Below, piece by piece: positions 1 through 64,000 of a DNA stretch of 64,000 nucleotides. Position 1 is the first letter of the stretch. The number at the start of each line of letters is the position of its first letter. This stretch comes from Gluconacetobacter liquefaciens (GTDB taxonomy: Bacteria > Pseudomonadota > Alphaproteobacteria > Acetobacterales > Acetobacteraceae), in contig NZ_QQAW01000004.1 in the NCBI RefSeq assembly GCF_003350405.1, forward strand, positions 1 to 64,000. Direction: 5' to 3'. A program made the position numbers and the translations under genes. The notes under the pieces were generated by a model. The model did not search any database, was not told the DNA's origin, and saw nothing but the letters and a program-made list of their open reading frames with translations.

Positions 1-579
1 CCCCCCTCAAGAACCTCGCAGGCGGGGCGATGCAGATTGTTGCCAGTATCCGGCACTCCACTTTTCATCTCCAACGCCATTTTCATCCGGCCCTCAGCCA
101 TATACCGATATCAATGCAGCAGCCCCCACTCGAAACAGCCACCTCGTGGCAGAAGGGCACCGCCGAACGAACGTATCATCATGCATGGCTACTATGATGG
201 CCGGAGGGACTGGTTGCCTGCTGATGGTCCTCGCGCTGCCGCCATACGTCCGACTGCTGACGCGGATGATCCACACATAAGATCCCGCAACGCTCAACAT
301 CGTGCTATGAATGATCAGTGCCGCGAACATTAGCCAATCGGCCTACCGCTGGAACCGTTATTGATGACCTTCCGTCTTATGGGCGCTCTTGTCATCGCAT
401 ACAGCATGGATGCTGTCTTCCTCCTGCCCATTCTGGTGATCCTGCTTCACCTCTATGGACTGGCGGCCGTGGAGACCGCCGATTGCGACGGAACCATTAT
501 CGTGCTGCTTGCGCCACGGGCCATGATGCATGCACGCCTGCCATCCCAGATGCGTCCAGACCTGACCTGACCTCACCCG
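1..579. other. Leading region without a convincing gene
   Basis: No open frame here has convincing protein character. Several short frames overlap on both strands, and the only hydrophobic one (361-570, +) has no recognisable family and no clear ribosome binding site. The stretch runs directly into the coding start at 580. It may hold the promoter of the sphingolipid-type genes that follow, or the remains of a decayed gene. No RNA gene was seen. Confidence 0.4.
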
Positions 580-1710
580 ATGCGCATCGTTTTCCCTTTT
601 ATCGCCCAGCCCCATCAGATCGCGCATTCCCTGCCGATCGCGATGGAGATCGCGCGCCGGCATCCTGAGATTGCGGTCCATATCGCCTGCCTGACGGACG
701 AGCAGGAGGCCTATATAAGACGCTTGGGTAGCCTCTACCCCGACTCGCACGTCTTTTATGAACGACTAACTCTCCCCCCGCTGTTACGGAGACAACTGAC
801 CCATCGCGGCCCCAGCGTTCTGACTAGATTGGCGGCTCTGTTTTTCAACAAGAATTATTTCGAGACATTTCAGGCTATTGTCGTTCCAGAGCGCACGTCA
901 CTCTATCTGCGCAGGATGGGCGTACGCAGCCCGCGCCTGATCTGGACCCGCCACGGTGCTGGAGACCGCGCTGTCGGCTTTGCCCGAGACGTCCGGCATT
1001 TCGATTTTATCCTGATGGCAGGAAGAAAGCTTGAAAAGCGATTGCTGAGCCAGGGTTCACTCCAGCCCGGACACTACGCCACGGGGGTCTATGCCAAATT
1101 TGATCTCGTGCGGCTGATGCATAGCAACGCAGCGCCGCTGTTCGGCAACAGACGCCCAACAGTTCTCTATAATCCGCATTTCAATGCGCGGCTAACATCG
1201 TGGTATAAATTCGGCACTCAAGTTCTGGACTATTTTGCCACTCAGGACCGATACAATCTTGTTTTCGCACCACATTACCGGTTGTTTGACGCACATCGCG
1301 ACAAGGCCGCGAGTATTCTGCGCACCTATGAGGGGATACCGCACATGCTCATCGATCCAGGCAGTACCAGGAGCGTCGACATGACCTACACGATGGGCGC
1401 CGACCTCTATCTAGGCGATGTCAGCAGCCAGGTCGCCGAATTTCTGATCGAGCCGCGTCCCTGCCTGTTTCTTGACGCGCATGAGACGAAATGGCACGAC
1501 AATCCCGACTATCTGTTCTGGTCCCTGGGGCCGGTGACTGACACGGCTGCCAGCCTTGACCAAGCTCTGGACGGTGCCGTTGCCGGGCACCCGGGTTTCC
1601 TTGACCGGCAAAAATCATATATACGCGAAACCTTCGGCCTCGCGGATATCGAGCCGACAGCGCCGATTGGCGCGGACGCCATCGTAGAATTCCTTCGAAA
1701 GGCGCATTGA
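580..1710 (+). CDS. CDP-glycerol glycerophosphotransferase-like protein
   Basis: This 376-aa protein resembles the GT-B-like CDP-glycerol glycerophosphotransferase (TagB/TagF) family. It has an HGAGDR stretch near residue 126, comparable with the HGxP motif of that family, and a late GDVSSQVAEFL segment comparable with the donor-binding D.SS motif. No signal peptide or membrane helix is evident, so it should act at the inner face of the membrane. It lies 48 bp upstream of the acyl-AMP ligase on the same strand. With the lipid kinase and CDP-lipid synthase nearby, transfer of glycerol phosphate or a similar headgroup to a sphingolipid is an attractive inference. Polysaccharide glycerol-phosphate modification is the alternative. 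Confidence 0.6.
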   Translation: MRIVFPFIAQPHQIAHSLPIAMEIARRHPEIAVHIACLTDEQEAYIRRLGSLYPDSHVFYERLTLPPLLRRQLTHRGPSVLTRLAALFFNKNYFETFQAIVVPERTSLYLRRMGVRSPRLIWTRHGAGDRAVGFARDVRHFDFILMAGRKLEKRLLSQGSLQPGHYATGVYAKFDLVRLMHSNAAPLFGNRRPTVLYNPHFNARLTSWYKFGTQVLDYFATQDRYNLVFAPHYRLFDAHRDKAASILRTYEGIPHMLIDPGSTRSVDMTYTMGADLYLGDVSSQVAEFLIEPRPCLFLDAHETKWHDNPDYLFWSLGPVTDTAASLDQALDGAVAGHPGFLDRQKSYIRETFGLADIEPTAPIGADAIVEFLRKAH

Positions 1711-1758
1711 TGCGGGCTTTCGTCCTCGCTTTGAACCTGCCTTGATTACATACTCCAG

Positions 1759-3516
1759 GTGGAAGATTCGTTACCTGAAATGACACTCGATCCGACTCCG
1801 ACAGATTCTGGTCAGGCGCGACGCCTGGGCGATTTTGCAACGTTTCCGGAAGCCTTGGATTACGCGGCCCTTGGGCAGGCGGGATTCAATGTTTATTCCG
1901 GGCGCGGCCAACTGCTGGAGTCCCTCCCCTACCGAACATTGCGCGAACAGGCCCTGGATGTCGCACGGCGACTGCTGACGCTTGGGCTGCGACCTGGTGA
2001 ACGGGTCGCGATCGTCGCAGAAAGCGATGGTGACTTCGCGCGGATCTTTTTTGGTTGTCAGTATGCGGGCCTGGTGCCGGCTCCGCTGCCACTGCCGGTC
2101 GCATTCGGCGGGCGCGAAGGCTATGTGACGACCCTGCGCGGCATGATCGAAAGCGCCGGCGCCGTCGCCGTGATCGTGCCCGACATCATTGCCGGCTGGA
2201 CAGGCGAGATCATCGACGGCTTCGATCTGCGTTTCGGCGGGAGTCCAGCCGAACTGATGGCCCTGCCGGTCGAACCAGTCACATTGCCGGCTGTCTCGCC
2301 GGACGACCTCTCCTACCTGCAATTCTCCTCGGGCAGCACGCGCTTTCCGATGGGGGTGGCGGTCACCCAGAAATCGGGCATGGCCAATGCCCGCGCGATC
2401 GCCCGCGACGGCCTGAAGGTCCGCGAAACCGGTGACCGATGCGTGTCCTGGCTGCCGCTCTATCATGACATGGGCCTCGTCGGCTTTTTCCTGACGCCGG
2501 TCACCTGTCAGTTGACCGTCGATATGCTGCCAACGCGCGAGTTTGCCCGTCGTCCCCATGTCTGGCTGGATTTGATCAGCCGCAATCGCGGTACTATCTC
2601 CTACAGCCCATCCTTCGGTTTCGAACTGTGCGCCCGCCGTGCCTCGACGGTTACGCTGGAACTGTCCTGCTGGCGCGTCGCGGGTATCGGTGGCGACATG
2701 ATCCGTCACCACATCCTGGAAGAATTCGCCGAACGCTTCGCCGCATCCGGTTTCGACGGAAGGGCCTTTACCGCCAGCTACGGCATGGCCGAGGCCACGC
2801 TGGCCATCAGCTTCGTGCCCCTGCATACGGGTATACAGACCGATACCGTCGATCTGCGCTTCCTGGAAACGCAGGGTATCGCGCGCCCGTCGAACGATCC
2901 TTCCCATGCTCTCCGGACTTTCATCCTGTGCGGCAAGGTCCTGCCCGAGCATGAACTGGAAGTGCGTGACCCTGCCGGTCGTCGCCAGCCGGATCGCAAG
3001 GTCGGCACCATTTTCGTCCGTGGCCCCAGCCTGATGCGCGGCTATTTCAACCAGCCGCAGGAGACCCAGCGCGTCCTGGATGCCGATGGCTGGCTGAATA
3101 CCGGTGACCTCGGCTACATGATCGACGGACAGGTGGTCGTCACCGGCCGCGCCAAGGACCTGATCATCATCAACGGCCGCAATATCTGGCCGCAAGACCT
3201 GGAATGGTCGGCGGAAACCGAAATCGGCGCGCTACGCAGCCGCGATGTTGCCGTCTTCTCGATCGATCAGGAAAAAGGCGAGAAGGTCGTCGCCCTGATC
3301 CAGTGCCGCGCCGCCACCCCCGAAGCCCGCGAAACCCTGCGCAACGAGGCCGCCAGCCTGTTCCGCCGCCAGCATGGGGTCGATGTCTCGGTCATCCTGA
3401 TCCCGCCCCATACGCTGCCGCAGACTTCATCGGGGAAACTGACCCGCGCACGGGCCAAGGCCATGCTGCTGTCGGGCGCCTTCGACTCGGTCAGCGAAAC
3501 CGCGTCGGTCGCGTGA
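1759..3516 (+). CDS. Fatty acyl-AMP ligase / acyl-ACP synthetase (AasR-like)
   Basis: This 585-aa adenylate-forming enzyme is of the FAAL type. The P-loop reads SSGSTRFPMGV near residue 190, and the C-terminal hinge region GRAKDLIIINGRNIWPQDLE matches FAAL-type acyl-AMP ligases that load acyl carrier proteins. The GTG at 1759 gives the longest frame; an ATG at 1780 is a possible alternative. A small ACP and serine palmitoyltransferase follow. In Caulobacter an acyl-ACP synthetase (AasR), an ACP (AcpR) and Spt are needed for ceramide synthesis, and this trio reproduces that module. The enzyme most likely charges the ACP at 3711 with a long-chain fatty acid in the cytoplasm. Confidence 0.85.
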   Translation: MEDSLPEMTLDPTPTDSGQARRLGDFATFPEALDYAALGQAGFNVYSGRGQLLESLPYRTLREQALDVARRLLTLGLRPGERVAIVAESDGDFARIFFGCQYAGLVPAPLPLPVAFGGREGYVTTLRGMIESAGAVAVIVPDIIAGWTGEIIDGFDLRFGGSPAELMALPVEPVTLPAVSPDDLSYLQFSSGSTRFPMGVAVTQKSGMANARAIARDGLKVRETGDRCVSWLPLYHDMGLVGFFLTPVTCQLTVDMLPTREFARRPHVWLDLISRNRGTISYSPSFGFELCARRASTVTLELSCWRVAGIGGDMIRHHILEEFAERFAASGFDGRAFTASYGMAEATLAISFVPLHTGIQTDTVDLRFLETQGIARPSNDPSHALRTFILCGKVLPEHELEVRDPAGRRQPDRKVGTIFVRGPSLMRGYFNQPQETQRVLDADGWLNTGDLGYMIDGQVVVTGRAKDLIIINGRNIWPQDLEWSAETEIGALRSRDVAVFSIDQEKGEKVVALIQCRAATPEARETLRNEAASLFRRQHGVDVSVILIPPHTLPQTSSGKLTRARAKAMLLSGAFDSVSETASVA

Positions 3517-3710
3517 TCCGCTGGGGTCTGTTGCGCCACACACGGGCCCCAGCTTCAATACTGGCCATCCGACCGGATTTCGATATAAGGGCATCCTCTT
3601 TTGTTGAGAGGGGGCGCAGGCAATCCGCCAGACTGCCCTGATCCTCCTATGGCAGGCGGGGTTCGGGCACGTCATACGGGGACGGCTCCCGCAATAAGGA
3701 TGTATTTATA

Positions 3711-3962
3711 ATGAGTGAAACGGTCGCGGACGTCTCTGCCCTGATCATCCAGACGCTGCTGGCGAATCCCAAAGTCCCCCGCGACATCAGCGGCAGCAGC
3801 AAGATCGTCGAAGATCTGGCCTTCGATTCACTCGCAGTCATGAATTTCGTGATGGAAATCGAGGATTCCCTCGATGTGTCCGTTCCGCTCGACCGGCTTG
3901 CCGACATCCGCACCATCGACGACCTGGCCAACTGCATCGTGTCGCTCAAGCAGGGCGGCTGA
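3711..3962 (+). CDS. Acyl carrier protein dedicated to sphingolipid synthesis (AcpR-like)
   Basis: This is an 83-aa acyl carrier protein. The phosphopantetheine attachment serine lies in FDSLAVMNF near residue 40, giving a DSL motif as in ACPs. It differs from the fatty-acid-synthesis ACP at 19027 in sequence and context. It starts 194 bp after the acyl-AMP ligase and ends 4 bp before the serine palmitoyltransferase start, so it is very likely translated with Spt. By analogy with Caulobacter AcpR it would present the acyl chain to serine palmitoyltransferase. The acyl donor role is an inference from gene order. Confidence 0.85.
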   Translation: MSETVADVSALIIQTLLANPKVPRDISGSSKIVEDLAFDSLAVMNFVMEIEDSLDVSVPLDRLADIRTIDDLANCIVSLKQGG

Positions 3963-3966
3963 CTCC

Positions 3967-5163
3967 ATGTCGATCTTCTCCAAATACGAGCCGCTGGCCC
4001 GTTCGCTGGCGGCCGTGACCCATGGCGGAGGCCGCAACCCGTTTTCCGTCGTGATCGACCATCCCATATCTTCGACCGTGGGCGTGATCGAAGGGCGCGA
4101 GACCCTGCTGTTCGGCACCAACAATTACCTGGGCCTCAGCCAGAGCGAAGCGGCGATCGAGGCCGCGATCGACACGCTGCGGACCCACGGCGTCGGCACC
4201 ACCGGATCGCGTATCGCCAACGGCACCCAAGGGCTGCATCGCCAGTTGGAGGAGCGCATCGCCGCTTTCTTCCGCCGCCGGCATTGCATGGTGTTCTCGA
4301 CCGGCTATCAGGCAAATCTGGGTATGATCTCGGCCCTGGCCGGCAAGGACGATTACCTGCTGCTGGACGCCGACAGCCATGCCAGCATCTATGACGGCAG
4401 CCGGCTCAGCCAGGCCCAGGTCATCCGCTTCCGGCATAATGATGCCGACGACCTGCACAAGCGCCTGCGGCGGCTGGACGGCACCCCAGGCGCCAAACTG
4501 ATCGTCGTCGAAGGCATCTACTCGATGATGGGCGACGTGGTACCGATGGCCGAATTCGCGGCGGTCAAGCGCGAAACCGGCGCCTGGCTGCTGGCCGACG
4601 AAGCCCATTCCGTCGGCGTCATGGGCGAGCACGGCCGCGGCGTCGCCGAATCATGCGGCGTGGAGAACGATGTCGATTTCGTCGTCGGCACCTTCTCCAA
4701 GAGCCTCGGCACGGTCGGCGGTTACTGTGTTTCCGACGATGACGGGCTGGACCTGATCCGCCTGTGCTCGCGGCCCTATATGTTCACCGCGTCGCTGCCG
4801 CCCGATGTGATTGCCGCCACCATGGCGGCCTTGAGCGAACTGGAACAACGGCCGGAGCTTCGGCACCGCCTGATGGACAATGCCCGGCGCCTGCATGCGG
4901 GCCTGAATGCCATCGGGCTGCGCACCGGCCTGCAGGCCAGCCCCGTCGTATCGGTGGTGCTGGACGAGATCGACGAGGCCGTGCGGTTCTGGAACCGGCT
5001 CCTGGATCTGGGCGTGTACGTCAATCTCAGCCTGCCGCCCGCCACCCCCGACCAGCACCCACTGCTGCGAACCTCGGTGATGGCAACGCACGACGCCGCC
5101 CAGATCGACCAGGCGATCGAAATCTTCGCCATCGTGGCTCGCGAGCTGGGCCTCGGTCAGTAA
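3967..5163 (+). CDS. spt: Serine palmitoyltransferase
   Basis: This is a 398-aa PLP-dependent alpha-oxoamine synthase. It condenses serine with a long-chain acyl thioester to give 3-ketosphinganine, the first committed step of sphingolipid synthesis. The segments TTGSRIANGT, STGYQANLGMIS, DADSHASIYDG, DEAHSVG and the PLP-lysine motif TFSKSLGTVGG match soluble bacterial Spt (Sphingomonas type) more closely than BioF or Kbl. The ATG at 3967 is chosen because an earlier start would overlap the ACP; it encodes MSIFSKYEPL and fits the family length. CerR and bacterial ceramide synthase, also needed for ceramide, are not in the window. The 3' end converges on the CDP-lipid synthase gene. Confidence 0.88.
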   Translation: MSIFSKYEPLARSLAAVTHGGGRNPFSVVIDHPISSTVGVIEGRETLLFGTNNYLGLSQSEAAIEAAIDTLRTHGVGTTGSRIANGTQGLHRQLEERIAAFFRRRHCMVFSTGYQANLGMISALAGKDDYLLLDADSHASIYDGSRLSQAQVIRFRHNDADDLHKRLRRLDGTPGAKLIVVEGIYSMMGDVVPMAEFAAVKRETGAWLLADEAHSVGVMGEHGRGVAESCGVENDVDFVVGTFSKSLGTVGGYCVSDDDGLDLIRLCSRPYMFTASLPPDVIAATMAALSELEQRPELRHRLMDNARRLHAGLNAIGLRTGLQASPVVSVVLDEIDEAVRFWNRLLDLGVYVNLSLPPATPDQHPLLRTSVMATHDAAQIDQAIEIFAIVARELGLGQ

Positions 5164-5243
5164 CGCCATGTTCCCGCTTCTACCGTCTTCAGGCGGTGGA
5201 AGCGATCCGGACCATCCTGATGTGTCAGGCGCCCTGACGCTCC

Positions 5244-6203
5244 TTACCTGCGGAAGACCCCAGCCCCCTGCAACCGCCAGAGCAGCCGAGGCAGGCAGAT
5301 CAGCGGATGCCGGGCCTCGAACGGCGTCAAGGCGAGGTCGAAGCCGCTATGGCGCCGCACTTTCCAGGCAATATAGCGCGCACCGCCAGCGAAGGTGAAC
5401 GCCGCCTTGAACAGGCGCGCGACATTCAGCGGACGCCCCATATCGGCGCGCACCCGCCATTGGCGCTCCGCTCGGGCGCGTGCTTCCGCCGGAACCACCG
5501 GATATAACGTCTCACCCTCCTGCCTGAACGACAGGCCGGACGCCGCCCAGGCCGCCGGCAGCAACGCCGCGAACCGCGTCCCCAATTCGCCGGCCAACAG
5601 CATGGTGGCGCGATTTCCCCCCTCGACCCGCAATTCCGCGGCATAGGTCCGGCGAAACAGGCTTTCCCAATAGACCAGAGCCGATCCGCTCTCCGGACCA
5701 AGCATGGCCGCCCACCAGGCAGCCACCCCCACGGCACGGATCAAACACCCCAGAATCGCGTCCGCCGCCACCCCATCGCGCACCCATACCAGCCGCGCCG
5801 GCTGACAGAAACGGGCCCAGATCGTGGTGTCCAGGCAGCCACGCGCCGTTAACGTCCGGAACTGCCCAAGGGTCAGAATGGCAACCTTGGCCCGGACAGT
5901 CCGGCCGTCGATGATGCGCTCGTGATATTCGACGTTCGGCGGCAACAGAGCGTTCGCCTCGCGCGCCGCCCTGCCGCGCACCCAGTCGGCCTGCCGCTCC
6001 AGCACGATATAGAAATCGAGGATGCCCTCCGGGTCCATCTGACGCAGACCCGACCCGTAGAACAGGACGCCCAACACCGGTGCATTCCCGACCAGTTGGC
6101 CGACAAAAGCCGTCACCACCGGCTCCACAGGGCGGACCAGTTCGTCGGTCAGAATGCGGGCAACCCGCCCGGCGGCGAGAGGATCGTGTCGCACGTCATT
6201 CAT
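5244..6203 (-). CDS. Tam41-type CDP-lipid synthase (putative CDP-ceramide synthase)
   Basis: This 319-aa protein aligns by eye with mitochondrial Tam41/Mmp37, a nucleotidyltransferase-fold CDP-diacylglycerol synthase. The shared landmarks are YGSGLRQ followed by LDFYIVL (Tam41 YGSGVxxQ...LDFxF), the block EYHERIIDGRTVRAKVAIL, a W-x-R-F-QP segment like LYxAGRLQKP, and a later A...AV..A...LGPES block. Such enzymes convert a phosphatidic-acid-like lipid plus CTP into a CDP-lipid. The ATG at 6203 is 6 bp after the stop of the upstream lipid kinase, so the two form an operon. Beside a ceramide-kinase-like protein and Spt, CDP-ceramide is a plausible product. Conventional CDP-diacylglycerol is the alternative. 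Confidence 0.72.
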   Translation of the reverse strand: MNDVRHDPLAAGRVARILTDELVRPVEPVVTAFVGQLVGNAPVLGVLFYGSGLRQMDPEGILDFYIVLERQADWVRGRAAREANALLPPNVEYHERIIDGRTVRAKVAILTLGQFRTLTARGCLDTTIWARFCQPARLVWVRDGVAADAILGCLIRAVGVAAWWAAMLGPESGSALVYWESLFRRTYAAELRVEGGNRATMLLAGELGTRFAALLPAAWAASGLSFRQEGETLYPVVPAEARARAERQWRVRADMGRPLNVARLFKAAFTFAGGARYIAWKVRRHSGFDLALTPFEARHPLICLPRLLWRLQGAGVFRR

Positions 6204-6208
6204 GAGAA

Positions 6209-7180
6209 TCAGGCATTCCGGATAAAATCGAAGGCTGGCCCCGCCGACAGATAGGTCTGCCCATCCGAACCGGCATCCAGGATCTCGCCGTCCAGCACGA
6301 AATCCCCCGTCAGCCGCAAGGCCAGACGATCGGCCCGGCCACGCAGATAAGAAGGCGAGCGATCCATCCAGGCCGCGGGCCGCCCACGCAGGACCGACCA
6401 CGTCGCGGAGAGCAGATGTTCAGGGAAAGCCCCAACATTCAGATAGGAGAGTCCCGCCCCTTCCCGCGCCGCGAAGGGCCACATCCCTCCGGGGAGACCG
6501 TCCAGCGTCGTGGCCAGGAACAGGAAGCAATCCGCCGTCCGAGGCACCTCGTCCCCCACCGCCAACGTCACGGAATCGCCGGCCAGCCATTTACGGCGCG
6601 TCGCGCGAAAGACCAGCCGCCCCAGGGAGGACGCGATCGCAATCCCAACGGCCAGTTCATGCGAAAAGCGATTGAGGATGACCGGCCGATGGGCGATCCG
6701 GATTCCGCGCGTAAAGGCGGCAGCACCATGGAACATCCCCAGCACAGCCGGACGCGCCGGATCGGACCAGCGAACGGCCAGCGCATCGCGCCGCCGGAGG
6801 CAACGCCGCAGCCCCCCCTCGCTTGCCAGAAGACTCAACCGCTCAAGCGCCGCCGTGCCACGCAGGCCAAACCCCACATCGGCGGCGATCAGGTTGGTAT
6901 TCCCCGACGGCAGCACGGCGAGCGCCGGCAATGCATCCGCCGGATAAGCTTGATAAATGGCGGACATGACGTCACTGACGGTACCATCCCCGCCATCGAT
7001 CGCGATCACTCCGACCTCGCGCCGCGCCAGTTCAGCCACGATCTCCACCAGACCGGGCCGGGATGCCGAATGAAAGAACAACGGCCCCAACACCTGTGAC
7101 GCCCGCTGACCGAACGAACCGTCTTCACGGCCATTCCGACGGCTGCGCGGATTATGAATCAGGGCAAACCGCTCGCTCAC
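6209..7180 (-). CDS. Diacylglycerol/ceramide kinase family lipid kinase (CpgB-like)
   Basis: This is a 323-aa member of the DAGK catalytic (LCB5-type) family. The N-terminus carries the family motif IHNPRSRRNG. The nucleotide-binding GGDGT lies at about residue 63 within AIDGGDGTVSDV, followed by LPSGNTNLIAADVG. It should phosphorylate a lipid hydroxyl using ATP at the cytoplasmic membrane face. In Caulobacter a kinase of this family, CpgB, is the ceramide kinase. Its place between Spt and a Tam41-type synthase argues for ceramide as substrate, although diacylglycerol is possible. It is transcribed divergently from the phosphoesterase at 7301. Confidence 0.78.
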   Translation of the reverse strand: MSERFALIHNPRSRRNGREDGSFGQRASQVLGPLFFHSASRPGLVEIVAELARREVGVIAIDGGDGTVSDVMSAIYQAYPADALPALAVLPSGNTNLIAADVGFGLRGTAALERLSLLASEGGLRRCLRRRDALAVRWSDPARPAVLGMFHGAAAFTRGIRIAHRPVILNRFSHELAVGIAIASSLGRLVFRATRRKWLAGDSVTLAVGDEVPRTADCFLFLATTLDGLPGGMWPFAAREGAGLSYLNVGAFPEHLLSATWSVLRGRPAAWMDRSPSYLRGRADRLALRLTGDFVLDGEILDAGSDGQTYLSAGPAFDFIRNA

Positions 7181-7300
7181 GGCCTATCGACCTTTCTCTG
7201 TGACACCGACATTCTCCGGGTCATAAGCCGCGTTCCCTGCATTATTGCAAGATCGTGAACGCCCGAGGGCGGATTGGCCGAGGACTGACTGGAGGAAAGC

Positions 7301-8197
7301 GTGAACGAAACGACCCTGGCCCACCTGTCCGATCTGCATCTGGCACATGACGGACTACGCTTTCCTGCCTCGGCGCTGCTGAACAAGCGCATGACAAGCC
7401 AACTCTCCTGGCGGCGCCGGCGCCGGTTCCTGCATGTCGATACTGTTCTGGACGCGCTCGTCACAGACCTCCGCGCGATGGCGCCGGACGCAGTCGCCCT
7501 GACCGGGGACCTGACCAATCTGGGCCTCCCGGTCGAATGCCGACGCGCGGCAGCCTGGGTTGCAGCCCGCCTGCCCCGGCAGACCGCGATCATCCCCGGC
7601 AACCACGACATGCTGGTGCGCGAACCGTGGGATGCCACGCTGGGGGCCTGGAAACCCTGGATGGCCGCCCGGCCGGACGATTTCCCCTTCGTCCGCCGCT
7701 TCGGCCCTGTCGCACTGATCGGCGTCAATTCCGCCTGCCCCACCCCCTGGTTTTCCGCCGCCGGGCGGATCGGCGCGTCCCAGGCCGCCCGCCTGACCGA
7801 AATCCTGCACGAAACCGGCCGCGAAGGCGCCTTCCGCGTCGTCATGATCCACCATCCGCCGGTTCCCGGCATCGTCACCCGCCGTAAGGCGCTACAGGAT
7901 GCCGGACTGTTCGCGACCGCCATCGCCCGGTCAGGCGCCGAACTGATCCTGCACGGCCACAGCCATCGCTCCGGCCTGTCCTCTCTGCCCGGCCCCACGG
8001 CGACGGTGCCGGTAATGGGCATTGCCTCGGCCTCGATGCTCGCTCCGGGCCAGGAACGCACCGCCGCGTGGCACCATATCCGCGTCGCCGGTACCGAACG
8101 CGGCTATTCCGCCGAAATCCGCCGTCGCCTGATCGCACCGGGCCAGCCGGTTCGCGAACTGCCCCCCTGGCGCTTCGATGCCTATCGCCTCCCCTAG
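7301..8197 (+). CDS. Calcineurin-like metallophosphoesterase
   Basis: This 298-aa protein has the complete dimetal phosphoesterase motif set in order: DLHLAH near residue 11, GDLTN, GNHDM, HHPP and GHSHRS. It resembles small bacterial phosphodiesterases acting on cyclic nucleotides or lipids. The start is a GTG at 7301, preceded by a GGAGGA ribosome binding site at 7290-7295. It reads away from the lipid kinase and towards lptF, whose start is 12 bp after its stop. The substrate cannot be read from the sequence; a pyrophosphate or phosphate ester in the sphingolipid pathway is only a contextual guess. Confidence 0.78.
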   Translation: MNETTLAHLSDLHLAHDGLRFPASALLNKRMTSQLSWRRRRRFLHVDTVLDALVTDLRAMAPDAVALTGDLTNLGLPVECRRAAAWVAARLPRQTAIIPGNHDMLVREPWDATLGAWKPWMAARPDDFPFVRRFGPVALIGVNSACPTPWFSAAGRIGASQAARLTEILHETGREGAFRVVMIHHPPVPGIVTRRKALQDAGLFATAIARSGAELILHGHSHRSGLSSLPGPTATVPVMGIASASMLAPGQERTAAWHHIRVAGTERGYSAEIRRRLIAPGQPVRELPPWRFDAYRLP

Positions 8198-8208
8198 ACG
8201 ATGCCTGT

Positions 8209-9432
8209 ATGAATTACCCGACAATGACGCGCGCGCCTTTCCCTTCCGCCTTGCTGCAAAGGATTACGCCGGGAACCCTGGACCGTTATCTGGTACGGCA
8301 GATGGCCCCGCCCTTCCTGATCTCGCTGGCCGTGGTCATGACCGCGCTGCTGCTGGAACGGCTACTGGTGCTCCTGAACGTACTGGCGGCGGACGGCGGC
8401 ACGCTCAAGGTTTTCGCCGGTCTGCTGGCCGACCTTATCCCGCATTATCTGGGCCTGGCCCTGCCGGCGGCGATCTGCGTCAGCGTCTTCGCCGTCGTGC
8501 GGCGGATGAGCCAGAACAACGAAATCGACGCCCTGATGGCCAGCGGCGTCTCACTGCTGCGCATCGCACGCCCCTTCATCCTCGTTGGCGCGGCCATGGG
8601 CCTGGTGGGGTTCAGTCTCTATGGCTTCATCCAGCCCTATGCCCGCTACGATTTCCGACAGGCGATGTATTTCGCCGCTCATGCGGGCTGGGCTCCCCAC
8701 CTGCAAAGCGGAATGTTCGCCACTCCCTCCGACACGCTGATGCTGACGGCGGACCGGGTCGATGGCGCCGGCACCCGCCTGCATCACGTCTTCATCCGCG
8801 ACCGGAGCGACGGCCTGGAACGCGACATCTCCGCCGAGAGCGGAACCTTGCGGATCGCCGACGACCGCACATCGGTCCGGCTGGACCTGAAGCACGGTAC
8901 CATCGTCACCGAGCGGGAGGGCGAAACACCAACGCTGGTGCTGTTCGACACCACCACCCGCCTATTCAATACCGTCTCCCAGGCCCACGCCTTCCGCCTC
9001 CGCGGCAATGACGAGCGGGAGCTGACCCTGTTCGAACTGCTGCACGACGTGCGCACCGGCGATCCAACGATCCGCCGCCCCCACCTGGTCGCCGAACTCC
9101 ATTTCCGCCTCGCCCGCGCATTGGCCATTCCCTTCATCCCGATCCTTGCGTGCGCGCTGGCAGGCATGGCCAAACGCCAGCGACGCAATCTGGGCCTGGC
9201 CATCGCCGCCATCAGCCTGGTCGGCTTCGATCACGCGCTACAACTGGGACTGAGTCTCGTCGCCAGCCGCGCCATGTCGCCCTGGCTGGTCATATGGGGT
9301 CCGTTCGTCCTGTTCTGCGGCTGCTGCGTCTGGCTGATCGCGCGCCGGTCCGGATCGGCGGGGGCCGGCCCGATCTGGCGGCGCTCCTTCGCCCGGCTGC
9401 GGGCACGTCCAACGGCCAGCCCGTCCTCATGA
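8209..9432 (+). CDS. lptF: LptF-type lipid export permease
   Basis: This is a 407-aa YjgP/YjgQ-family permease with about three N-terminal membrane helices, a periplasmic beta-jellyroll (around residues 130-270) and about three C-terminal helices, as in LptF. In the Lpt system such permeases extract lipopolysaccharide from the inner membrane together with LptB2. The start is set at the ATG at 8209 (MNYPTM); an ATG at 8224 is also possible. Its stop overlaps the lptG start. Alphaproteobacterial lptF-lptG is normally followed by lptD, surA and pdxA, but here a fatty acid hydroxylase follows, so this pair may be a paralogue serving a sphingolipid. Confidence 0.8.
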   Translation: MNYPTMTRAPFPSALLQRITPGTLDRYLVRQMAPPFLISLAVVMTALLLERLLVLLNVLAADGGTLKVFAGLLADLIPHYLGLALPAAICVSVFAVVRRMSQNNEIDALMASGVSLLRIARPFILVGAAMGLVGFSLYGFIQPYARYDFRQAMYFAAHAGWAPHLQSGMFATPSDTLMLTADRVDGAGTRLHHVFIRDRSDGLERDISAESGTLRIADDRTSVRLDLKHGTIVTEREGETPTLVLFDTTTRLFNTVSQAHAFRLRGNDERELTLFELLHDVRTGDPTIRRPHLVAELHFRLARALAIPFIPILACALAGMAKRQRRNLGLAIAAISLVGFDHALQLGLSLVASRAMSPWLVIWGPFVLFCGCCVWLIARRSGSAGAGPIWRRSFARLRARPTASPSS

Positions 9433-10535
9433 GCGCGCGTCCTCCATCGCCGGCACGCCACGTCCTGATCGGCTATCTCACCCGCGAACTGCTCGGACGA
9501 ATCCTGACGACGGCCGCTATCCTGCTGGCACTTATGGAAGTCCTGGCGCTGCTGGAACAATTGACCCCGATCCTGGAACGACACCAGGGCGCACGCGGCA
9601 TCGCCTATTACATGCTGCTGCACGCACCGCTGCTGGTGGGCGGCACCCTGCCGCTGGCGGTCCTGATCGGCTCACTGGTCCTGCTGATACAGATGACGAC
9701 CGGCAGCGAGATCGCGATCCTGCGCGCCGCCGGCCTGACCACCCCCGGCCTGACCCGCCTGATGCTGCCGGCGATCCTCGCGCTCGGCGTTGCCGGCGCC
9801 CTGATCGACGATCAGATCACCCCGCGCACCGAACGGGCGCTGGCAAGCTGGTGGAACCGCACCGATCCCCATCCCGAAGCCGGGCACGGCTTCTGGTTCC
9901 GCTCAGGCATGACGCTGGCGGATATCGGCTATGTGGCGCAAGGCGGCACGACCGTCACCCATGTCGACCTGTATCAGCGCGACCCGAACGGCCGGCTGCT
10001 TCGCACCGTTCACCTGAACACGCTTCGCTATGCACACGGCACCTGGATCGGCGATGGCGGCCGCAGCCTGGAGCCGACGGGGGCTACCGTCCGCACGGCC
10101 ACGCTCCTGCCGGCACCGGCTGTGGACCATGGCTGGCCGGCCGGGCTGCGCCCCACGGACATGATCCGGCTGTCGATGGACACGCCCCCGCTTTCCGTCG
10201 CCACCATCATCGCGATCCTGCGCGGGCACGCACCCGCGTCACAGCCGCCGGCGGCCCTGCGCACCGCACTGCTGGCACGGCTGCTCACCCCCTTCAGCTT
10301 TGCGGTAATGCTGTTATTGGCCCTGCCGGTGGTCTATATCCCACCACGAAGCGGAACGCGGAGCTGGCTGCCGGTCTGGTGCCTGGGCGCCGGCCTGCTG
10401 TTCGTGGTCTTCCAGGGCATGCTGCGGGCGCTGGGCAATGCCGGCACGCTGCCCGCCCCGGCGGCGACGCTACCCGGCATCGTCATCTTTACGCTCGCCG
10501 TCTGTGCCCTGGTGTTGAGGATTGAAGAGAGATGA
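9429..10535 (+). CDS. lptG: LptG-type lipid export permease
   Basis: This is a 368-aa partner of the preceding LptF, with the same layout: helices near residues 25-45, 60-85 and 100-125, a periplasmic domain, and three C-terminal helices. The cytoplasmic segment TTGSEIAILRAAGL matches the coupling helix that contacts LptB in this family. The ATG at 9429 overlaps the lptF stop (ATGA), showing translational coupling. Its own stop overlaps the hydroxylase start in the same way, tying a lipid permease to a lipid-modifying enzyme. LPS is the default substrate; a sphingolipid is the alternative suggested by context. Confidence 0.8.
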   Translation: MSARPPSPARHVLIGYLTRELLGRILTTAAILLALMEVLALLEQLTPILERHQGARGIAYYMLLHAPLLVGGTLPLAVLIGSLVLLIQMTTGSEIAILRAAGLTTPGLTRLMLPAILALGVAGALIDDQITPRTERALASWWNRTDPHPEAGHGFWFRSGMTLADIGYVAQGGTTVTHVDLYQRDPNGRLLRTVHLNTLRYAHGTWIGDGGRSLEPTGATVRTATLLPAPAVDHGWPAGLRPTDMIRLSMDTPPLSVATIIAILRGHAPASQPPAALRTALLARLLTPFSFAVMLLLALPVVYIPPRSGTRSWLPVWCLGAGLLFVVFQGMLRALGNAGTLPAPAATLPGIVIFTLAVCALVLRIEER

Positions 10536-11311
10536 TCGGCACGACCCTACACAACACGTCTCTGCGCACCGGCCGGAGCTTCGACCTGGGGAAGATGAAT
10601 CTCCGCCAGTTGTGGATCGCCTACCTGACCTATCCGACGATCCTGCTCTACATCGTTCTGGCCGTGATCAGCTTCGTCGTCCTGGCGCGGAATTTCCCCG
10701 GCATCGGCCCGACCCTGATCGCCGCAGGCGCCGTCGTCGCGGTCTACCCGCTGGCGTGGTACATGATCCATCGCTTCATCCTGCACGGCCGCTTCCTCTA
10801 CCGGATGAAATGGACGGCAACGCTGTGGAAGCGCATCCATTTCGACCATCATCAGGACCCGCACCTGCTGGACGTTCTGTTCGGCTCGCCGCTGAACACG
10901 ATTCCCACCATCGCGATCATCACCCTGCCGATCGGCTACCTGATCGGCAATGTCGGGGGTGCCGCGGCGGCCATGGGCACCGGGCTGGTCATTACCTGCA
11001 TCTACGAATTCTTCCACTGCATCCAGCACCTCAACTACAAGCCGCGGATGCGCTGGATCCAGAAGATGAAGCAGCGCCACGTCCTGCATCATTTCCATGA
11101 CGAGGACGGCAATTACGGCATCACCAGCTTCGTCGTCGACCGCGCCTTCGGCACCTATTATGTCGACGCCCGCGCACGGCCACGCAGCCCGCACGTCTTC
11201 AACCTGGGCTACGACCTGGAAGAAGCCAACCGCTATCCCTGGGTGATGGAACAGACCGGGGCGCCGCCGCGCGACCGGCCCGACGGCGCAACCTCGCGGA
11301 ACGCGGCGTGA
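10532..11311 (+). CDS. Fatty acid hydroxylase / sterol desaturase superfamily protein
   Basis: This 259-aa integral membrane di-iron enzyme has the histidine boxes of the fatty acid hydroxylase superfamily: HRFILH near residue 88, HFDHHQDPH, HCIQH and HVLHHFH. It has about four hydrophobic segments. Members insert hydroxyl groups into acyl chains or sphingoid bases. Acetic acid bacteria are rich in 2-hydroxy fatty acids, much of it in sphingolipids, so 2-hydroxylation of the ceramide acyl chain or C4 hydroxylation of the long-chain base are the leading ideas. The start ATG overlaps the lptG stop, and its end overlaps the GTG start of the next gene. Confidence 0.8.
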   Translation: MIGTTLHNTSLRTGRSFDLGKMNLRQLWIAYLTYPTILLYIVLAVISFVVLARNFPGIGPTLIAAGAVVAVYPLAWYMIHRFILHGRFLYRMKWTATLWKRIHFDHHQDPHLLDVLFGSPLNTIPTIAIITLPIGYLIGNVGGAAAAMGTGLVITCIYEFFHCIQHLNYKPRMRWIQKMKQRHVLHHFHDEDGNYGITSFVVDRAFGTYYVDARARPRSPHVFNLGYDLEEANRYPWVMEQTGAPPRDRPDGATSRNAA

Positions 11312-12099
11312 CCTCCACCCAACCCGCGCCCGGCCCGCTGACCGTCCTGGTCCTGGCCGGCACCCGCGCCGGTACGGCGGACCCGATGGCCACCGCCGCC
11401 AACGTCTCGCACAAGGCGATCCTGCCCGTGGCCGGCCGGCCCATGATCGCGCGCGTGCTCGATGCGCTCGCCGCCTGCCCACGCATCCGCCGCATCGTCA
11501 TCAGTATCGAAACCCCAGGCATCCTGGAGGGGCTCGAACTCGACCATCCGGTGGATTTCCTGCCCCCCGCCGCCGGCCCCAGCGCCAGCGTGATGGCGGC
11601 CCTGCGCACGCTCGGCACCCCTCTGCTGGTCACCACCGCCGACCACGCCCTGCTGCGCCCGGAATGGATCGAAACCTTCCTCGATTCCGTCGATGCGCAC
11701 TGCGACATGGCCGCGGCCGTGGCGATGGAGGCCGACATCGCGCGCGATGTCCCCGGCACGAAACGCACGATGATCCGCTTGGCCGACGGGGCCTTTTCCG
11801 GCTGCAACCTGTTCCTGTTCCGCACGCCCGCCTCGATCGGCGTCGTGGAACTGTGGCAGCGGATCGAACAGGAGCGCAAACGGCCGATCCGCATGGCGCG
11901 CCTGCTGGGGATCGGAACCTTGCTGCGCTACATGACCGGCGGCCTCACCCGCTCAGCCCTGTGCGCCCGGGTAGGCAGCCTGAGCCAGGCCGCAGTCAGG
12001 CTGGTCCCCCTGCCCGACGGCCGCGCCGCCGTGGATGTCGACAAGCCCGCCGATCTGCTCCTGGTCGAATCCCTGCTCCGGAATCCCGCCGCCTCCTGA
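11308..12099 (+). CDS. Nucleotidyltransferase (MobA/GlmU-like NTP transferase)
   Basis: This 263-aa protein has a nucleotidyltransferase Rossmann-like core. VLVLAGTRAG near residue 12 corresponds to the LAxGxGTR nucleotide loop, SHKAILPVAGRPMI contains the conserved lysine, and TTADHALL resembles the metal-binding TxGD/ADxP strand. Enzymes of this type activate sugars, polyols or small alcohols with NTP. The GTG at 11308 overlaps the hydroxylase stop (GTGA), so it belongs to the lptFG-hydroxylase operon. It may make the activated headgroup used by the nearby transferases; the substrate is unknown. Confidence 0.65.
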   Translation: MTSTQPAPGPLTVLVLAGTRAGTADPMATAANVSHKAILPVAGRPMIARVLDALAACPRIRRIVISIETPGILEGLELDHPVDFLPPAAGPSASVMAALRTLGTPLLVTTADHALLRPEWIETFLDSVDAHCDMAAAVAMEADIARDVPGTKRTMIRLADGAFSGCNLFLFRTPASIGVVELWQRIEQERKRPIRMARLLGIGTLLRYMTGGLTRSALCARVGSLSQAAVRLVPLPDGRAAVDVDKPADLLLVESLLRNPAAS

Positions 12100-12104
12100 C
12101 CCCC

Positions 12105-13190
12105 ATGCGCATCGCCTACATCATCAACTCCCTGGAGGGTGGCGGCGCAGCCTTCCCCGTGCCCGACATCGCCGGTGTCCTCCGCCGCGCCGGGCACGAA
12201 GTCGCCGTCTTCGCGCTGCAACGCCGCGACGGCCGCGCCTTGGCGGCCTTGCAGGCAGCCGGCCTATCGGTCGAAATCTGCCCCGGCGGGCGGCGCGACC
12301 ACCTGGCCGCCCTGCGCTGGCTGAACCACCAGATCGCCCAGTGGCAGCCCCACCTGATCTGGACCTCCCTCACCAGGGCAACGGTGATGGGCCAGATCGT
12401 CGGGCTGAGGCGTCGTATCCCAGTCGTAAGCTGGCAGCACTCCGCCGGATTGAGCCCCGCCAACACCCGCCTCCTGCGCAGCACCCGTCGTCTGAGCCGG
12501 ATGTGGGTCGCCGATTCCACCTGCGTGCTGGATTTCATGCACCGCAGGCTGCACATTCCGGCCGACCGCGCCGCCTTGTGGCCAATCTTCCGCGCCGATC
12601 CAAACTGCCCGGCCGCCCGCCCATGGCAGGCGGGCGAGATCGTGCGGATCGGCTCACTGGGGCGTCTGCACCCGGTCAAGGGTTACGATATCCTGTGCCA
12701 CGCCCTGGCGCTGCTAAAGACCGACCCGTCGCTGCCGCCCTTCGAGGTCACCATTGCCGGAGAAGGCGACGCCCGCCCCCAGATCGAGAACCTGATCCGC
12801 GAACACGACCTGAGTACACTGCGTCTGGCAGGCTTCACCAACGCGGTGCCGCACTTCCTCGCCACCCAGCACGGCTACGTCCAGCCCTCGCGCCATGAAG
12901 GATTGTGCATCGGCGTGCACCAGGCCATGCAGGCCGGACTGCCACCGATCGCCTCGGCCGTCGGCGAAATCCGCTACACGGTGCAGGACGGCATCTCCGG
13001 CCTGCTGGTGCCACCTGTCGACCCCACAGCCCTGGCCGAGGCGCTGGCCAGCATGCTGCGCCAGCCCCATTCACTCGCCACCATGGGCCACGCCGCGCGC
13101 ACCCGCGTGCAGGACCTGTTCGCCCCCGAACGGTTCGACGCCGCCGGCCTGGCCATCCTGGACCGCATCGCCGCGTCGCCGCGCGGCTGA
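12105..13190 (+). CDS. GT4-family glycosyltransferase
   Basis: This is a 361-aa GT-B glycosyltransferase. The N-terminus INSLEGGGA is the usual acceptor-domain loop. IGSLGRLHPVKGYDILCHAL near residue 185 and the C-terminal HEGLCIGVHQAMQAGLP are typical of GT4. In the EX7E donor motif the second glutamate is glutamine here (E-7 residues-Q), an uncommon substitution. The ATG at 12105 lies 5 bp after the upstream stop. It probably acts at the cytoplasmic membrane face. The operon context suggests a lipid headgroup acceptor, but exopolysaccharide or LPS core are alternatives. Confidence 0.78.
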   Translation: MRIAYIINSLEGGGAAFPVPDIAGVLRRAGHEVAVFALQRRDGRALAALQAAGLSVEICPGGRRDHLAALRWLNHQIAQWQPHLIWTSLTRATVMGQIVGLRRRIPVVSWQHSAGLSPANTRLLRSTRRLSRMWVADSTCVLDFMHRRLHIPADRAALWPIFRADPNCPAARPWQAGEIVRIGSLGRLHPVKGYDILCHALALLKTDPSLPPFEVTIAGEGDARPQIENLIREHDLSTLRLAGFTNAVPHFLATQHGYVQPSRHEGLCIGVHQAMQAGLPPIASAVGEIRYTVQDGISGLLVPPVDPTALAEALASMLRQPHSLATMGHAARTRVQDLFAPERFDAAGLAILDRIAASPRG

Positions 13191-13197
13191 CCACGTT

Positions 13198-14127
13198 CTA
13201 CCCGCCCGCGCCCGTCCCGATCATCCGCCGGCCCAAACGGTCCAACGCGATCGCGATCCGGCGCGGAGACCGGCTGATCCGCTTCGCATCGACCAGCGTC
13301 ACCTCCCCAGCCGCAGACAGTGTGTGCAACCCGTCGGTATAAGGCGTCCACTCCGACGCCGGGGCGATCGGGGGGCCAGCCTGACCGACGAAATGCCTCG
13401 TCCCCAGATCGGTCACCGTCAGTGGCACGATCGCCCCGCCATACGTGTTCGTACAGTCCTGCGTCGGCAGAATGACCCGCCCATCGACCAGCAGCGGCGT
13501 GCCCCCCGGCCGCGCACTCCGACGATCCCGCCGGACCGGATTGCCGGGATGCGGATGCCACGGTCCCCGCAACGTATCGGCCCAGGCTACATGCAGCAGG
13601 CTCTGCCTGTCTTCGCCCGACCCACCGGAGGGGCTGTAGAACATCCACCACCGGCCATCGATTTGCACCGGCGAAGCGTCGATCGCCGCTTCGGGAAAGA
13701 CGAAATCCGGCACCCTCTCCCAGCGATCGGGAAAGGAGACGGCGCGATACAGCGTCAGCCGGCCAGAGCGATAGGCTTCGGGCAGCAGATAGATCTCGTC
13801 TCCCTCGGCAATCACCACCGGGTAGGACAGATGCCACGGCTCGGACAACACGGGCCGCGCCTCCAGAAGCCGCATGCCGCGATCGAAGACGAAAACGTCG
13901 ATCCGACCGATCCGGACCCGGTAATCATAAGCCTCGACGAACAGATACAGCCGATCATCCCGCCACAGCCCGAACGGATCGGCGAGAAACCGGAACGGCC
14001 CCGGATCCGGCAACCAGGTCACCGGCAACCCGGCGACGTCGCCATGCCTCAGGATGTCGGACATCGGGCAGGACAGAATACCCGTCCGCCAGATATCGGT
14101 GCGCAGGAGGCCCATGCCCGCTCCCAT
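13198..14127 (-). CDS. GIPT1 N-terminal-domain-like propeller protein (putative glycosphingolipid enzyme)
   Basis: This 309-aa protein resembles the five-bladed propeller found at the N-terminus of plant glucosamine inositolphosphorylceramide transferase 1 and in bacterial polysaccharide clusters. Characteristic stretches are FRFLADPFGLW near residue 45, LYLFVEAYD, HLSYPVVIAEGDEIYLLPE and EAAIDASPVQIDGRWWMFY. The fold is shared with GH43-like propellers, so the molecular role could be sugar binding, transfer or hydrolysis. It is encoded opposite to and convergent with the GT4 gene, 7 bp apart. An internal start (MSDILRHG, about 14061) is possible. The family link to inositolphosphorylceramide glycosylation is notable beside Spt, but does not prove the substrate. 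Confidence 0.6.
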   Translation of the reverse strand: MGAGMGLLRTDIWRTGILSCPMSDILRHGDVAGLPVTWLPDPGPFRFLADPFGLWRDDRLYLFVEAYDYRVRIGRIDVFVFDRGMRLLEARPVLSEPWHLSYPVVIAEGDEIYLLPEAYRSGRLTLYRAVSFPDRWERVPDFVFPEAAIDASPVQIDGRWWMFYSPSGGSGEDRQSLLHVAWADTLRGPWHPHPGNPVRRDRRSARPGGTPLLVDGRVILPTQDCTNTYGGAIVPLTVTDLGTRHFVGQAGPPIAPASEWTPYTDGLHTLSAAGEVTLVDAKRISRSPRRIAIALDRLGRRMIGTGAGG

Positions 14128-14224
14128 GCTGCAATGCCGCCCCTGTGACGGCCGCCAAGCGGTCTATCCCATCAGACCCGGTTCGCAAACCGCGCCGGTC
14201 GTGACGCGCCGTCCCACCCGTGGC

Positions 14225-14734
14225 ATGGTGCGCCCGATGCCCATCGACCCCGTCCAGAACCAGATCGCCATCCGCCGCGCGGTCAATCATCTCTGCGGCC
14301 AGATGGGCTGGGCGGCGCTGAACGAACTGGTCCTGCCGGATGGCCGTCGCGCCGATGTCATGGCCCTGCGGCCGGACAACGGTTTCGTGTGTATCGAGAT
14401 CAAATCCGGCCCGCGCGATTTTCTCACCGACCAGAAATGGACCTGCTACCACGATTGGTGCGACCAGCTTTTCTTCGCCGTCGATCGCACCTTTCCCCTC
14501 TCCCTGCTGCCCGAGGCAACCGGGATCATGGTCGCGGACACCGATACGGTGCCCGCCGGCCTGAACGTGATCGCCGAAGCCGCCATCCTGCGCTCTCCCG
14601 TCCCGACCGCCCTGGCCGCCGCCCGTCGGCGCAAGCTGACATGGCTGTTCGCCACCCAGGCGGCCGGCCGGCTGGCCCGCCTGGACGACCCCGCCATCAC
14701 GACCGCCCTGCGCACCGCCCGGCGGGTCGAATGA
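14225..14734 (+). CDS. mmcB: MmcB family DNA repair protein
   Basis: This is a 169-aa nuclease-fold protein matching alphaproteobacterial MmcB (DUF4180-like, PD-(D/E)XK). GRRADVMAL followed by CIEIKSGPRDFLTDQKW supplies the D...ExK core, and YHDWCDQLFFAV follows. MmcB acts in damage repair with the ImuABC mutasome in Caulobacter. The ATG at 14225 (MVRPMPIDP) is chosen; the ATG at 14237 is equally usable, while longer starts lack family-like sequence. It precedes the inositol-monophosphatase-family gene by 38 bp. Confidence 0.78.
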   Translation: MVRPMPIDPVQNQIAIRRAVNHLCGQMGWAALNELVLPDGRRADVMALRPDNGFVCIEIKSGPRDFLTDQKWTCYHDWCDQLFFAVDRTFPLSLLPEATGIMVADTDTVPAGLNVIAEAAILRSPVPTALAAARRRKLTWLFATQAAGRLARLDDPAITTALRTARRVE

Positions 14735-14772
14735 TACCACACCGCCCCTCCCCCACGCTGAAAGGTTCCCCG

Positions 14773-15564
14773 ATGTCCGATGCCGCCATCCTGTGCCGGT
14801 TCGAGGCCGCGCGCTCCATCGTCCGTGATGCGGCCGATCTGGCCATGGCGATGCGCCCGCCGCCGGGCGGCCCGTCGGGCAAACAGAAAAGCGCCCAGGA
14901 CTGGCTGACCGAAGCCGACGGCGCGGTCGAGGCCCTGATCTCCGAACGGATCGGCGCCCTGTTCCCCGAGGACGGCTTCCAGGGCGAGGAAGAAGGGCGC
15001 ACCCGCACCGGGCGCCTGCGCTGGGTGGTCGACCCGATCGACGGCACGTCGAACTACGCGCGCGGCCGTTCGCGCTGGTGCGTCTCGCTGGGCCTGATGG
15101 ATGGCGACCAGCCGGTCGCCGGCATCATCCAGGCCCCGGCACTGCACGAGACCTATACCGCCGTGCGCGGTCATGGCGCCTTCCTCAACGGCCGGCCGAT
15201 CAAGGCCTCGCCGGTTACCGACACCCGATCCGCGATGGTCGAAATGGGCTGGAGCAACAAGGTGCCCGACGGCATCTACGCGGCGAAAATGGCCGCGATC
15301 CTGGAACTGGGCGCCATGCCCCGCTCCGGTGGCTCCGGCGCGCTGGCCCTGGCCGATGTCGCATGCGGCCGGCTGGACGGCTATCTGGAAATGGTCATCA
15401 ATCTGTGGGACGTCGCCGCCGCACTGGTGCTGCTGGAGGAAACCGGGGCCCGGTTCTCCCCCTTCCTGCGCGACGGCGGACTCGATCGCGGCATCACCCT
15501 GCTTGCGACGGCACCGGGAATCGCCACCGATCTGGCGGTGGCACTTGCAGTACCGCTGGACTGA
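14773..15564 (+). CDS. Inositol monophosphatase family protein (possibly histidinol-phosphatase)
   Basis: This is a 263-aa Mg-dependent, Li-sensitive-type phosphatase. The metal-binding motifs are WLTEADGAVE, GEEEGR, the signature WVVDPIDGTSNYARG near residue 84, and NLWDVAAALVLLEETG near residue 210. Members hydrolyse inositol phosphates, histidinol phosphate or PAP. The ATG at 14773 gives the family length. HisN-type histidinol phosphatases in Alphaproteobacteria look like this, so histidine synthesis is plausible. Given the sphingolipid locus upstream, an inositol phosphate substrate should not be excluded. Confidence 0.78.
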   Translation: MSDAAILCRFEAARSIVRDAADLAMAMRPPPGGPSGKQKSAQDWLTEADGAVEALISERIGALFPEDGFQGEEEGRTRTGRLRWVVDPIDGTSNYARGRSRWCVSLGLMDGDQPVAGIIQAPALHETYTAVRGHGAFLNGRPIKASPVTDTRSAMVEMGWSNKVPDGIYAAKMAAILELGAMPRSGGSGALALADVACGRLDGYLEMVINLWDVAAALVLLEETGARFSPFLRDGGLDRGITLLATAPGIATDLAVALAVPLD

Positions 15565-15761
15565 GCGGCTGCCACCAGCCATGGTTACGCCATAAAAATC
15601 CGGCAGGAGACAAGGCGCGGGCCGGAATGCCGGCCACACGCCCACTCCTGCTTCACGGTCGCGTAGCCGGGCGTTTCCGGCCGCGCGACAGCGATACGAT
15701 CTGCTCGGCATTCTGCGGCACGGACGGTCCGAAGGTCGCGCGATGCCGAAAATTATGGAGC

Positions 15762-16586
15762 ATGCCCTTGCGAGACGGTCTTTCCCGCAAAACCCTGGCC
15801 CTGGCGGCCATTGCGCTGGCGCTGCCGGCGGCGCCGGCCCTGGCTGCGGGCGAACGGCAGCAGGCCCTGGTGGACCGCGCCACCCTGACCGTGCGCGAGA
15901 TGTTCAGCGGCGCCCGCCCGGACAGCAAGATTACCCGATACATGAGCCAGGCGCGTGCGGTCATGGTCTGCCCGTCCATCTTCCGTATGTCGATCGGCTT
16001 CGGCGGCGCTGGCGGCGGCTGCGCCCTGCTGTCGCGAGACGCGCGCGGTTCCTGGTCCGATCCGGCCTTCTACACGCTCAGTTCGGCCAATGTGGGAATC
16101 CAGCTCGGCATGCAGGATTCCCAGATGATGTTCTTCGTCATGACCGATCGCGGCCTGCAGGCGTTGCTCGACAGCCAGTTCCAGTTCGGCGCCAATGCCG
16201 CCGCCTCCTTCGCGACCATGGGGTCCGGCATCGAGAGCGGCACGGCCGGCCAACGCAATACCGACATCATGGCGTTGCAGAAATCCGAGGGCCTGTTCGC
16301 CGGCGCCGCGCTGGGCGGCTCGAAACTGACGGTCAACAGCAGCGCGAACCGCGCCTACTACAACCAGATCGTCGGCCCCGAGGACATCGTCATCTCGATG
16401 CGGGTCAACAATCCCGGCGCCGACCCCCTGCGCGCCGCCTTGAGCGAAGTCCAGGCCCAGGCTACGGCCGGCGCACCCGCGGCAGCCCCGCCCGCCTACG
16501 CCCAGCCCGGCCCCGGCGCCGAACCCTCACAGGTCGCGGTACCCCCGTCCGGTCGGGTCAGCAGCCAGCCCCTCTCTCCCCCGTGA
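15762..16586 (+). CDS. SYLF/Ysc84 domain lipid-binding protein, exported
   Basis: This is a 274-aa protein with a signal peptide (hydrophobic run about residues 10-29, cleavage after ALA). The SYLF domain follows, with features such as ARAVMVCPSI, GFGGAGGGCALL, SSANVGIQLGMQ and GLFAGAALGGSKL. SYLF domains bind phosphoinositide-like or other anionic lipids. The C-terminal 50 residues are rich in Ala and Pro and probably disordered. The ATG at 15762 starts with MPLRDGLSRKT, a good signal sequence. It stands alone, converging on mltG with a hairpin between the two stops. Confidence 0.78.
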   Translation: MPLRDGLSRKTLALAAIALALPAAPALAAGERQQALVDRATLTVREMFSGARPDSKITRYMSQARAVMVCPSIFRMSIGFGGAGGGCALLSRDARGSWSDPAFYTLSSANVGIQLGMQDSQMMFFVMTDRGLQALLDSQFQFGANAAASFATMGSGIESGTAGQRNTDIMALQKSEGLFAGAALGGSKLTVNSSANRAYYNQIVGPEDIVISMRVNNPGADPLRAALSEVQAQATAGAPAAAPPAYAQPGPGAEPSQVAVPPSGRVSSQPLSPP

Positions 16587-16589
16587 AAG

Positions 16590-16607
16590 CTGACCGTACG
16601 CGGTCAG
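16590..16607. terminator. Hairpin between convergent genes
   Basis: A 7-bp perfect stem (CTGACCG with CGGTCAG) around a TACG loop lies between the stop of the SYLF gene (16586) and the stop of mltG (16610). It could end transcription in both directions. No clear T-run follows. Confidence 0.45.
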
Positions 16608-16609
16608 AT

Positions 16610-17602
16610 TCACTTGCCCGGTACCTGGCGCGCACGCCAGGTACCGACATTGCGGTTATGCTCCGCCAGGCTGCTGGCAAAGGCATGCCCCCCCCTGCCG
16701 TCGGCGACGAAATACAGCGCGTCGCTCTCGGCGGGATGCGCCACGGCCTCCAGTGACGCCAGGCCCGGCGCACAGATCGGCCCGGCCGGCAGGCCCGGCA
16801 ATGTGTAGGTGTTATAGGCACCCGGCGCGTCCAATTCGGCCCGCGTCAGGCCATGGCCCAGCGGCCCAGCCCCACGATTGATCCCATAGACCACGGTCGG
16901 ATCGGATTGCAGCCGCATGCCAAGGCGCAGCCGGTTGAGAAAGACGCGGGCCACCAGCGGGCGCTCCGCCGCAATCGCGGTCTCACGCTCCACCATCGAG
17001 GCCAGAACGACCAGCGTCCGCCGATCGGGAATCTCCGGCAAAGGCACCCGCTCACGCCAGACGGTCTCCAGCGTCGCCTCCAGGGCCGCCTGCATCCGCG
17101 CCAGCAGCGCGACACGCGGCGTCCCCCATTCATAATCATAGGTCTGCGGCAGAACGCTGCCCTCGGCCGGCGGCCCAAGCGGCGGCCCCGTCAGCACCGG
17201 CGCCCGGTCGATCAGGTCCGCCACCTGAAGCGCGGAAAACCCTTCGGGTACGGTCAGGCGATGCACCACCGGCTTGGCATGGCGCAACACGAACAACACA
17301 TCGCGGAGCGAGGCATGGGCGGGAAATTCAAGTTCGGCCGCGTGCAGAACACCATCCTGGCGGGTCAGATGCACAGCCACGCGAAACAGCAGGCCGCTGG
17401 CCCGCCCCGGCGCGATCACCCCTTCACGCTGCAAGGTGGCCGCCGTGCTGGCCAAGCCACCACGGGCGACGACCACCGCGCGGGACTCTGGCGCCGGTCC
17501 CGGCGCGCCATATTGCCACCATCCCCAGGCAGCAATCCCCCCACCTGCCACGCACATCACCAGCAGCAGGCTCAGGCTGAAAATCAGAAGACGCTTGAGC
17601 AT
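16610..17602 (-). CDS. mltG: Endolytic murein transglycosylase MltG
   Basis: This is a 330-aa YceG-family lytic transglycosylase. A single N-terminal membrane anchor (about residues 3-25) is followed by a LysM-like region and the catalytic domain. The catalytic glutamate is in LASMVERET, and LQSDPTVVYG and AYNTYTLPGLPAGPICAPG are family hallmarks. It cleaves nascent glycan strands in the periplasm and limits their length. The ATG at 17602 (MLKRLLIF) is preferred over an earlier one at 17644 because it begins right at the anchor. It follows fabF on the same strand, as is common in Alphaproteobacteria (acpP-fabF-mltG). Confidence 0.88.
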   Translation of the reverse strand: MLKRLLIFSLSLLLVMCVAGGGIAAWGWWQYGAPGPAPESRAVVVARGGLASTAATLQREGVIAPGRASGLLFRVAVHLTRQDGVLHAAELEFPAHASLRDVLFVLRHAKPVVHRLTVPEGFSALQVADLIDRAPVLTGPPLGPPAEGSVLPQTYDYEWGTPRVALLARMQAALEATLETVWRERVPLPEIPDRRTLVVLASMVERETAIAAERPLVARVFLNRLRLGMRLQSDPTVVYGINRGAGPLGHGLTRAELDAPGAYNTYTLPGLPAGPICAPGLASLEAVAHPAESDALYFVADGRGGHAFASSLAEHNRNVGTWRARQVPGK

Positions 17603-17645
17603 GATGCTCTTTTTCCGCGTCACGATGTCAAAGACAAGGGCCACC

Positions 17646-17683
17646 GGACTGACGGATCAGGCGCGTGCCTGATCCGTCAGTCC
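17646..17683. terminator. Long perfect hairpin between fabF and mltG
   Basis: A 17-bp perfect inverted repeat (left arm 17646-17662, right arm 17667-17683) surrounds a 4-nt loop. It lies just after the fabF stop and before mltG on the minus strand. There is no T-tract on the minus-strand 3' side, so it may be a processing or partial termination signal rather than a classic intrinsic terminator. Confidence 0.55.
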
Positions 17684-17691
17684 GCGCAGGG

Positions 17692-18999
17692 TCAGACGCC
17701 GCGTACGATGATGCTGGCGTTGGTGCCACCGAACCCGAAACTGTTCGACAGGGCGATATCGATCTTGCGGCGCTGGGCCTCATGCGCCACGCGGTCGATC
17801 GCGCTTTCGGTGGACGGATTGTCCAGGTTCAGCGTCGGCGGCGCGACATTGTCGCGGATCGCCAGGATCGAGAAAATCGCCTCGACGGCTCCGGCCGCAC
17901 CCAGCAGATGGCCGATCGCGGATTTGGTCGACGACATCGCGACCTGGCTCGCCGCATCGCCGAACAGACGTTCGACTGCCTGCAATTCCAGGTCATCGGC
18001 CATGGTCGACGTACCATGGGCATTCACATAGCCGATATCGGAAGGCGCGATGCCGGCGCTGCGTACCGCGGCCTGCATGGCGCGATAGGCACCTTCATGC
18101 CCCTCGGCCGGCGCGGTGATGTGGTACGCATCGCCCGACATGCCGTATCCGATGATCTCGCCATAGATCTTGGCGCCACGCGCCTTCGCGTGCTCGTACT
18201 CCTCCAGCACCACGATGCCGGCGCCTTCGCCCATGACGAAGCCGTCGCGATCGCGATCCCAGGGGCGCGAGGCCTTCTCCGGCTCCGCGTTGAACGCGGT
18301 GGAGAGCGCACGGGCCGAACTGAACCCGGCGATTCCCAACGGGCACACCGCCGCTTCGGCGCCACCGGCCACCATCACGTCGGCGTCGCCGAGCATGATC
18401 AGGCGCGAGGCATCGCCGATCGCATGCACGCCGGAGGCGCACGCGGTCACAACCGAATGGTTGGGGCCCTTGAAACCGTATTTGATCGAAACATGGCCGG
18501 AGACCAGATTGATCAGCGCCGACGGGATGAAGAAGGGCGACAGGCGACGCGCCCGCCCCTCATGCACCGTGACCGACGCATCATAAATCGTCTGAAGTCC
18601 GCCGATGCCCGAACCGATCATCACGCCGGTCCGGCAGCGGTCCTCCTCGGATTCGGGCTTCCACCCGGAATCCTCGACCGCCTCGGTCGCCGCGACAAGA
18701 CCCAGATGGATGAAGCGATCCATCTTCTTCTGGTCCTTGACCGGCACCCAGTCGGACAGGGTCAGGCAGCCCGCCTCGGTCGGCCCGGCCGGCACCTCGC
18801 CGGCGACATGCGCCGGCAGGTCCGAGGGATCGAACGAGGCAATGCGGCCGATCCCGCTTTCGCCGGCGATCAGGCGCGACCAGTTATGTTCGAGCCCCAG
18901 CCCGAGCGGGCTGACAATGCCCATACCGGTAACAACAACGCGCCGACGTCCCGGCGCTCCTCCGGCAGATTGTATCAACCCGCACCGCTCCCTGATCAC
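17692..18999 (-). CDS. fabF: Beta-ketoacyl-ACP synthase II
   Basis: This is a 435-aa thiolase-fold condensing enzyme that elongates acyl-ACP with malonyl-ACP in type II fatty acid synthesis. The catalytic cysteine is in VTACASG, and the two histidines are in NAHGTST and SAIGHLLGAAG. The C-terminus has SNSFGFGGTNAS. The longest frame starts with GTG at 18999 and has about 20 extra residues before RRRVVVTGMGIV; a TTG a few codons later is possible, so the start is uncertain. It lies 27 bp after acpP, in the usual acpP-fabF pair. Confidence 0.92.
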   Translation of the reverse strand: MIRERCGLIQSAGGAPGRRRVVVTGMGIVSPLGLGLEHNWSRLIAGESGIGRIASFDPSDLPAHVAGEVPAGPTEAGCLTLSDWVPVKDQKKMDRFIHLGLVAATEAVEDSGWKPESEEDRCRTGVMIGSGIGGLQTIYDASVTVHEGRARRLSPFFIPSALINLVSGHVSIKYGFKGPNHSVVTACASGVHAIGDASRLIMLGDADVMVAGGAEAAVCPLGIAGFSSARALSTAFNAEPEKASRPWDRDRDGFVMGEGAGIVVLEEYEHAKARGAKIYGEIIGYGMSGDAYHITAPAEGHEGAYRAMQAAVRSAGIAPSDIGYVNAHGTSTMADDLELQAVERLFGDAASQVAMSSTKSAIGHLLGAAGAVEAIFSILAIRDNVAPPTLNLDNPSTESAIDRVAHEAQRRKIDIALSNSFGFGGTNASIIVRGV

Positions 19000-19026
19000 A
19001 AAATCCGACGTTCCGTAGAAGCAGCC

Positions 19027-19266
19027 TCAGGCGGCCTTCTGCTTCTCGATGTAGTCGATGGCGTCCTTCACGGTCGCGATCTTCTCGGCTGCATCTTCCG
19101 GGATCTCGACGCTGAAAGCCTCTTCGAAGGCCATCACCAGCTCGACCGTATCCAGGCTGTCCGCGCCCAGATCGTCAATGAAGGAGGCCTCCGGCGTGAC
19201 CTTGCTTTCCTCGACGCCGAGGTGCTCGACCACGATCTTCTTAACCTTGTCAGCGATTTCGCTCAT
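19027..19266 (-). CDS. acpP: Acyl carrier protein for fatty acid synthesis
   Basis: This is a 79-aa acidic ACP with the phosphopantetheine site [16 protein letters not shown] (Ser at about residue 37). It is near-canonical in length and sequence and carries acyl intermediates of type II fatty acid synthesis. It sits immediately upstream of fabF. A 276-bp non-coding stretch (19267-19542) separates it from fabG and probably holds its own strong promoter. It is clearly distinct from the second ACP at 3711. Confidence 0.95.
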
Positions 19267-19542
19267 CTGTCTTCGCTTCCTGTCTGCCCCAATGAGATAC
19301 GGGCGGTTCGAAATTCATTCGTCCTGTCTGACGTCCCGCGAAGCGGAACCGCCGGACCATGCCCAGCCCGCTTCCGGACGAAGCAGCGGCGGATTAGCAC
19401 GGTTCCTCGGCACTAGCCAAGGCGGCGGATCTTCTTTCCGTCATAATCCGCTGCCAAAACCTGAAATCCGGCTCCGCGAAATCGGCCTGTTGTCCGCCAT
19501 ATCCCTGCCTGCGTCCAGCGGAATCAGCGTGTTCCCCGTCGA

Positions 19543-20292
19543 TCAGGGCATTGCCATCCCGCCGTTGACGTTCAGCGTGGTGCCGGTGATCCATCCGGCC
19601 TCGTCCGATGCCAGATAGGCGACGGACGCAGCAATATCCTCGGGTTTGCCCATCCGTCCCAGCGGAATGCCGCCCAGCAGCTTCTCGCGCTGCGCCTCCG
19701 GCAGCACGTCGGTCATCGCGGTCTGGATAAAGCCCGGCGCCACGACATTGACGGTCACGCCGCGCGAACCGGCTTCCTGCGCCAGCGACTTGGTCATGCC
19801 GATCATGCCCGCCTTGGCCGCCGCATAATTCGCCTGGCCGGCATTGCCGGTCACGCCGACGATCGAGGCGATGCTGACGATTCGCCCCGCCCGGCGGCGC
19901 AGCATGCCCTTCAGCACCGCGCGACACAGGCGGAAGGGGGCGGCCAGATCCACCTCCATCACGCGGTTCCAGTCCTCGTCCTTCATGCGAATCGCCAGTC
20001 CGTCCCGCGTCAGGCCGGCATTATTGACCAGGATATCCAGCGGCGCGCCGGCCGCGACCTCGGCGGCGGCCACCAGCGCGTCGGCCGCCTTCGGGTCCGA
20101 CAGGTCGGCGGGGCACACATGAACCCGCTCGCCATCGGGCGCGATCTCACTGGCCACGGCGGCCAGCACCGCCTCACGCGTGCCGGAAAGTACCACGCGC
20201 GCGCCCTGGGCATGCAGGGTCCGCGCGATCGCGGCACCGATTCCCCCCGATGCGCCCGTCACCAGCGCGGTCTTGCCATCCAACCTGAACAT
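19543..20292 (-). CDS. fabG: 3-oxoacyl-ACP reductase
   Basis: This is a 249-aa short-chain dehydrogenase that reduces 3-oxoacyl-ACP with NADPH. It has the cofactor motif TGASGGIGAAIA near residue 13, NNAG near 88, and the catalytic Ser-Tyr-Lys set in SIASIVGVTGNAGQANYAAAKAG. The ATG at 20292 is preferred because an AAGGACG ribosome binding site precedes it. An ATG at 20325 overlaps the fabD stop (ATGA) and would add 11 residues, so coupling from there is possible. It is part of the fabD-fabG-acpP-fabF cluster. Confidence 0.92.
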   Translation of the reverse strand: MFRLDGKTALVTGASGGIGAAIARTLHAQGARVVLSGTREAVLAAVASEIAPDGERVHVCPADLSDPKAADALVAAAEVAAGAPLDILVNNAGLTRDGLAIRMKDEDWNRVMEVDLAAPFRLCRAVLKGMLRRRAGRIVSIASIVGVTGNAGQANYAAAKAGMIGMTKSLAQEAGSRGVTVNVVAPGFIQTAMTDVLPEAQREKLLGGIPLGRMGKPEDIAASVAYLASDEAGWITGTTLNVNGGMAMP

Positions 20293-20321
20293 CAGCCCGT
20301 CCTTGCCTGAAAAATCATCTC

Positions 20322-21293
20322 TCATAGCGACGCGAGAAACGCCTCGATATCCGCCGGGGTGCCGACCGAGCGGCTCGCCGCATCGGGCGCGATGCGCCGC
20401 ACCAGCCCGGACAGCACCTTGCCGGCCCCCAGTTCCACAAAACTGTCGACGCCCATCGCCGCCATCGCCTCGACACTTTCGCGCCAGCGCACGGTGCCGG
20501 TCACCTGCCGCACCAGCAGGTCGCGAATCGCCTGCGGGTCGGTCACCTTGGCCGCCGAGACATTGGCCACCAGCGGCACGATCGGCGGCGCAATTTCGGC
20601 CCGCTCCAGCGCCTCGCCCATCGCATCGGCTGCCGGGGCCATCAGCGAGCAATGAAACGGCGCCGACACCGGCAGCACCACCGCCCGCTTCACCCCGCGC
20701 GCCTTGGCAATCGGAATCGCCCGCTCGATCGCCGTCGCCCGGCCCGAAATAACGATCTGTCCGCCGCCATTATCGTTGGCCACTTCAATGATTTCCGTGC
20801 GGTCCGGCTCGCCTTCCACGCGCACGATCGCGGCCTCGGCGCAGATCGCGCGCGCCTCGTCCAGATCCACGCCGATCAGCGCCGCCATCCCGCCCTCGCC
20901 CGCCGGCACCGCTTTCTGCATTGCCGTGCCGCGCTGGCGCAGCAGGCGCGCCGTCTGCGCGATCCCGAACGATCCCGCCGCCGCCAGCGCCGAATATTCT
21001 CCCAGCGAATGCCCCGCCACCAACGCGGCCACGCGCTTCAGCTCCAGCCCGCCTTCCTTCTCCAGCACCCGCAGCACCGCCATAGACACCGCCATCAGGG
21101 CAGGCTGGGTATTTTCGGTGCGGGTCAGATCTTCCATCGGCCCCTCGAAGATCAGGGCGGAAAGCTTCTGGTTCAGCGCGTCGTCGACTTCCTGGAACAC
21201 CTCACGCGCCGGGGCGAAGGCTGCGGCCAGTTCGGCGCCCATCCCGACGGACTGGCTACCCTGACCGGGGAAGATGAAGGCGTGAACGGTCAT
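20322..21293 (-). CDS. fabD: Malonyl-CoA:ACP transacylase
   Basis: This is a 323-aa acyltransferase that moves malonyl from CoA to ACP. Motifs are FPGQGSQ near residue 8, the nucleophile motif GHSLGEYSALAAAG near residue 95, and the catalytic histidine in VSAPFHCSLM near 205. The ATG at 21293 gives the standard length. It leads the fatty acid cluster and its stop overlaps the alternative fabG start. The gene begins about 70 bp downstream of the YdcF gene on the same strand. Confidence 0.93.
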   Translation of the reverse strand: MTVHAFIFPGQGSQSVGMGAELAAAFAPAREVFQEVDDALNQKLSALIFEGPMEDLTRTENTQPALMAVSMAVLRVLEKEGGLELKRVAALVAGHSLGEYSALAAAGSFGIAQTARLLRQRGTAMQKAVPAGEGGMAALIGVDLDEARAICAEAAIVRVEGEPDRTEIIEVANDNGGGQIVISGRATAIERAIPIAKARGVKRAVVLPVSAPFHCSLMAPAADAMGEALERAEIAPPIVPLVANVSAAKVTDPQAIRDLLVRQVTGTVRWRESVEAMAAMGVDSFVELGAGKVLSGLVRRIAPDAASRSVGTPADIEAFLASL

Positions 21294-21361
21294 GCTGTCC
21301 TCATTATCCAAAAGAAATCTCACGTTCCGGCCCGCGAAATGCCGACAGGACGCGGCGCCTG

Positions 21362-21892
21362 TCAATCGCGCGGCACGGTCTCACGGCGACGGAGCACCAG
21401 CAGCAGGACGTCCCATGGCAGAGCCGCGACCTCGCGCAGGCGCCAGAACCAGCGCCGCCGCAGGCCCCGGGCAGCCGGCACCCGGGGCGGGGGCACCCGC
21501 ACCACCCGCCAGCCAGCAAGCCGCATCAGCACCAGACAGCGCGGCAGGTGATAGCCGCTGCTGGCAACCGCAACGGCGCCGCGATAACCACGCGCGCGCA
21601 GCAGCACGGAGCAGGCTAGCACCGAGTCCAGCGTATCCCGCGCCGTCGCCTCGATCAGGATCGCCGAATCCCGCACCCCGGTCCGACGCAGCAATTCCGC
21701 CATCACAGGCGCCTCGGCCGGGCGGCCACCCAGGCTGCCGCCGGTCGGCACGAACAGCGGCGCCGCGCAGGTCCGCCCGAAGGCCTCGGCCGCCGCAACC
21801 CGGCGGCATAATGTCGCGGAAGGTGTGCCGTCGGGATGAACCGTGGCCCCGAAGATCACAATGGCGAGCGGCGCTTCCGGCCGCCCGCTCAC
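21362..21892 (-). CDS. YdcF/DUF218 family protein
   Basis: This is a 176-aa member of the ElyC/SanA/YdcF family. The N-terminal strand is IVIFGATVHPDG, then VPTGGSLGG, a TLDSVL helix and VASSGYHLPRCLVLMRLAGW, the usual DUF218 landmarks. The C-terminus is basic and hydrophobic. The GTG at 21892 overlaps the stop of the upstream methyltransferase gene (GTGA), so the two are translationally coupled. Biochemical roles in this family are poorly known; envelope functions have been proposed for relatives. Confidence 0.7.
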   Translation of the reverse strand: MSGRPEAPLAIVIFGATVHPDGTPSATLCRRVAAAEAFGRTCAAPLFVPTGGSLGGRPAEAPVMAELLRRTGVRDSAILIEATARDTLDSVLACSVLLRARGYRGAVAVASSGYHLPRCLVLMRLAGWRVVRVPPPRVPAARGLRRRWFWRLREVAALPWDVLLLVLRRRETVPRD

Positions 21893-22773
21893 AACGGCGC
21901 CTGAAGCAGAAGCTGGTTCAGCCCGGCGAAGGTGGCGAACGTCATCCGCCACACCTGCCGAAACTGCGCGGCATCGACGCCCCGATTATCCAGGAGCGCC
22001 GCCAGTTCACCCACCGTGCGCCTGCCGTCGATCAGCGGCAGCAGCCCGCGCGCCTGCGAGATGACCGGCACCAGCACCTCACGCCCCGCCAGACGGACCG
22101 GCAACCGATTATCGGGCCGCATCAGCCGCGAGAGCCCCAACCCGTCCAAGGCACGCAGCACCGGCACGCAAGCCGGGTCCATCGGATCGGCCCGCCCCAC
22201 GACCTCGCCCGCACGGCGGACATAAGCCACATGAAACGCCCGCCCTGCGCCACGCGACTCGGCCAGACCGGCCCGTACGCGATCGGGCACGAAATCGAGA
22301 TCGGTGCAAAAGGCCGGGTCGGCCTCCAGAAGCGCCGGATCGTATTCCAGCGGCGCCATCAGGCAGACCGGCACCAGCCGCGCCGCCGCCAGCAGGTCAA
22401 ACAGTCCATCGACAGCGCAGCCAGCGTCCCGCCCATCCGATGCGGGCACCACGACGCGCATGCCGCCCCCCGGCGCCAGCAGGCCGCCCAGGGCCTCCAG
22501 CCGCGCCACCGGCTCCGCCTCCGCGCTCAGGTCGCAATCAATATAATCGTAAACAGAAGACGGGAGTGACGCACCGGCAGCAAGAAACCCGACCTCCCCC
22601 GGTCGCCCCTCCGCTTCCAAGCGCTCCGCCAGTCGCGCCGCACCAGCCGCATCGCCCCCGGCCACCAGCACGCGCAGCGGGCAGGAGCGCGGCCGCAGGG
22701 CTCCGAACAGCCAGTAATCGACCTCACGCAGATCACCGACCGACCCGATCGTCAGAGAGGATGCGTGCACCAT
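21889..22773 (-). CDS. Class I SAM-dependent methyltransferase-like protein
   Basis: This is a 294-aa protein. The segment DLREVDYWLFG, then PLRVLVAGGDAAGAARLAE (residues about 33-51), matches a methyltransferase family whose SAM loop is normally AGGGTGD. Here the loop is AGGDAAG, which departs from the glycine-rich consensus. YDYIDCDLS and LLAPGGGMRVVVPA follow in the right order. The C-terminal 100 residues (LIDGRRTVGELAALL) look like a winged-helix-type accessory domain. The ATG at 22773 lies 5 bp after the stop of the OpuAC-like gene. The substrate is unknown and loss of SAM binding is possible. Confidence 0.5.
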   Translation of the reverse strand: MVHASSLTIGSVGDLREVDYWLFGALRPRSCPLRVLVAGGDAAGAARLAERLEAEGRPGEVGFLAAGASLPSSVYDYIDCDLSAEAEPVARLEALGGLLAPGGGMRVVVPASDGRDAGCAVDGLFDLLAAARLVPVCLMAPLEYDPALLEADPAFCTDLDFVPDRVRAGLAESRGAGRAFHVAYVRRAGEVVGRADPMDPACVPVLRALDGLGLSRLMRPDNRLPVRLAGREVLVPVISQARGLLPLIDGRRTVGELAALLDNRGVDAAQFRQVWRMTFATFAGLNQLLLQAPL

Positions 22774-22777
22774 GACC

Positions 22778-23536
22778 CTACCGGGGCAGCAGCTTTCCGC
22801 GCTGCCAGGCTTCGGCCGCCTCATCGCCGGTCATGCCGTCGCAGCGCACCGCATATTCCAGCGCGCTCACCACCTTGTGGCCCAGCATCAGCTCGTCCAG
22901 CTCATCCAGCAGGTCGGAATCCAGTTCCGCCCGCGCCTCGCGGCGCACCAGCATCCGGGCCGCCTGCTCGCCGGCCAGCACGTTCCTGGGGTCTTCCAGC
23001 GGCCGCAGCCGGCCGCCATGGTGCAGGAAATGCGGCTGCCACAGCGGCAGGACCGCCGCCTCCCCGGTCTCGATCGCCTTCGCGGCATATTGCCAGGCAT
23101 CTTCATCCGGACGGGCATCGATGGTGAAGCCGCGCTCCGTCAGCCCATAGGACCCGACGCCGAGCCGCACCCGTTCCAGCACCGATTCCGCCGCCACGAT
23201 ATTGCGGTTGACCACCCCGTCATCCAGCCCCAGATCAGCGATCGAAGCCACACCCGGCGCGCAGCCTTCAGGCATGAACCAGCCGAAAACGGGCTTGTAC
23301 AACTCACCCAGCGGGTCCATGCCCAGCGACGGGTCCGCCCAGACGGCATCGACATCAGGCAGCCACGCGGAGACGAACAGGTCGATCTCGCCCGCCTTCA
23401 TGGCCGCCGTCAGCTCGTCCCGGCTACCGGTAACGTATTCGACGTCCAGGTCATAAGCTTCCAGTACACGCACGACTGCCGCGGCAGCCGCCGCGTGCAG
23501 GATGGTTTCCGGATGGCCAAGCGTCACCGTCGTCAT
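22778..23536 (-). CDS. OpuAC/ProX-like glycine-betaine-binding-type protein without signal peptide
   Basis: This is a 252-aa substrate-binding fold of the glycine betaine/choline (OpuAC) type. It opens with VTLGHPETILHAAAAAAVVRVLE, followed by SRDELTAAMKAGEIDLFVSAWLPD, and later KAIETGEAAVLPLWQPHFLHH. Family members are normally periplasmic or lipoproteins, but the frame begins directly at the first strand of the domain, with no signal peptide. No ABC permease or ATPase is adjacent. It may be a cytoplasmic ligand sensor or sequestering protein, or the true start may be missed. It heads the YdcF/methyltransferase group. Confidence 0.65.
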   Translation of the reverse strand: MTTVTLGHPETILHAAAAAAVVRVLEAYDLDVEYVTGSRDELTAAMKAGEIDLFVSAWLPDVDAVWADPSLGMDPLGELYKPVFGWFMPEGCAPGVASIADLGLDDGVVNRNIVAAESVLERVRLGVGSYGLTERGFTIDARPDEDAWQYAAKAIETGEAAVLPLWQPHFLHHGGRLRPLEDPRNVLAGEQAARMLVRREARAELDSDLLDELDELMLGHKVVSALEYAVRCDGMTGDEAAEAWQRGKLLPR

Positions 23537-23590
23537 CGCACCTCTCCCCGATCACGAGGGTGGTTCCAGCAGGTGGCATCCGTTTACGCA

Positions 23591-23623
23591 AGGGGCGGAA
23601 CGGCAAAAAACCGCCCCGCCCCT
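23591..23623. terminator. Hairpin after the M13 peptidase gene
   Basis: An 8-bp GC-rich stem (23591-23598 with 23616-23623) encloses an A/T-run-containing loop. It lies just downstream of the M13 peptidase stop (23651, minus strand) and before the OpuAC-like gene. It probably ends the peptidase transcript. Confidence 0.5.
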
Positions 23624-23650
23624 GTTCTCAGGCCATGCGGTTTCCCGCCG

Positions 23651-25753
23651 TCACCAGATCTTCACCCGCTCTTCAGGCTTCAGATACAGCGTGTCGCCCG
23701 GCTTGACGTTCCAGGCCTTGTACCAGGCATCAACATTGTGCATCGGAATATTCACCCGCGCCTGCGGCGGCGAATGCGGGTCCGTCATCACCCGCTGGCG
23801 GATGGTGTCGTCACGCAGTTTCTGCCGCCAGACCTGCGCCCAGCCGAGGAACACGCGCTGGTCCCCCGTCAAGCCGCCGATCACCGGGGCCGGCTTGCCG
23901 TGCAGCGAGGCATGATAGGCATCCAGCGCCAGGGTCAGGCCGCCCAGATCGGCGATGTTCTCGCCCATCGTCAGCTTGCCGTTCACATGCACGCCCGGCA
24001 GCACTTCGAAGGCGTCGTACTGCTTGCCGAAGCGATCGGCGAGCTTGTTGAAGCGTGCCGCGTCATCCTTGGTCCACCATTCTTTCAGGCGGCCCATATA
24101 GTCGAACTTCCGCCCTTCATCATCGAAGGAATGCGTCATCTCATGGCCGATCACACCGCCGATCGCACCGTAATTGACCGCCGGGTCCGCCTTTGGGTTG
24201 AAGAAGGGCGGCTGCAGGATCGCCGCCGGAAACACCACCTCGTTGAACAGGGGGTTATTGTAGGCATTGACGGTCTGCGGGGTCATGTCCCACTCGTCCC
24301 GATCGACCGGGTGGCCCAGATGACCCAGCCAGTAACGCCACTCGAAGGCCTCGGCGCGGGCAGCATTGCCATAGGCGTCCCCCTGCCTGACGACGAGGGT
24401 CGAATAATCCCGCCAGCGCTTGGGATAGCCGATCTGGATGGTGAAATGGTCCAGCTTCTGCACGGCGGCGGCGCGGGTCTGCGCCCCCATCCATGCGTTA
24501 TGCTGCAACCGCACCCGGAAGGCCGCCTTCAGTTCGGTGGTCAGCGATTCCATCATCTGCCGGTATTCCGGCGGGAAATAGCGCGCGACATAGGTCTGTC
24601 CCAGCGCCATGCCCATCGCGTGGCCGGTGGCCGTCACGCCGCGTTTCCACCGTTCGGGCAGTTGCGGCTGGCCACCCAGCGTCTTGTCGTTGAAATCGAA
24701 CGACGCCTGCACGAACGCCTTGGGCAGGTAATGCGCGGCACTGCCCGCCAGATGGAAGGCCAGCCACGCCCGCAGCGTGTCCAACGGCGTTTCCGACGCA
24801 ATCTTCGCCTCGCCGACGACGGCATCGGGCTCGCCGACGATCAGCGTGCCCGATTTCACGATCGTCTCGGGCAGTTCGGCACCGGTCAGATACGCCGCCC
24901 AGTCGAAGCCGGGCGCACGCCTGGCCAGGTCGGCAACCGTGATGGGGTTATAGGTCTTGTCCGGGTCGCGCATGTCCTGCCGCGCCCAGTGGACCTCCGC
25001 CAGCCGGGTCTCGAACGCCACGATGGCCTGGGCCTGCTTCGCGGCATCCGGCCATCCGATCAGGGTCAGGACCTGCTGGACATAAGCCTGATAGGCGGTC
25101 TTCTTCGCCGCCAGTGCGGGCTTCAGGTAATAATCACGATCCGGCAGGCCCAGGCCTCCCTGGTCCAGCATCAGCGCATAGACTGTCGGGTCCTTGGCAT
25201 CCGGCTGGATGCCCAACCCGAACAGCGAATGCTGGAACCCCGTCTGCGCATGCCCCAGCAGGGCGGCAAAAGCGCTCCGGTCTTCCACCGCGCGAATGGC
25301 GTCCAGGTCGGCGGCGAGCGGCTTGCTCCCCTGCGCCTCGATTCCCTTTTCGTCCATGAAGGTGGCGTAGAACGTGCCCAGCTTCTGGTCGACCGTCGCG
25401 GGATCGGCCACCGGATGGGCCGCCAGGTCATTCAGGATACCCTGCACGCGCTTGCGCGACAGTTCATGCAGCATGTTGAACGGCCCATAGGCCGTCATGT
25501 CGGGCGGAATGACGATATCGCGTATCGCTCGGCCATTCGCGTAGCCGAAGAAATTGTTGCCGGGCGCGATCGACAGGTCACGTCCGTCCACATCGAAGCC
25601 CCAGGCGCCGTAAGACGGGGCATCGACCACATCGGCCACCTTCGCGTCGGCGGCCTGATCGGCCGCCCGCGCCCCACCGCCCCAGATCGCGGCCGCCAGC
25701 AGGGCCGCGCCGCACAGCCAGCCACGCCGGCCATACCGTCTGAAATCCGACAT
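23651..25753 (-). CDS. M13 family zinc metallopeptidase (PepO/neprilysin type)
   Basis: This is a 700-aa exported metallopeptidase. A signal peptide covers about residues 1-30 (ending ARA). The N-terminal M13 domain follows, and the C-terminal catalytic domain carries NAYNNPLFNEVVFPAAILQPPFF, the zinc motif VIGHEMTHSFDDEG (HExxH), and ENIADLGGL with the third zinc ligand glutamate. It ends in VNVKPGD..YLKPEERVKIW, matching the usual M13 terminus (CxVW-like). It should cleave oligopeptides in the periplasm. It stands as a single gene with its own terminator. Confidence 0.9.
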   Translation of the reverse strand: MSDFRRYGRRGWLCGAALLAAAIWGGGARAADQAADAKVADVVDAPSYGAWGFDVDGRDLSIAPGNNFFGYANGRAIRDIVIPPDMTAYGPFNMLHELSRKRVQGILNDLAAHPVADPATVDQKLGTFYATFMDEKGIEAQGSKPLAADLDAIRAVEDRSAFAALLGHAQTGFQHSLFGLGIQPDAKDPTVYALMLDQGGLGLPDRDYYLKPALAAKKTAYQAYVQQVLTLIGWPDAAKQAQAIVAFETRLAEVHWARQDMRDPDKTYNPITVADLARRAPGFDWAAYLTGAELPETIVKSGTLIVGEPDAVVGEAKIASETPLDTLRAWLAFHLAGSAAHYLPKAFVQASFDFNDKTLGGQPQLPERWKRGVTATGHAMGMALGQTYVARYFPPEYRQMMESLTTELKAAFRVRLQHNAWMGAQTRAAAVQKLDHFTIQIGYPKRWRDYSTLVVRQGDAYGNAARAEAFEWRYWLGHLGHPVDRDEWDMTPQTVNAYNNPLFNEVVFPAAILQPPFFNPKADPAVNYGAIGGVIGHEMTHSFDDEGRKFDYMGRLKEWWTKDDAARFNKLADRFGKQYDAFEVLPGVHVNGKLTMGENIADLGGLTLALDAYHASLHGKPAPVIGGLTGDQRVFLGWAQVWRQKLRDDTIRQRVMTDPHSPPQARVNIPMHNVDAWYKAWNVKPGDTLYLKPEERVKIW

Positions 25754-25798
25754 CCCGTTGCCTCAAATTCTGTTACAAACGGGTTACGGTAGAACGGT

Positions 25799-26425
25799 TT
25801 ATTTACGATGCCCAGCCCGTGCCCCGGCCGTTTTCACAGGCTCCGGCGGACGCGCCAGCGCGGCCACGCGATAGTCGAAACTCAGGACCCCGGCCAGATA
25901 CGGCGCCGCGAACGCCTTGAACGCATCATGCGCTGGGTCGAAGAACCCCGGCTGGGTCACGACCGGCCGGCCGACATAATAATTCCGGTCCCCTTCCGAG
26001 CGAAAACTCACCAGGAAGCCCATCTGGTACCCCTCGTCGGCGCCCTCCCCGCTGTTCTGAAAGCCGGTCTCGATCGACTCGACCACCGGGCGGCCATCCG
26101 GACGACGGGAATCGACTGCCAGTTCCAGGAAGTGCCGGGCCACCTCCGCCTTCTGGAACGGCGTCACATTCTTGAGAAAGCGGAACAGCACCACATGCCG
26201 GACCAGAGCCGGGCGGAAAGCGGGCGCGGTGAAGGCGGCAACCCCGACCTGGGCCAGATCCTGCTGCACTGCGACGGCGGCGGCATCAGGCGGCGGCGGC
26301 GTCGCGGGCGACGTCGCGATCGGCAGGGAATACGGCTCGGCCAGCGCGGCCCCCGTCGGCGACAGCGCCGCCACGGTCAGGCCGAGGCTCGCGGCCGCGA
26401 TCATTTTGCGCACCAACATCGTCAC
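25799..26425 (-). CDS. Exported Dabb (stress-responsive A/B barrel) domain protein
   Basis: This is a 208-aa protein with a signal peptide (residues about 1-29, ending ALA) and a Pro/Ala linker. The Dabb domain opens with LVRHVVLFRFLKNVTPFQKAEVARHFLEL and includes the two beta/alpha units expected. Dabb proteins form small dimeric ferredoxin-like barrels; bacterial exported ones have no firm function. It precedes the M13 peptidase by 45 bp on the same strand and follows the ferritin-like gene by 21 bp, so co-transcription with the ferritin-like gene is likely. Confidence 0.7.
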   Translation of the reverse strand: MTMLVRKMIAAASLGLTVAALSPTGAALAEPYSLPIATSPATPPPPDAAAVAVQQDLAQVGVAAFTAPAFRPALVRHVVLFRFLKNVTPFQKAEVARHFLELAVDSRRPDGRPVVESIETGFQNSGEGADEGYQMGFLVSFRSEGDRNYYVGRPVVTQPGFFDPAHDAFKAFAAPYLAGVLSFDYRVAALARPPEPVKTAGARAGHRK

Positions 26426-26446
26426 TCCCTCCTGGTTCCTGCCCCG

Positions 26447-27271
26447 TCAGGCCAACGCCGCCTGACGCGCGAATTTCTTCTGGCGTATGCGAATCAGATG
26501 ATACATGCCCCGCGCGACCAGTTCATGCACCCAGCCATGCGGCGCGATCCCGATCGTCTTAAGGATCATCCCGGTCACGCGCACAGTGTGCCGGGGCTGA
26601 TAATAGCGCATCGCCCGCGCCATATAAGCGGCAATGCAGCGGCCATGGTCATACGGCAGGCCAACCGGATCGTTGGTCGTATGATAGGCCGAGGCGAGTT
26701 CGTCATCCTCGCTTTCCGTCACCCGACCCAGCGCAATGCGCATGCGCTGCCACACGCCCAGCTTCTCGCGCTTCAGGTAACGGTTCATGTGGTCGTAGAA
26801 CAGCTTGAAATGCCTGTATTCGTCCGCCGCGATCTGCCGGCAGATCGCCTTCAGCAGCGGCTCGTCCGTGGCATCGGCCAGAGCGGTATAGAAGGATGAC
26901 GTCCCCGTCTCGACCATGCAGCGGGCGATCAGTTCGCCGGTGCGCGATCCGCGAATGGACCGATCGACCTCCAGTTCCAGCTTGTACGACGCGCGATACC
27001 GCTCGAACGCCTGCGGATAATCCCATGACGGGTCGGCCAGCATCGCCCACCGCCCCAGCGCGTCGCCATGCTGTACTTCCTCGACCGCCCAGTTGTCCGC
27101 CGCCGCGCGAAAGGCCGGATCGTCGAAGAACACATTGTTCAGATAATGCGCATAATCCACGCCGTTCCGTTCGACGACCGACGCCGCCTTGACCAACTGG
27201 ACGATATCGGGGTCGACGCGCGCCGGATCGAAACAGTCCCAATCCATCTGCTCAAGGCGCCAGTGTTTCAT
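26447..27271 (-). CDS. Ferritin-like di-iron protein
   Basis: This is a 274-aa mostly helical protein with two EExxH/ExxH-type iron motifs: WAVEEVQHGDALGRW near residue 62 and AADEYRHFKLFYDHM near residue 150, plus METGTSSFYTAL between them. The pattern fits ferritin-like carboxylate-bridged di-iron oxygenases or desaturases. The ATG at 27271 is chosen because upstream sequence is intergenic. It is divergent from sucC. Substrate is unknown; oxidation or desaturation of an acyl chain is one option. Confidence 0.62.
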   Translation of the reverse strand: MKHWRLEQMDWDCFDPARVDPDIVQLVKAASVVERNGVDYAHYLNNVFFDDPAFRAAADNWAVEEVQHGDALGRWAMLADPSWDYPQAFERYRASYKLELEVDRSIRGSRTGELIARCMVETGTSSFYTALADATDEPLLKAICRQIAADEYRHFKLFYDHMNRYLKREKLGVWQRMRIALGRVTESEDDELASAYHTTNDPVGLPYDHGRCIAAYMARAMRYYQPRHTVRVTGMILKTIGIAPHGWVHELVARGMYHLIRIRQKKFARQAALA

Positions 27272-27484
27272 CGTACTCCGTCTTTCATGCCATCCGCCCC
27301 GCTTCCCTTTCTCCCGTCCTTCCATGCGGAAGGGCATATACGAAGCCTGAACAAGTCCTTTTCAGCATCCGAGATGGCATAAACCACCCGATTATGCCAT
27401 GCAGACGATAGCTGTCGCATACGCGGCCGGCGCACCGCCCGGGCTTCCCGAGGCGCAACGACAACAAACGCGGATCATAACCGT

Positions 27485-28686
<1,202 letters not shown>

Positions 28687-28687
<1 letters not shown>

Positions 28688-29568
28688 TGTCCATCCTCGT
28701 CCATAGCGATACGCGCGTCATCACCCAGGGCTTCACCGGCGCCCAGGGCACCTTCCACTCCGAACAGGCCCTGGCCTACGGCACGAAACTGGTCGGCGGC
28801 GTCACCCCCGGCCGGGGCGGCGAAACCCATCTCGGCCTGCCGGTCTTCGATACGGTCGCCCAGGCGTGCGCGGCCACGCGGGTCGATGCCAGCGTCATCT
28901 ACGTGCCGCCCGCCGGTGCCGCCGACGCGATCCTGGAGGCCATCGCCGCCGGCGTGCCCCTGATCGTCTGCATCACCGAGGGCATTCCGGTGCTGGACAT
29001 GGTGCGCGTGCAGCAGGTGCTGCATCGGTCGGACAGCCTGCTGATCGGTCCCAACTGCCCTGGCATCATCACGCCCGGCGAATGCAAGATCGGCATCATG
29101 CCCGGCGCGATCCACCGACCCGGCAAGGTCGGCATCGTCTCGCGCTCCGGTACCCTGACCTACGAGGCCGTCGCCCAAACCACCGCGGTCGGACTGGGGC
29201 AGAGCACCTGCGTCGGCATCGGCGGCGATCCGGTCAAGGGCATGGATTTCACCGATGTGCTGGAACGCTTCATCGCCGACCCCGATACCGACTCGATCAT
29301 CATGATCGGCGAGATCGGCGGCACGTCGGAAATCGACGGCGCCACCCTCATCCGCGACAGCGGAACGAAGAAGCCGGTCGTGGGCTTCATCGCCGGCGCC
29401 ACCGCCCCACCCGGCCGCCGCATGGGCCATGCCGGCGCCGTCATCACCGGCGGGCACGAGACGGCGGCCGCCAAGATAGAAGCCCTGCGCGACGCTGGAA
29501 TCCACATCTCCGCCAGCCCCGCCCTGCTGGGCCGGACATTGCTGGACGTCCTGTCAGGCAGTTTCTAA
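28687..29568 (+). CDS. sucD: Succinyl-CoA synthetase alpha subunit
   Basis: This is a 293-aa CoA-binding subunit. The CoA domain shows [20 protein letters not shown] near residue 12 and the catalytic phosphohistidine lies in [10 protein letters not shown] near residue 245. [19 protein letters not shown] is the standard central block. It forms the alpha2beta2 or alphabeta enzyme with SucC and is translationally coupled to it. A GC-rich hairpin follows 10 bp after the stop. Confidence 0.92.
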
Positions 29569-29578
29569 CGCCCAACCC

Positions 29579-29605
29579 GGTCCGCCCCCGCCCAAGGGGC
29601 GGACC
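29579..29605. terminator. Bidirectional hairpin between sucD and aroE-like gene
   Basis: A 10-bp perfect stem (GGTCCGCCCC with GGGGCGGACC) encloses a 7-nt loop between the convergent stops at 29568 and 29608. It probably terminates transcription from both sides. Confidence 0.6.
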
Positions 29606-29607
29606 GA

Positions 29608-30417
29608 TCACGCCTGCCGGCGCCCGATCCGCCCGTCTGCGGAAAAATACCGAAAAATCGCCTCCAACTGGCCATCCAGCATGGCCCGTCCCGGATGGAT
29701 CGCCGCCCCCCGCCCTGTGGCCGCATGCAGGATCGGCGTAATCTCCGGGGTCATGATCACCTCAGCCACCAGGACGCCCGGCCCGACCCGCTCCGGGTCG
29801 AAAGGCAACGGATCGTCCGCACGTAGGCCAAGCGAGGTCGCATTGACGACCAGATCATGCCCGCCGACATCCTCCCCGATCCCAACGTCCAACTCTCCAA
29901 ACCGGGACGCCAGCCGCTCATGGAGCGCCAGCAGCCGCTCCCGCGAGCGATTGATCAGCGTCAGCCGCGCGGGCTCCCGCTCGGCCAGCGCCACCGCGAT
30001 CGCACTGGCCGCCCCACCAGCCCCGACGATGCAGATCCGTCGCCCGGCCACCGAATGCCCGGCGGTGGTCAACCCCGCGACAAAACCCTCGCCATCCAGT
30101 ATGTCGCCCGCAAACGCATCCTCGCCAACCCGGCGCAGCACATTGACCGCCCCCGCCAGCCTGGCACGGGGCGTCAGGTCCCGACACAGTTCCAGGACGG
30201 CCATCTTGTGCGGAACAGTGACGACCGCCCCCTCAAAATTCCCAATTCGCAACAACCCGCCCAGAGCACCCGACAAGTCCGCCGGCGGAACGTCGAAGGG
30301 CACCATGACCGCATCGAGCCCATTTTGCTCAAACAGCGCGTTCATCGCCTGAGGCGTACGAACATGCGCGACAGGATGCCCGACAAGGCCGAACAGTTTG
30401 GTTTTTCCGCCGATCAT
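29608..30417 (-). CDS. Shikimate/quinate dehydrogenase paralogue with altered substrate motif
   Basis: This is a 269-aa AroE-family protein. The catalytic lysine is in VTVPHK and the aspartate in DILDGEGF; the NADP loop is GAGGAASAIAVAL. The N-terminal substrate motif, normally GxPIxHSxSP in AroE, reads GHPVAHVRTP, so both carboxylate-binding serines are replaced (Val and Thr). A canonical AroE is encoded at 45870, so this copy probably handles another substrate such as quinate or an aminoshikimate-like compound. The ATG at 30417 has a GGAGGT ribosome binding site. It is a single gene. Confidence 0.75.
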   Translation of the reverse strand: MIGGKTKLFGLVGHPVAHVRTPQAMNALFEQNGLDAVMVPFDVPPADLSGALGGLLRIGNFEGAVVTVPHKMAVLELCRDLTPRARLAGAVNVLRRVGEDAFAGDILDGEGFVAGLTTAGHSVAGRRICIVGAGGAASAIAVALAEREPARLTLINRSRERLLALHERLASRFGELDVGIGEDVGGHDLVVNATSLGLRADDPLPFDPERVGPGVLVAEVIMTPEITPILHAATGRGAAIHPGRAMLDGQLEAIFRYFSADGRIGRRQA

Positions 30418-30456
30418 CGTCGCACCTCCGGCCAATTCACACACGAGATACCCCGA

Positions 30457-30837
30457 TCAGCATAGACGGCAGTATTTCCGATAATCAGCCTGATGCCGAA
30501 ACAGGAACAGCATATAATAATCGCGATAATGGCGCTTGTTCCGGGCAATCTTCTCATAGAATGGAAAGACGTCGTTCGGCCCATCGAACCCGTCGACGCC
30601 CGCCACGGAAATCACACATCTTGCTTGGAAGAGCGGAGCATACAGGGCACTATTCGGATCGTTGACCCGTCGCACATGATAAAGATTCTTCCTGAAATCC
30701 TTGAGGCGTTCAGGAAGAAGAAAAATCATATCCTTTTCGATAAAGGTCTGCGTGCCGTCCGGTCGACGAAAATAACGCATGTCATCGGGCATATCGACGT
30801 AGAAGGCCGCATCACGCACGATCACAAGAGCCACCAT
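30457..30837 (-). CDS. Orphan protein, possibly 5'-truncated
   Basis: This 126-aa frame is rich in Tyr, Phe, Arg and Asp and is lower in GC than its neighbours. I do not recognise a family. The open frame continues about 50 bp upstream of the first ATG with similar residue character (…YHAFQPVG before MVALVIVRD) until a stop, without a good start codon, so the gene may be truncated or start at an unusual codon. It follows the second orphan on the same strand after about 115 bp. The two may have arrived together by transfer. Confidence 0.4.
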   Translation of the reverse strand: MVALVIVRDAAFYVDMPDDMRYFRRPDGTQTFIEKDMIFLLPERLKDFRKNLYHVRRVNDPNSALYAPLFQARCVISVAGVDGFDGPNDVFPFYEKIARNKRHYRDYYMLFLFRHQADYRKYCRLC

Positions 30838-30952
30838 GCCAACAGGCTGGAATGCATGGTAAAAAACACTCCATTTTCCAAACAGCCCACAAGAATATCA
30901 AATAAACTTTACTCTCGAATAATAACGGACTGGAGAACCATTCATTCCGCCC

Positions 30953-31507
30953 CTACTGGATCAAACCCGCAGATGCCAGACGGACATCGGAAGATTCGAT
31001 TTCTCCCTTGCGAATCATCTCTTTTACCGTCGCGACGGAAAGGGTTGGCGGCTTCAACTTTCCACGCGGCTTCTTCTCGTTGTCATCTTCAATAAAGACC
31101 TTGGTTGACGGATCGAGATAGCCATAACCACACAGGAACGGGTTCCGCACATCGGCCATAACCATGACAGCGTGATACCGCGTCTGCCCGACCCAGTTCT
31201 CAGAAATCGATTCCTGATTGACGCCAGGATAGTTAAAACTCACACCACGAGAATGAAAAAAATCAAAAATACCCCCCATGAGAGCATCTATTAATTTTTG
31301 CTTTCTTGGATTGAATTGAAATCCATAATAAAAATGATCTTTATAGACCGTCTCTTCTTTCGGAAGAGATTTCGGATTAATCAGTCCCACGATGCTCTGC
31401 ATGGTAGAGGGCTTGGGCTTCACTTTGACTGGCCCTTCACGAAATATAATAGCCCCCCGATGATTATAAAATATAGGTATAATAACGTGTTTTGGATCAT
31501 CGCTCAT
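30953..31507 (-). CDS. Orphan hypothetical protein in low-GC patch
   Basis: This is a 184-aa protein without recognisable domain, signal peptide or membrane segment. It is basic in the N-terminal third and contains VKVKPKPSTMQSIVGLINPK, FNYPGVNQESISENWVGQTRYHAV and a C-terminal lysine-rich stretch. Base composition is clearly AT-richer than the core genes around it, suggesting horizontal transfer. A second orphan lies downstream on the same strand. A secreted effector, phage-derived or defence-type role are all open. Confidence 0.5.
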   Translation of the reverse strand: MSDDPKHVIIPIFYNHRGAIIFREGPVKVKPKPSTMQSIVGLINPKSLPKEETVYKDHFYYGFQFNPRKQKLIDALMGGIFDFFHSRGVSFNYPGVNQESISENWVGQTRYHAVMVMADVRNPFLCGYGYLDPSTKVFIEDDNEKKPRGKLKPPTLSVATVKEMIRKGEIESSDVRLASAGLIQ

Positions 31508-31788
31508 AGAATCATCTCCTGAAATTCGGGATATCAGATTTTTCCTGTCCCCGGCAATGAATTGATATCAAACCATCGCGGTATGTAATGGCTCAGGGAA
31601 TGACGTGCATCAGCGCACAAGACCAGATTCATCCATCATGACCCAGCATCACTCTTTGCCGGACTGGAACAAACCTCCACATCCCTGGTATCTCTCTGTA
31701 TAGGTGAGATTATATTACCAACAATGCGTTCACGCTCGGCCGAAGACGCGCGTCGGACGACCTCCGGCCTACATTTTCATTCAGGCTC

Positions 31789-32433
31789 TCAGGCCGCCGC
31801 CAGCACCATCGGCAACACGTCCGACACCAGCCGCCGGGAAAGCTCGGCCTCGTCCCGCTTCGAAAGCCCCTTCAGCCGCATCATCAGCAGCGGCAGCATG
31901 ACGGCCCCCATCACCATCATCAGGGTCAGTTCGGGCGTCCCGTCATGCCGGAGCAATCCATCCTCACGCGCCTCCTGCAACAGGGGCAGCATGGCCTCCT
32001 GGTAGGGTTCCCAGATTTCACGCAGGATATAATCCTGCCGCTCGCCGGGCAGGCTCAGTTCGTCGGAGAGAAATTTCGCCAGTTCGGGAATGTCGCAATT
32101 GGCGGTGATAAAGCGCGTCAGCCCTTCCCTTACCCGCTCCTCGGTAGAGCCCGAGCCACCGTGCAATTCCTCGATCGAATGGCGCGCCGCAGCCAGACGC
32201 AGCGCAATCTCGTCCACCACCGCTTTCCACAGCGCGAATTTCGACCCGAACTGATGGGAAATCAGCGCGGGATCGACCCCCGCCTCCGCCGCGATCTCCC
32301 GCAATCCCGCTCCGTCATACCCCTTGCGCGAGAAACAATGCAGGGCCGCGCCCAGCATGGCGTCACGCGCCGCAGGTGTTCCCTTCGCCGGCCGCCCCCG
32401 GCGACGGCTGAGCGGAGTATGATGGATCGGCAC
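31789..32433 (-). CDS. TetR/AcrR family transcriptional regulator
   Basis: This is a 214-aa repressor-type regulator. The N-terminal helix-turn-helix is typical: AALHCFSRKGYDGAGLREIAAEAGVDPALISHQFGSKFALWKAVV (residues about 30-74, shown in family order). The rest is the helical ligand-binding domain with a hydrophobic C-terminus. The N-terminus RRRGRPAKG is an AT-hook-like basic arm. It is followed upstream (minus strand) by a DUF2075 gene 57 bp away; the regulated target is not evident. Confidence 0.8.
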   Translation of the reverse strand: MPIHHTPLSRRRGRPAKGTPAARDAMLGAALHCFSRKGYDGAGLREIAAEAGVDPALISHQFGSKFALWKAVVDEIALRLAAARHSIEELHGGSGSTEERVREGLTRFITANCDIPELAKFLSDELSLPGERQDYILREIWEPYQEAMLPLLQEAREDGLLRHDGTPELTLMMVMGAVMLPLLMMRLKGLSKRDEAELSRRLVSDVLPMVLAAA

Positions 32434-32490
32434 CAGATCGTCCTTTTTTCAGTGTCAAGTCCGAATCCTAGCACCGCCGGATTGGGTTTC

Positions 32491-33747
32491 CTATTCGTTC
32501 CCTGATGAAAAACCCGGCATCGCGGCGGTCGGACCCGATTCACGCTGACGCCACAATGTCATCAACCGTGCCCGCAGGGCCGGCCGGCTGGCATAGAGAT
32601 AAAGCCCCCGCATCGGCCGCGTCATCAGCACGTTGATCGCGTTCAGCATGATCTGCTCGCGCGCACCCTCCGGGTCGGCAATCGCCCCTTTTCCGGCAAA
32701 CGCGGCGCCATCCTCATAGCGCGCCGCATCGATGGTGATCCGATCCGTCACCGCGTCATAATCGACGCTCGGGCCGAGAATGACTCCGGCATAATTCAGG
32801 TCGAACCCCTGCACGGTATAAACCGATCCCACTTCATCAATGGTATCGGCCCGTTCCGCCCACGGCAGCCGCGCCTGCGGCAACGCCCGATCCCATCGCA
32901 GGTGAAAGCGCCCCTCGGTGATGAAATGATCATGTCCGTCGAGAACATAAGGATAATCATAAGTCGCCAGCATCCGGCACAGCCCAACCGCGTCCTCATG
33001 CCGGCGGATCAGCGCGTACATCGCCTGCGCATCGTCGAAGAGGCGGAAATCGAACGGCTGGGGCGCCGGCAGCGGCAGCAGTTCCCGCCTGCAGAACGCC
33101 TCGATCCAGCGCGGCACGTCATCATGGGCGTGCATGCGGAACTGGGTCGTCAGCCGCTCGAAGGCGGCCGGCCGATCCCCCAGCAGCCGACGCAGCGACG
33201 CCTCATCCCAGAAACTCTTGAATTTCAGAACCTGCCGCGGATCGAAGACCATGACGACGACACGACTGGCGCGGATAATCTCCTCCAACTGGTTGTCCTG
33301 AAGAAAGCGATTATAGGCATCCCGGCGGCTCAACAGCAGATGCGCCTCGTCGACGAACACGATATCCGCCCCCTGCCCGCTCTTGTGCGCCTGGTTGATA
33401 AAGCTGGTCGGTCGCTCATAATCGCGTTTGCGCAGGATTGCGGAGCCCTCGGCAATCCGGCGGTACAGCTTGATCATCTCCGGGTGGTTGACCAGAAACA
33501 TCATGCTCCGGCCCGACAGGGCATCCCCGCTGCCACGCCCCGCCGCCTGCCGCAGCCTGGCGAACGCAGCATTCATGACGATGCTCTTGCCCGTGCCGGC
33601 GGCCCCCTCCAGCACCAGCACGCCGCCACGCCCCCCTGCATGCAGCCGGCAGAAATCCAAGATCCGGCCCACCAGCCGCTCCTGTTCCTCCGTCAGCTCA
33701 TGATCGGGCGAGAGTTTGAGCGCGGCACGATTGTCTGAAATAGGCAT
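32491..33747 (-). CDS. DUF2075 P-loop ATPase
   Basis: This is a 418-aa P-loop NTPase of the DUF2075 (SF1-like) type. Walker A is LEGAAGTGKSIVMNAAF near residue 46, Walker B is IVFVDEAHLLLSRR near 132, then VVMVFDPRQVL and LTTQFRM (motif IV-like), and VGSVYTVQGFDLNYAGVILG with a late INVLMTRPMRGLYLYASR (motif VI-like). Stand-alone members have no settled function; nucleic acid remodelling or defence are suggested by the family. It has no nuclease domain fused. It lies next to the TetR gene, both on the minus strand. Confidence 0.72.
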   Translation of the reverse strand: MPISDNRAALKLSPDHELTEEQERLVGRILDFCRLHAGGRGGVLVLEGAAGTGKSIVMNAAFARLRQAAGRGSGDALSGRSMMFLVNHPEMIKLYRRIAEGSAILRKRDYERPTSFINQAHKSGQGADIVFVDEAHLLLSRRDAYNRFLQDNQLEEIIRASRVVVMVFDPRQVLKFKSFWDEASLRRLLGDRPAAFERLTTQFRMHAHDDVPRWIEAFCRRELLPLPAPQPFDFRLFDDAQAMYALIRRHEDAVGLCRMLATYDYPYVLDGHDHFITEGRFHLRWDRALPQARLPWAERADTIDEVGSVYTVQGFDLNYAGVILGPSVDYDAVTDRITIDAARYEDGAAFAGKGAIADPEGAREQIMLNAINVLMTRPMRGLYLYASRPALRARLMTLWRQRESGPTAAMPGFSSGNE

Positions 33748-33974
33748 GGCGAGCGTGCAGTCCCTGCGTCTGAACCGCGCCCTCGGTCAAAAAGGGCGCC
33801 TCCGTAGTGGCCATTTCCGTTATTCAACAGTCAATGATTTTTTGAATCCACACCCTCTCTCCTCTATCCCGTGGCGCACCCCAACAAGCCCTGACGGTGC
33901 GACATGGGTGACATCCCCCCTGCTTCTGTGGCACAGCGTTCTCCCTTATCGCCGACAATCCAGGAACCTGCCCG

Positions 33975-34988
33975 ATGCCCGATGGTCTCATGCCGGCCGC
34001 ATCGCCCGCTTTCGCCGATCCGTCCCTTCCGCCGGTCCGTACCGACTGGACGCGAGACGAAATCGCGGCGCTGATCGCCCTGCCCTTCCCCGAACTGCTG
34101 TTCCGGGCCCAGAGCGTGCATCGCGCCCGCTTCGACCCCACCGAGGTGCAGATCTCCACCCTGCTCTCGATCAAGACCGGCGGCTGCCCGGAAGACTGCG
34201 CCTACTGTCCGCAGAGCGCGATGCACGAGGATGGCGGCGTCAAGGCCAGCCGCCTGATGGCGGTGGACGCCGTGCTGAAGGAAGCCCGCGCCGCGCGTGA
34301 TGCCGGGGCCGCCCGCTTCTGCATGGGCGCCGCCTGGCGCTCCCCCAAGGATCATGACCTCGAAACCGTCTGCGCGATGGTCGAGGGCGTGAAGGCCCTG
34401 GGGCTGGAAAGCTGCGTCACCCTGGGCATGCTCGATGCCCGCCAGGCCCAGCGCCTGCGCGATGCCGGGCTGGACTACTACAACCACAATCTCGACACCT
34501 CGCCCGAGCATTACGGCAACATCATCTCCACCCGCACCTATCAGGACCGGCTGGACACGCTGTCCAATGTTCGTGACGCCGGGATCAATGTCTGCTGCGG
34601 CGGCATCGTCGGCATGGGCGAGGACGAAAGCGACCGCGCCGGCCTCATCGCCAGCCTGGCCAGCCTGCCCAAACACCCCGAGAGCGTGCCGATCAACCTG
34701 CTGGTGCGCGTCGCCGGCACCCCGCTGGCCGAGGCCGAGGCGGTCGACCCGATCGATTTCGTGCGCATCATCGCCGCCGCCCGCATCGCCATGCCCGCCA
34801 GCCGCGTCCGCCTGGCCGCCGGGCGCGAGGACATGACGGACGAAGCCCAGACCCTGTGCTTCCTGGCCGGCGCCAACTCGATCTTCTACGGCGAAAAACT
34901 GCTCACCACCCCCAACCCCGAAGCTAGCCGCGACGCCCGCCTGCTGGCCCGCCTGGGCATGCACACGTCTCTGGTTCAGGCATCCTGA
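33975..34988 (+). CDS. bioB: Biotin synthase
   Basis: This is a 337-aa radical SAM enzyme that inserts sulfur into dethiobiotin. The iron-sulfur motif [13 protein letters not shown] lies near residue 66, followed by [26 protein letters not shown] and [24 protein letters not shown] near the C-terminus is typical. The ATG at 33975 gives the family length. It is a single gene with a hairpin after it. No BioR-type operator was recognised in the 227-bp upstream region. Confidence 0.95.
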
Positions 34989-34993
34989 ACAGG

Positions 34994-35021
34994 CTGCCGG
35001 CCGCCTCCATACGGCCGGCAG
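34994..35021. terminator. Hairpin after bioB
   Basis: A 10-bp perfect stem (CTGCCGGCCG with CGGCCGGCAG) encloses an 8-nt loop starting 6 bp after the bioB stop. The T-run is weak (a TTTA stretch about 15 bp later). Confidence 0.5.
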
Positions 35022-35080
35022 ACACCGACAGCACGATTTAAGGCTTGCGTCCGGGCACGGCCTGTCCGAAATCACGCCGC

Positions 35081-35716
35081 ATGGCCTATATGATCAAGGA
35101 GATGTTCGCGACCCTCCAGGGTGAGGGCGCGCATGCCGGCCGCGCCGCCGTGTTCTGCCGTTTCGCCGGATGCAATCTCTGGTCGGGGCGGGAGGCCGAT
35201 CGCGCGGACGCGACCTGTCGTTTCTGCGACACCGATTTCGTCGGCACCGATGGTGAAGGCGGCGGCCGCTTCGCCGACGCCGACGCCCTGGCCGATGCCA
35301 TCGCCGCCACCTGGGCCGCACCGGACATGGACCACGCCTTCGTCGTCTTCACCGGCGGCGAACCCCTGCTGCAACTCGACGCCCCCCTGATTGCGGCGGT
35401 CCATGCACGCGGCTTCGAAATCGCCATCGAAACCAACGGCACCCTCCCGGCCCCCGAGGGTATCGACTGGATCTGCGTCAGCCCGAAGGCCGACGCACCA
35501 CTGGTCCAGCGCACTGGCCACGAACTGAAACTGGTCTACCCCCAGCCGGAGCGACTGCCCGAAACCGTCGCCGACCTGGATTTCCAGCAATTCTGGCTCC
35601 AGCCGATGGACGGCCCCGACCAGGCCCGCAATACCGCACAGGCCGTCGCCTACTGCCGCACCCACCCACGCTGGCGCCTCTCGTTGCAGACCCACAAGCT
35701 GATCGGGATTCCCTGA
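35081..35716 (+). CDS. queE: 7-carboxy-7-deazaguanine synthase
   Basis: This is a 211-aa radical SAM enzyme of queuosine precursor synthesis, making CDG from 6-carboxytetrahydropterin. [13 protein letters not shown] opens the protein, and the cluster cysteines lie in [11 protein letters not shown] and CRFCDTDF, an insertion-bearing motif typical of this family. [11 protein letters not shown] follows. The ATG at 35081 is chosen over one at 35045 because [13 protein letters not shown] is the usual beginning. It leads queE-queC-queD, with queC 1 bp after its stop. Confidence 0.9.
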
Positions 35717-35717
35717 C

Positions 35718-36455
35718 ATGGCCGCATCCCTCACCCCCGCCGACCCGAAACAGGAAAGCGCGATCGTCCTGTTCTCCGGCGGCCAGGATTCCGCGACCTG
35801 CCTCGCCTGGGCCCTGTCGCGCTTCGGTCGCGTCGAGACGCTGGGCTTCGCCTACGGCCAGCGCCATGCGGTAGAACTGGAATGCCGCGACACATTGCGC
35901 GCGGGCATGGCGGCGCACGACCCCGCCTGGGCGGCACGCCTGGGCGAGGACCACACGCTGGCGCTCGACGCCCTGGGCGCGGTCTCCGACACCGCGCTGA
36001 CCCGCGACGCCGCCATCACGATGAACGAGAACGGTCTGCCCAGCACCTTCGTGCCCGGCCGCAACCTGATCTTCCTCACCTTCGCCGCCGCCCTGGCCGC
36101 CCGCCGGGGCGCCCGCCACATCATCGGCGGCATGTGCGAGACCGATTATTCCGGCTACCCCGATTGCCGCGACGACACGATCAAGGCCATGCAGGTGGCG
36201 CTTAATCTCGGCATGGCCAGCCGCCTGGTCCTGCATACGCCGCTGATGTGGATCGACAAGGCCGATACCTGGCGTCTGGCCGAAAGCCTGGGCGGCCCCG
36301 ATCTGGTCGCCCTGATCAACCGTGAGAGCCATAGCTGCTATCTGGGCACCCGCGAGACGATGCACCCCTGGGGCCATGGTTGCGGCACCTGCCCGGCCTG
36401 CGACCTGCGCCGCAATGGCTGGGAACGCTACATGGCAGGGCGCAAGAATGCTTGA
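35718..36455 (+). CDS. queC: 7-cyano-7-deazaguanine synthase
   Basis: This is a 245-aa PP-loop ATPase that converts CDG to preQ0. The PP-loop is [15 protein letters not shown] near residue 17. [16 protein letters not shown] and [22 protein letters not shown] are family blocks, and four zinc-binding cysteines are visible in SHSCYLG and [11 protein letters not shown]. It overlaps the queD start by 8 bp. Confidence 0.95.
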
Positions 36456-36975
36456 TCTGGTCTTCACCCGCCGTTTCTCGATGGGCCACCGGCTGATCCA
36501 CGGTGCCAGCGAAAGCTGCGCCCTGCCCCACGGCCACAACGAATTCGTCACCGTGCGCCTGCGCCCCACCGCCCCCCGCGCGCTGGACGGGGCCGGCAAC
36601 ATGGTCGTGTCTTTCCAGCGCGCCAAGTCGCGCTGGCACCGCTTCGTGGACGAACGGCTGGACCACGCCCTGCAACTGGCCGAGGACGACCCACTCCTGG
36701 CGTGGTTCCGCGCGCACGAGCCAGAGCGCGCCCGCCGCATCATCGTCACGCCCGGCGACCCGACCACCGAACTGATGGCCTGCCTGATGATGGCCAAACT
36801 CAACGCGCTGCTGGACGCCGACGGCGCCCTGCTGCGCTGCGCGGAGATCACCTTGCAGGAAACCCCGACCAACACAGTCCGCTACGAAGGCGACCCGCTG
36901 GACATGCTGCCGGCCCCCCGTCCACCGGCACAATGCTGGTGGCTGCGCGCCGACGACAGCATCGCCGATGTCTGA
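36448..36975 (+). CDS. queD: 6-carboxytetrahydropterin synthase-like protein
   Basis: This is a 175-aa tunnelling-fold protein of the QueD/PTPS family. The zinc histidines lie in [10 protein letters not shown] and LPHGHNEF, preceded by the cysteine of SCALPHGH. It is longer than standard QueD (about 120 aa) and the PTxE motif reads PTTELMA. It probably makes 6-carboxytetrahydropterin for QueE. The ATG at 36448 lies inside the 3' end of queC, so translation is coupled. Its own end overlaps the SulP gene by 8 bp. Confidence 0.82.
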
Positions 36976-38473
36976 ATCAACATTGTCCGAATCCGCCTTG
37001 TCCGCCTCCCCGCTCTCCGGCTTTGCCCGCTACCGCGCCGAATGGACGGCCAATCCGGTGCGCGAGATCCTCGCCGGCATGGTCGGCACCTTCGCGCTGA
37101 TCCCCGAAGTCATCGCCTTCTCCTTCGCCGCCGGGGTCGACCCGGAGGTCGGGCTGTATGCGTCGTTCGTCATCAGCGTCGTCATCGCCATCGCGGGCGG
37201 CCGCCCGGCCATGATCTCCGGCGCCGCCGGCTCAGTCGCACTGGTGGCAGCAGCACTGGTCCGGGCGCACGGCGTGCAATACCTGCTGGCCGCCACCCTG
37301 CTGGCCGGCCTGTTGCAGATGCTGGCCGGCGCGGCACGGCTGCACCTGCTCATGCGCTACGTCTCCCGCCCCGTCCGCACCGGCTTCGTCAATGCCCTGG
37401 CGATCCTGATCTTCTCGGCGCAGCTACCGCACATGCTCCATGTCACGTGGCACACCTATGCCTTGATCGCGCTGGGCCTGGTCATCATCTACGGCGTGCC
37501 ACGCCTGTTCACCGCCATCCCCTCGCCGCTGATCTGCATCCTGGCCCTCACGGCCGTCGCCACCGCCTGGCCCATGCCGGTGCATACGGTGGCCGATCTG
37601 GGCCGCCTGCCCGACAGCCTGCCGCACCTGGTCTGGCCGCAGGTGCCGTTCTCCCTCGCCACGCTCGACATCATCCTGCCCTTCGCCGCCGCCATGGCCA
37701 TGGTCGGCCTGCTGGAATCGATGATGACCGCCAGCGTCGTCGACGACATGACAGAAACCCACAGCAGCAAGCGCACCGAATGCGTCGGCCTCGGCCTGGC
37801 CAACGTCGCCGTCGGCCTGTTCGGCGGCATCGCCGGCTGCGGCATGATCGGCCAGACGGTCGGCAATCTCCGCTATGGCGGGCGCGGCCGTCTCTCCACC
37901 TTCATCGCCGGCGCCTTTCTCCTGCTACTGATGGTGGCGCTGCGGCCATGGGTCGCCCGCGTACCCGTCGCCGCCCTGGTAGCGATCATGATCATGGTCT
38001 CGGCCAGCACCTTTTCCTGGTCGTCGCTGCGCGACCTCCGCACCCACCCGCGCGGCGCCAGCCTGATCATGCTGGCAACGGTGGCGGTGGTCGTGGTCAC
38101 CCACAATCTGGCGGCGGGCGTGCTGGTGGGCGTGCTGCTCAGCGGCCTGCTCTTCGCCGCCAACGTCTCGCGACTGGTCACGGTCGACGCCCGGTACGAC
38201 GCCGCCACCGACACCCGGACCTACAGCGTAACGGGCCAGATCTTCTTCGCCTCCGCCGACCTGTTCGCCGAGGCGTTCGACACGCACGACACCGCCCGCC
38301 ACATCCGCATCGACCTGCGCCACGCCCATTTCTGGGACATCACGGCCGTCGGCACGCTGCGCGACATCGTCTCACGAATGGAAAGCCACGGTCTCACGGT
38401 CGAACTCGAGGGCCTGAACACGGCCAGTGCAACCCTCATCACCCGTCATTCGGATCTCAGAACGGGGCAGTAA
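36968..38473 (+). CDS. SulP family anion transporter with STAS domain
   Basis: This 501-aa protein has 10 or more membrane helices of the SLC26/SulP fold. The N-terminal half contains IPEVIAFSFAAGVDPEVGLYASF and MISGAAGSVALV, matching SulP transporters. A cytoplasmic STAS domain occupies about residues 410-500 (RHIRIDLRHAHFWDITAVGTL). Substrates in the family are sulfate, bicarbonate or organic anions; it cannot be fixed from sequence. It overlaps queD by 8 bp. Its last codons form the left outer arm of the palindromic repeat that begins at its stop. Confidence 0.88.
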   Translation: MSESTLSESALSASPLSGFARYRAEWTANPVREILAGMVGTFALIPEVIAFSFAAGVDPEVGLYASFVISVVIAIAGGRPAMISGAAGSVALVAAALVRAHGVQYLLAATLLAGLLQMLAGAARLHLLMRYVSRPVRTGFVNALAILIFSAQLPHMLHVTWHTYALIALGLVIIYGVPRLFTAIPSPLICILALTAVATAWPMPVHTVADLGRLPDSLPHLVWPQVPFSLATLDIILPFAAAMAMVGLLESMMTASVVDDMTETHSSKRTECVGLGLANVAVGLFGGIAGCGMIGQTVGNLRYGGRGRLSTFIAGAFLLLLMVALRPWVARVPVAALVAIMIMVSASTFSWSSLRDLRTHPRGASLIMLATVAVVVVTHNLAAGVLVGVLLSGLLFAANVSRLVTVDARYDAATDTRTYSVTGQIFFASADLFAEAFDTHDTARHIRIDLRHAHFWDITAVGTLRDIVSRMESHGLTVELEGLNTASATLITRHSDLRTGQ

Positions 38474-38620
38474 ATGCGCGCTGGCGGCGACCCGACGCGC
38501 GTTTCCTGCGCTTCGGTGCTCGCGGCCATCAAGGCCGCTCCGCTCCGATGCTCGGAAACACACGACGGCCGTGCCGCTGCGCGGCACTCTCGCTCGCCAG
38601 CCCACATTTCCAGCCCCGTT
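38461..38620. repeat. Structured interspersed repeat, copy A
   Basis: A 130-bp core (38476-38605) is nearly identical to the core of copy B at 49854-49983. It starts right at the SulP stop codon (TAA 38471-38473). Locus-specific outer arms (AGAACGGGGC and GCCCCGTTCT) pair around it. Inside are a hairpin with stem GTGCCG/CGGCAC and loop CTGCG, and a stem CTGGCG/CGCCAG near the core ends. It lies between convergent genes. It may act as a terminator, an mRNA-end structure or a non-autonomous mobile element. Confidence 0.75.
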
Positions 38621-38757
38621 CTCCGAGGCACCACACGCCTCAGACCGACGGAGTCGACTCCGCGAACAGCCACCAAGGCCGCCCCGCACCACGCTCGCGC
38701 GCCAGCCCACATGTCCAGCCCCGTTCTCCAAGGCCCACACGCCTCAGACCGGCGGAG
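38591..38757. repeat. Tandem partial duplication of the repeat's right end
   Basis: A segment of about 60 bp (38596-38653, GCCAGCCCACATTTCC... to GACGGAG) recurs with few changes at 38701-38757. Between them, CCACCAAGGCCGCCCCGC recalls the repeat core (CCATCAAGGCCGCTCCGC), so a second, degenerate or truncated element abuts copy A. The second unit runs into the 3' end of the lipoprotein gene. Confidence 0.65.
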
Positions 38758-39592
38758 CCGGCTCCACAAACGGGTCGGGCGCCCCGATAGCAGGCGCCAC
38801 GCCCGGCGATTGCGCATGCAGGCTCTGCCCGGCCTGTAGCGTCAAGGCTGCCGCGCCGGCGGCATCCCCCGCCTGCCCAGCCGCGCGGGCCGCCAGGGTC
38901 AGCACGCGCGCCATGCCGCGATAATCCACCATCTGCCGCCGCAGATCGGCAGCCTGCACGGCCAGGTCCCGCGCCCCTGCCGGGTCATGGGGCAGCCGCA
39001 TCCGGGCCTGCAATTCATCCTCGTCCGCCTGCCATTTCGCGGCCACGGGGCGCTTATGGGCCAGATGCGCCACGGCCTGCGCCAGCATCGTCCGGTCGCC
39101 CATCCCATCCGCGATCAACCCGGTCAGCAGACTGGCCTGTTCGGCAATCGCCAGATCGGGGCTCGCCATCGCCCCGGCGGCCAACGGCGCCGCCTCGCGG
39201 TCCCGCGACAGCCGATGCAGGGCCGCAGCCTGCGTCAGGTCCAGCCCCGCATCGGCGCCCGACCGCCCCCGCACCGCCAGCGCGGCCCGCGTGGCCGCAA
39301 GGGTCGAGAGCGCATCGGCCGGCTTATCCTGCGCCAGTTGCACCACCGCCAGATTATAGCCGGCATCGCCGATCGCCCCGGCATCGTCGCGCGCCAGCGC
39401 GCGCGTGCCCGCCTGCCGGTACTGGCCTTCCGCGACCGTCAGCCGCTCCAGTCCCGCCGACTGCTGCCCGCTCTCCATCGCCTGGTCCAGCACCGCATCG
39501 CCGGCCGGCGCCGCCTTGCCGCCCCCACACCCGGCCAACGCCGGCATGGCCAGTATCAGCAGCAGGGCCGCGCGCGTGCACCCAACCTTCAT
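38744..39592 (-). CDS. Lipoprotein of MCE/Mla-like transport operon
   Basis: This is a 282-aa lipoprotein with signal sequence and lipobox LAGC (Cys at about residue 22). The rest is helical, Ala-rich and looks like TPR-type repeats (ERLTVAEGQYRQAG; AGYNLAVVQLAQDKPADAL; AEQASLLTGLIADG). Its start overlaps the MlaD stop (ATGA), so it closes the operon 44452-38744. The usual Mla-system partner at this position is a DUF330/ABC-auxiliary lipoprotein; this one is a TPR-like replacement. Outer or inner membrane placement cannot be decided (residue +2 is Gly). Confidence 0.7.
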   Translation of the reverse strand: MKVGCTRAALLLILAMPALAGCGGGKAAPAGDAVLDQAMESGQQSAGLERLTVAEGQYRQAGTRALARDDAGAIGDAGYNLAVVQLAQDKPADALSTLAATRAALAVRGRSGADAGLDLTQAAALHRLSRDREAAPLAAGAMASPDLAIAEQASLLTGLIADGMGDRTMLAQAVAHLAHKRPVAAKWQADEDELQARMRLPHDPAGARDLAVQAADLRRQMVDYRGMARVLTLAARAAGQAGDAAGAAALTLQAGQSLHAQSPGVAPAIGAPDPFVEPAPPV

Positions 39593-40545
39593 GGCGCGAT
39601 CCTCCCCGCCGGCAGGCGGTGCGACGCGGGGGCTTTCGCTCCGCCGCCGCCCAGCAGCCACAGGCCGCGCAACTGGTCCGTCAGCTTCTGCAGGCTGGCG
39701 GCGGTGGTCTGCGCCTGCGTCAGCAGCACCGGCAACTCGGCCGACGTCTCCTGCAGGTTGCGCGTGATCGCCGGCATGTTCGGGGTGGCCTTGCGCAGGT
39801 CGCCCGACATGGCGCGGACATTGGCCATGCTGGCATCGGCCTTCGCCATGACCGACGACAATTGCCGCTCAATCGGTGTCAAATGGGCAACCGCATCGTT
39901 CAGCGACGTCACCAGCGTCTCGGCCTGACGGATCAGCTTGTCGTCGGTCATCAACTGCCCGGCGGTGCCCTTGCCGGCATGCAGGTCCGTCATCGTGGCA
40001 TCCAGCATCGACATCATATGCTGCGCACTATCCAGCACCGGCATCACCCGCGCGCGGATATCGGCGAACGTCTGGGTGATCATGTCGGCCGGATTGGGTG
40101 CCGGATGCGCGGTCAGCACCGCGTAATGCCAGTCCATCACCTGCCCGGTGCCGCGCGTGATATCGATATAGTTCGCCCCGGCCACCACGAAGCGCCGCCG
40201 GATGGTGGCGGTGCTGTCGCGGCGCACGAAGGGTTCGATATCCGGGTCGATATCCGCGATCGCATACATCCCGCCGCTCGGATTGATGCGGATGCGCCGG
40301 ATGGTGCCGGCATGAATGCCCACCACCTCGACATCGTCGCCCGGTGCCAGCCCACTGACGCCGCCATCAGGCAGCACGATCTGCAACCGACCGGCCGGCG
40401 TCAGCCAGTTATGCAGCACGCCCGCCTCGATCACGGCCGCCGCACAGATCAGCAGCGCCACCAGCACCAGCAGCCCGACCCATTCGTCGGCATAGCGCAC
40501 CCGCACCAATTGCCGCGTCAGGCCCTTTACTTGATCCTTGGCCAT
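39589..40545 (-). CDS. MlaD/MCE family lipid-binding protein
   Basis: This is a 318-aa MCE protein. One N-terminal membrane helix (about residues 22-44) is followed by a single MCE domain (LQIVLPDGGVSGLAPGDDVEVVGIHAGTIRRI, residues about 53-85) and a long helical tail with coiled-coil character (residues about 150-290). MCE domains form hexameric rings that carry lipids between membranes. Its start overlaps the ATPase-like stop (TGATG). The C-terminus is Gly/Ala-rich. It works with the MlaE permease at 41244. Confidence 0.85.
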   Translation of the reverse strand: MAKDQVKGLTRQLVRVRYADEWVGLLVLVALLICAAAVIEAGVLHNWLTPAGRLQIVLPDGGVSGLAPGDDVEVVGIHAGTIRRIRINPSGGMYAIADIDPDIEPFVRRDSTATIRRRFVVAGANYIDITRGTGQVMDWHYAVLTAHPAPNPADMITQTFADIRARVMPVLDSAQHMMSMLDATMTDLHAGKGTAGQLMTDDKLIRQAETLVTSLNDAVAHLTPIERQLSSVMAKADASMANVRAMSGDLRKATPNMPAITRNLQETSAELPVLLTQAQTTAASLQKLTDQLRGLWLLGGGGAKAPASHRLPAGRIAP

Positions 40546-41240
40546 CAGACCCCCCGCACCGGGAAAAGGCCTTCATCGAGAAGGCGCAGATGAACATTCA
40601 CCGCCGACCGGTAATCGGCCCAGGTGGCGGCACGGCGCACAAACCAGATCACCGCCGCGCCCCGGTCGCGCGCCGCCGTGATCGCTTCCAGAAACGCGAC
40701 CGCCGCATCTGCCGGCAGCACGTCGGAGATATCCTCCAGCACCAGCAGGTCGGGCCGGCCGAGAAAAGCCCGCACACAGGCGGCCCGCGCCAGGTCGGCC
40801 GGCGACAGATGCCCCGGACTGGTCACCGGCAGGCCGGGAAAGCCGAACGCCAGCCCCAGCGCCATGGCATCCGCCACCACGTCCGCGGTCGGCCGCGTCG
40901 TGTGATGCAGTTGCTGGAGAATGATGTTCTGGTGCGTGCCGAACAGGTCCAGCCAAGATCCGCGCCGGGTAATCCGCCCGATCCGCCCCCGCAGGGCGTA
41001 AAGCTGGCGATCCCCCAGTTCGGCCCAGTCCAGACCCATGAACCGCACGTTGCCCGAGGCCAGCGAGATCATGCCGCAGCACAGGTCGGCAAACAGCGTC
41101 GCCCGCGCGGAATCCCGGCATTCCACCACCGCACAGTCACCGGGCATCAGCCGCAGGTCGATCGGCACCGGCGCCATGCCGCTTTCGTCGAACGACGGCT
41201 GGGCGGCACGAAGTTCCAGGATCGGTCCCTCGTTCGCCAT
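40545..41240 (-). CDS. ABC ATPase-like subunit with degenerate nucleotide site
   Basis: This 231-aa protein occupies the MlaF place and aligns with ABC ATPases: a first strand, the Walker A region, a Q-loop-like part, the signature region HLSPADLARAACVRAFLGRPDLL and a Walker B strand LLVLEDISDVL. The Walker A loop, normally GxxGxGKS/T, reads ECRDSARATLF, so the glycines and the catalytic lysine are gone. The signature is LSPAD instead of LSGGQ. The usual H-loop histidine is not obvious (VIWFVRRAA). It probably cannot bind or hydrolyse ATP in the normal way. It lies 3 bp after mlaE and overlaps mlaD. Confidence 0.7.
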   Translation of the reverse strand: MANEGPILELRAAQPSFDESGMAPVPIDLRLMPGDCAVVECRDSARATLFADLCCGMISLASGNVRFMGLDWAELGDRQLYALRGRIGRITRRGSWLDLFGTHQNIILQQLHHTTRPTADVVADAMALGLAFGFPGLPVTSPGHLSPADLARAACVRAFLGRPDLLVLEDISDVLPADAAVAFLEAITAARDRGAAVIWFVRRAATWADYRSAVNVHLRLLDEGLFPVRGV

Positions 41241-41243
41241 CGC

Positions 41244-42134
41244 TCAGCCCCCCAGGGTGAACAGGATATTGACGACCATCACCGTCATGATCCCCCGCGC
41301 GAACCCGCGCGGCATCAGGGTCGCGATCGTATCGTCGGCATCCACCAGCAGGCCGGTCATGCAGGCCCCCAGGCCCACGAAGAACCCGACCAGAATGAAT
41401 TTCAGCGGAATGATCAGAAAATCCCACGACGACATCGCGGCCAATACATTGGCGAAGAACGTCCACACCGATGTCGTGATCACCCCCGAGGCATGGGTAA
41501 TGATAAAACCCATCAGCAGCGCATTGGTGGCGAACAGGATGCCCAGCGTAAATCCGCCGACCATGAAGGCGCAGGTGCGCGGCAGCACCAGCAGCAGGAA
41601 CGGGTCCATGCCCTGCGCCTGCAGCGCGCGGATCTGCCCCCCCAGCGTCAGCATGCCGATCTCCGTCAGCACCAGCATGCCGCTACGCCCCAGCAGGATG
41701 ATCCCCACCAGCACCGGCGAGATCTCGCGCACCAGCACCGACACCAGGATCGACCCCGTCATCTGCGCCATGCCGGCAAAACCAAGCCAGTAGACCGCCT
41801 GCGATACCACCATCAGCCCCGCCAGCGTGGCGGTCACGATGGTGCTCAGAAACCCGCCGCTCACCACCTGGCGCAGGCACTGGCGAAATTCCTCCCGCAC
41901 CGTCCGCCGCCAGGAATTGGGGCGCATGCTCTCGCGCACCACCCCCCACGCCGACCCGATCAGCACCAGCACGAACCGGACCTGATGGCGCGTCAGCCGC
42001 CCGATCCATGCCAGGGCGGGCCTGATACGCGCCAGCCGCGCCTTCAGCCAGCCCGACGGCCCGCCGGGCTGAACCTCCGGCGGCCCGTCTTCCGACATGT
42101 CGGACGGCGCCGGTGCAACCGCCTCGCCCGTCAC
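41244..42134 (-). CDS. MlaE family ABC permease
   Basis: This is a 296-aa permease with five to six membrane helices. The core LREISPVLVGIILLGRSGMLVLTEIGMLTLGGQIRALQAQGMDP (spanning about residues 130-175) carries the conserved EIG..T...EI/QI-type segment of MlaE. It has an N-terminal Pro/Gly-rich extension of about 45 residues. The GTG at 42134 overlaps the cyclase-like gene's stop (GTGA), coupling the two. It should move phospholipid or another lipid across or out of the inner membrane with the MCE protein. Confidence 0.85.
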   Translation of the reverse strand: MTGEAVAPAPSDMSEDGPPEVQPGGPSGWLKARLARIRPALAWIGRLTRHQVRFVLVLIGSAWGVVRESMRPNSWRRTVREEFRQCLRQVVSGGFLSTIVTATLAGLMVVSQAVYWLGFAGMAQMTGSILVSVLVREISPVLVGIILLGRSGMLVLTEIGMLTLGGQIRALQAQGMDPFLLLVLPRTCAFMVGGFTLGILFATNALLMGFIITHASGVITTSVWTFFANVLAAMSSWDFLIIPLKFILVGFFVGLGACMTGLLVDADDTIATLMPRGFARGIMTVMVVNILFTLGG

Positions 42135-44452
42135 CGGCGCCCCGCCAGAACATAGGTGCGCGTCATCCCCGCATGCGGCACGAAGAAGCGCCCGCGCTCA
42201 CGGAACAGGAACCGCCCGCGCAGAAGCTGATAGACCTCCTCCGACACCTGGATCGTGCCGACATCCGGTGCCCCCTGGGCCATCATCTCGGCCATGCCGA
42301 TGGCATCGCCCCACAGATTGAACACTTTCGGGTCGTCACCGAGCAGCCCGCCGAACACCGGACCGACATCGATCCCCATGCGGAAGACCGGGTCCAGGTC
42401 GGCGCGCGACAGGATCGAGAGCGACGCCTCGCGCATCACCAGCGCCGCATTCGCCATCCGCTCGGCAGCCGTCGGATCGGGCGTATGCGTGCACCCGGCC
42501 ACGCAGACCAGCCGATGGCCCAGCATCTTGATGGAATACAGCCCATGGTCCCGCGCCACGGTCTGGAGCTGAACCGCCAGCGCCTCCACCAGCGCGATGA
42601 TCCGCGCCGGATCGGCCCGCGAGGAGGTGATGATATCGGCAAAGGTAATGACCATGACCGCCACGGCCGGGAACAGCCCTTCCACCGGCCCCCCATGCCC
42701 GTCAGCCTGCGTGCTGCCCGGCGGAATCAGGAAGCCGTCGCCCAGCGAATGCTCGGCCTCCTCTGCAGGCGGCGCGGCCAGTTCCTCGGCGGCGGCGGCA
42801 ACGGCGCTGTAATGCTGGGCGGAAAAACGCGCCGACACCACCCCCCCGATCATGGCAACGAAATGCGACACCAGCCCGGCGCGCGGCGCATCCTCCAGCG
42901 TGATCATGCCAATCGGCCCCGACGCCCCCAGGATGGGGGCCAGGAACAGGCTATGGCTACCGAAGGTCCGCATGAACAGCCGATGAAAACTGACCGTCCG
43001 CTCGTCCGCCCCCGCATCGGGCACCGTGATCGCATCGCCATGCGCCACCAGGTCGAAAAAAGCCTGCAGGTCGGTGCGCGACAGTTCGAAACCACCCGAA
43101 TGGGCATCGTGCCGCGCATCGTAGGAATCGACGCACAGCAATGTGGAGCCGTCATGCATCAGCCGCCAGACCGAGGCCCGCCGCGCCAGCGTCATCTCCG
43201 CCAGGCTGCGCGTCAGGATCAGCGCCTCGTCGGTCGGGTCGAACAGCGCCGGGTAACCGGCCACCGCGCGCAGCGTCTGGCTCTCGCGCCCCGAAACCGC
43301 ACGCAGGCCCGCCAGCTCCGCCGCCACATGGTCGGTCCGCCGCCCCTGGCGGAACAGCAGCCCCCCCAGCAGCGCGGCAAGGGCCACGATCAGCAGCGAG
43401 AACAGCAGGTTCTGCCGGCCGTCCACCATGGCGAAATTGGCGAAATCGCTTTCCGGCGCAACCAGGATCAGCACCCATTTCTTCGCCGTCGAGGGCAGCG
43501 GGGCCGCCATGGTCACGAAATTACGCTTGCCGCTGCGAATCGCATGCGGCCCGTATCCCAGCACGCGATACACGTCGAAAGCCTGCGCCAGCGCCGGATA
43601 GGTCTGGGGGTCCAGCACCATCTTCGACGGGTCCCAGTTGGCTTTCTTCGCCACATCCAGCATGTGCCGCCCGGCCAGAAGATGCCCGTCCTGGTCAAGG
43701 ATCAGCGCATGGCCGCTCTTGCCGATCTTGAGGGAATCCAGAAAATTCGTCAGCTCGTTCATCGACAGGTTGACGGCGAAGACGAACTTCCGGCCATCCT
43801 GCCCCTGATAGACGATCGAGGCCGTAATGATCATCTGGCCGGTCTGGCTGATCAGATAGGGCGCCGACCAGTAAAGCTTGCCGGACTCCGCCGCCCCCCT
43901 GAACCATTCGCGGGTCCTTGGGTCAAAATTGCCGGTCGGATTGCTCTCCGTCCGCAGCATGGCGCCCTTCTCGTCATGAAACTGATGGACGAACTGCGCC
44001 CCGGCCCCCTCGCCGGTCAGTTGCGTCGTCTCCAGCCCCTTGCCCTTCGGGTCGCGTTCGATCAGGTCGAAATGCCCTTCGGAATCGGCCAGATAGAAGG
44101 AATGCACCTGCGGCACATGCCGCAGCATGCTGCCGCCGTAGGAATTGAAGATCTTGATGATGGCGGTCTGCGGGCCATGCTCCAGCATATCGCGCGCAAT
44201 CACCGTTCCCGCCGTGGCCGGGCCCAGGTAATCGCCGACTTCCTGCGCGATGTAGTTCTGCTCGCTGACCAGCAGGTCGTGGGTCAGCGCCAGCGCGCCG
44301 GAACGGATCGAGCGATAGGAATGCAGCCCGATTCCGGCAATGACGGCCACCACCAGAACGACGCCGAAAATGGGCACACCGACATGCAGCAGAAAACGCC
44401 TGACCTGATCGGAACGGGCATCGGCGGGGTCCACGATCTCGTCAGCGTTCAA
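42131..44452 (-). CDS. Cache-GAF-cyclase-homology sensory protein with degenerate cyclase domain
   Basis: This 773-aa membrane protein has a helix near residues 20-42, a large periplasmic double-Cache sensor (about 45-330), a second helix (about 345-365), a GAF-like domain (about 385-560) and a class III cyclase homology domain at the C-terminus. In that domain the first metal site is FADI, but the second (KxxGD) reads KMLGH and the NxxxR catalytic pair reads GMAEM, so key metal and transition-state residues are missing. The start is TTG at 44452 with a GGGAAGAG site; an ATG at 44554 would add 34 residues of non-family character. It leads the MlaE-ATPase-MlaD-lipoprotein operon. Confidence 0.75.
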   Translation of the reverse strand: MNADEIVDPADARSDQVRRFLLHVGVPIFGVVLVVAVIAGIGLHSYRSIRSGALALTHDLLVSEQNYIAQEVGDYLGPATAGTVIARDMLEHGPQTAIIKIFNSYGGSMLRHVPQVHSFYLADSEGHFDLIERDPKGKGLETTQLTGEGAGAQFVHQFHDEKGAMLRTESNPTGNFDPRTREWFRGAAESGKLYWSAPYLISQTGQMIITASIVYQGQDGRKFVFAVNLSMNELTNFLDSLKIGKSGHALILDQDGHLLAGRHMLDVAKKANWDPSKMVLDPQTYPALAQAFDVYRVLGYGPHAIRSGKRNFVTMAAPLPSTAKKWVLILVAPESDFANFAMVDGRQNLLFSLLIVALAALLGGLLFRQGRRTDHVAAELAGLRAVSGRESQTLRAVAGYPALFDPTDEALILTRSLAEMTLARRASVWRLMHDGSTLLCVDSYDARHDAHSGGFELSRTDLQAFFDLVAHGDAITVPDAGADERTVSFHRLFMRTFGSHSLFLAPILGASGPIGMITLEDAPRAGLVSHFVAMIGGVVSARFSAQHYSAVAAAAEELAAPPAEEAEHSLGDGFLIPPGSTQADGHGGPVEGLFPAVAVMVITFADIITSSRADPARIIALVEALAVQLQTVARDHGLYSIKMLGHRLVCVAGCTHTPDPTAAERMANAALVMREASLSILSRADLDPVFRMGIDVGPVFGGLLGDDPKVFNLWGDAIGMAEMMAQGAPDVGTIQVSEEVYQLLRGRFLFRERGRFFVPHAGMTRTYVLAGRR

Positions 44453-44563
44453 TGATCTCTTCCCGATCTGTTGGCCCAGAGCGCACGACGGCTGCCCGGT
44501 TACGATAGGATACACGCGCCACAAAAACCAACCCGCGAGATGCCTACCTGCCACCCACCGCCG

Positions 44564-45244
44564 TTACAAAGACCAGATCGGCTCCTTGACCTTCTCCAGA
44601 AAACGGCTGTGCGCCGCCAGTTCCTCGGGCGTCGGCACAATCGGGCGCGGCGTACGGTTCGTAACACGGGCGTAGCTGTGCGCCGCCGGGCCGCCGGCCC
44701 CATCCTCCATCATCAGGCCCAGCCCGCGTTGGCGCCCCCCCATCAGTTCCAGATAGACCTCGGCCAAAAGCCGGCAGTCGAGCAGCGCGTTATGGGTGGT
44801 TCGGGCCGAGAGATCGATGTCGAAACGCCGGCACAGGGCATCCAGGCTGTTCGGCAGGCCCGGATAGCGTTCGCGCGCGATATCCAGCGTATCGACCATC
44901 CGGTCCAGCGACAGCACCGGCCGGCCGGCACGCTCCAGTTCCGCGTTTAGGAAGCCGAAATCGAAGCGCGCATTATGGGCGATCATCTCGTCCGGCCCGA
45001 TAAACGCCAGAAACGCATCAGCGATCTCGTGAAACCGGGGCTTGCCCTCCAGATCCGCCAGCGTAAAGCCGTGAACCTTCGTCGCCTCCTCGGGGATGTC
45101 GCGCTCGGGGTGGATCAGCACATGAAAATTCTGCCCGGTCGGCAGATCGTCGATCAGTTCCAGCGCGGCGATTTCGATGACCCGATCCCCCTTCTTCGGG
45201 TCCAGGCCAGTCGTCTCGGTATCAAACAGAATCGTTCGCTTCAT
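44564..45244 (-). CDS. dnaQ: DNA polymerase III epsilon subunit (proofreading exonuclease)
   Basis: This is a 226-aa DEDD-type 3'-5' exonuclease. ExoI is FDTETTGLDP near residue 7, ExoII is HNARFDFGFLNAEL near 96, and ExoIII is THNALLDCRLLAEVY near 150, with catalytic Asp/Glu and the ExoIII His visible. It proofreads during replication. Its ATG overlaps the coaE stop (ATGA). The order aroE-coaE-dnaQ is a conserved alphaproteobacterial operon. Confidence 0.93.
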   Translation of the reverse strand: MKRTILFDTETTGLDPKKGDRVIEIAALELIDDLPTGQNFHVLIHPERDIPEEATKVHGFTLADLEGKPRFHEIADAFLAFIGPDEMIAHNARFDFGFLNAELERAGRPVLSLDRMVDTLDIARERYPGLPNSLDALCRRFDIDLSARTTHNALLDCRLLAEVYLELMGGRQRGLGLMMEDGAGGPAAHSYARVTNRTPRPIVPTPEELAAHSRFLEKVKEPIWSL

Positions 45245-45867
45245 GGCGTCTTCCCTTCCCCGCGCATCCGCATTCCGGCATCCGCGCGCATCCGCGCGAC
45301 CAGGCGCCGCACCCGGCGCACCGTGTCATTCCGCGACAACCCGGTACAGATCACATCATCCGCCCGCCGCCGCTTCTCGCGATCGGGCATCTGGCGCGCG
45401 ATCACCGCCGCCACCTCGCCGGGCGCCATGCCCCGTCGCCTTGCCACGCGATGAATCTGCACATCAGGCGGCGCCGACACCACCGCAACCCGGTCGCACA
45501 ACCGGTCCCCGCCGCCTTCGAACAGCAGGGGAATATCGAGCACCGCCCAGGAATGCCCAGCCCGCCGCGCCCGTGCCAGAAACCGGTCCCGCTCCTGCCG
45601 CACCATGGGGTGGATAATGCGCTCCAGCCCTTTCATGACCGTCCCATCGGCAATGGCCGCCCGCCGCAGCACCGCGCGATCCAGCACCCCCTCCCGCACC
45701 GAGCCCGGCACCAGCCGCCCGATCGCCGGCAACGCCCGGCCACCGGGCGCCTGCAACGCATGGACCACAGCATCGGCATCGAATACCGGGAAGCCGGCAC
45801 GCCGCAGCATCCGCGCCACCGTCGACTTGCCCATGCCGATCCCGCCGGTCAGGCCGAGAATGCGCAT
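45241..45867 (-). CDS. coaE: Dephospho-CoA kinase
   Basis: This is a 208-aa P-loop kinase for the last step of coenzyme A synthesis. The P-loop is GLTGGIGMGKSTVARML near residue 4, then DADAVVHAL and VLDIPLLFEGGGD. The ATG at 45867 begins at the P-loop strand as in the family; the long upstream frame is aroE in another frame. It lies 2 bp after the aroE stop and overlaps dnaQ. Confidence 0.93.
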   Translation of the reverse strand: MRILGLTGGIGMGKSTVARMLRRAGFPVFDADAVVHALQAPGGRALPAIGRLVPGSVREGVLDRAVLRRAAIADGTVMKGLERIIHPMVRQERDRFLARARRAGHSWAVLDIPLLFEGGGDRLCDRVAVVSAPPDVQIHRVARRRGMAPGEVAAVIARQMPDREKRRRADDVICTGLSRNDTVRRVRRLVARMRADAGMRMRGEGKTP

Positions 45868-45869
45868 CG

Positions 45870-46790
45870 TCACCGCGCGAGGTCGGCGTCGAACAGCGCC
45901 TGGATATCGGCATCGACCTCCGGATCGACCCCGAACCAGCATTTGAACCCCAGCCGCGCCTGATGCAGCAGCATCCCCGTGCCGTCCACCACCCGCAGCC
46001 CCCGTGCCACGGCGGCTGTCAGCAGCGGCGTCATGCGCGGCACGTAAACGATGTCCGACACCACCATGTCATCGGGCGCCCGCGACAGGTCGGGCGTAAA
46101 CACGTCGCCTGGGCCGCCATGCATGCCCAGCGACGTCGTATTCACCAGCAGCGCATGCCCCGGCAGACGGTCCGTCCAGTCCGCCCAATCGATCACCGAA
46201 ACCGGCACCGAGCCGTCGCCCGACAGCGCCTCGGCCAACGCGACAGCCCGGGCGGTCGTGCGATTGGCCACCGAAACCGCCATCCCACGATCCAGCAGGC
46301 TGGCGGCAACCGCCCGCGCGGCACCCCCGGCGCCCAGCAGCAGCACCGGCCCCCGCGCCACATCCACGCCCTTCGCCTCCAGGCTGGCGACGAACCCGTC
46401 GCCATCGGTCGAATGCGCCTCGATCGTCCCATCCTGCGCAAAGACCAGTGTATTGACCGACCCGGACCGCACGGCGGAACGATGCAGCCGGTCGGCAATC
46501 GCGAACGCCGCCTCCTTGTGCGGAATGGTCACGTTCGCCCCTCGGAACCCCGCGGCGCGCAGGCCATGCACCGCCACGTCGAATGCGCCGGGCGCCACCG
46601 GCAACGGCACATAGGCACCGTCGATGCCATACCGGGCCAGCCAGAAATTATGCAGTAGGGGCGAGCGCGAATGCGCCACCGGCCACCCGATCACCCCGGC
46701 CAGCGCGGTCGTCCCGCGAATCGTCAGCCGGCCGGGCGCAACCAGCGCCGAAGAAGGATGCTCCACCACGTCGTCCATTTCCGCCTTCAT
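45870..46790 (-). CDS. aroE: Shikimate dehydrogenase
   Basis: This is a 306-aa NADPH-dependent dehydrogenase of aromatic amino acid synthesis. The substrate motif GWPVAHSRSPLLHN keeps both serines. The catalytic lysine is in VTIPHKEA and the aspartate in STDGDGF, and the cofactor loop is GAGGAARAVA. The N-terminus has about 25 extra residues. The ATG at 46790 overlaps the upstream stop (ATGA); an ATG at 46778 is possible. It differs clearly from the paralogue at 29608. Confidence 0.92.
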   Translation of the reverse strand: MKAEMDDVVEHPSSALVAPGRLTIRGTTALAGVIGWPVAHSRSPLLHNFWLARYGIDGAYVPLPVAPGAFDVAVHGLRAAGFRGANVTIPHKEAAFAIADRLHRSAVRSGSVNTLVFAQDGTIEAHSTDGDGFVASLEAKGVDVARGPVLLLGAGGAARAVAASLLDRGMAVSVANRTTARAVALAEALSGDGSVPVSVIDWADWTDRLPGHALLVNTTSLGMHGGPGDVFTPDLSRAPDDMVVSDIVYVPRMTPLLTAAVARGLRVVDGTGMLLHQARLGFKCWFGVDPEVDADIQALFDADLAR

Positions 46791-47563
46791 GCCGTGTAGC
46801 GCGCCCAGGCCAGAGGCAGCAGCCGCGCCAGCCGATCGGCCCATTCGCGTTGCCCCGCCGCATCGGCCACCAGATCCTGCCTTATCTCCAGTTCCACATG
46901 CGGCAGGTCACGCCTCTCGCCATGGAACGGCACCGTGAAGTCGCTGGTATCGGTCAGCGCATAGGGCTCGTTGTCCCCCACCAGCAGGCCCGGTTCCCGA
47001 TCCAGCAGGTCCTTCAGGATCAGCCCGAAACGCGGGCCATGATTATGCAGGATGCCCGCATGCCACGGGCGCGCCATGTTATCCATCTCGGGCGTGAAAC
47101 TATGCAGCGACACCAGCACCGTCGGCTGTCCCTGTGCCAGCCGTGCGTCCAGCTCCTCGGTAATCCGGTCGTGATAGGGTCGGAAGATCCGCTCTACCCG
47201 CTCCGTCTCCGCCGCCGCATCCAGTGCCGCATTGCCCGGCACCAGGGTTCCGTCACTGGCCCGCACGATCGAGGTCGGGTGCCCAGGCGCGCGATTGCAG
47301 TCGATCACCAGCCGCGAATAGACCTGCTCGACCAGAATCGTCTCCAGCCGCTCGGCCAGCAGGCGCCCCATGCCGGCCATGCCGATATCCCAGGCGATAT
47401 GCCGTTCCCAGTCCGGCGCCGGCACGCCCAGATCGCCCAGCCGGGCCGGCACCGCCCGCCCCGCATGGTCGCTGACCAGAACGAATGGCGACAGGCCCGC
47501 CCGGCCATGCACCCGCACCGGCTGCGGATCGTCCGCGCCCAGCAGCGGTCCATCCTGTCGCAT
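46787..47563 (-). CDS. N-formylglutamate amidohydrolase family protein
   Basis: This is a 258-aa zinc-dependent amidohydrolase of the N-formylglutamate deformylase family. LVSDHAGRAVPARLGDLG near residue 28, HIAWDIG, RLVIDCNR and VSLHSFTPEM are typical. It could act in histidine degradation or on other N-acyl compounds; no hut genes are near. The ATG at 47563 (MRQDGP) is preferred over a longer frame. It starts the run aroE-coaE-dnaQ and overlaps aroE. Confidence 0.82.
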   Translation of the reverse strand: MRQDGPLLGADDPQPVRVHGRAGLSPFVLVSDHAGRAVPARLGDLGVPAPDWERHIAWDIGMAGMGRLLAERLETILVEQVYSRLVIDCNRAPGHPTSIVRASDGTLVPGNAALDAAAETERVERIFRPYHDRITEELDARLAQGQPTVLVSLHSFTPEMDNMARPWHAGILHNHGPRFGLILKDLLDREPGLLVGDNEPYALTDTSDFTVPFHGERRDLPHVELEIRQDLVADAAGQREWADRLARLLPLAWARYTA

Positions 47564-47663
47564 TCTGTCGTCCTCACCTGATATGCCGATCCCGGCCGGT
47601 TCTACCGCGCCCCCCGCCGGCACGAAAGCCACAGCCCGCGCCTCAGCCCCACAGCGCAGTCCC

Positions 47664-48254
47664 TCAACCGCCGGCCGCCAACCCCCGCACCCGCTCCGGC
47701 GTCGATGCCGGGTCCCAGCGCACCGGGCCGACGACCCGCGCCACCTCGCGCCCCGCCCGGTCGATTACCAGCGTCACCGGCACCCCGTCCTCCCGCAACG
47801 CGGTCGGTATCTGCATGTGCGGGTCGCACAGCACCGGCAGGTCGGCGATGCCATGGGTGCGATAGAATCGCCGCACCAGGTCCACCCCTCCATGGTCGAT
47901 CGACACCGGCAGCACCACGATATCCCCCGCCGGCGCCACCTGCCGCGCCAGCGCGGCCAGCGCCGGCATCTCCGCCACACAGGGCTGGCACCAGGTCGCC
48001 CACAGATTCAGCACCACGATCCGCCCGTGCCAGTCGGCCAGATGCCGCGTCGCCCCTGCGTCATCCACGAAGCTCAACTCCGGCAGCGCACGCGGCGCGG
48101 CCGTGCGGTGCGCCGGCAGGTCCACCGGCACCGGCCCCTCCGCCCGTGCCGGTCTCGCAAGGATGGAATTGCACCCGGCCCACGCGGCCAGTAGGGTGCC
48201 GCCATCTGCGAGCAATGCTCGCCGACCGACGGTTTTCGACAGGATCTGGGGCAT
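47664..48254 (-). CDS. tlpA: TlpA-like thiol:disulfide oxidoreductase
   Basis: This is a 196-aa exported thioredoxin-fold protein. A signal peptide covers about residues 1-38 and includes [14 protein letters not shown], whose Cys makes a lipoprotein possible. The active site is [13 protein letters not shown] near residue 88, and the cis-proline loop is GVPVTLVID near 160. It probably reduces periplasmic disulfides, for example in cytochrome c maturation. The ATG at 48254 is chosen; an ATG at 48278 would add eight residues and overlap argH. It is divergent from argH with almost no intergenic space. Confidence 0.88.
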
Positions 48255-48257
48255 GGC

Positions 48258-49688
48258 ATGTCTGTGAACGAAGAACATGCGACCGACAATGACTCCGCAC
48301 GGGCGAATGTCCAGTGGGGCGGTCGGTTCGCGGGTGGCCCCTCGGCCATCATGCAGGACATCAACGCCTCGATCGGCTTCGACAAGGCCCTGTGGCGGCA
48401 GGATATTGCGGGCTCGCTGGCCCACGCCGCCATGCTGGCGAAAACCGGCATCATCAGTGCCGAAGACGAAGCCGAGATCCGTCGCGGCCTGACCGGCATC
48501 GGCGAAGAGATCGAAGCCGGCCGGTTCGATTTCAGCCCCCGGCTGGAAGACATCCACATGAATATCGAGGCCCGGCTGTCCGACCGGATCGGCGAGGCCG
48601 GCAAGCGCCTGCACACCGCGCGCTCGCGCAACGACCAGGTCGCGACCGATTTCCGCCTCTGGGTGCGCGACGCCATCGACGGGCTGGACGGCCAGATCGC
48701 ATCCCTGATGCGCGCCCTCGCCCGCCGCGCGCGCGAACACGCGGCCGACCCCATGCCGGGCTTCACCCACCTGCAGACCGCCCAGCCCGTCACCTTCGGC
48801 CATCACCTGATGGCCTATGTGGAAATGCTGGCCCGCGATCGCGGCCGCCTGGCCGACACCCGCCGCCGCCTGAACGAATGCCCGCTCGGCTCGGCGGCCC
48901 TGGCCGGCACCTCCTTCCCGATCGACCGGCGGATGACGGCCAGCGCCCTGGGCTTCGACCGCCCGACCGCCAATTCGCTCGACGCCGTGTCCGACCGCGA
49001 TTTCGCGCTGGAATATCTCTCGGCGCTGTCGATCATGGCCATGCACCTGTCGCGCTTGTCCGAGGAAATCGTGATCTGGTGCTCGGCGCCCTTCGCCTTC
49101 ATCCGCCTGTCCGACGCCTTCACCACCGGCTCGTCGATCATGCCGCAGAAGCGCAACCCCGACGCGGCGGAACTGGTGCGCGCCAAGATCGGCCGCATCA
49201 CCGGTGCGCTGGTCGGATTGCTGACGGTCATGAAGGGCCTGCCGCTGGCCTACGCCAAGGACATGCAGGAAGATAAAGAGCCGGTCTTCGCCGCCACCGA
49301 CGCCGCCGCCCTGTCGTTGGCGGCCTGCGACGGCATGATCCGCGACCTCAAGCCCAATACCGAGCGCATGCGCGCCTATGCGGGCTCCGGCTTCTCCACT
49401 GCCACCGACCTCGCGGACTGGCTGGTGCGGGTGCTGAAACTTCCTTTCCGCACAGCCCACCACGTCACCGGCCGTCTGGTCGCGCTGGCGGAAAGCCGCA
49501 ACGTGGACATCTCCGACCTCTCGCTGGCCGACATGCAGGCCGAAGAGCCCGGCATCACGCAGGACATCTTCTCAGTCCTCACCGTCGAAGCCTCGCTCGC
49601 CTCCCGCACCAGCGAAGGCGGCACCGCCCCCGCCAATGTCCGCGCGCAGGCCGAACGCTGGCTGGCCGCCCTGGGCGCTACGCCATGA
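48258..49688 (+). CDS. argH: Argininosuccinate lyase
   Basis: This is a 476-aa fumarase/aspartase superfamily enzyme that splits argininosuccinate to arginine and fumarate. [10 protein letters not shown] opens it, [16 protein letters not shown] and the superfamily signature [16 protein letters not shown] (near residue 295) identify it. The first ATG at 48258 gives a slightly extended N-terminus. The lptM gene overlaps its stop. Only a few bases separate it from the divergent tlpA start, so promoters must lie inside the opposite coding sequences. Confidence 0.95.
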
Positions 49689-49837
49689 CCCGGCGTCTGA
49701 TGCGCCCCCTGGGCACCGCTCTGGGTCTCGCCCTGCTGCTGACGGGCCTCACGGCCTGCGGCAAGAAAGGGCCGCCCTCAGCCCCCGGCCCGACCTCGCA
49801 TATGACGTATCCCCGCACCTACCCCATGCCCGACTAA
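49685..49837 (+). CDS. lptM: LptM-like small lipoprotein (YifL family)
   Basis: This is a 50-aa lipoprotein: basic start MTRRLMRPL, hydrophobic run, lipobox [10 protein letters not shown] (Cys at residue 25), then a short Pro-rich tail. The CGKKGP sequence after the lipidated cysteine is the hallmark of the LptM/YifL family, which assists maturation of the LPS translocon LptD in Enterobacteria. The ATG overlaps the argH stop (ATGA). The argH-lptM-lysA order is widespread in Proteobacteria, but here lysA is on the other strand further on. Repeat copy B begins at its stop codon. Confidence 0.88.
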
Positions 49838-50001
49838 ATTTGTGGGGGGAAACGCGCGCTGGTGGCGACCCGATGCGCGTTTCCTGTGCTCCGGTGCTCA
49901 CGGCCATCAAGGCCGCTCCGCTCCGGTGCTCGGAAACACACACCGGCCGCGGCCCTGCGGGCCGCTCTCGCTCACCAGCCCACGTTTCCCCCCACAAATT
50001 C
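49835..50001. repeat. Structured interspersed repeat, copy B
   Basis: A 130-bp core (49854-49983) matches copy A in length and sequence apart from roughly a dozen and a half substitutions. Its outer arms (AAATTTGTGGGGGGAAAC... with GTTTCCCCCCACAAATT) form a near-perfect 18-bp stem that is unrelated in sequence to the arms of copy A. The inner stem is GCGGCC/GGCCGC with the same CTGCG loop, and the flanking stem is CTGGTG/CACCAG, so paired positions differ together. It begins at the lptM stop, between convergent genes. Confidence 0.78.
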
Positions 50002-50019
50002 CGAGTCTCACGCCGACCA

Positions 50020-50080
50020 GTAAACGATCTGGCGTTCGCGGCCTTTCGGCCGCTCCGCTTCGATGTTCGCCCTGACGCTG
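50020..50080. repeat. Degenerate fragment of the structured repeat
   Basis: The stretch GCGGCCTTTCGGCCGCTCCG near 50038-50057, followed by CTTCGATGTTCG, resembles the repeat core (GCGGCCATCAAGGCCGCTCCG, then CTCCGATGCTCGG). It lies just before the TIGR02302 stop. It seems to be a decayed third copy. Confidence 0.5.
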
Positions 50081-50087
50081 GCAGTTT

Positions 50088-52913
50088 TCAGAACGGCTTC
50101 AGCAGGCGATCCAGATAATCCAGTTCGTCGCGCGGACGGGTGCGGTCGGAATCCCGGCGACGCAACTCCTGCTCAATCTCGCGGGCACGCTCGCGCGACA
50201 TCGCATCGGGCACATGGGTATCGGCATCGATTCCCTCCTTGCCCTCGCCAGTCCGCCGGCCCAGTGGATCGCGGTCCCCCTTTTCGTCTTCCTGCGCGCT
50301 TTCGCCGGAATCCTCGCCATCGCCCGGCTTGCCGCCACCGGAACTGTTCGAGAAGCCCGGCAGGAAACTGGTCATGCCGCTGCCGCCCGATCCCTTCATG
50401 GCCTGATGCATCTGCTGGTCGCCCTTCTGCAGGTCGGCCAGGGCCTTGCGCTGCGCCGCCGCCGCCGCCGCGTCATCGCCACCGGCCAGCGCGGTACGTG
50501 CGTTCTTGATCGACTGTCCCGCGTCGGCAAAGCCGGACGGCGCGTCCTTCCCCGTCAGTCCCTTGAATTCACGCCCCAACTCACCCAGCGCCCGCCCCAG
50601 CGCGCGCTGCATGGCCCGGTCATTCCCTCGCGCGGCCTCGTCGCCCGGCATATCCTCGCCCCGCTGGCCCGGCCCGGACGACGGCGCCCCCTTTGCCGCC
50701 CCATCGGCGGCAGCACTCCCCGGCGGCGGACCGCCCTGCTGGCCGGACTGCTCGTCCTGCATTCCGGGCAACGGCCGCAGGCCAAGACGACGCATCAGTT
50801 CGGCAGCCGGCATCGTCGTCAGATCACCATCCGAATCCGCCTCTTCTTCCTGCTTCGCCCGCCGCTCGGCCTCGGCCTTGTCCCGCGCGCGCTGCACACG
50901 ATCGAGGCGCGCCTGGCTGTGATCCAGCAGGCCGGACTGGCGGGCAATCAGGTCCCGCAGCGCCGCCTGCTGCTCGGCGGCCTGCTGGCGCGCCATCATC
51001 TGCGCCGCCAGGTTCGCCATGTCCTGCGGCGAGGCCGTGCGCATATGTTCCAGCATGTCTTCCATGCGCTGCATCATCTGCATCGCATCGGCGGAGCGGC
51101 CATTCTTCGCCGCATCCTGCATCTGCTGCATCATTTTCGACAGCGCGCGGTCCCCATCCTGGGTCATCCCAGGCAAATCGGGGATCGCGGTATGCGACTG
51201 CAACGCCTGTTGGGCCAGCGCCTGCATCCGGCGGGAAATCGCCTGACGCAACGCCTCCATCCGCCGCTGCAATTCGCTCTGTTCGGCAGGTGACTGACCC
51301 TGCGCTCCCAATGCCCGCATGCGGTTCAACTGCGCGGTCACGGCATCCTGCGCCGCGCGAACATCCAGCGCCGCCTGGGCACCGGCCTGCCCGCCATGCC
51401 GCACATCCTCGATCTCCAGCGCCAGATACCACAGCCGCGCCACCACCTGATCCAGCGCCGCCTGATGCGCCACATCGGTGCTCTCCAGCAGAGCCGCCGC
51501 CGCCGCAAGGTTCAGCAGCATCCCCGCATCGGCCTGGAACGGATCAGGCATCTCCCCCAGCGCCGCCAGATCGGCAGCGCCCTCGGCCGTTCCTTCACGC
51601 CCCAGCGCCAGCCGGCGCCTGATATCCAGCACGGCCTTGGCCACCGGGCTGGTGAACTTGCGCGCACCAAGACGGAATCGCGCCTCGGGGCTCTTCCCCT
51701 GCTGCCCGCTGGTGCTGGTCGCCACCAACCGTCCCACGACCTCTTCGCCCGCCCAGGGATCGGCCGAAAGATCAGGCGTGGTCACGCCGGACGCATCGCG
51801 CGGCTGGCCATCCAGCGGAATCGGCACGCTCAACACCCGCCCGGCCGCCGCTCCCTTGCCCTGCGGCGCCAGTCGCAACTCGGCATGCAGCGACGCAATG
51901 CCATAGGCCTGCTTGGCGGCATAAGGCAGCCGCGTGCGCCATTCGCCGGCAGCGCTGCCCGGCCGCGCACCCCACGCCACCGTCGGCGCCGCGTCCGGCA
52001 TGACCGTCACGGTCCAGTCGCTGAAGGTCCGCCCCCGCCCGCGCAGCGCCAGCGTCGCACTGCCCAGCAGTTTGATCTCCGCCGACCAGCTTCCCGGCCC
52101 CAGCGCGCGGAACCGTTCGTCCGCCACGGCAGGCCCCGCCCCCATCGGCGCAACACGTACACTCGGCCGCCCATGCAGATCCGTCACGCTGACACTCAGG
52201 ACCGATCCCTGGGGCACCGTCGCCTGCCCCGTACGCTCGTCCAGAAATACCGGTGCGCCAGGCGCATAGGCCGGCAGCGTAATCCAAGCCTGAATATGCG
52301 GCCGCGCCGCCCCCGGATCGTCCAGTCCCGGCCAGAACGCCGCCGCAAGCCGTCCCGGCACCTCAGGCCCGGCCCAGCCCAAAGCCGCCAGCAGAGCCAC
52401 CGGCACGACAATCCCCAGACGCCAGGGGTCCTGCGCGCCAGCCCACAGCCGCGGCCATCCCGACCGCAACCGGCCGATCGCATGGCCCGTGCGCCATAGA
52501 TGCGCCGCCCACAATCCCGCCTGTTCCGTGCCGCCCGTCGCCGGATGGTCGGCCAGCGTCTGCAACGGCCGATGCGCCAGCCCCGACGCCCGCTCGATCC
52601 GCCGGTCGATATCGTCCGGCGTCGGCGCCACCACCCGTCGCCCCCGCCAGACGATCCACCCCACGCAGGCACCGGCCAGCAGGGCCAGGATCACCCCACG
52701 CAACAGGTCGGACAACGCCTGCGGCAGCCCCAGCAGGCCCGCGATCATGTAGGCGGCCAACACCCCCAGCACCGGCAGCACGACAGGCCGCAGCGCCTCG
52801 ATCCACAAGACCAGCCGCGCCCGATGCCGCGCCGCCGCCAGACGCACCGCGAACGGCACGACGGAAGACGCCCGCGCCCCGTCATTCCCCAGGGATGTGG
52901 ACCCGCCCACCAT
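50088..52913 (-). CDS. TIGR02302 family (DUF4175) membrane protein
   Basis: This is a 941-aa protein with two N-terminal membrane helices (about residues 42-85), a further one near 140-165, a large beta-rich periplasmic region, and a long Gln/Met/Ala/Asp-rich helical tail (residues about 520-900; e.g. MMQQMQDAAKNGRSADAMQM). It ends in SRERAREIEQELRRR...YLDRLLKPF, the conserved terminus of this alphaproteobacterial family. Function is unknown; it usually accompanies lysA, as here (8 bp between them). The start ATG at 52913 is the first in frame. Confidence 0.85.
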   Translation of the reverse strand: MVGGSTSLGNDGARASSVVPFAVRLAAARHRARLVLWIEALRPVVLPVLGVLAAYMIAGLLGLPQALSDLLRGVILALLAGACVGWIVWRGRRVVAPTPDDIDRRIERASGLAHRPLQTLADHPATGGTEQAGLWAAHLWRTGHAIGRLRSGWPRLWAGAQDPWRLGIVVPVALLAALGWAGPEVPGRLAAAFWPGLDDPGAARPHIQAWITLPAYAPGAPVFLDERTGQATVPQGSVLSVSVTDLHGRPSVRVAPMGAGPAVADERFRALGPGSWSAEIKLLGSATLALRGRGRTFSDWTVTVMPDAAPTVAWGARPGSAAGEWRTRLPYAAKQAYGIASLHAELRLAPQGKGAAAGRVLSVPIPLDGQPRDASGVTTPDLSADPWAGEEVVGRLVATSTSGQQGKSPEARFRLGARKFTSPVAKAVLDIRRRLALGREGTAEGAADLAALGEMPDPFQADAGMLLNLAAAAALLESTDVAHQAALDQVVARLWYLALEIEDVRHGGQAGAQAALDVRAAQDAVTAQLNRMRALGAQGQSPAEQSELQRRMEALRQAISRRMQALAQQALQSHTAIPDLPGMTQDGDRALSKMMQQMQDAAKNGRSADAMQMMQRMEDMLEHMRTASPQDMANLAAQMMARQQAAEQQAALRDLIARQSGLLDHSQARLDRVQRARDKAEAERRAKQEEEADSDGDLTTMPAAELMRRLGLRPLPGMQDEQSGQQGGPPPGSAAADGAAKGAPSSGPGQRGEDMPGDEAARGNDRAMQRALGRALGELGREFKGLTGKDAPSGFADAGQSIKNARTALAGGDDAAAAAAQRKALADLQKGDQQMHQAMKGSGGSGMTSFLPGFSNSSGGGKPGDGEDSGESAQEDEKGDRDPLGRRTGEGKEGIDADTHVPDAMSRERAREIEQELRRRDSDRTRPRDELDYLDRLLKPF

Positions 52914-52920
52914 GCCGGGC

Positions 52921-54279
52921 TCAGCCGCCCGCCGGCGCGGGCATCACCCAGTCGGGAATCCGGTCCGCCGCCCACAGGCTCTCCACGGGCTGGCGCTCGC
53001 GGATCACCGACCAGCGCCCGCCATCCACCAGCACCTGGGCTGCCAGCGGCCGGCCGTTATAAGTGGAACTCATGACCGCCCCATAAGCACCGGTATCCAG
53101 CAGCGCCACCCGCGCGCCCTCATCCAGACGCGGCAGAAACCGCCCATCCGCAAAGGAATCCGCACTTTCGCAGACCGGCCCGACCACATTCACCGCCTCC
53201 ACCGGCCGCGTCGCATCGCGCGCCGAAACCGGCAGAATCCCATGCCATGCCTCATAAAGACTGGGCCGCATCAGGTCGTTCATCGCCGCGTCCAGGATCA
53301 GGAAGGACGGCAATCCATCCTCGCCGGCCTTGCGCAGAATCACCCGCGACAGCAGCAATCCGGCCGACCCCGCCAGCCAGCGCCCCGGCTCGATCGCCAG
53401 CCGCACATCCAGATCGCCCAGTTCAGCCCGGATCGCCCCGGCCAGAGCCTCCGGCGCGCCCTCGACCTCATCGCGATAGGTGATGCCAAGCCCCCCGCCA
53501 CAATCGACCAGACTGACCGGCAGTCCTCGCGCCCGTACCGCACGCACCAGGTCAGCCACCCGCGCGAACGCGGCCCGATAAGGCGCCATGGCAACGATCT
53601 GGCTGCCGATATGCACCGAGAACCCCAGCGGCTTCAGCCCCGGCAACGAAGCCGAACGCTCGTACAGCGCGGCCGCGCGGGCATAGGCAATGCCGAACTT
53701 GTTGGTCGAAAGCCCCGTGGTGATCTTCTCGTGCGTGCCAGCATCCACGTCGGGATTCACCCGCAGCGTTATCGGCGCCACCCAGCCGGACGACGCGGCG
53801 ACGTCGGAGAGAATATCCAGTTCCTCGGCACTCTCGACCGCGATGTGGCCAATGCCTTCGGCGAGCGCCAGCGCCATTTCCTCGCGCGTCTTGCCCACGC
53901 CCGAAAACACGATCCGCCCCGCCGGCACCCCCGCCGCACGGGCACGGCGCAGTTCGCCTCCGCTGACCACATCGGCCCCGGCCCCCTCCGCCGCCAGAAT
54001 ACGCAGCACGGCCAGATGATCGTTCGCCTTCACCGCGAAATGGATCGACGGCGCCAGCCCCGCCCCGCGCATCGCACCATCCAGCAGGCGATAGCGCGCC
54101 CGCAGCGTTCCCGCCCCCATGACCCATGTCGGCGTACCGACCGCATCCGCAATCGCGTTCAGCGGCACATCCTCCAGCGTCAGGCCGTCAAGGGCATGCA
54201 TCGACAGATGCGGGCGCGCGGCCAGCAGGTCGGCAACGGTCGGGTCCTGCTCGGCAGGCGAAGAGGGGCAATCCAGCAT
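52921..54279 (-). CDS. lysA: Diaminopimelate decarboxylase
   Basis: This is a 452-aa PLP enzyme for the final step of lysine synthesis. The PLP lysine lies in IHFAVKANDHLAVL near residue 62, then VVSGGELRRA, the GGGLG phosphate loop in DCGGGLGITY, and the substrate segment GPVCESADSFA. The ATG at 54279 (MLDCPSSPAE) gives a good length; the much longer upstream frame belongs to other genes. It precedes TIGR02302 and points towards argH-lptM, whereas all four are usually co-directional. Confidence 0.93.
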   Translation of the reverse strand: MLDCPSSPAEQDPTVADLLAARPHLSMHALDGLTLEDVPLNAIADAVGTPTWVMGAGTLRARYRLLDGAMRGAGLAPSIHFAVKANDHLAVLRILAAEGAGADVVSGGELRRARAAGVPAGRIVFSGVGKTREEMALALAEGIGHIAVESAEELDILSDVAASSGWVAPITLRVNPDVDAGTHEKITTGLSTNKFGIAYARAAALYERSASLPGLKPLGFSVHIGSQIVAMAPYRAAFARVADLVRAVRARGLPVSLVDCGGGLGITYRDEVEGAPEALAGAIRAELGDLDVRLAIEPGRWLAGSAGLLLSRVILRKAGEDGLPSFLILDAAMNDLMRPSLYEAWHGILPVSARDATRPVEAVNVVGPVCESADSFADGRFLPRLDEGARVALLDTGAYGAVMSSTYNGRPLAAQVLVDGGRWSVIRERQPVESLWAADRIPDWVMPAPAGG

Positions 54280-54396
54280 GGATCGAGAATACCGGCACGG
54301 CGCCCCGGTTCCAAGCGCCACAGACCCCGCATGCTGTTCTTTCGCCATATGATCCGATAGAGGGTTCATCAGGCTGCACAAACCAGGGAGGCCACA

Positions 54397-54801
54397 ATGT
54401 CCGACGACACGCTGATCGACGCCGCGATCGCCGTCCGCACCAACGCCTACGCCCCCTATTCGCGCTTTCTGGTCGGCGCGGCCCTGCATGACGCCGACGG
54501 CCGCCTCTTCGTCGGCTGCAATACCGAAAACGCCGCCTACCCCGAGGGCATCTGCGCCGAAGGCGGGGCAATCTCGGCCATGGCGGCCGCCGGCGGCCGG
54601 CGCATCACGGATATCGTCATCTGCGGCGGCGGCGACCGCGCCTGCGCCCCCTGCGGCGGATGCCGTCAGAAAATCCGCGAATTCGGCGCTCCGGACCTGA
54701 GAATCCGCATGGTCAACCCATCCGGCGACGTACTGCTGGTCCGCACCCTGGCCGAACTGCTGCCCGACGCCTTCGGCCCCGAAGACCTGGCGACAGCCTG
54801 A
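54397..54801 (+). CDS. cdd: Cytidine deaminase
   Basis: This is a 134-aa zinc deaminase. AYAPYSRFLVGAAL near residue 17, the zinc/proton-shuttle motif GICAEGGAISAM (Cys-Ala-Glu) near residue 50 and ACAPCGGCRQKIREFG near 88 are complete. It converts cytidine and deoxycytidine to uridine forms in pyrimidine salvage. An AGGGAGG ribosome binding site precedes the ATG. It is divergent from lysA and convergent with the LytTR pseudogene, 4 bp apart. Confidence 0.92.
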   Translation: MSDDTLIDAAIAVRTNAYAPYSRFLVGAALHDADGRLFVGCNTENAAYPEGICAEGGAISAMAAAGGRRITDIVICGGGDRACAPCGGCRQKIREFGAPDLRIRMVNPSGDVLLVRTLAELLPDAFGPEDLATA

Positions 54802-54805
54802 GGCT

Positions 54806-55608
54806 CTATAGCCAGCCGACCGCCCGGCAAGCCGCGACACGCGCCTTGCTGACGGGAATACTGAGCCCCGAGGGCAATTCCAGTTGCCAGGACTGCCCCC
54901 GGCGCGCGGCCAGAGGCGCCGCATGCATCGCCACCCAGAACGAACGATGCACCTGTAACCCCGCCTCCTCGCCCAGACTGTCGATCGCATCGCGCAGGCG
55001 CAGCAGCGCCAGCGCCTGCCCCCTGTCGGTATGAATCCGCAGATAATGATCCTCCGCCGCGAGCGCGAGCAGCCGCGCCCCCGCCAGGTCCGGGGCATGC
55101 CGCCCAAGGAAATCGCGGCACGGCACACCGTCCGCGATAGACACCCGCGCCGGCGCAAGCTCACCGGAAACCACGCCCCGCGTCGCAGACCGCTGCCCCA
55201 TATCCCATAGCGAATAGCGGCCAGAATGAACGCAAGCCCCATCGCATCGGCATAGAACAGGGCAAAGTCGCCGAACGTGCCGACGGTCCCGTGGATAACA
55301 AGCATGCACAACGGCACAGCGGGGACGGACGCAATCCCCAGCGTCAGAAGATAACCCCGAAAGAATGCCCGGCCGCCTGCGCGCCCAATGCCAAACCGCC
55401 GCGTCACGCCGTCGCGTACCAGCCACACCGCCACTTCCCAGATCGCGATACAGGCCAGCCATTCGACCGCCCGTCGCGGCAGCGGCAGATGCGCGCTGCC
55501 CCATGGGGCCAGGAACGTCATGGCGATGGCGGTCGCAAAGGCAAAGCCGGCTCGCCGCTTCAGGTCACACCGCATCTCCGCCAGCGCATCGTCCAAGGCG
55601 TCCCCCAT
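54806..55608 (-). pseudogene. LytTR-family regulator with membrane N-terminus, frameshifted
   Basis: Two frames together make one protein. From 55608 the first encodes MGDALDDALAEMRCDLKRR and about four hydrophobic helices (e.g. AMTFLAPWGSAH, ACIAIWEVAVWLV, YLLTLGIASVPAVPLCMLVI, LAFILAAIRYGIWG). The LytTR DNA-binding domain (LLALAAEDHYLRIHTD, then GLQVHRSFWVAM and SIPVSKARV) is in another frame ending at 54806. The switch lies near 55160-55185 and needs a one-base indel. A real inactivating mutation or a sequencing error would look the same. It is divergent from the DUF6622-like membrane gene, a likely partner. Confidence 0.7.
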
Positions 55609-55740
55609 TCACGCTTCGCGAACGGCATATAAGCATCCATTCGCGAAAACGACGAGACACTGACGAAACCGGCCCTGCCCGCAACATCCGATCTCCGCAA
55701 CATGACGTGGTCGACCCACCAACCACGAACGGAGAATCCC

Positions 55741-56241
55741 GTGTCTGCCCCGATGATCGTCTCGCATGTGCCGCTATGGGTCTGGCTGCTGCTGGCCTAT
55801 CTGGTCTGGCAGGGCTCCCAAGCCCTGTCCGACCATACCGTTCCGCTGCGCCGGGTGGTACTGGTGCCGATCGTGTTCATCATCTGGGGCCTCTCGGGCC
55901 TGATCTCACGATCCGAAGGAAGCATGGCCCCCTCCCTGACCTGGATGGTGGCGGCGGCAAGCCTGATACCGGCCGGCTACCGGATCGGACCACGACACAT
56001 GACGATCGACCGCGCGCGCGCACTCGTGCACCGCACAGGCACCCCCTGGCCGCTGGTGCGGAATGTCAGCCTGTTCGCCGCGCAATTCGCCATCGGCATG
56101 GCAATAGCAATGCGACCGGAACAACAGTTCGCGCTGGGCCTGCTGCGCGCCGCACTATCCGGCGCGCTGGCAGGCTATTTCCTGGGCTGGGCACTGGCCT
56201 TCCGCCGCCAGTACGAGGACGCTGGCCGCATGACGGCTTAA
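55741..56241 (+). CDS. DUF6622-like integral membrane protein
   Basis: This is a 166-aa protein with about five membrane helices (PLWVWLLLAYLVWQGSQAL; VVLVPIVFIIWGLSGLI; and the C-terminal LFAAQFAIGMAIAM and LRAALSGALAGYFLGWAL). It resembles the DUF6622 family, often found with LytTR regulators. The GTG at 55741 has a GGAGA ribosome binding site; an ATG at 55753 is the alternative. Its molecular role is unknown. Confidence 0.6.
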   Translation: MSAPMIVSHVPLWVWLLLAYLVWQGSQALSDHTVPLRRVVLVPIVFIIWGLSGLISRSEGSMAPSLTWMVAAASLIPAGYRIGPRHMTIDRARALVHRTGTPWPLVRNVSLFAAQFAIGMAIAMRPEQQFALGLLRAALSGALAGYFLGWALAFRRQYEDAGRMTA

Positions 56242-56265
56242 ACGCCCCGCGAGAGCCCGGTACGA

Positions 56266-57558
56266 TCACAAACGACGATCGCCCCGGCTCTCACCCGCGA
56301 TATCGGCCGAGGCCGCGAGCCCCCAGCCGACCATCAGAAAGATCCAGCCCGCCGTGCGCACCGTGAACAGCGCACTGCTGGACGCCAGCGGCCACAGCAT
56401 CACACAACTCGTCACGCACAGCATCGCCTGCTGCGGCGCCTGCACCGGCGACAGCGCCCGGATCATCCGCCACAACCAGCACACCACCATGGCCAGGAAA
56501 CAGACCAGCCCCACCAGCCCCGCCGTGGTCGCCACATCCAGATAGATATTATGCGGATGAATGTTGCACCCGGTCGCGACGCCATGGCTCGGGAAGGTAC
56601 GGCCGAACAGCACAAGATCGCGAACATAGGCCGGGTCGGCACAGGCATTCCTGAACCCGTCCACCCCCACCCCCAACCAAGGATGCTCCTCCAGCATGAC
56701 CCCGGCACGGATATAGATCTGCCCATAGGGGCTGTCGGAAAAATGCTGCATCTGCTCCAGGAAACGAACCACCAGCTTCGCGTAGGCCGGCGGCGACAGC
56801 ACGGGCAGCAGGGCCAACCCCACCGCGCCCACCAATCCGGCGGCCAGCACCGGCCAGCGCAGCCGGCGGATCAGCACGGCCATGACGACCAGTCCCAGCC
56901 CGAACAGCAGCGCGGGCATACGCTGCCCGATCAGAATCATCGTCAGTGTCAGGAACATGATCAGCCCGATACCAGCCAGCCGCGTCCGCCACGCCGGCGC
57001 CTCCAGCCATCGCACGGCAAAAACCATCAGGCCCGGAAAAACGACCATCAGCAGTGCCGCCCCCGCACGCGGCTTGTAGAACGGCCCGGTCAGCGCGCCA
57101 TCCACCCAGCGCGGATACCCCCACAGATTGGTTCCCAGCAGATATTGCTGCCAGCATTCCACGACCAGCCACAGAGCGGCCAACGTCACCGACACCCCCA
57201 GCCAGCGCCGCACAGCGCCATCGCGCAGCACCCAGCGTTCCAGCGCCACGCAGAACAGCAGGAATCGCCCCAGCACGAACGCCTCGGCCACTGCATGGCC
57301 GGTGCCATGCATCACCGACGACAGGATCGCGCATCCCCAGAACGCCAGGGCGAACACCGGCCACCCCCGCCACCAGCCGCGATCACGCACGCACACGCAA
57401 TGCAATAGAAACAGCACGGCGACACAGGTCATGAATCCGTCACTGATCGCCCGCCCCCGCAACAGGAAGAACGGCAACATCAGGGTCATCGCCACGGCGA
57501 TTCCGCGCATCACGCCATCGGGCACGCCCAGGCGCCCGTCTACCTTTTCCACCATCAT
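56266..57558 (-). CDS. O-antigen ligase (WaaL/Wzy-C) family protein
   Basis: This is a 430-aa membrane protein with about 11-12 helices. The large periplasmic loop holds EEHPWLGVGVDGFRNAC and SHGVATGCNIHPHNIYLDVATTAGLVG, the typical Wzy_C region with the H-x-HN pattern. Members join O-antigen or exopolysaccharide to a lipid carrier or polymerise it. The ATG at 57558 is preferred; one at 57612 adds 18 residues. It is a single gene, converging on the DUF6622-like gene. Confidence 0.82.
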   Translation of the reverse strand: MMVEKVDGRLGVPDGVMRGIAVAMTLMLPFFLLRGRAISDGFMTCVAVLFLLHCVCVRDRGWWRGWPVFALAFWGCAILSSVMHGTGHAVAEAFVLGRFLLFCVALERWVLRDGAVRRWLGVSVTLAALWLVVECWQQYLLGTNLWGYPRWVDGALTGPFYKPRAGAALLMVVFPGLMVFAVRWLEAPAWRTRLAGIGLIMFLTLTMILIGQRMPALLFGLGLVVMAVLIRRLRWPVLAAGLVGAVGLALLPVLSPPAYAKLVVRFLEQMQHFSDSPYGQIYIRAGVMLEEHPWLGVGVDGFRNACADPAYVRDLVLFGRTFPSHGVATGCNIHPHNIYLDVATTAGLVGLVCFLAMVVCWLWRMIRALSPVQAPQQAMLCVTSCVMLWPLASSSALFTVRTAGWIFLMVGWGLAASADIAGESRGDRRL

Positions 57559-58374
57559 CCCCACATAACGCCGCTTGCCTGTTCGTAGTCCCCCATACAG
57601 GCGCACACGCATCCCTGGCGACCAGACAGTCCGGCACGAATTGTTTCAACACCTGACGATGAAACGCGCATGCGCGGCAATCTGCTCCGCCCCGATGTCA
57701 GAGCGCCACGCCCGTCCGTTCATCATCCGCTCCTCCTGAAACCATTCTTCACTGGTCAGGCGCGATTGAATTCAGGAGAAAGCGCCAACGCCTCCAGCAG
57801 CGTGCCGCTTGACCAGCTGTCCGCCCATAAACACGCAGTTCGACAGGTCAGGGAAAGCCGGGTAGGACAAAAAATCGCAGCATCCAGGCAGATAGCCGCA
57901 GGTTGATCCCTGCCCATTATTCTGTTGCCGAAATGCGGAGACGATGAACGGCACCGCCCGTTCCACTAAACAGACCCTCATCGGCATGACGGCGTATGAA
58001 ATCAGGCTCTTTCCTGACGGACGCCCCGCAGGAGAATCGTTCAGACCCTTCCCGATAAAAATATGGAATACCGCGCGGCCAATCCTCCTGGGATCACGCA
58101 GCACGGTCGTGTCCGACAGAGTTTTCCACCAAATTTGTGAAAAAGGCATACGGCATGCCGAACAGGCACACCATGCGTCAGACCAGTATCTATTTTCAGG
58201 AAAGGAAAGTTGGCGGAGGGGATGTCCACCTAATCCATGTCCCCCACTGTGTCTGAGCGTTCCATATTTCTTAGTATTAATAGGATATTGTGTGGTTCAT
58301 TGTGTCCGGATGTCCCTGGTTGACCCCTGAAAGCCCGGTTTCTAAGATGGGTACCAAGAGGGGTACAGAACAAC
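57559..58374. other. Long gap before the integrase, no confident gene
   Basis: About 800 bp with overlapping short frames on both strands (e.g. 57944-58330 on + and 57772-58149 on -), none with recognisable features. GC drops towards 58300. I see no tRNA gene. Two GGGTAC direct repeats (58349-58354 and 58361-58366) lie just upstream of the integrase start and could be arm-type recombinase sites. The left attachment site of the island is probably within this stretch. Confidence 0.45.
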
Positions 58375-59586
58375 ATGAGCCGGCGCTCACCACATCAGTT
58401 GACCGTGCGGCAAGTCGCCGCGTTAAAGGAAGGTGCCCAGGCGGACGGCGGCAACCTATGGGTCGTCGCAAAAGGCGGATCCAAGGTATGGACCTTCCGC
58501 TACACCAGCCCCAAGACGGGCAAGCGCCGCGAGATGGGGCTAGGCTCGGCAGTGAATGTCAGCCTAGTCGAGGCCCGTAAGCGCGCCGCCGACTGCCGCC
58601 ATGCCCTGCTTGTCGGCGTTGACCCCTTGGAGCAACGGCGCGCCGAAGAGGCAGCGGCCAAGCGGGAACAGGGCCTCACCTTCCAGCAGGTGGCCGAGCG
58701 CTACATCACTGAGCAGTCGCCTGGGTGGCGGGACATGCGAGCAGCGGCAACCTGGACGGCATCGCTCGAACTGAATGCCTTTCCGGTTTGTGGCGCCACA
58801 CCGGTAGAGGCCATGGGCACAGATGCCGTGCTGGAGGTTCTTCGCCCCATATGGGCGACCAAGACGGAGACGGCGAGTCGCATACGCGGCCGAATCGAGC
58901 GCATCCTTGACTATGCGCGGACCCATGGTTGGCGCAGCGGGGAGAATCCGGCTCGATGGAAAGGCCATCTGGCTGCCATCCTACCAAAGCCGACAGCCGT
59001 GGCGAAGATTGAGCACCATGCGGCTGTGGACCGAAAGGGAATCAGCAGGGTGATGGCGGCCCTGGCCATGTCCAGTGGCGTGGCCGCGAAGGCTGTGCGA
59101 TTCGCCTGCCTGACGGCGGCCCGATCCGGCGAAGTGCGGGCAGCGGTGTGGTCGGAGATCGATCTGACCGAAGGGACGTGGGCCGTGCCAGCACACAAGA
59201 TGAAGGCCGGGAAAGAGCATCGGGTTCCACTGACCAACGGTGCGCTGGCTATCCTGCGCGAGGTCGAGCCGCTGCGAGACCCGAGGGCTGGCGACCTGGT
59301 GTTCCCCGGTCAGAAGCGCGGGAAGCCGCTATCCGATGTGGCGTTGTCCAAGGCCCTGCACTTAGCGGCAGGGACGAAGGATGTCACTGTCCATGGTCTG
59401 CGGTCCACCTTCCGCGACTGGGCGGCCGAGGAAACCGACTATCCCCGGGAGGTGGCCGAAATGGCCCTAGCGCATGCGATCGGAGACAAGGTGGAGGCCG
59501 CATACCGCCGGGGGGATCTGTTCGAGAAGCGCCGGCAGATGATGGATGACTGGGCGCGGTGGGTGGCTTCATCAACCCGCAACTGA
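58375..59586 (+). CDS. Tyrosine-type site-specific integrase (DUF4102 / P4 type)
   Basis: This is a 403-aa phage/island integrase. The N-terminal arm-binding domain (LTVRQVAALKEG...GNLWVVAKGGSKVWTFRY) is DUF4102-like, followed by a core-binding domain (FQQVAERYITEQ) and the catalytic domain with LTAARSGEVRAAVW (Arg I), VHGLRSTFRDWAAE (His-x-x-Arg) and the tyrosine in AAYRRGDLFEKR. It has the residues needed for recombination. It defines the left part of the mobile element and faces the second recombinase at 61384. Confidence 0.92.
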   Translation: MSRRSPHQLTVRQVAALKEGAQADGGNLWVVAKGGSKVWTFRYTSPKTGKRREMGLGSAVNVSLVEARKRAADCRHALLVGVDPLEQRRAEEAAAKREQGLTFQQVAERYITEQSPGWRDMRAAATWTASLELNAFPVCGATPVEAMGTDAVLEVLRPIWATKTETASRIRGRIERILDYARTHGWRSGENPARWKGHLAAILPKPTAVAKIEHHAAVDRKGISRVMAALAMSSGVAAKAVRFACLTAARSGEVRAAVWSEIDLTEGTWAVPAHKMKAGKEHRVPLTNGALAILREVEPLRDPRAGDLVFPGQKRGKPLSDVALSKALHLAAGTKDVTVHGLRSTFRDWAAEETDYPREVAEMALAHAIGDKVEAAYRRGDLFEKRRQMMDDWARWVASSTRN

Positions 59587-59617
59587 TTACGTCGTCATAA
59601 TCAGCCGAACGCAAAGC

Positions 59618-60001
59618 TTACGTTTTCTTCGCCGCAGCCTCGGCGATCCCCTTCATGGCAGCGAGGACGATCGGCCGCTGATCCGTAGGGATCTTCCGGA
59701 TGAGCGCCAGAAGATCCAGTTCCAGCTTATTCTGCGCGGATGCCAGTATCTCGGGATCATGGCCGGTCAGCAGCCACTCGATCGAAGTGCCGAGAGCCTG
59801 GGCGAGCCCCTCGAGCCTTTCTTTTTTGGGGGATGCACGTCCCGTCTCATATTGAGTGATCGCCCCATGGGTCAGCCCGGCAGCCTCTCCGAGCTCTCTC
59901 GTGGTAAGGCCCAGAAGGTCCCGCTTTTCTCGGATGCGCGCCCCGATTTCGGGGGCCCTTTCGCTGCGTGGGCGTCGGCGGTGAAGATGCGTCTGGTTCA
60001 T
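59618..60001 (-). CDS. XRE/CI-like helix-turn-helix regulator
   Basis: This is a 127-aa DNA-binding protein. The HTH lies at about residues 20-70: IGARIREKRDLLGLTTRELGEAAGL, then THGAITQYETGRASPKKERLEGLAQAL, then IEWLLTGHDPE. The C-terminal part is helical and ends in a lysine-rich tail. It looks like a phage-type repressor for the element. It is convergent with the integrase, with a 31-bp gap. Confidence 0.82.
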   Translation of the reverse strand: MNQTHLHRRRPRSERAPEIGARIREKRDLLGLTTRELGEAAGLTHGAITQYETGRASPKKERLEGLAQALGTSIEWLLTGHDPEILASAQNKLELDLLALIRKIPTDQRPIVLAAMKGIAEAAAKKT

Positions 60002-60046
60002 GACCCATCCTCGCCCGGTCAGTTGGGGCCGTAAAGGTCGCGGCCC

Positions 60047-60316
60047 CTACCGCCCCAACTCCTGGCAGATGATCTCCGCGTTGGTCAGCAGGCGCTTGGT
60101 CTCGTCGGCCGTGGCCTCCGCCATCACCTCGGCGGGGAGCGGCATCGGGATCAGGTCCAGGAACGCCCGGTCCTTCTGGAGACGGCGCAGGATCGCCGCG
60201 GCTTCCACCCGCTGCACTGTTGGCATGGCTACCAGCATGGCGGTCAGCAGCATGGCATGTGCCTGATTCTGGCCCTTCAGGCGAGCGATGGCATCTTCGA
60301 GTTCGGCCGGTGTCAC
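60047..60316 (-). CDS. Small helical protein of the island
   Basis: This is an 89-aa acidic helical protein (LEDAIARLKGQNQAHAMLLTAM...). No domain is recognised. The ORF is upstream of the repressor on the same strand, 45 bp away, and looks like a small phage accessory protein. A GTG or other start further upstream is possible. Confidence 0.5.
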   Translation of the reverse strand: MTPAELEDAIARLKGQNQAHAMLLTAMLVAMPTVQRVEAAAILRRLQKDRAFLDLIPMPLPAEVMAEATADETKRLLTNAEIICQELGR

Positions 60317-60614
60317 GGTGCGGTAGCCCTGTCATTGGTGCCGGGCCGTGCCCGTAGCATGTCCTATGACAGACCGTGGTGGACGCTGGGAAGGCCGCCC
60401 CCTTTGGATTGACCGCATGACCCCGGGGAAGCGCCGCGCGAGTGGAAAGATTCGAGCACGCTGCCGTGCCGGCCGCTGGGCGGCTCGGCTTGGGCGGACG
60501 CATGTCAGACCCGGCACAGTGCGCATGTGCTGGCGGAGCGTCTTTCCGAGATGTCTAAACGAGCGGCAGGTGCGGTGCAGGAGGTCGTTCCTCAGATGTG
60601 AGGAACGGGAGAGC

Positions 60615-60794
60615 CTACCGAGCCCAAGCCTCGGACAGCATAAGGCGCGCCAGGCCTGCGTTGTCTCCCGCACCAGACTGCCGCGTCGTCCTGCTGTGTC
60701 CGTTCGGGCTGTAAACCGTGATCATCCCGCCTTTTACGATATAGTGTCCGATGATCTCGCCGTCTCGATGGACGGCAATTTTGTCCCCGCTCAT
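60615..60794 (-). CDS. 59-aa small protein coupled to the 87-aa gene
   Basis: This 59-aa frame begins MSGDKIAVHRDGEIIGHY and ends GLARLMLSEAWAR. Its ATG at 60794 overlaps the stop of the 87-aa gene at 60791 (ATGA), which supports translation. No family is recognised; it is basic to neutral with no membrane segment. It lies in the island. Confidence 0.5.
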   Translation of the reverse strand: MSGDKIAVHRDGEIIGHYIVKGGMITVYSPNGHSRTTRQSGAGDNAGLARLMLSEAWAR

Positions 60795-61054
60795 ACGGAC
60801 TTCTCCTCCGACGAATTTTCTATCTTAGGGGGCCAAATAGGCACTCCGACATACTCGAAAAGTTCCGCAGCTATTTCCGGCGGAACCGACACGCGCCCAT
60901 TAGGGGCCATCTCCGAAAAAGCGATCCATTGCTTGGCAGTGCTGGACCACCATCCCCAAAGTTGGCACCCTAACTCTCGAGACAGATCGCGGAGTGCATG
61001 CGGTCCATCTCTGAGAGGTTCAGGCGGAAGGCCGTTCCAATGTACCGTAGCCAA
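60791..61054 (-). CDS. 87-aa small protein of the island
   Basis: This is an 87-aa protein with a tryptophan-rich part (CQLWGWWSSTAKQWIAFSEMAPNG) and a short C-terminal basic/acidic tail. It opens MATVHWNGLPPEPLRDGPHAL. No known domain was recognised. Its stop overlaps the start of the 59-aa gene. It looks like a phage accessory protein. Confidence 0.55.
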   Translation of the reverse strand: MATVHWNGLPPEPLRDGPHALRDLSRELGCQLWGWWSSTAKQWIAFSEMAPNGRVSVPPEIAAELFEYVGVPIWPPKIENSSEEKSV

Positions 61055-61383
61055 GCGATTTCCCTTCCCTGGATGACGTCACTCAATCTTCATCCTCGCG
61101 CGGCCCGCTCATCTCGTAAAGGCTGTATGGCGACACGTGGCTCCGCCGAAACTGCGCCGACATTACAAAATCGGGTCGGACCGGTCGGGCCGGTCGGGCC
61201 ATCCCTTGCGGAATGGCGGTTTTCTGCTGTTTATCGAGCGCGAGTCTCTGGCCCGATCATCAAATCGCAAGTCGGGCCGGTCGGGCCAAAGCCGAGGAGA
61301 TATAGACATCGTGAAACTGGTGATGATGCTGGCGTGTAGGCGGCAGGAAACCAGCATTTTAACCAGGCCGGCGCCTCACCATT
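61055..61383. repeat. Non-coding stretch with GTCGGGCCG-type tandem units
   Basis: No gene is convincing here. Near-tandem units of the 9-mer CGGTCGGGC occur at 61182-61199 (two copies, preceded by GGGTCGGAC), and a related GTCGGGCCGGTCGGGCC lies at 61271-61287. They sit upstream of the 87-aa gene (minus strand) and after the second recombinase, so they may be binding sites for an element-encoded protein. Confidence 0.45.
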
Positions 61384-62634
61384 TCAACTGCGATTTTGCG
61401 GGCAGCGTTGTCCGATTTTCGCCATGGCCTCGCGCGCGAGCCGCTCCTGATCCACGGCGAGCGTATATCGCTGGACTTCGGCAAGCGTCTTGTGACCCGT
61501 GATGGCGGCGATCTGGTGGGCTGTGCATCCGGCCTCTGCAAGGCGCCGCGCTGCTGCCTTCCGAAGCCCGTGAGGGCTTAGGCCGGCAGGAAGGCCCGCC
61601 GCCTTAACCCATCCCGCGAAGCGATTATAGAACCCGACGGGTGACGATGGGTTGCCCTGTACAGTATCCAGGAACGTTCCTTTTGCTGGGTCGGACCGCC
61701 CAATCTCAACCGCCAGCGCCGGATGGATAGGGATGAGCAGGCTTGCTCCGGTTTTGACCTGCTGAACTGCAAGCAGTCCATCGCCAATGTGCGCTCGCCC
61801 CATGGCGACTACATCGCTGCGACGTTGCCCAGTATATAAGAGCAGGGCGAGCGCCATCCGTTGGATGCTGCCGGAGGGCCAGCGAGCTTCATACCGGGCG
61901 ATTTCGTCCTCGGTCCAAGATTTCGCACCGGCCGCTTTCTCTTTGAGCCGCTTAACACCTAAAGTCGGATCGGATTGAACCCGACCATCCGCCACAGCGA
62001 AATCGAATAGGAGCCGAAATAGCCGTAGCCAGTGGTTTGCAGCCGCCGGCGTACTGGCCCGGCGGGCGACGAATCGTCGGATATGCTGGGGCTCGAAGTG
62101 GGCCAAGAGATGCATGGCGTAGTCCTCGGCCTGCATCCGCATGAGGATACGACGATAGTTCGTCTGGGTTGGCGCCTTGAGTTGCTGGAACTTGGCCGAC
62201 CGAAGCCAATCTTCTATCAGTGCGGTCAGAGTGTCGGTCGCACGTCTTGTTCTTTCCTCAGTTTGTGCCTGCTGGCCGAGTTCGGCCCGAAACGCTGCCC
62301 AGAACTCAGGTGAATTGGTTGCCGGCAGCGGCCCCTGGGGCAACCTCTGGTGCCGGAAAGACAGGCGAACATGACTGACCTCTTTGTCCCTCAGTTCGTC
62401 GACCCACTTGTCCAAATCCTCAATCAAGAAAGACTTCCGCTTTGGAGTAATGCGGATTTCTCTTATTGCCGGAGCAACGATGCTCATGAATGTCGATTGC
62501 GATATCGAGAGGTAAAGGGCGGAATCCTTTGCCGACAATAAACGCGGACGAACCTGAACCAAACGAGTGCCGAGGTCGGTTGGTTGCCTTCTCATGGCTT
62601 CAGGTCCCCTGGGTGACGGCCGCGCTTCTTCCAT
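61384..62634 (-). CDS. Tyrosine recombinase with N-terminal excisionase-like HTH
   Basis: This is a 416-aa site-specific recombinase. The first 70 residues (LLSAKDSALYLSISQSTFMSIV...RKSFLIEDLDKWVDELRD) resemble an AlpA/excisionase-type winged HTH. A core-binding domain follows (LIEDWLRSAKFQQL), then the catalytic domain with LYTGQRRSDVVAM (Arg I), SPHGLRKAAARRLAEAG (His-x-x-Arg), GHKTLAEVQRY (late His and Tyr). A second ATG at 62595 is a possible start. It faces the other integrase, with the small ORFs and repressor between them. Confidence 0.85.
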   Translation of the reverse strand: MEEARPSPRGPEAMRRQPTDLGTRLVQVRPRLLSAKDSALYLSISQSTFMSIVAPAIREIRITPKRKSFLIEDLDKWVDELRDKEVSHVRLSFRHQRLPQGPLPATNSPEFWAAFRAELGQQAQTEERTRRATDTLTALIEDWLRSAKFQQLKAPTQTNYRRILMRMQAEDYAMHLLAHFEPQHIRRFVARRASTPAAANHWLRLFRLLFDFAVADGRVQSDPTLGVKRLKEKAAGAKSWTEDEIARYEARWPSGSIQRMALALLLYTGQRRSDVVAMGRAHIGDGLLAVQQVKTGASLLIPIHPALAVEIGRSDPAKGTFLDTVQGNPSSPVGFYNRFAGWVKAAGLPAGLSPHGLRKAAARRLAEAGCTAHQIAAITGHKTLAEVQRYTLAVDQERLAREAMAKIGQRCPQNRS

Positions 62635-63101
62635 TCAGCAGATCAAACGTTTCCCTGCTGATCTGGGTCATGTCGAGATACCGATCGGCTTTACACTTTC
62701 CTGTGCGTAAGATGCTCAGCCCCTGTTGGCGACTGAACGCGTCCTGCGGAGCAAGGTAGCCAAAGGGCAAGTACGGCTTCTGTCGGCGAAATCGGCAGCG
62801 ACGTCATCTTGAGCTAATGCAGTCCCCATCCTGATAGCAGTCGATACGGCTAATAATGACGCTAGATGGCCGTAGTGGCGTTTTTTTCGCTGCTCGGCTT
62901 CGTAATGGATGCAGGAATTTCTGACCACTAACGAATTAATTGTTTATAAACAGATAAATTTACTAAATATTAACCATATAATTTACATTTATAAAATTAC
63001 TTTGAAAGAATAAAGTATTAAATGAGGGTGATCAAACCATTATTTTTAGAAATAAGTAATAAATTCCACGGGCAATCTCGCCCCAGAGGAATATTGCTTA
63101 T
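62635..63101. other. AT-rich intergenic region, no confident gene
   Basis: A short minus-strand frame (62716-62928) lacks recognisable character. From about 62935 to 63060 the sequence becomes strongly AT-rich (e.g. TTTACTAAATATTAACC), in sharp contrast to the rest of the window. It probably holds the promoter of the gene at 63102 and may be recently acquired DNA or a silencing-protein target. Confidence 0.45.
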
Positions 63102-63884
63102 ATGGAAACGCAACTCCGTCCATTGCTGGACGCGATTGAGATCAACCACGGTCCAAAAATTGAACTCGGCAGATACTTTCTTCAACTTGCAGAGGAAGCT
63201 CGCAAACTTGGTATATCGTTGCATATGGGGCGCGGTAGCGATCGCTTGAATGAAGTGAACAAGCACCACCAAGACACCTGGGAGCCATTGGCCCCCGTCT
63301 ATAATCCTGATCTATCAGGCATTAACGAGGATAATGCCATCTACGTCGAAGGACAGCATGAGGGTGATCCCGTGGCTACGCTGATTCTGCGCCGGTACGA
63401 CTGGCCGAAAAGCACGTTACGCGAGGAATGGGAGGCTGGCCGCTTTGCATATCGCGATCCAGATGCCCAGATGGACCCACAAGAAAAATGGATTGCTGAA
63501 GCCCCGATGGCGTCCTCTATTTCTGGCCGCGTCGTATTCGCTGGTGGATTGTGGTGCCATCCGAGCTTTCGTCGCAAGCGGGTACCCGTGTTGACGGTGG
63601 CGCTGATGCGGAGCATTTCACTTGCCGTTTGGAATCCAGATTTTGCCATTGGCATGATAAAGACCGGCCCCTTGGCGCGGATGTTGCTACCCCTTTATGG
63701 GAATCCACCGGTACAGCCTGGCATGAAAATTACCGGTGCTTGGAGCACTTTTGAGAGCATCTTGAGTTGGGAAACGCCCGCAGTGCTGACGAATCATGTG
63801 CTGAGAAATTTAGCACCTGCGAACCAACCTAACCATCGGGACAGAGCAAACGAAGGTATCCGAAGCACTGGTTCGCCACGGTAA
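63102..63884 (+). CDS. Orphan protein, possibly GNAT-like
   Basis: This is a 260-aa protein without signal peptide or membrane segments. The C-terminal half contains SISGRVVFAGGLWCHPSFRRKR and a following helix VALMRSISLAVW, a layout that could be a GNAT acyltransferase core (strand, R/QxxGxx-like loop, helix), but the loop is not canonical. The ATG at 63102 has a GAGGA site about 11 bp upstream. Moderate GC and the AT-rich leader suggest acquired DNA. It lies at the right end of the island; the right attachment site was not found. Confidence 0.5.
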   Translation: METQLRPLLDAIEINHGPKIELGRYFLQLAEEARKLGISLHMGRGSDRLNEVNKHHQDTWEPLAPVYNPDLSGINEDNAIYVEGQHEGDPVATLILRRYDWPKSTLREEWEAGRFAYRDPDAQMDPQEKWIAEAPMASSISGRVVFAGGLWCHPSFRRKRVPVLTVALMRSISLAVWNPDFAIGMIKTGPLARMLLPLYGNPPVQPGMKITGAWSTFESILSWETPAVLTNHVLRNLAPANQPNHRDRANEGIRSTGSPR

Positions 63885-64000
63885 AACCAACCGTTCATAG
63901 CGACACCAAAATCTGGAGCCATCGAGGCGTGTCATAAGCGCCTCGATGAGTTCCAATCGCGCTGTTTGCTGGTGGGTCGCGGCAAAATAGCTACGAGTGG

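Follow-up and report, generated by a model that had tools for sequence, protein, structure and literature searches.

A 319-aa protein encoded on the minus strand (5244..6203) of a 64,000-nucleotide stretch of Gluconacetobacter liquefaciens DNA (hereafter the window) is a counterpart of CpgC (CC_1161 / CCNA_01219) of Caulobacter crescentus, as judged by gene order and by a Caulobacteraceae MAG relative with 46% identity, and its modelled structure indicates a Tam41-type nucleotidyltransferase. The gene is paired with that of a CpgB-like lipid kinase, and the two enzymes probably form a short route in which the kinase produces ceramide-1-phosphate and the CpgC-like protein then converts CTP and ceramide-1-phosphate to CDP-ceramide and PPi. 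How ceramide-1-phosphate becomes a head-grouped phosphosphingolipid is a missing step in the synthesis of a lipid that helps Caulobacter to survive when it lacks LPS. Should CpgC make CDP-ceramide, then sphingolipids would gain an activated-lipid logic like that of CDP-diacylglycerol (CDP-DAG), by way of a Tam41-fold enzyme and not of CdsA, and co-occurrence with the kinase tells which genomes should hold the CDP-ceramide route.

The gene pair and its ceramide gene block

The sequence-only reading of this DNA had described a Tam41-type CDP-lipid synthase in an operon with a ceramide-kinase-like enzyme beside spt, and this arrangement was borne out. The ATG (6203) of the CpgC-like gene, whose product is the proposed CTP:ceramide-1-phosphate cytidylyltransferase, lies 5 nt beyond the stop codon (6211-6209) of the upstream gene on the same strand, which encodes the CpgB-like lipid kinase and proposed ceramide kinase (6209..7180, minus strand, 323 aa; Pfam DAGK_cat 4.3e-11). 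The pair is convergent with the plus-strand gene of serine palmitoyltransferase (Spt, 3967..5163; NCBIfam NF047599, 636 bits, cut-off 500), with position 3967 taken as its ATG start; in the Spt searches, that of NF047599 included, the query began two codons before this. In a search that may omit the window's own record, the nearest named relative of the 319-aa protein is from Gluconacetobacter dulcium (92% identical).

Further plus-strand genes surround the pair. Before spt lie an AasR-like fatty acyl-AMP ligase / acyl-ACP synthetase (1759..3516; NF006624, 912 bits, cut-off 600) and a small AcpR-like acyl carrier protein (3711..3962), the latter assigned by eye from its DSL motif and position. 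On the other side are a metallophosphoesterase (7301..8197), two LptF/LptG-type permeases in two ORFs (8068..10535; PF03739, 208 bits for the first ORF only, both ORFs falling in one sequence cluster), a fatty-acid hydroxylase family protein (10532..11311; PF04116, 1.7e-21) and a MobA/CofC-like nucleotidyltransferase (11308..12099). By Pfam and locus layout, the phosphoesterase and the MobA/CofC-like protein take the places that CC_1158 and CC_1153, respectively, have in the Caulobacteraceae MAG locus (L066). A weak match to the CerR profile (15.8 bits) was found at 19546-20769. In contrast to the Caulobacter block, the window gave no profile match to CpgA, CpgD, CerS or the HIT gene at E 1e-3, and a search for CpgA across the complete genome of this bacterium was negative at E 1e-20.

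The assignment to CpgC follows from position next to spt and cpgB within a ceramide/CPG block. In L066 the order is CpgD, CofC-like nucleotidyltransferase, CerS, LptF/G-type ORF, HIT, phosphoesterase, CpgA, CpgC, Spt, CerR and AasR (labels from position, Pfam scans of representatives and, for HIT, by eye; the ACP and second Lpt gene were left uncalled by a simple ORF picker), which follows CC_1152 to CC_1165 of C. crescentus as given in PMC11324152, except that cpgB is absent between cpgA and cpgC. Published schemes have CpgC needed in Caulobacter to make ceramide phosphoglycerate (CPG) from ceramide-1-phosphate (PMC12275187), and CpgB is described as a ceramide kinase (PMC10331486, PMC12275187). 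According to PMC11324152, CC_1161 and CC_1160 are both needed for CPG in C. crescentus, CC_1161 mutants contain no CPG and moderately raised ceramide, and CPG2 needs CC_1159, CC_1153, CC_1152 and, partly, CC_1158. CpgD is described as making CDP-glycerate, which is proposed for the second glycerate (PMC12275187).

Tam41 likeness in sequence, fold and residues

The similarity of the 319-aa protein to Tam41 is real but remote. In a Pfam scan the window protein matched neither Tam41 (PF09139) nor CdsA (PF01148) and had no Pfam match at E 1, and NCBIfam likewise gave none. The likeness to PF09139 that the earlier reading led one to expect was thus absent from the protein itself and present in a relative, with profile comparison and fold in agreement: among 21 family sequences scanned (the 20 of alignment A1, which include the window protein, and L127 from a phylum-wide search), only L010 of A1 passed (28.8 bits against a cut-off of 24), and L016 of A1 (23.1 bits) and L127 (21.8 bits) fell just under the cut-off. 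Since the window protein does not match PF09139, we class it with the CpgC family, as a protein of Tam41 fold, and do not call it a Tam41.

Alignment of A1 with two Tam41 PDB segments by hhalign gave E 3.8e-5 over 156 columns (residues 43-206) with a probability of only 43.8, the template consisting of two sequences; column-shuffled A1 controls gave E 0.25 or worse in 20/20. Searches of PDB sequences by phmmer and hmmsearch with the window protein, A1, L010 and A2 missed Tam41, which was reached by structure comparison and profile-profile alignment. PF09139 had a single match in 299 genomes of the phylum, below cut-off and identical with the CpgC-like L127, so that no true proteobacterial Tam41 was obtained; it had none in 14 control genomes, and the viral contigs scanned held no relative of the window protein.

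Structure prediction agreed with the assignment made from the letters. An AlphaFold model of the window protein from a 20-row alignment (mean pLDDT 93.9, pTM 0.91) is predicted to have the Tam41 fold, a nucleotidyltransferase domain plus a second domain. Ranks 1-4 of a Foldseek search of the PDB were all Tam41 (E 7.3e-7 to 6.3e-6), and VIA-align gave Z 17.3 over 229 residues (range 24-271) for a CTP-Mg-bound Firmicutes Tam41 (7ecd) and Z 15.9 and 15.8 for Schizosaccharomyces pombe Tam41 (6ig4 and 6ig2), against 7.3 for the next family, the aminoglycoside nucleotidyltransferases.

The window protein carries YGSGLRQ (from residue 49) and LDFYI (62-66). Conservation was assessed in 96 distinct near-full-length sequences, the window's included, which were left when short and identical ones were dropped from 122 profile hits in loci. 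Unchanged in all 96 are Y49, G50, S51, D63, P89, K106, W129, R131, Q134, E190 and R192, as well as a C-terminal block of R263, K266, T270, F271, Y277, K281 and P300. At its own C-terminus, Tam41 has an amphipathic segment of positive charge that binds the membrane. Ordinary nucleotidyltransferases have a second acid at the place of residue 65, which in this family is never acidic (Y in 94/96, otherwise C or F). The Tam41 single-aspartate pattern is therefore kept, D63 being invariant and aligned with D in both Tam41 sequences, and such a single-acid nucleotidyltransferase motif has been described for Tam41 (PMC11646218). In the YGSG...LDF motif pointed out earlier, YGS and the lone aspartate are family features and the fourth residue is not (C in 45/96, G in 41/96). 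A1 has 15 invariant positions up to residue 194, and in a joint alignment both Tam41 sequences carry the same residue at nine of them (Y49, G50, S51, D63, K106, R131, P135, R192 and E194). Both have D in place of E190. The other five (P88, P89, A108, W129 and Q134) are not common to Tam41, a point against the proposed reading.

Distribution of CpgC with kinase, Spt, CpgA and CdsA

Among 190 genomes drawn from the class, the window's genome included, CpgC (E 1e-3) was found in 21 and CpgB (E 1e-12) in exactly those 21, and the other 169 had neither CpgC nor a CpgB-type kinase (Fisher p 2e-28, phylogeny ignored). The CpgB cut-off, the only one run, had been set beforehand to exclude other lipid kinases, and the weakest match was 7.5e-16. 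Cluster genes can be inherited together, which speaks against reading co-occurrence as function. In two genomes (G123 and G186; layouts of L116 and L119) the kinase taken as CpgB is on another contig than cpgC; these could be other lipid kinases, and if they are true CpgB, the link exceeds operon inheritance. In a third genome, G027, cpgC stands at the start of one contig and a short cpgB frame on a different one, as a contig break might produce. G093 has two CpgB-type kinases, one beside cpgC (C45) and one elsewhere (C40).

Spt (E 1e-120) was detected in 21 of the 190 genomes, 19 of which are among the 21 with CpgC; G066 and G079 show a strong Spt and no CpgC, and in G027 and G071 CpgC is present with Spt below cut-off, that of G071 adjoining cpgC by profile (L118). 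CpgA (A3, E 1e-20) occurs in 12/190, all within the CpgC set. A similar picture emerged from the best 80 of 584 confirmed genome_contigs loci (45 of these 80 assigned by name to acetic-acid bacteria, and some of the 80 cut by contig ends), where CpgB was found in 77, always on the CpgC strand, Spt in 76 and CpgA in 18. Three of these loci are without cpgB, one cut by the contig end (L070) and two with an uncut cpgC (L064 and L066); in the latter two, cpgA directly precedes cpgC with no cpgB between, and the kinase could be encoded at another place, as in G186.

A second CpgA-like CDP-alcohol phosphotransferase, with LDSVDGK in place of LDTVDGK, was observed in L064, L074, L084, L086, L088, L090, L112, L115 and L119. 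Its gene lies apart from the cpgA-B-C operon and adjoins LptF/G-type genes in L074 and L088. By score, 5 of the 12 CpgA genomes have it (two copies in G037 and G165) and none other of the 190 does at E 1e-20. The nesting of the second CpgA within CpgA, and of CpgA within CpgC, suggests stepwise longer head groups.

A separate cdsA, which the sequence-only reading had considered, was found throughout: a CdsA-family gene (PF01148) is kept in all 21 CpgC genomes, and the window's genome has a single one on another contig. The idea that CpgC replaces CdsA was therefore rejected.

Proposed reaction, its alternatives and known systems

A kinase and a nucleotidyltransferase of the type that places CMP on a lipid phosphate, lying beside ceramide synthesis genes with CdsA encoded elsewhere, lead to the reaction of CTP with ceramide-1-phosphate given at the outset. 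The CpgB-like kinase and the CpgC-like protein would act in sequence: the latter, with its one conserved motif aspartate (D63), would bind CTP, and the phosphate of ceramide-1-phosphate would attack CTP at its alpha-phosphate, with CDP-ceramide and pyrophosphate as products, after which a CMP-displacing transferase would add the head group (glycerate in Caulobacter). Ceramide-1-phosphate is the likely substrate and CDP-ceramide the likely product of this putative cytidylyltransferase; along with these, we infer the nucleotide (CTP), the next enzyme and an association with the membrane. Action of CpgC before CpgA fits the distribution, in which CpgA is found only inside the set shared by CpgB and CpgC.

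Since the Tam41 enzymes described use phosphatidate (PMC11646218, PMC7018664) and the fold is that of Tam41, the protein might instead be a second CDP-DAG synthase, a bacterial Tam41 placed in a sphingolipid cluster and supplying CDP-DAG. We consider this unlikely, because all 21 CpgC genomes already have a CdsA-family gene, CpgC goes with a CpgB-type kinase in every one of them and both are absent from the other 169, and the supply of CDP-DAG would leave the need for ceramide-1-phosphate unexplained; moreover, the reported effect of losing CC_1161 is abolition of CPG with a moderate rise in ceramide (PMC11324152). It is quite unlikely that CpgC links ceramide-1-phosphate directly with glycerate (or phosphoglycerate), with no free nucleotide-activated lipid. 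Published schemes do place CpgC at the step from ceramide-1-phosphate to CPG, with the mechanism given as "unidentified" (PMC12275187 and, in May 2026, the preprint PMC13228409), and an enzyme doing both steps would explain the limited set of downstream genes described below; however, fold and common residues point to a nucleotidyltransferase that uses CTP, and Olea-Ozuna et al. regard the direct reaction as not very favourable in energy (PMC11324152). Use of some nucleotide other than CTP to activate ceramide-1-phosphate, the nucleotide having been left open by those authors (PMC11324152), is very improbable given that the closest structure, 7ecd, was solved with CTP-Mg and that both Tam41 sequences agree with the family at nine of 15 invariant positions.

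With CDP-ceramide as the preferred product, the next enzyme may be sought among CDP-alcohol phosphotransferases (PF01066), where the only gene common to all 21 CpgC genomes is of PgsA type, being the best PF01066 match of each (120-134 bits); the names PgsA and PssA were assigned by score and, in the window's genome, also by inspection of neighbours. No dedicated CDP-ceramide user present in every CpgC genome was found among the PF01066 genes, which counts against the CDP-ceramide reading. G026 and G158, CpgC-positive members of the same family as the window's bacterium, have two PF01066 genes each; G058 and G080 also have two, one of them CpgA, and G080, in 160 contigs, may miss a gene. This leaves three possibilities: housekeeping enzymes accept CDP-ceramide, the enzyme differs between lineages, or it lies outside PF01066.

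Two candidates were tried. The third PF01066 protein of the window's genome (in L107) was rejected as a general CDP-ceramide user, being unmatched in G026 and G158 at E 1e-8. Its gene is overlapped by that of a weakly CpgD-like nucleotidyltransferase (L107:9386-11174; 60.5 bits, the other ten hits having 182-484), and the two overlapping genes are possibly a CDP-polyol pair. Replacement of CpgA by a TagF-like neighbour was unsupported as a rule, such a gene being found in 3/21 CpgC genomes, two of which (G058 and G175) also have CpgA. In the window the neighbour concerned is a GT-B fold protein (580..1710, plus strand, 376 aa) which, by structure comparison, is probably of TagF (CDP-glycerol glycerophosphotransferase) type and has no Pfam match over cut-off. 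The teichoic-acid polymerase TagF gave the highest Z (23.8 over 325 residues), but a capsule multienzyme (22.9) and UDP-GlcNAc 2-epimerases (22.7) scored almost as high, and Foldseek placed an epimerase first (6.3e-10, TagF 7.9e-10). Two histidines, numbered as in the 375-aa query, H124 (TRHGAGDR) and H231 (FAPHYRLF), are unchanged across 11 sequences; they are possible counterparts of H444 and H548, the histidines of TagF that PDB titles name. The protein might be a CDP-glycerol/glycerate-type transferase for sphingolipid head groups. Two more copies of this protein stand in tandem at G000:C1:389093-391332.

More speculatively, and at a fairly low probability, CDP-ceramide made by CpgC could be a general branch-point of bacterial sphingolipid synthesis from which CMP-displacing enzymes differ by lineage. 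These would be of CpgA type in some; in acetic-acid bacteria without CpgA, the role would fall either to a TagF-like transferase or to housekeeping PgsA/PssA, which would turn CDP-ceramide into ceramide phosphoglycerol or, with phosphoserine as the intermediate stage, ceramide phosphoethanolamine. Sphingolipids and glycerolipids would thus share head-group enzymes.

The idea of an activated ceramide is not new. In 2024, Olea-Ozuna et al. noted that InterPro assigns a CDP-DAG-synthase domain to CC_1161, and they proposed an NDP-activated ceramide (PMC11324152). Among the open-licence papers searched, we found none for the term 'CDP-ceramide' (variants of the term gave one paper, unrelated by title and abstract), no assay of nucleotide-activated ceramide formation by CpgC, and nothing on topic by title for Tam41 with sphingolipid and bacteria; Acetobacter and Gluconacetobacter have 0 occurrences in the main text of PMC11324152. 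What is new here is the fold match, the residue comparison with Tam41, the kinase pairing in 21/21 genomes, the retained CdsA, the extension of CpgC to acetic-acid bacteria and the limits on the next enzyme.

Among known systems, the Caulobacter CpgC system is closest, with CpgB likewise as the partner kinase and a CDP-DAG-synthase-type domain reported for CC_1161 (PMC11324152). CpgD, a CTP:phosphoglycerate cytidylyltransferase, is also a cytidylyltransferase of the same Caulobacter pathway; unlike CpgC, it is of COG1213 type, has a soluble substrate and is needed for CPG2, not CPG, as described in PMC12275187. CdsA has an analogous predicted reaction (CTP with a lipid phosphate) and is present separately in CpgC genomes, but it belongs to an integral membrane family unrelated to the Tam41 type (PMC7018664). 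Tam41/TAMM41, the mitochondrial and Firmicutes CDP-DAG synthase, is alike in predicted fold, with 11-13% identity over structural alignments, and has in common with CpgC the YGS...D motif with one acid, K106, R131, P135, R192 and E194, whereas its context is cardiolipin synthesis and that of CpgC is sphingolipid genes.
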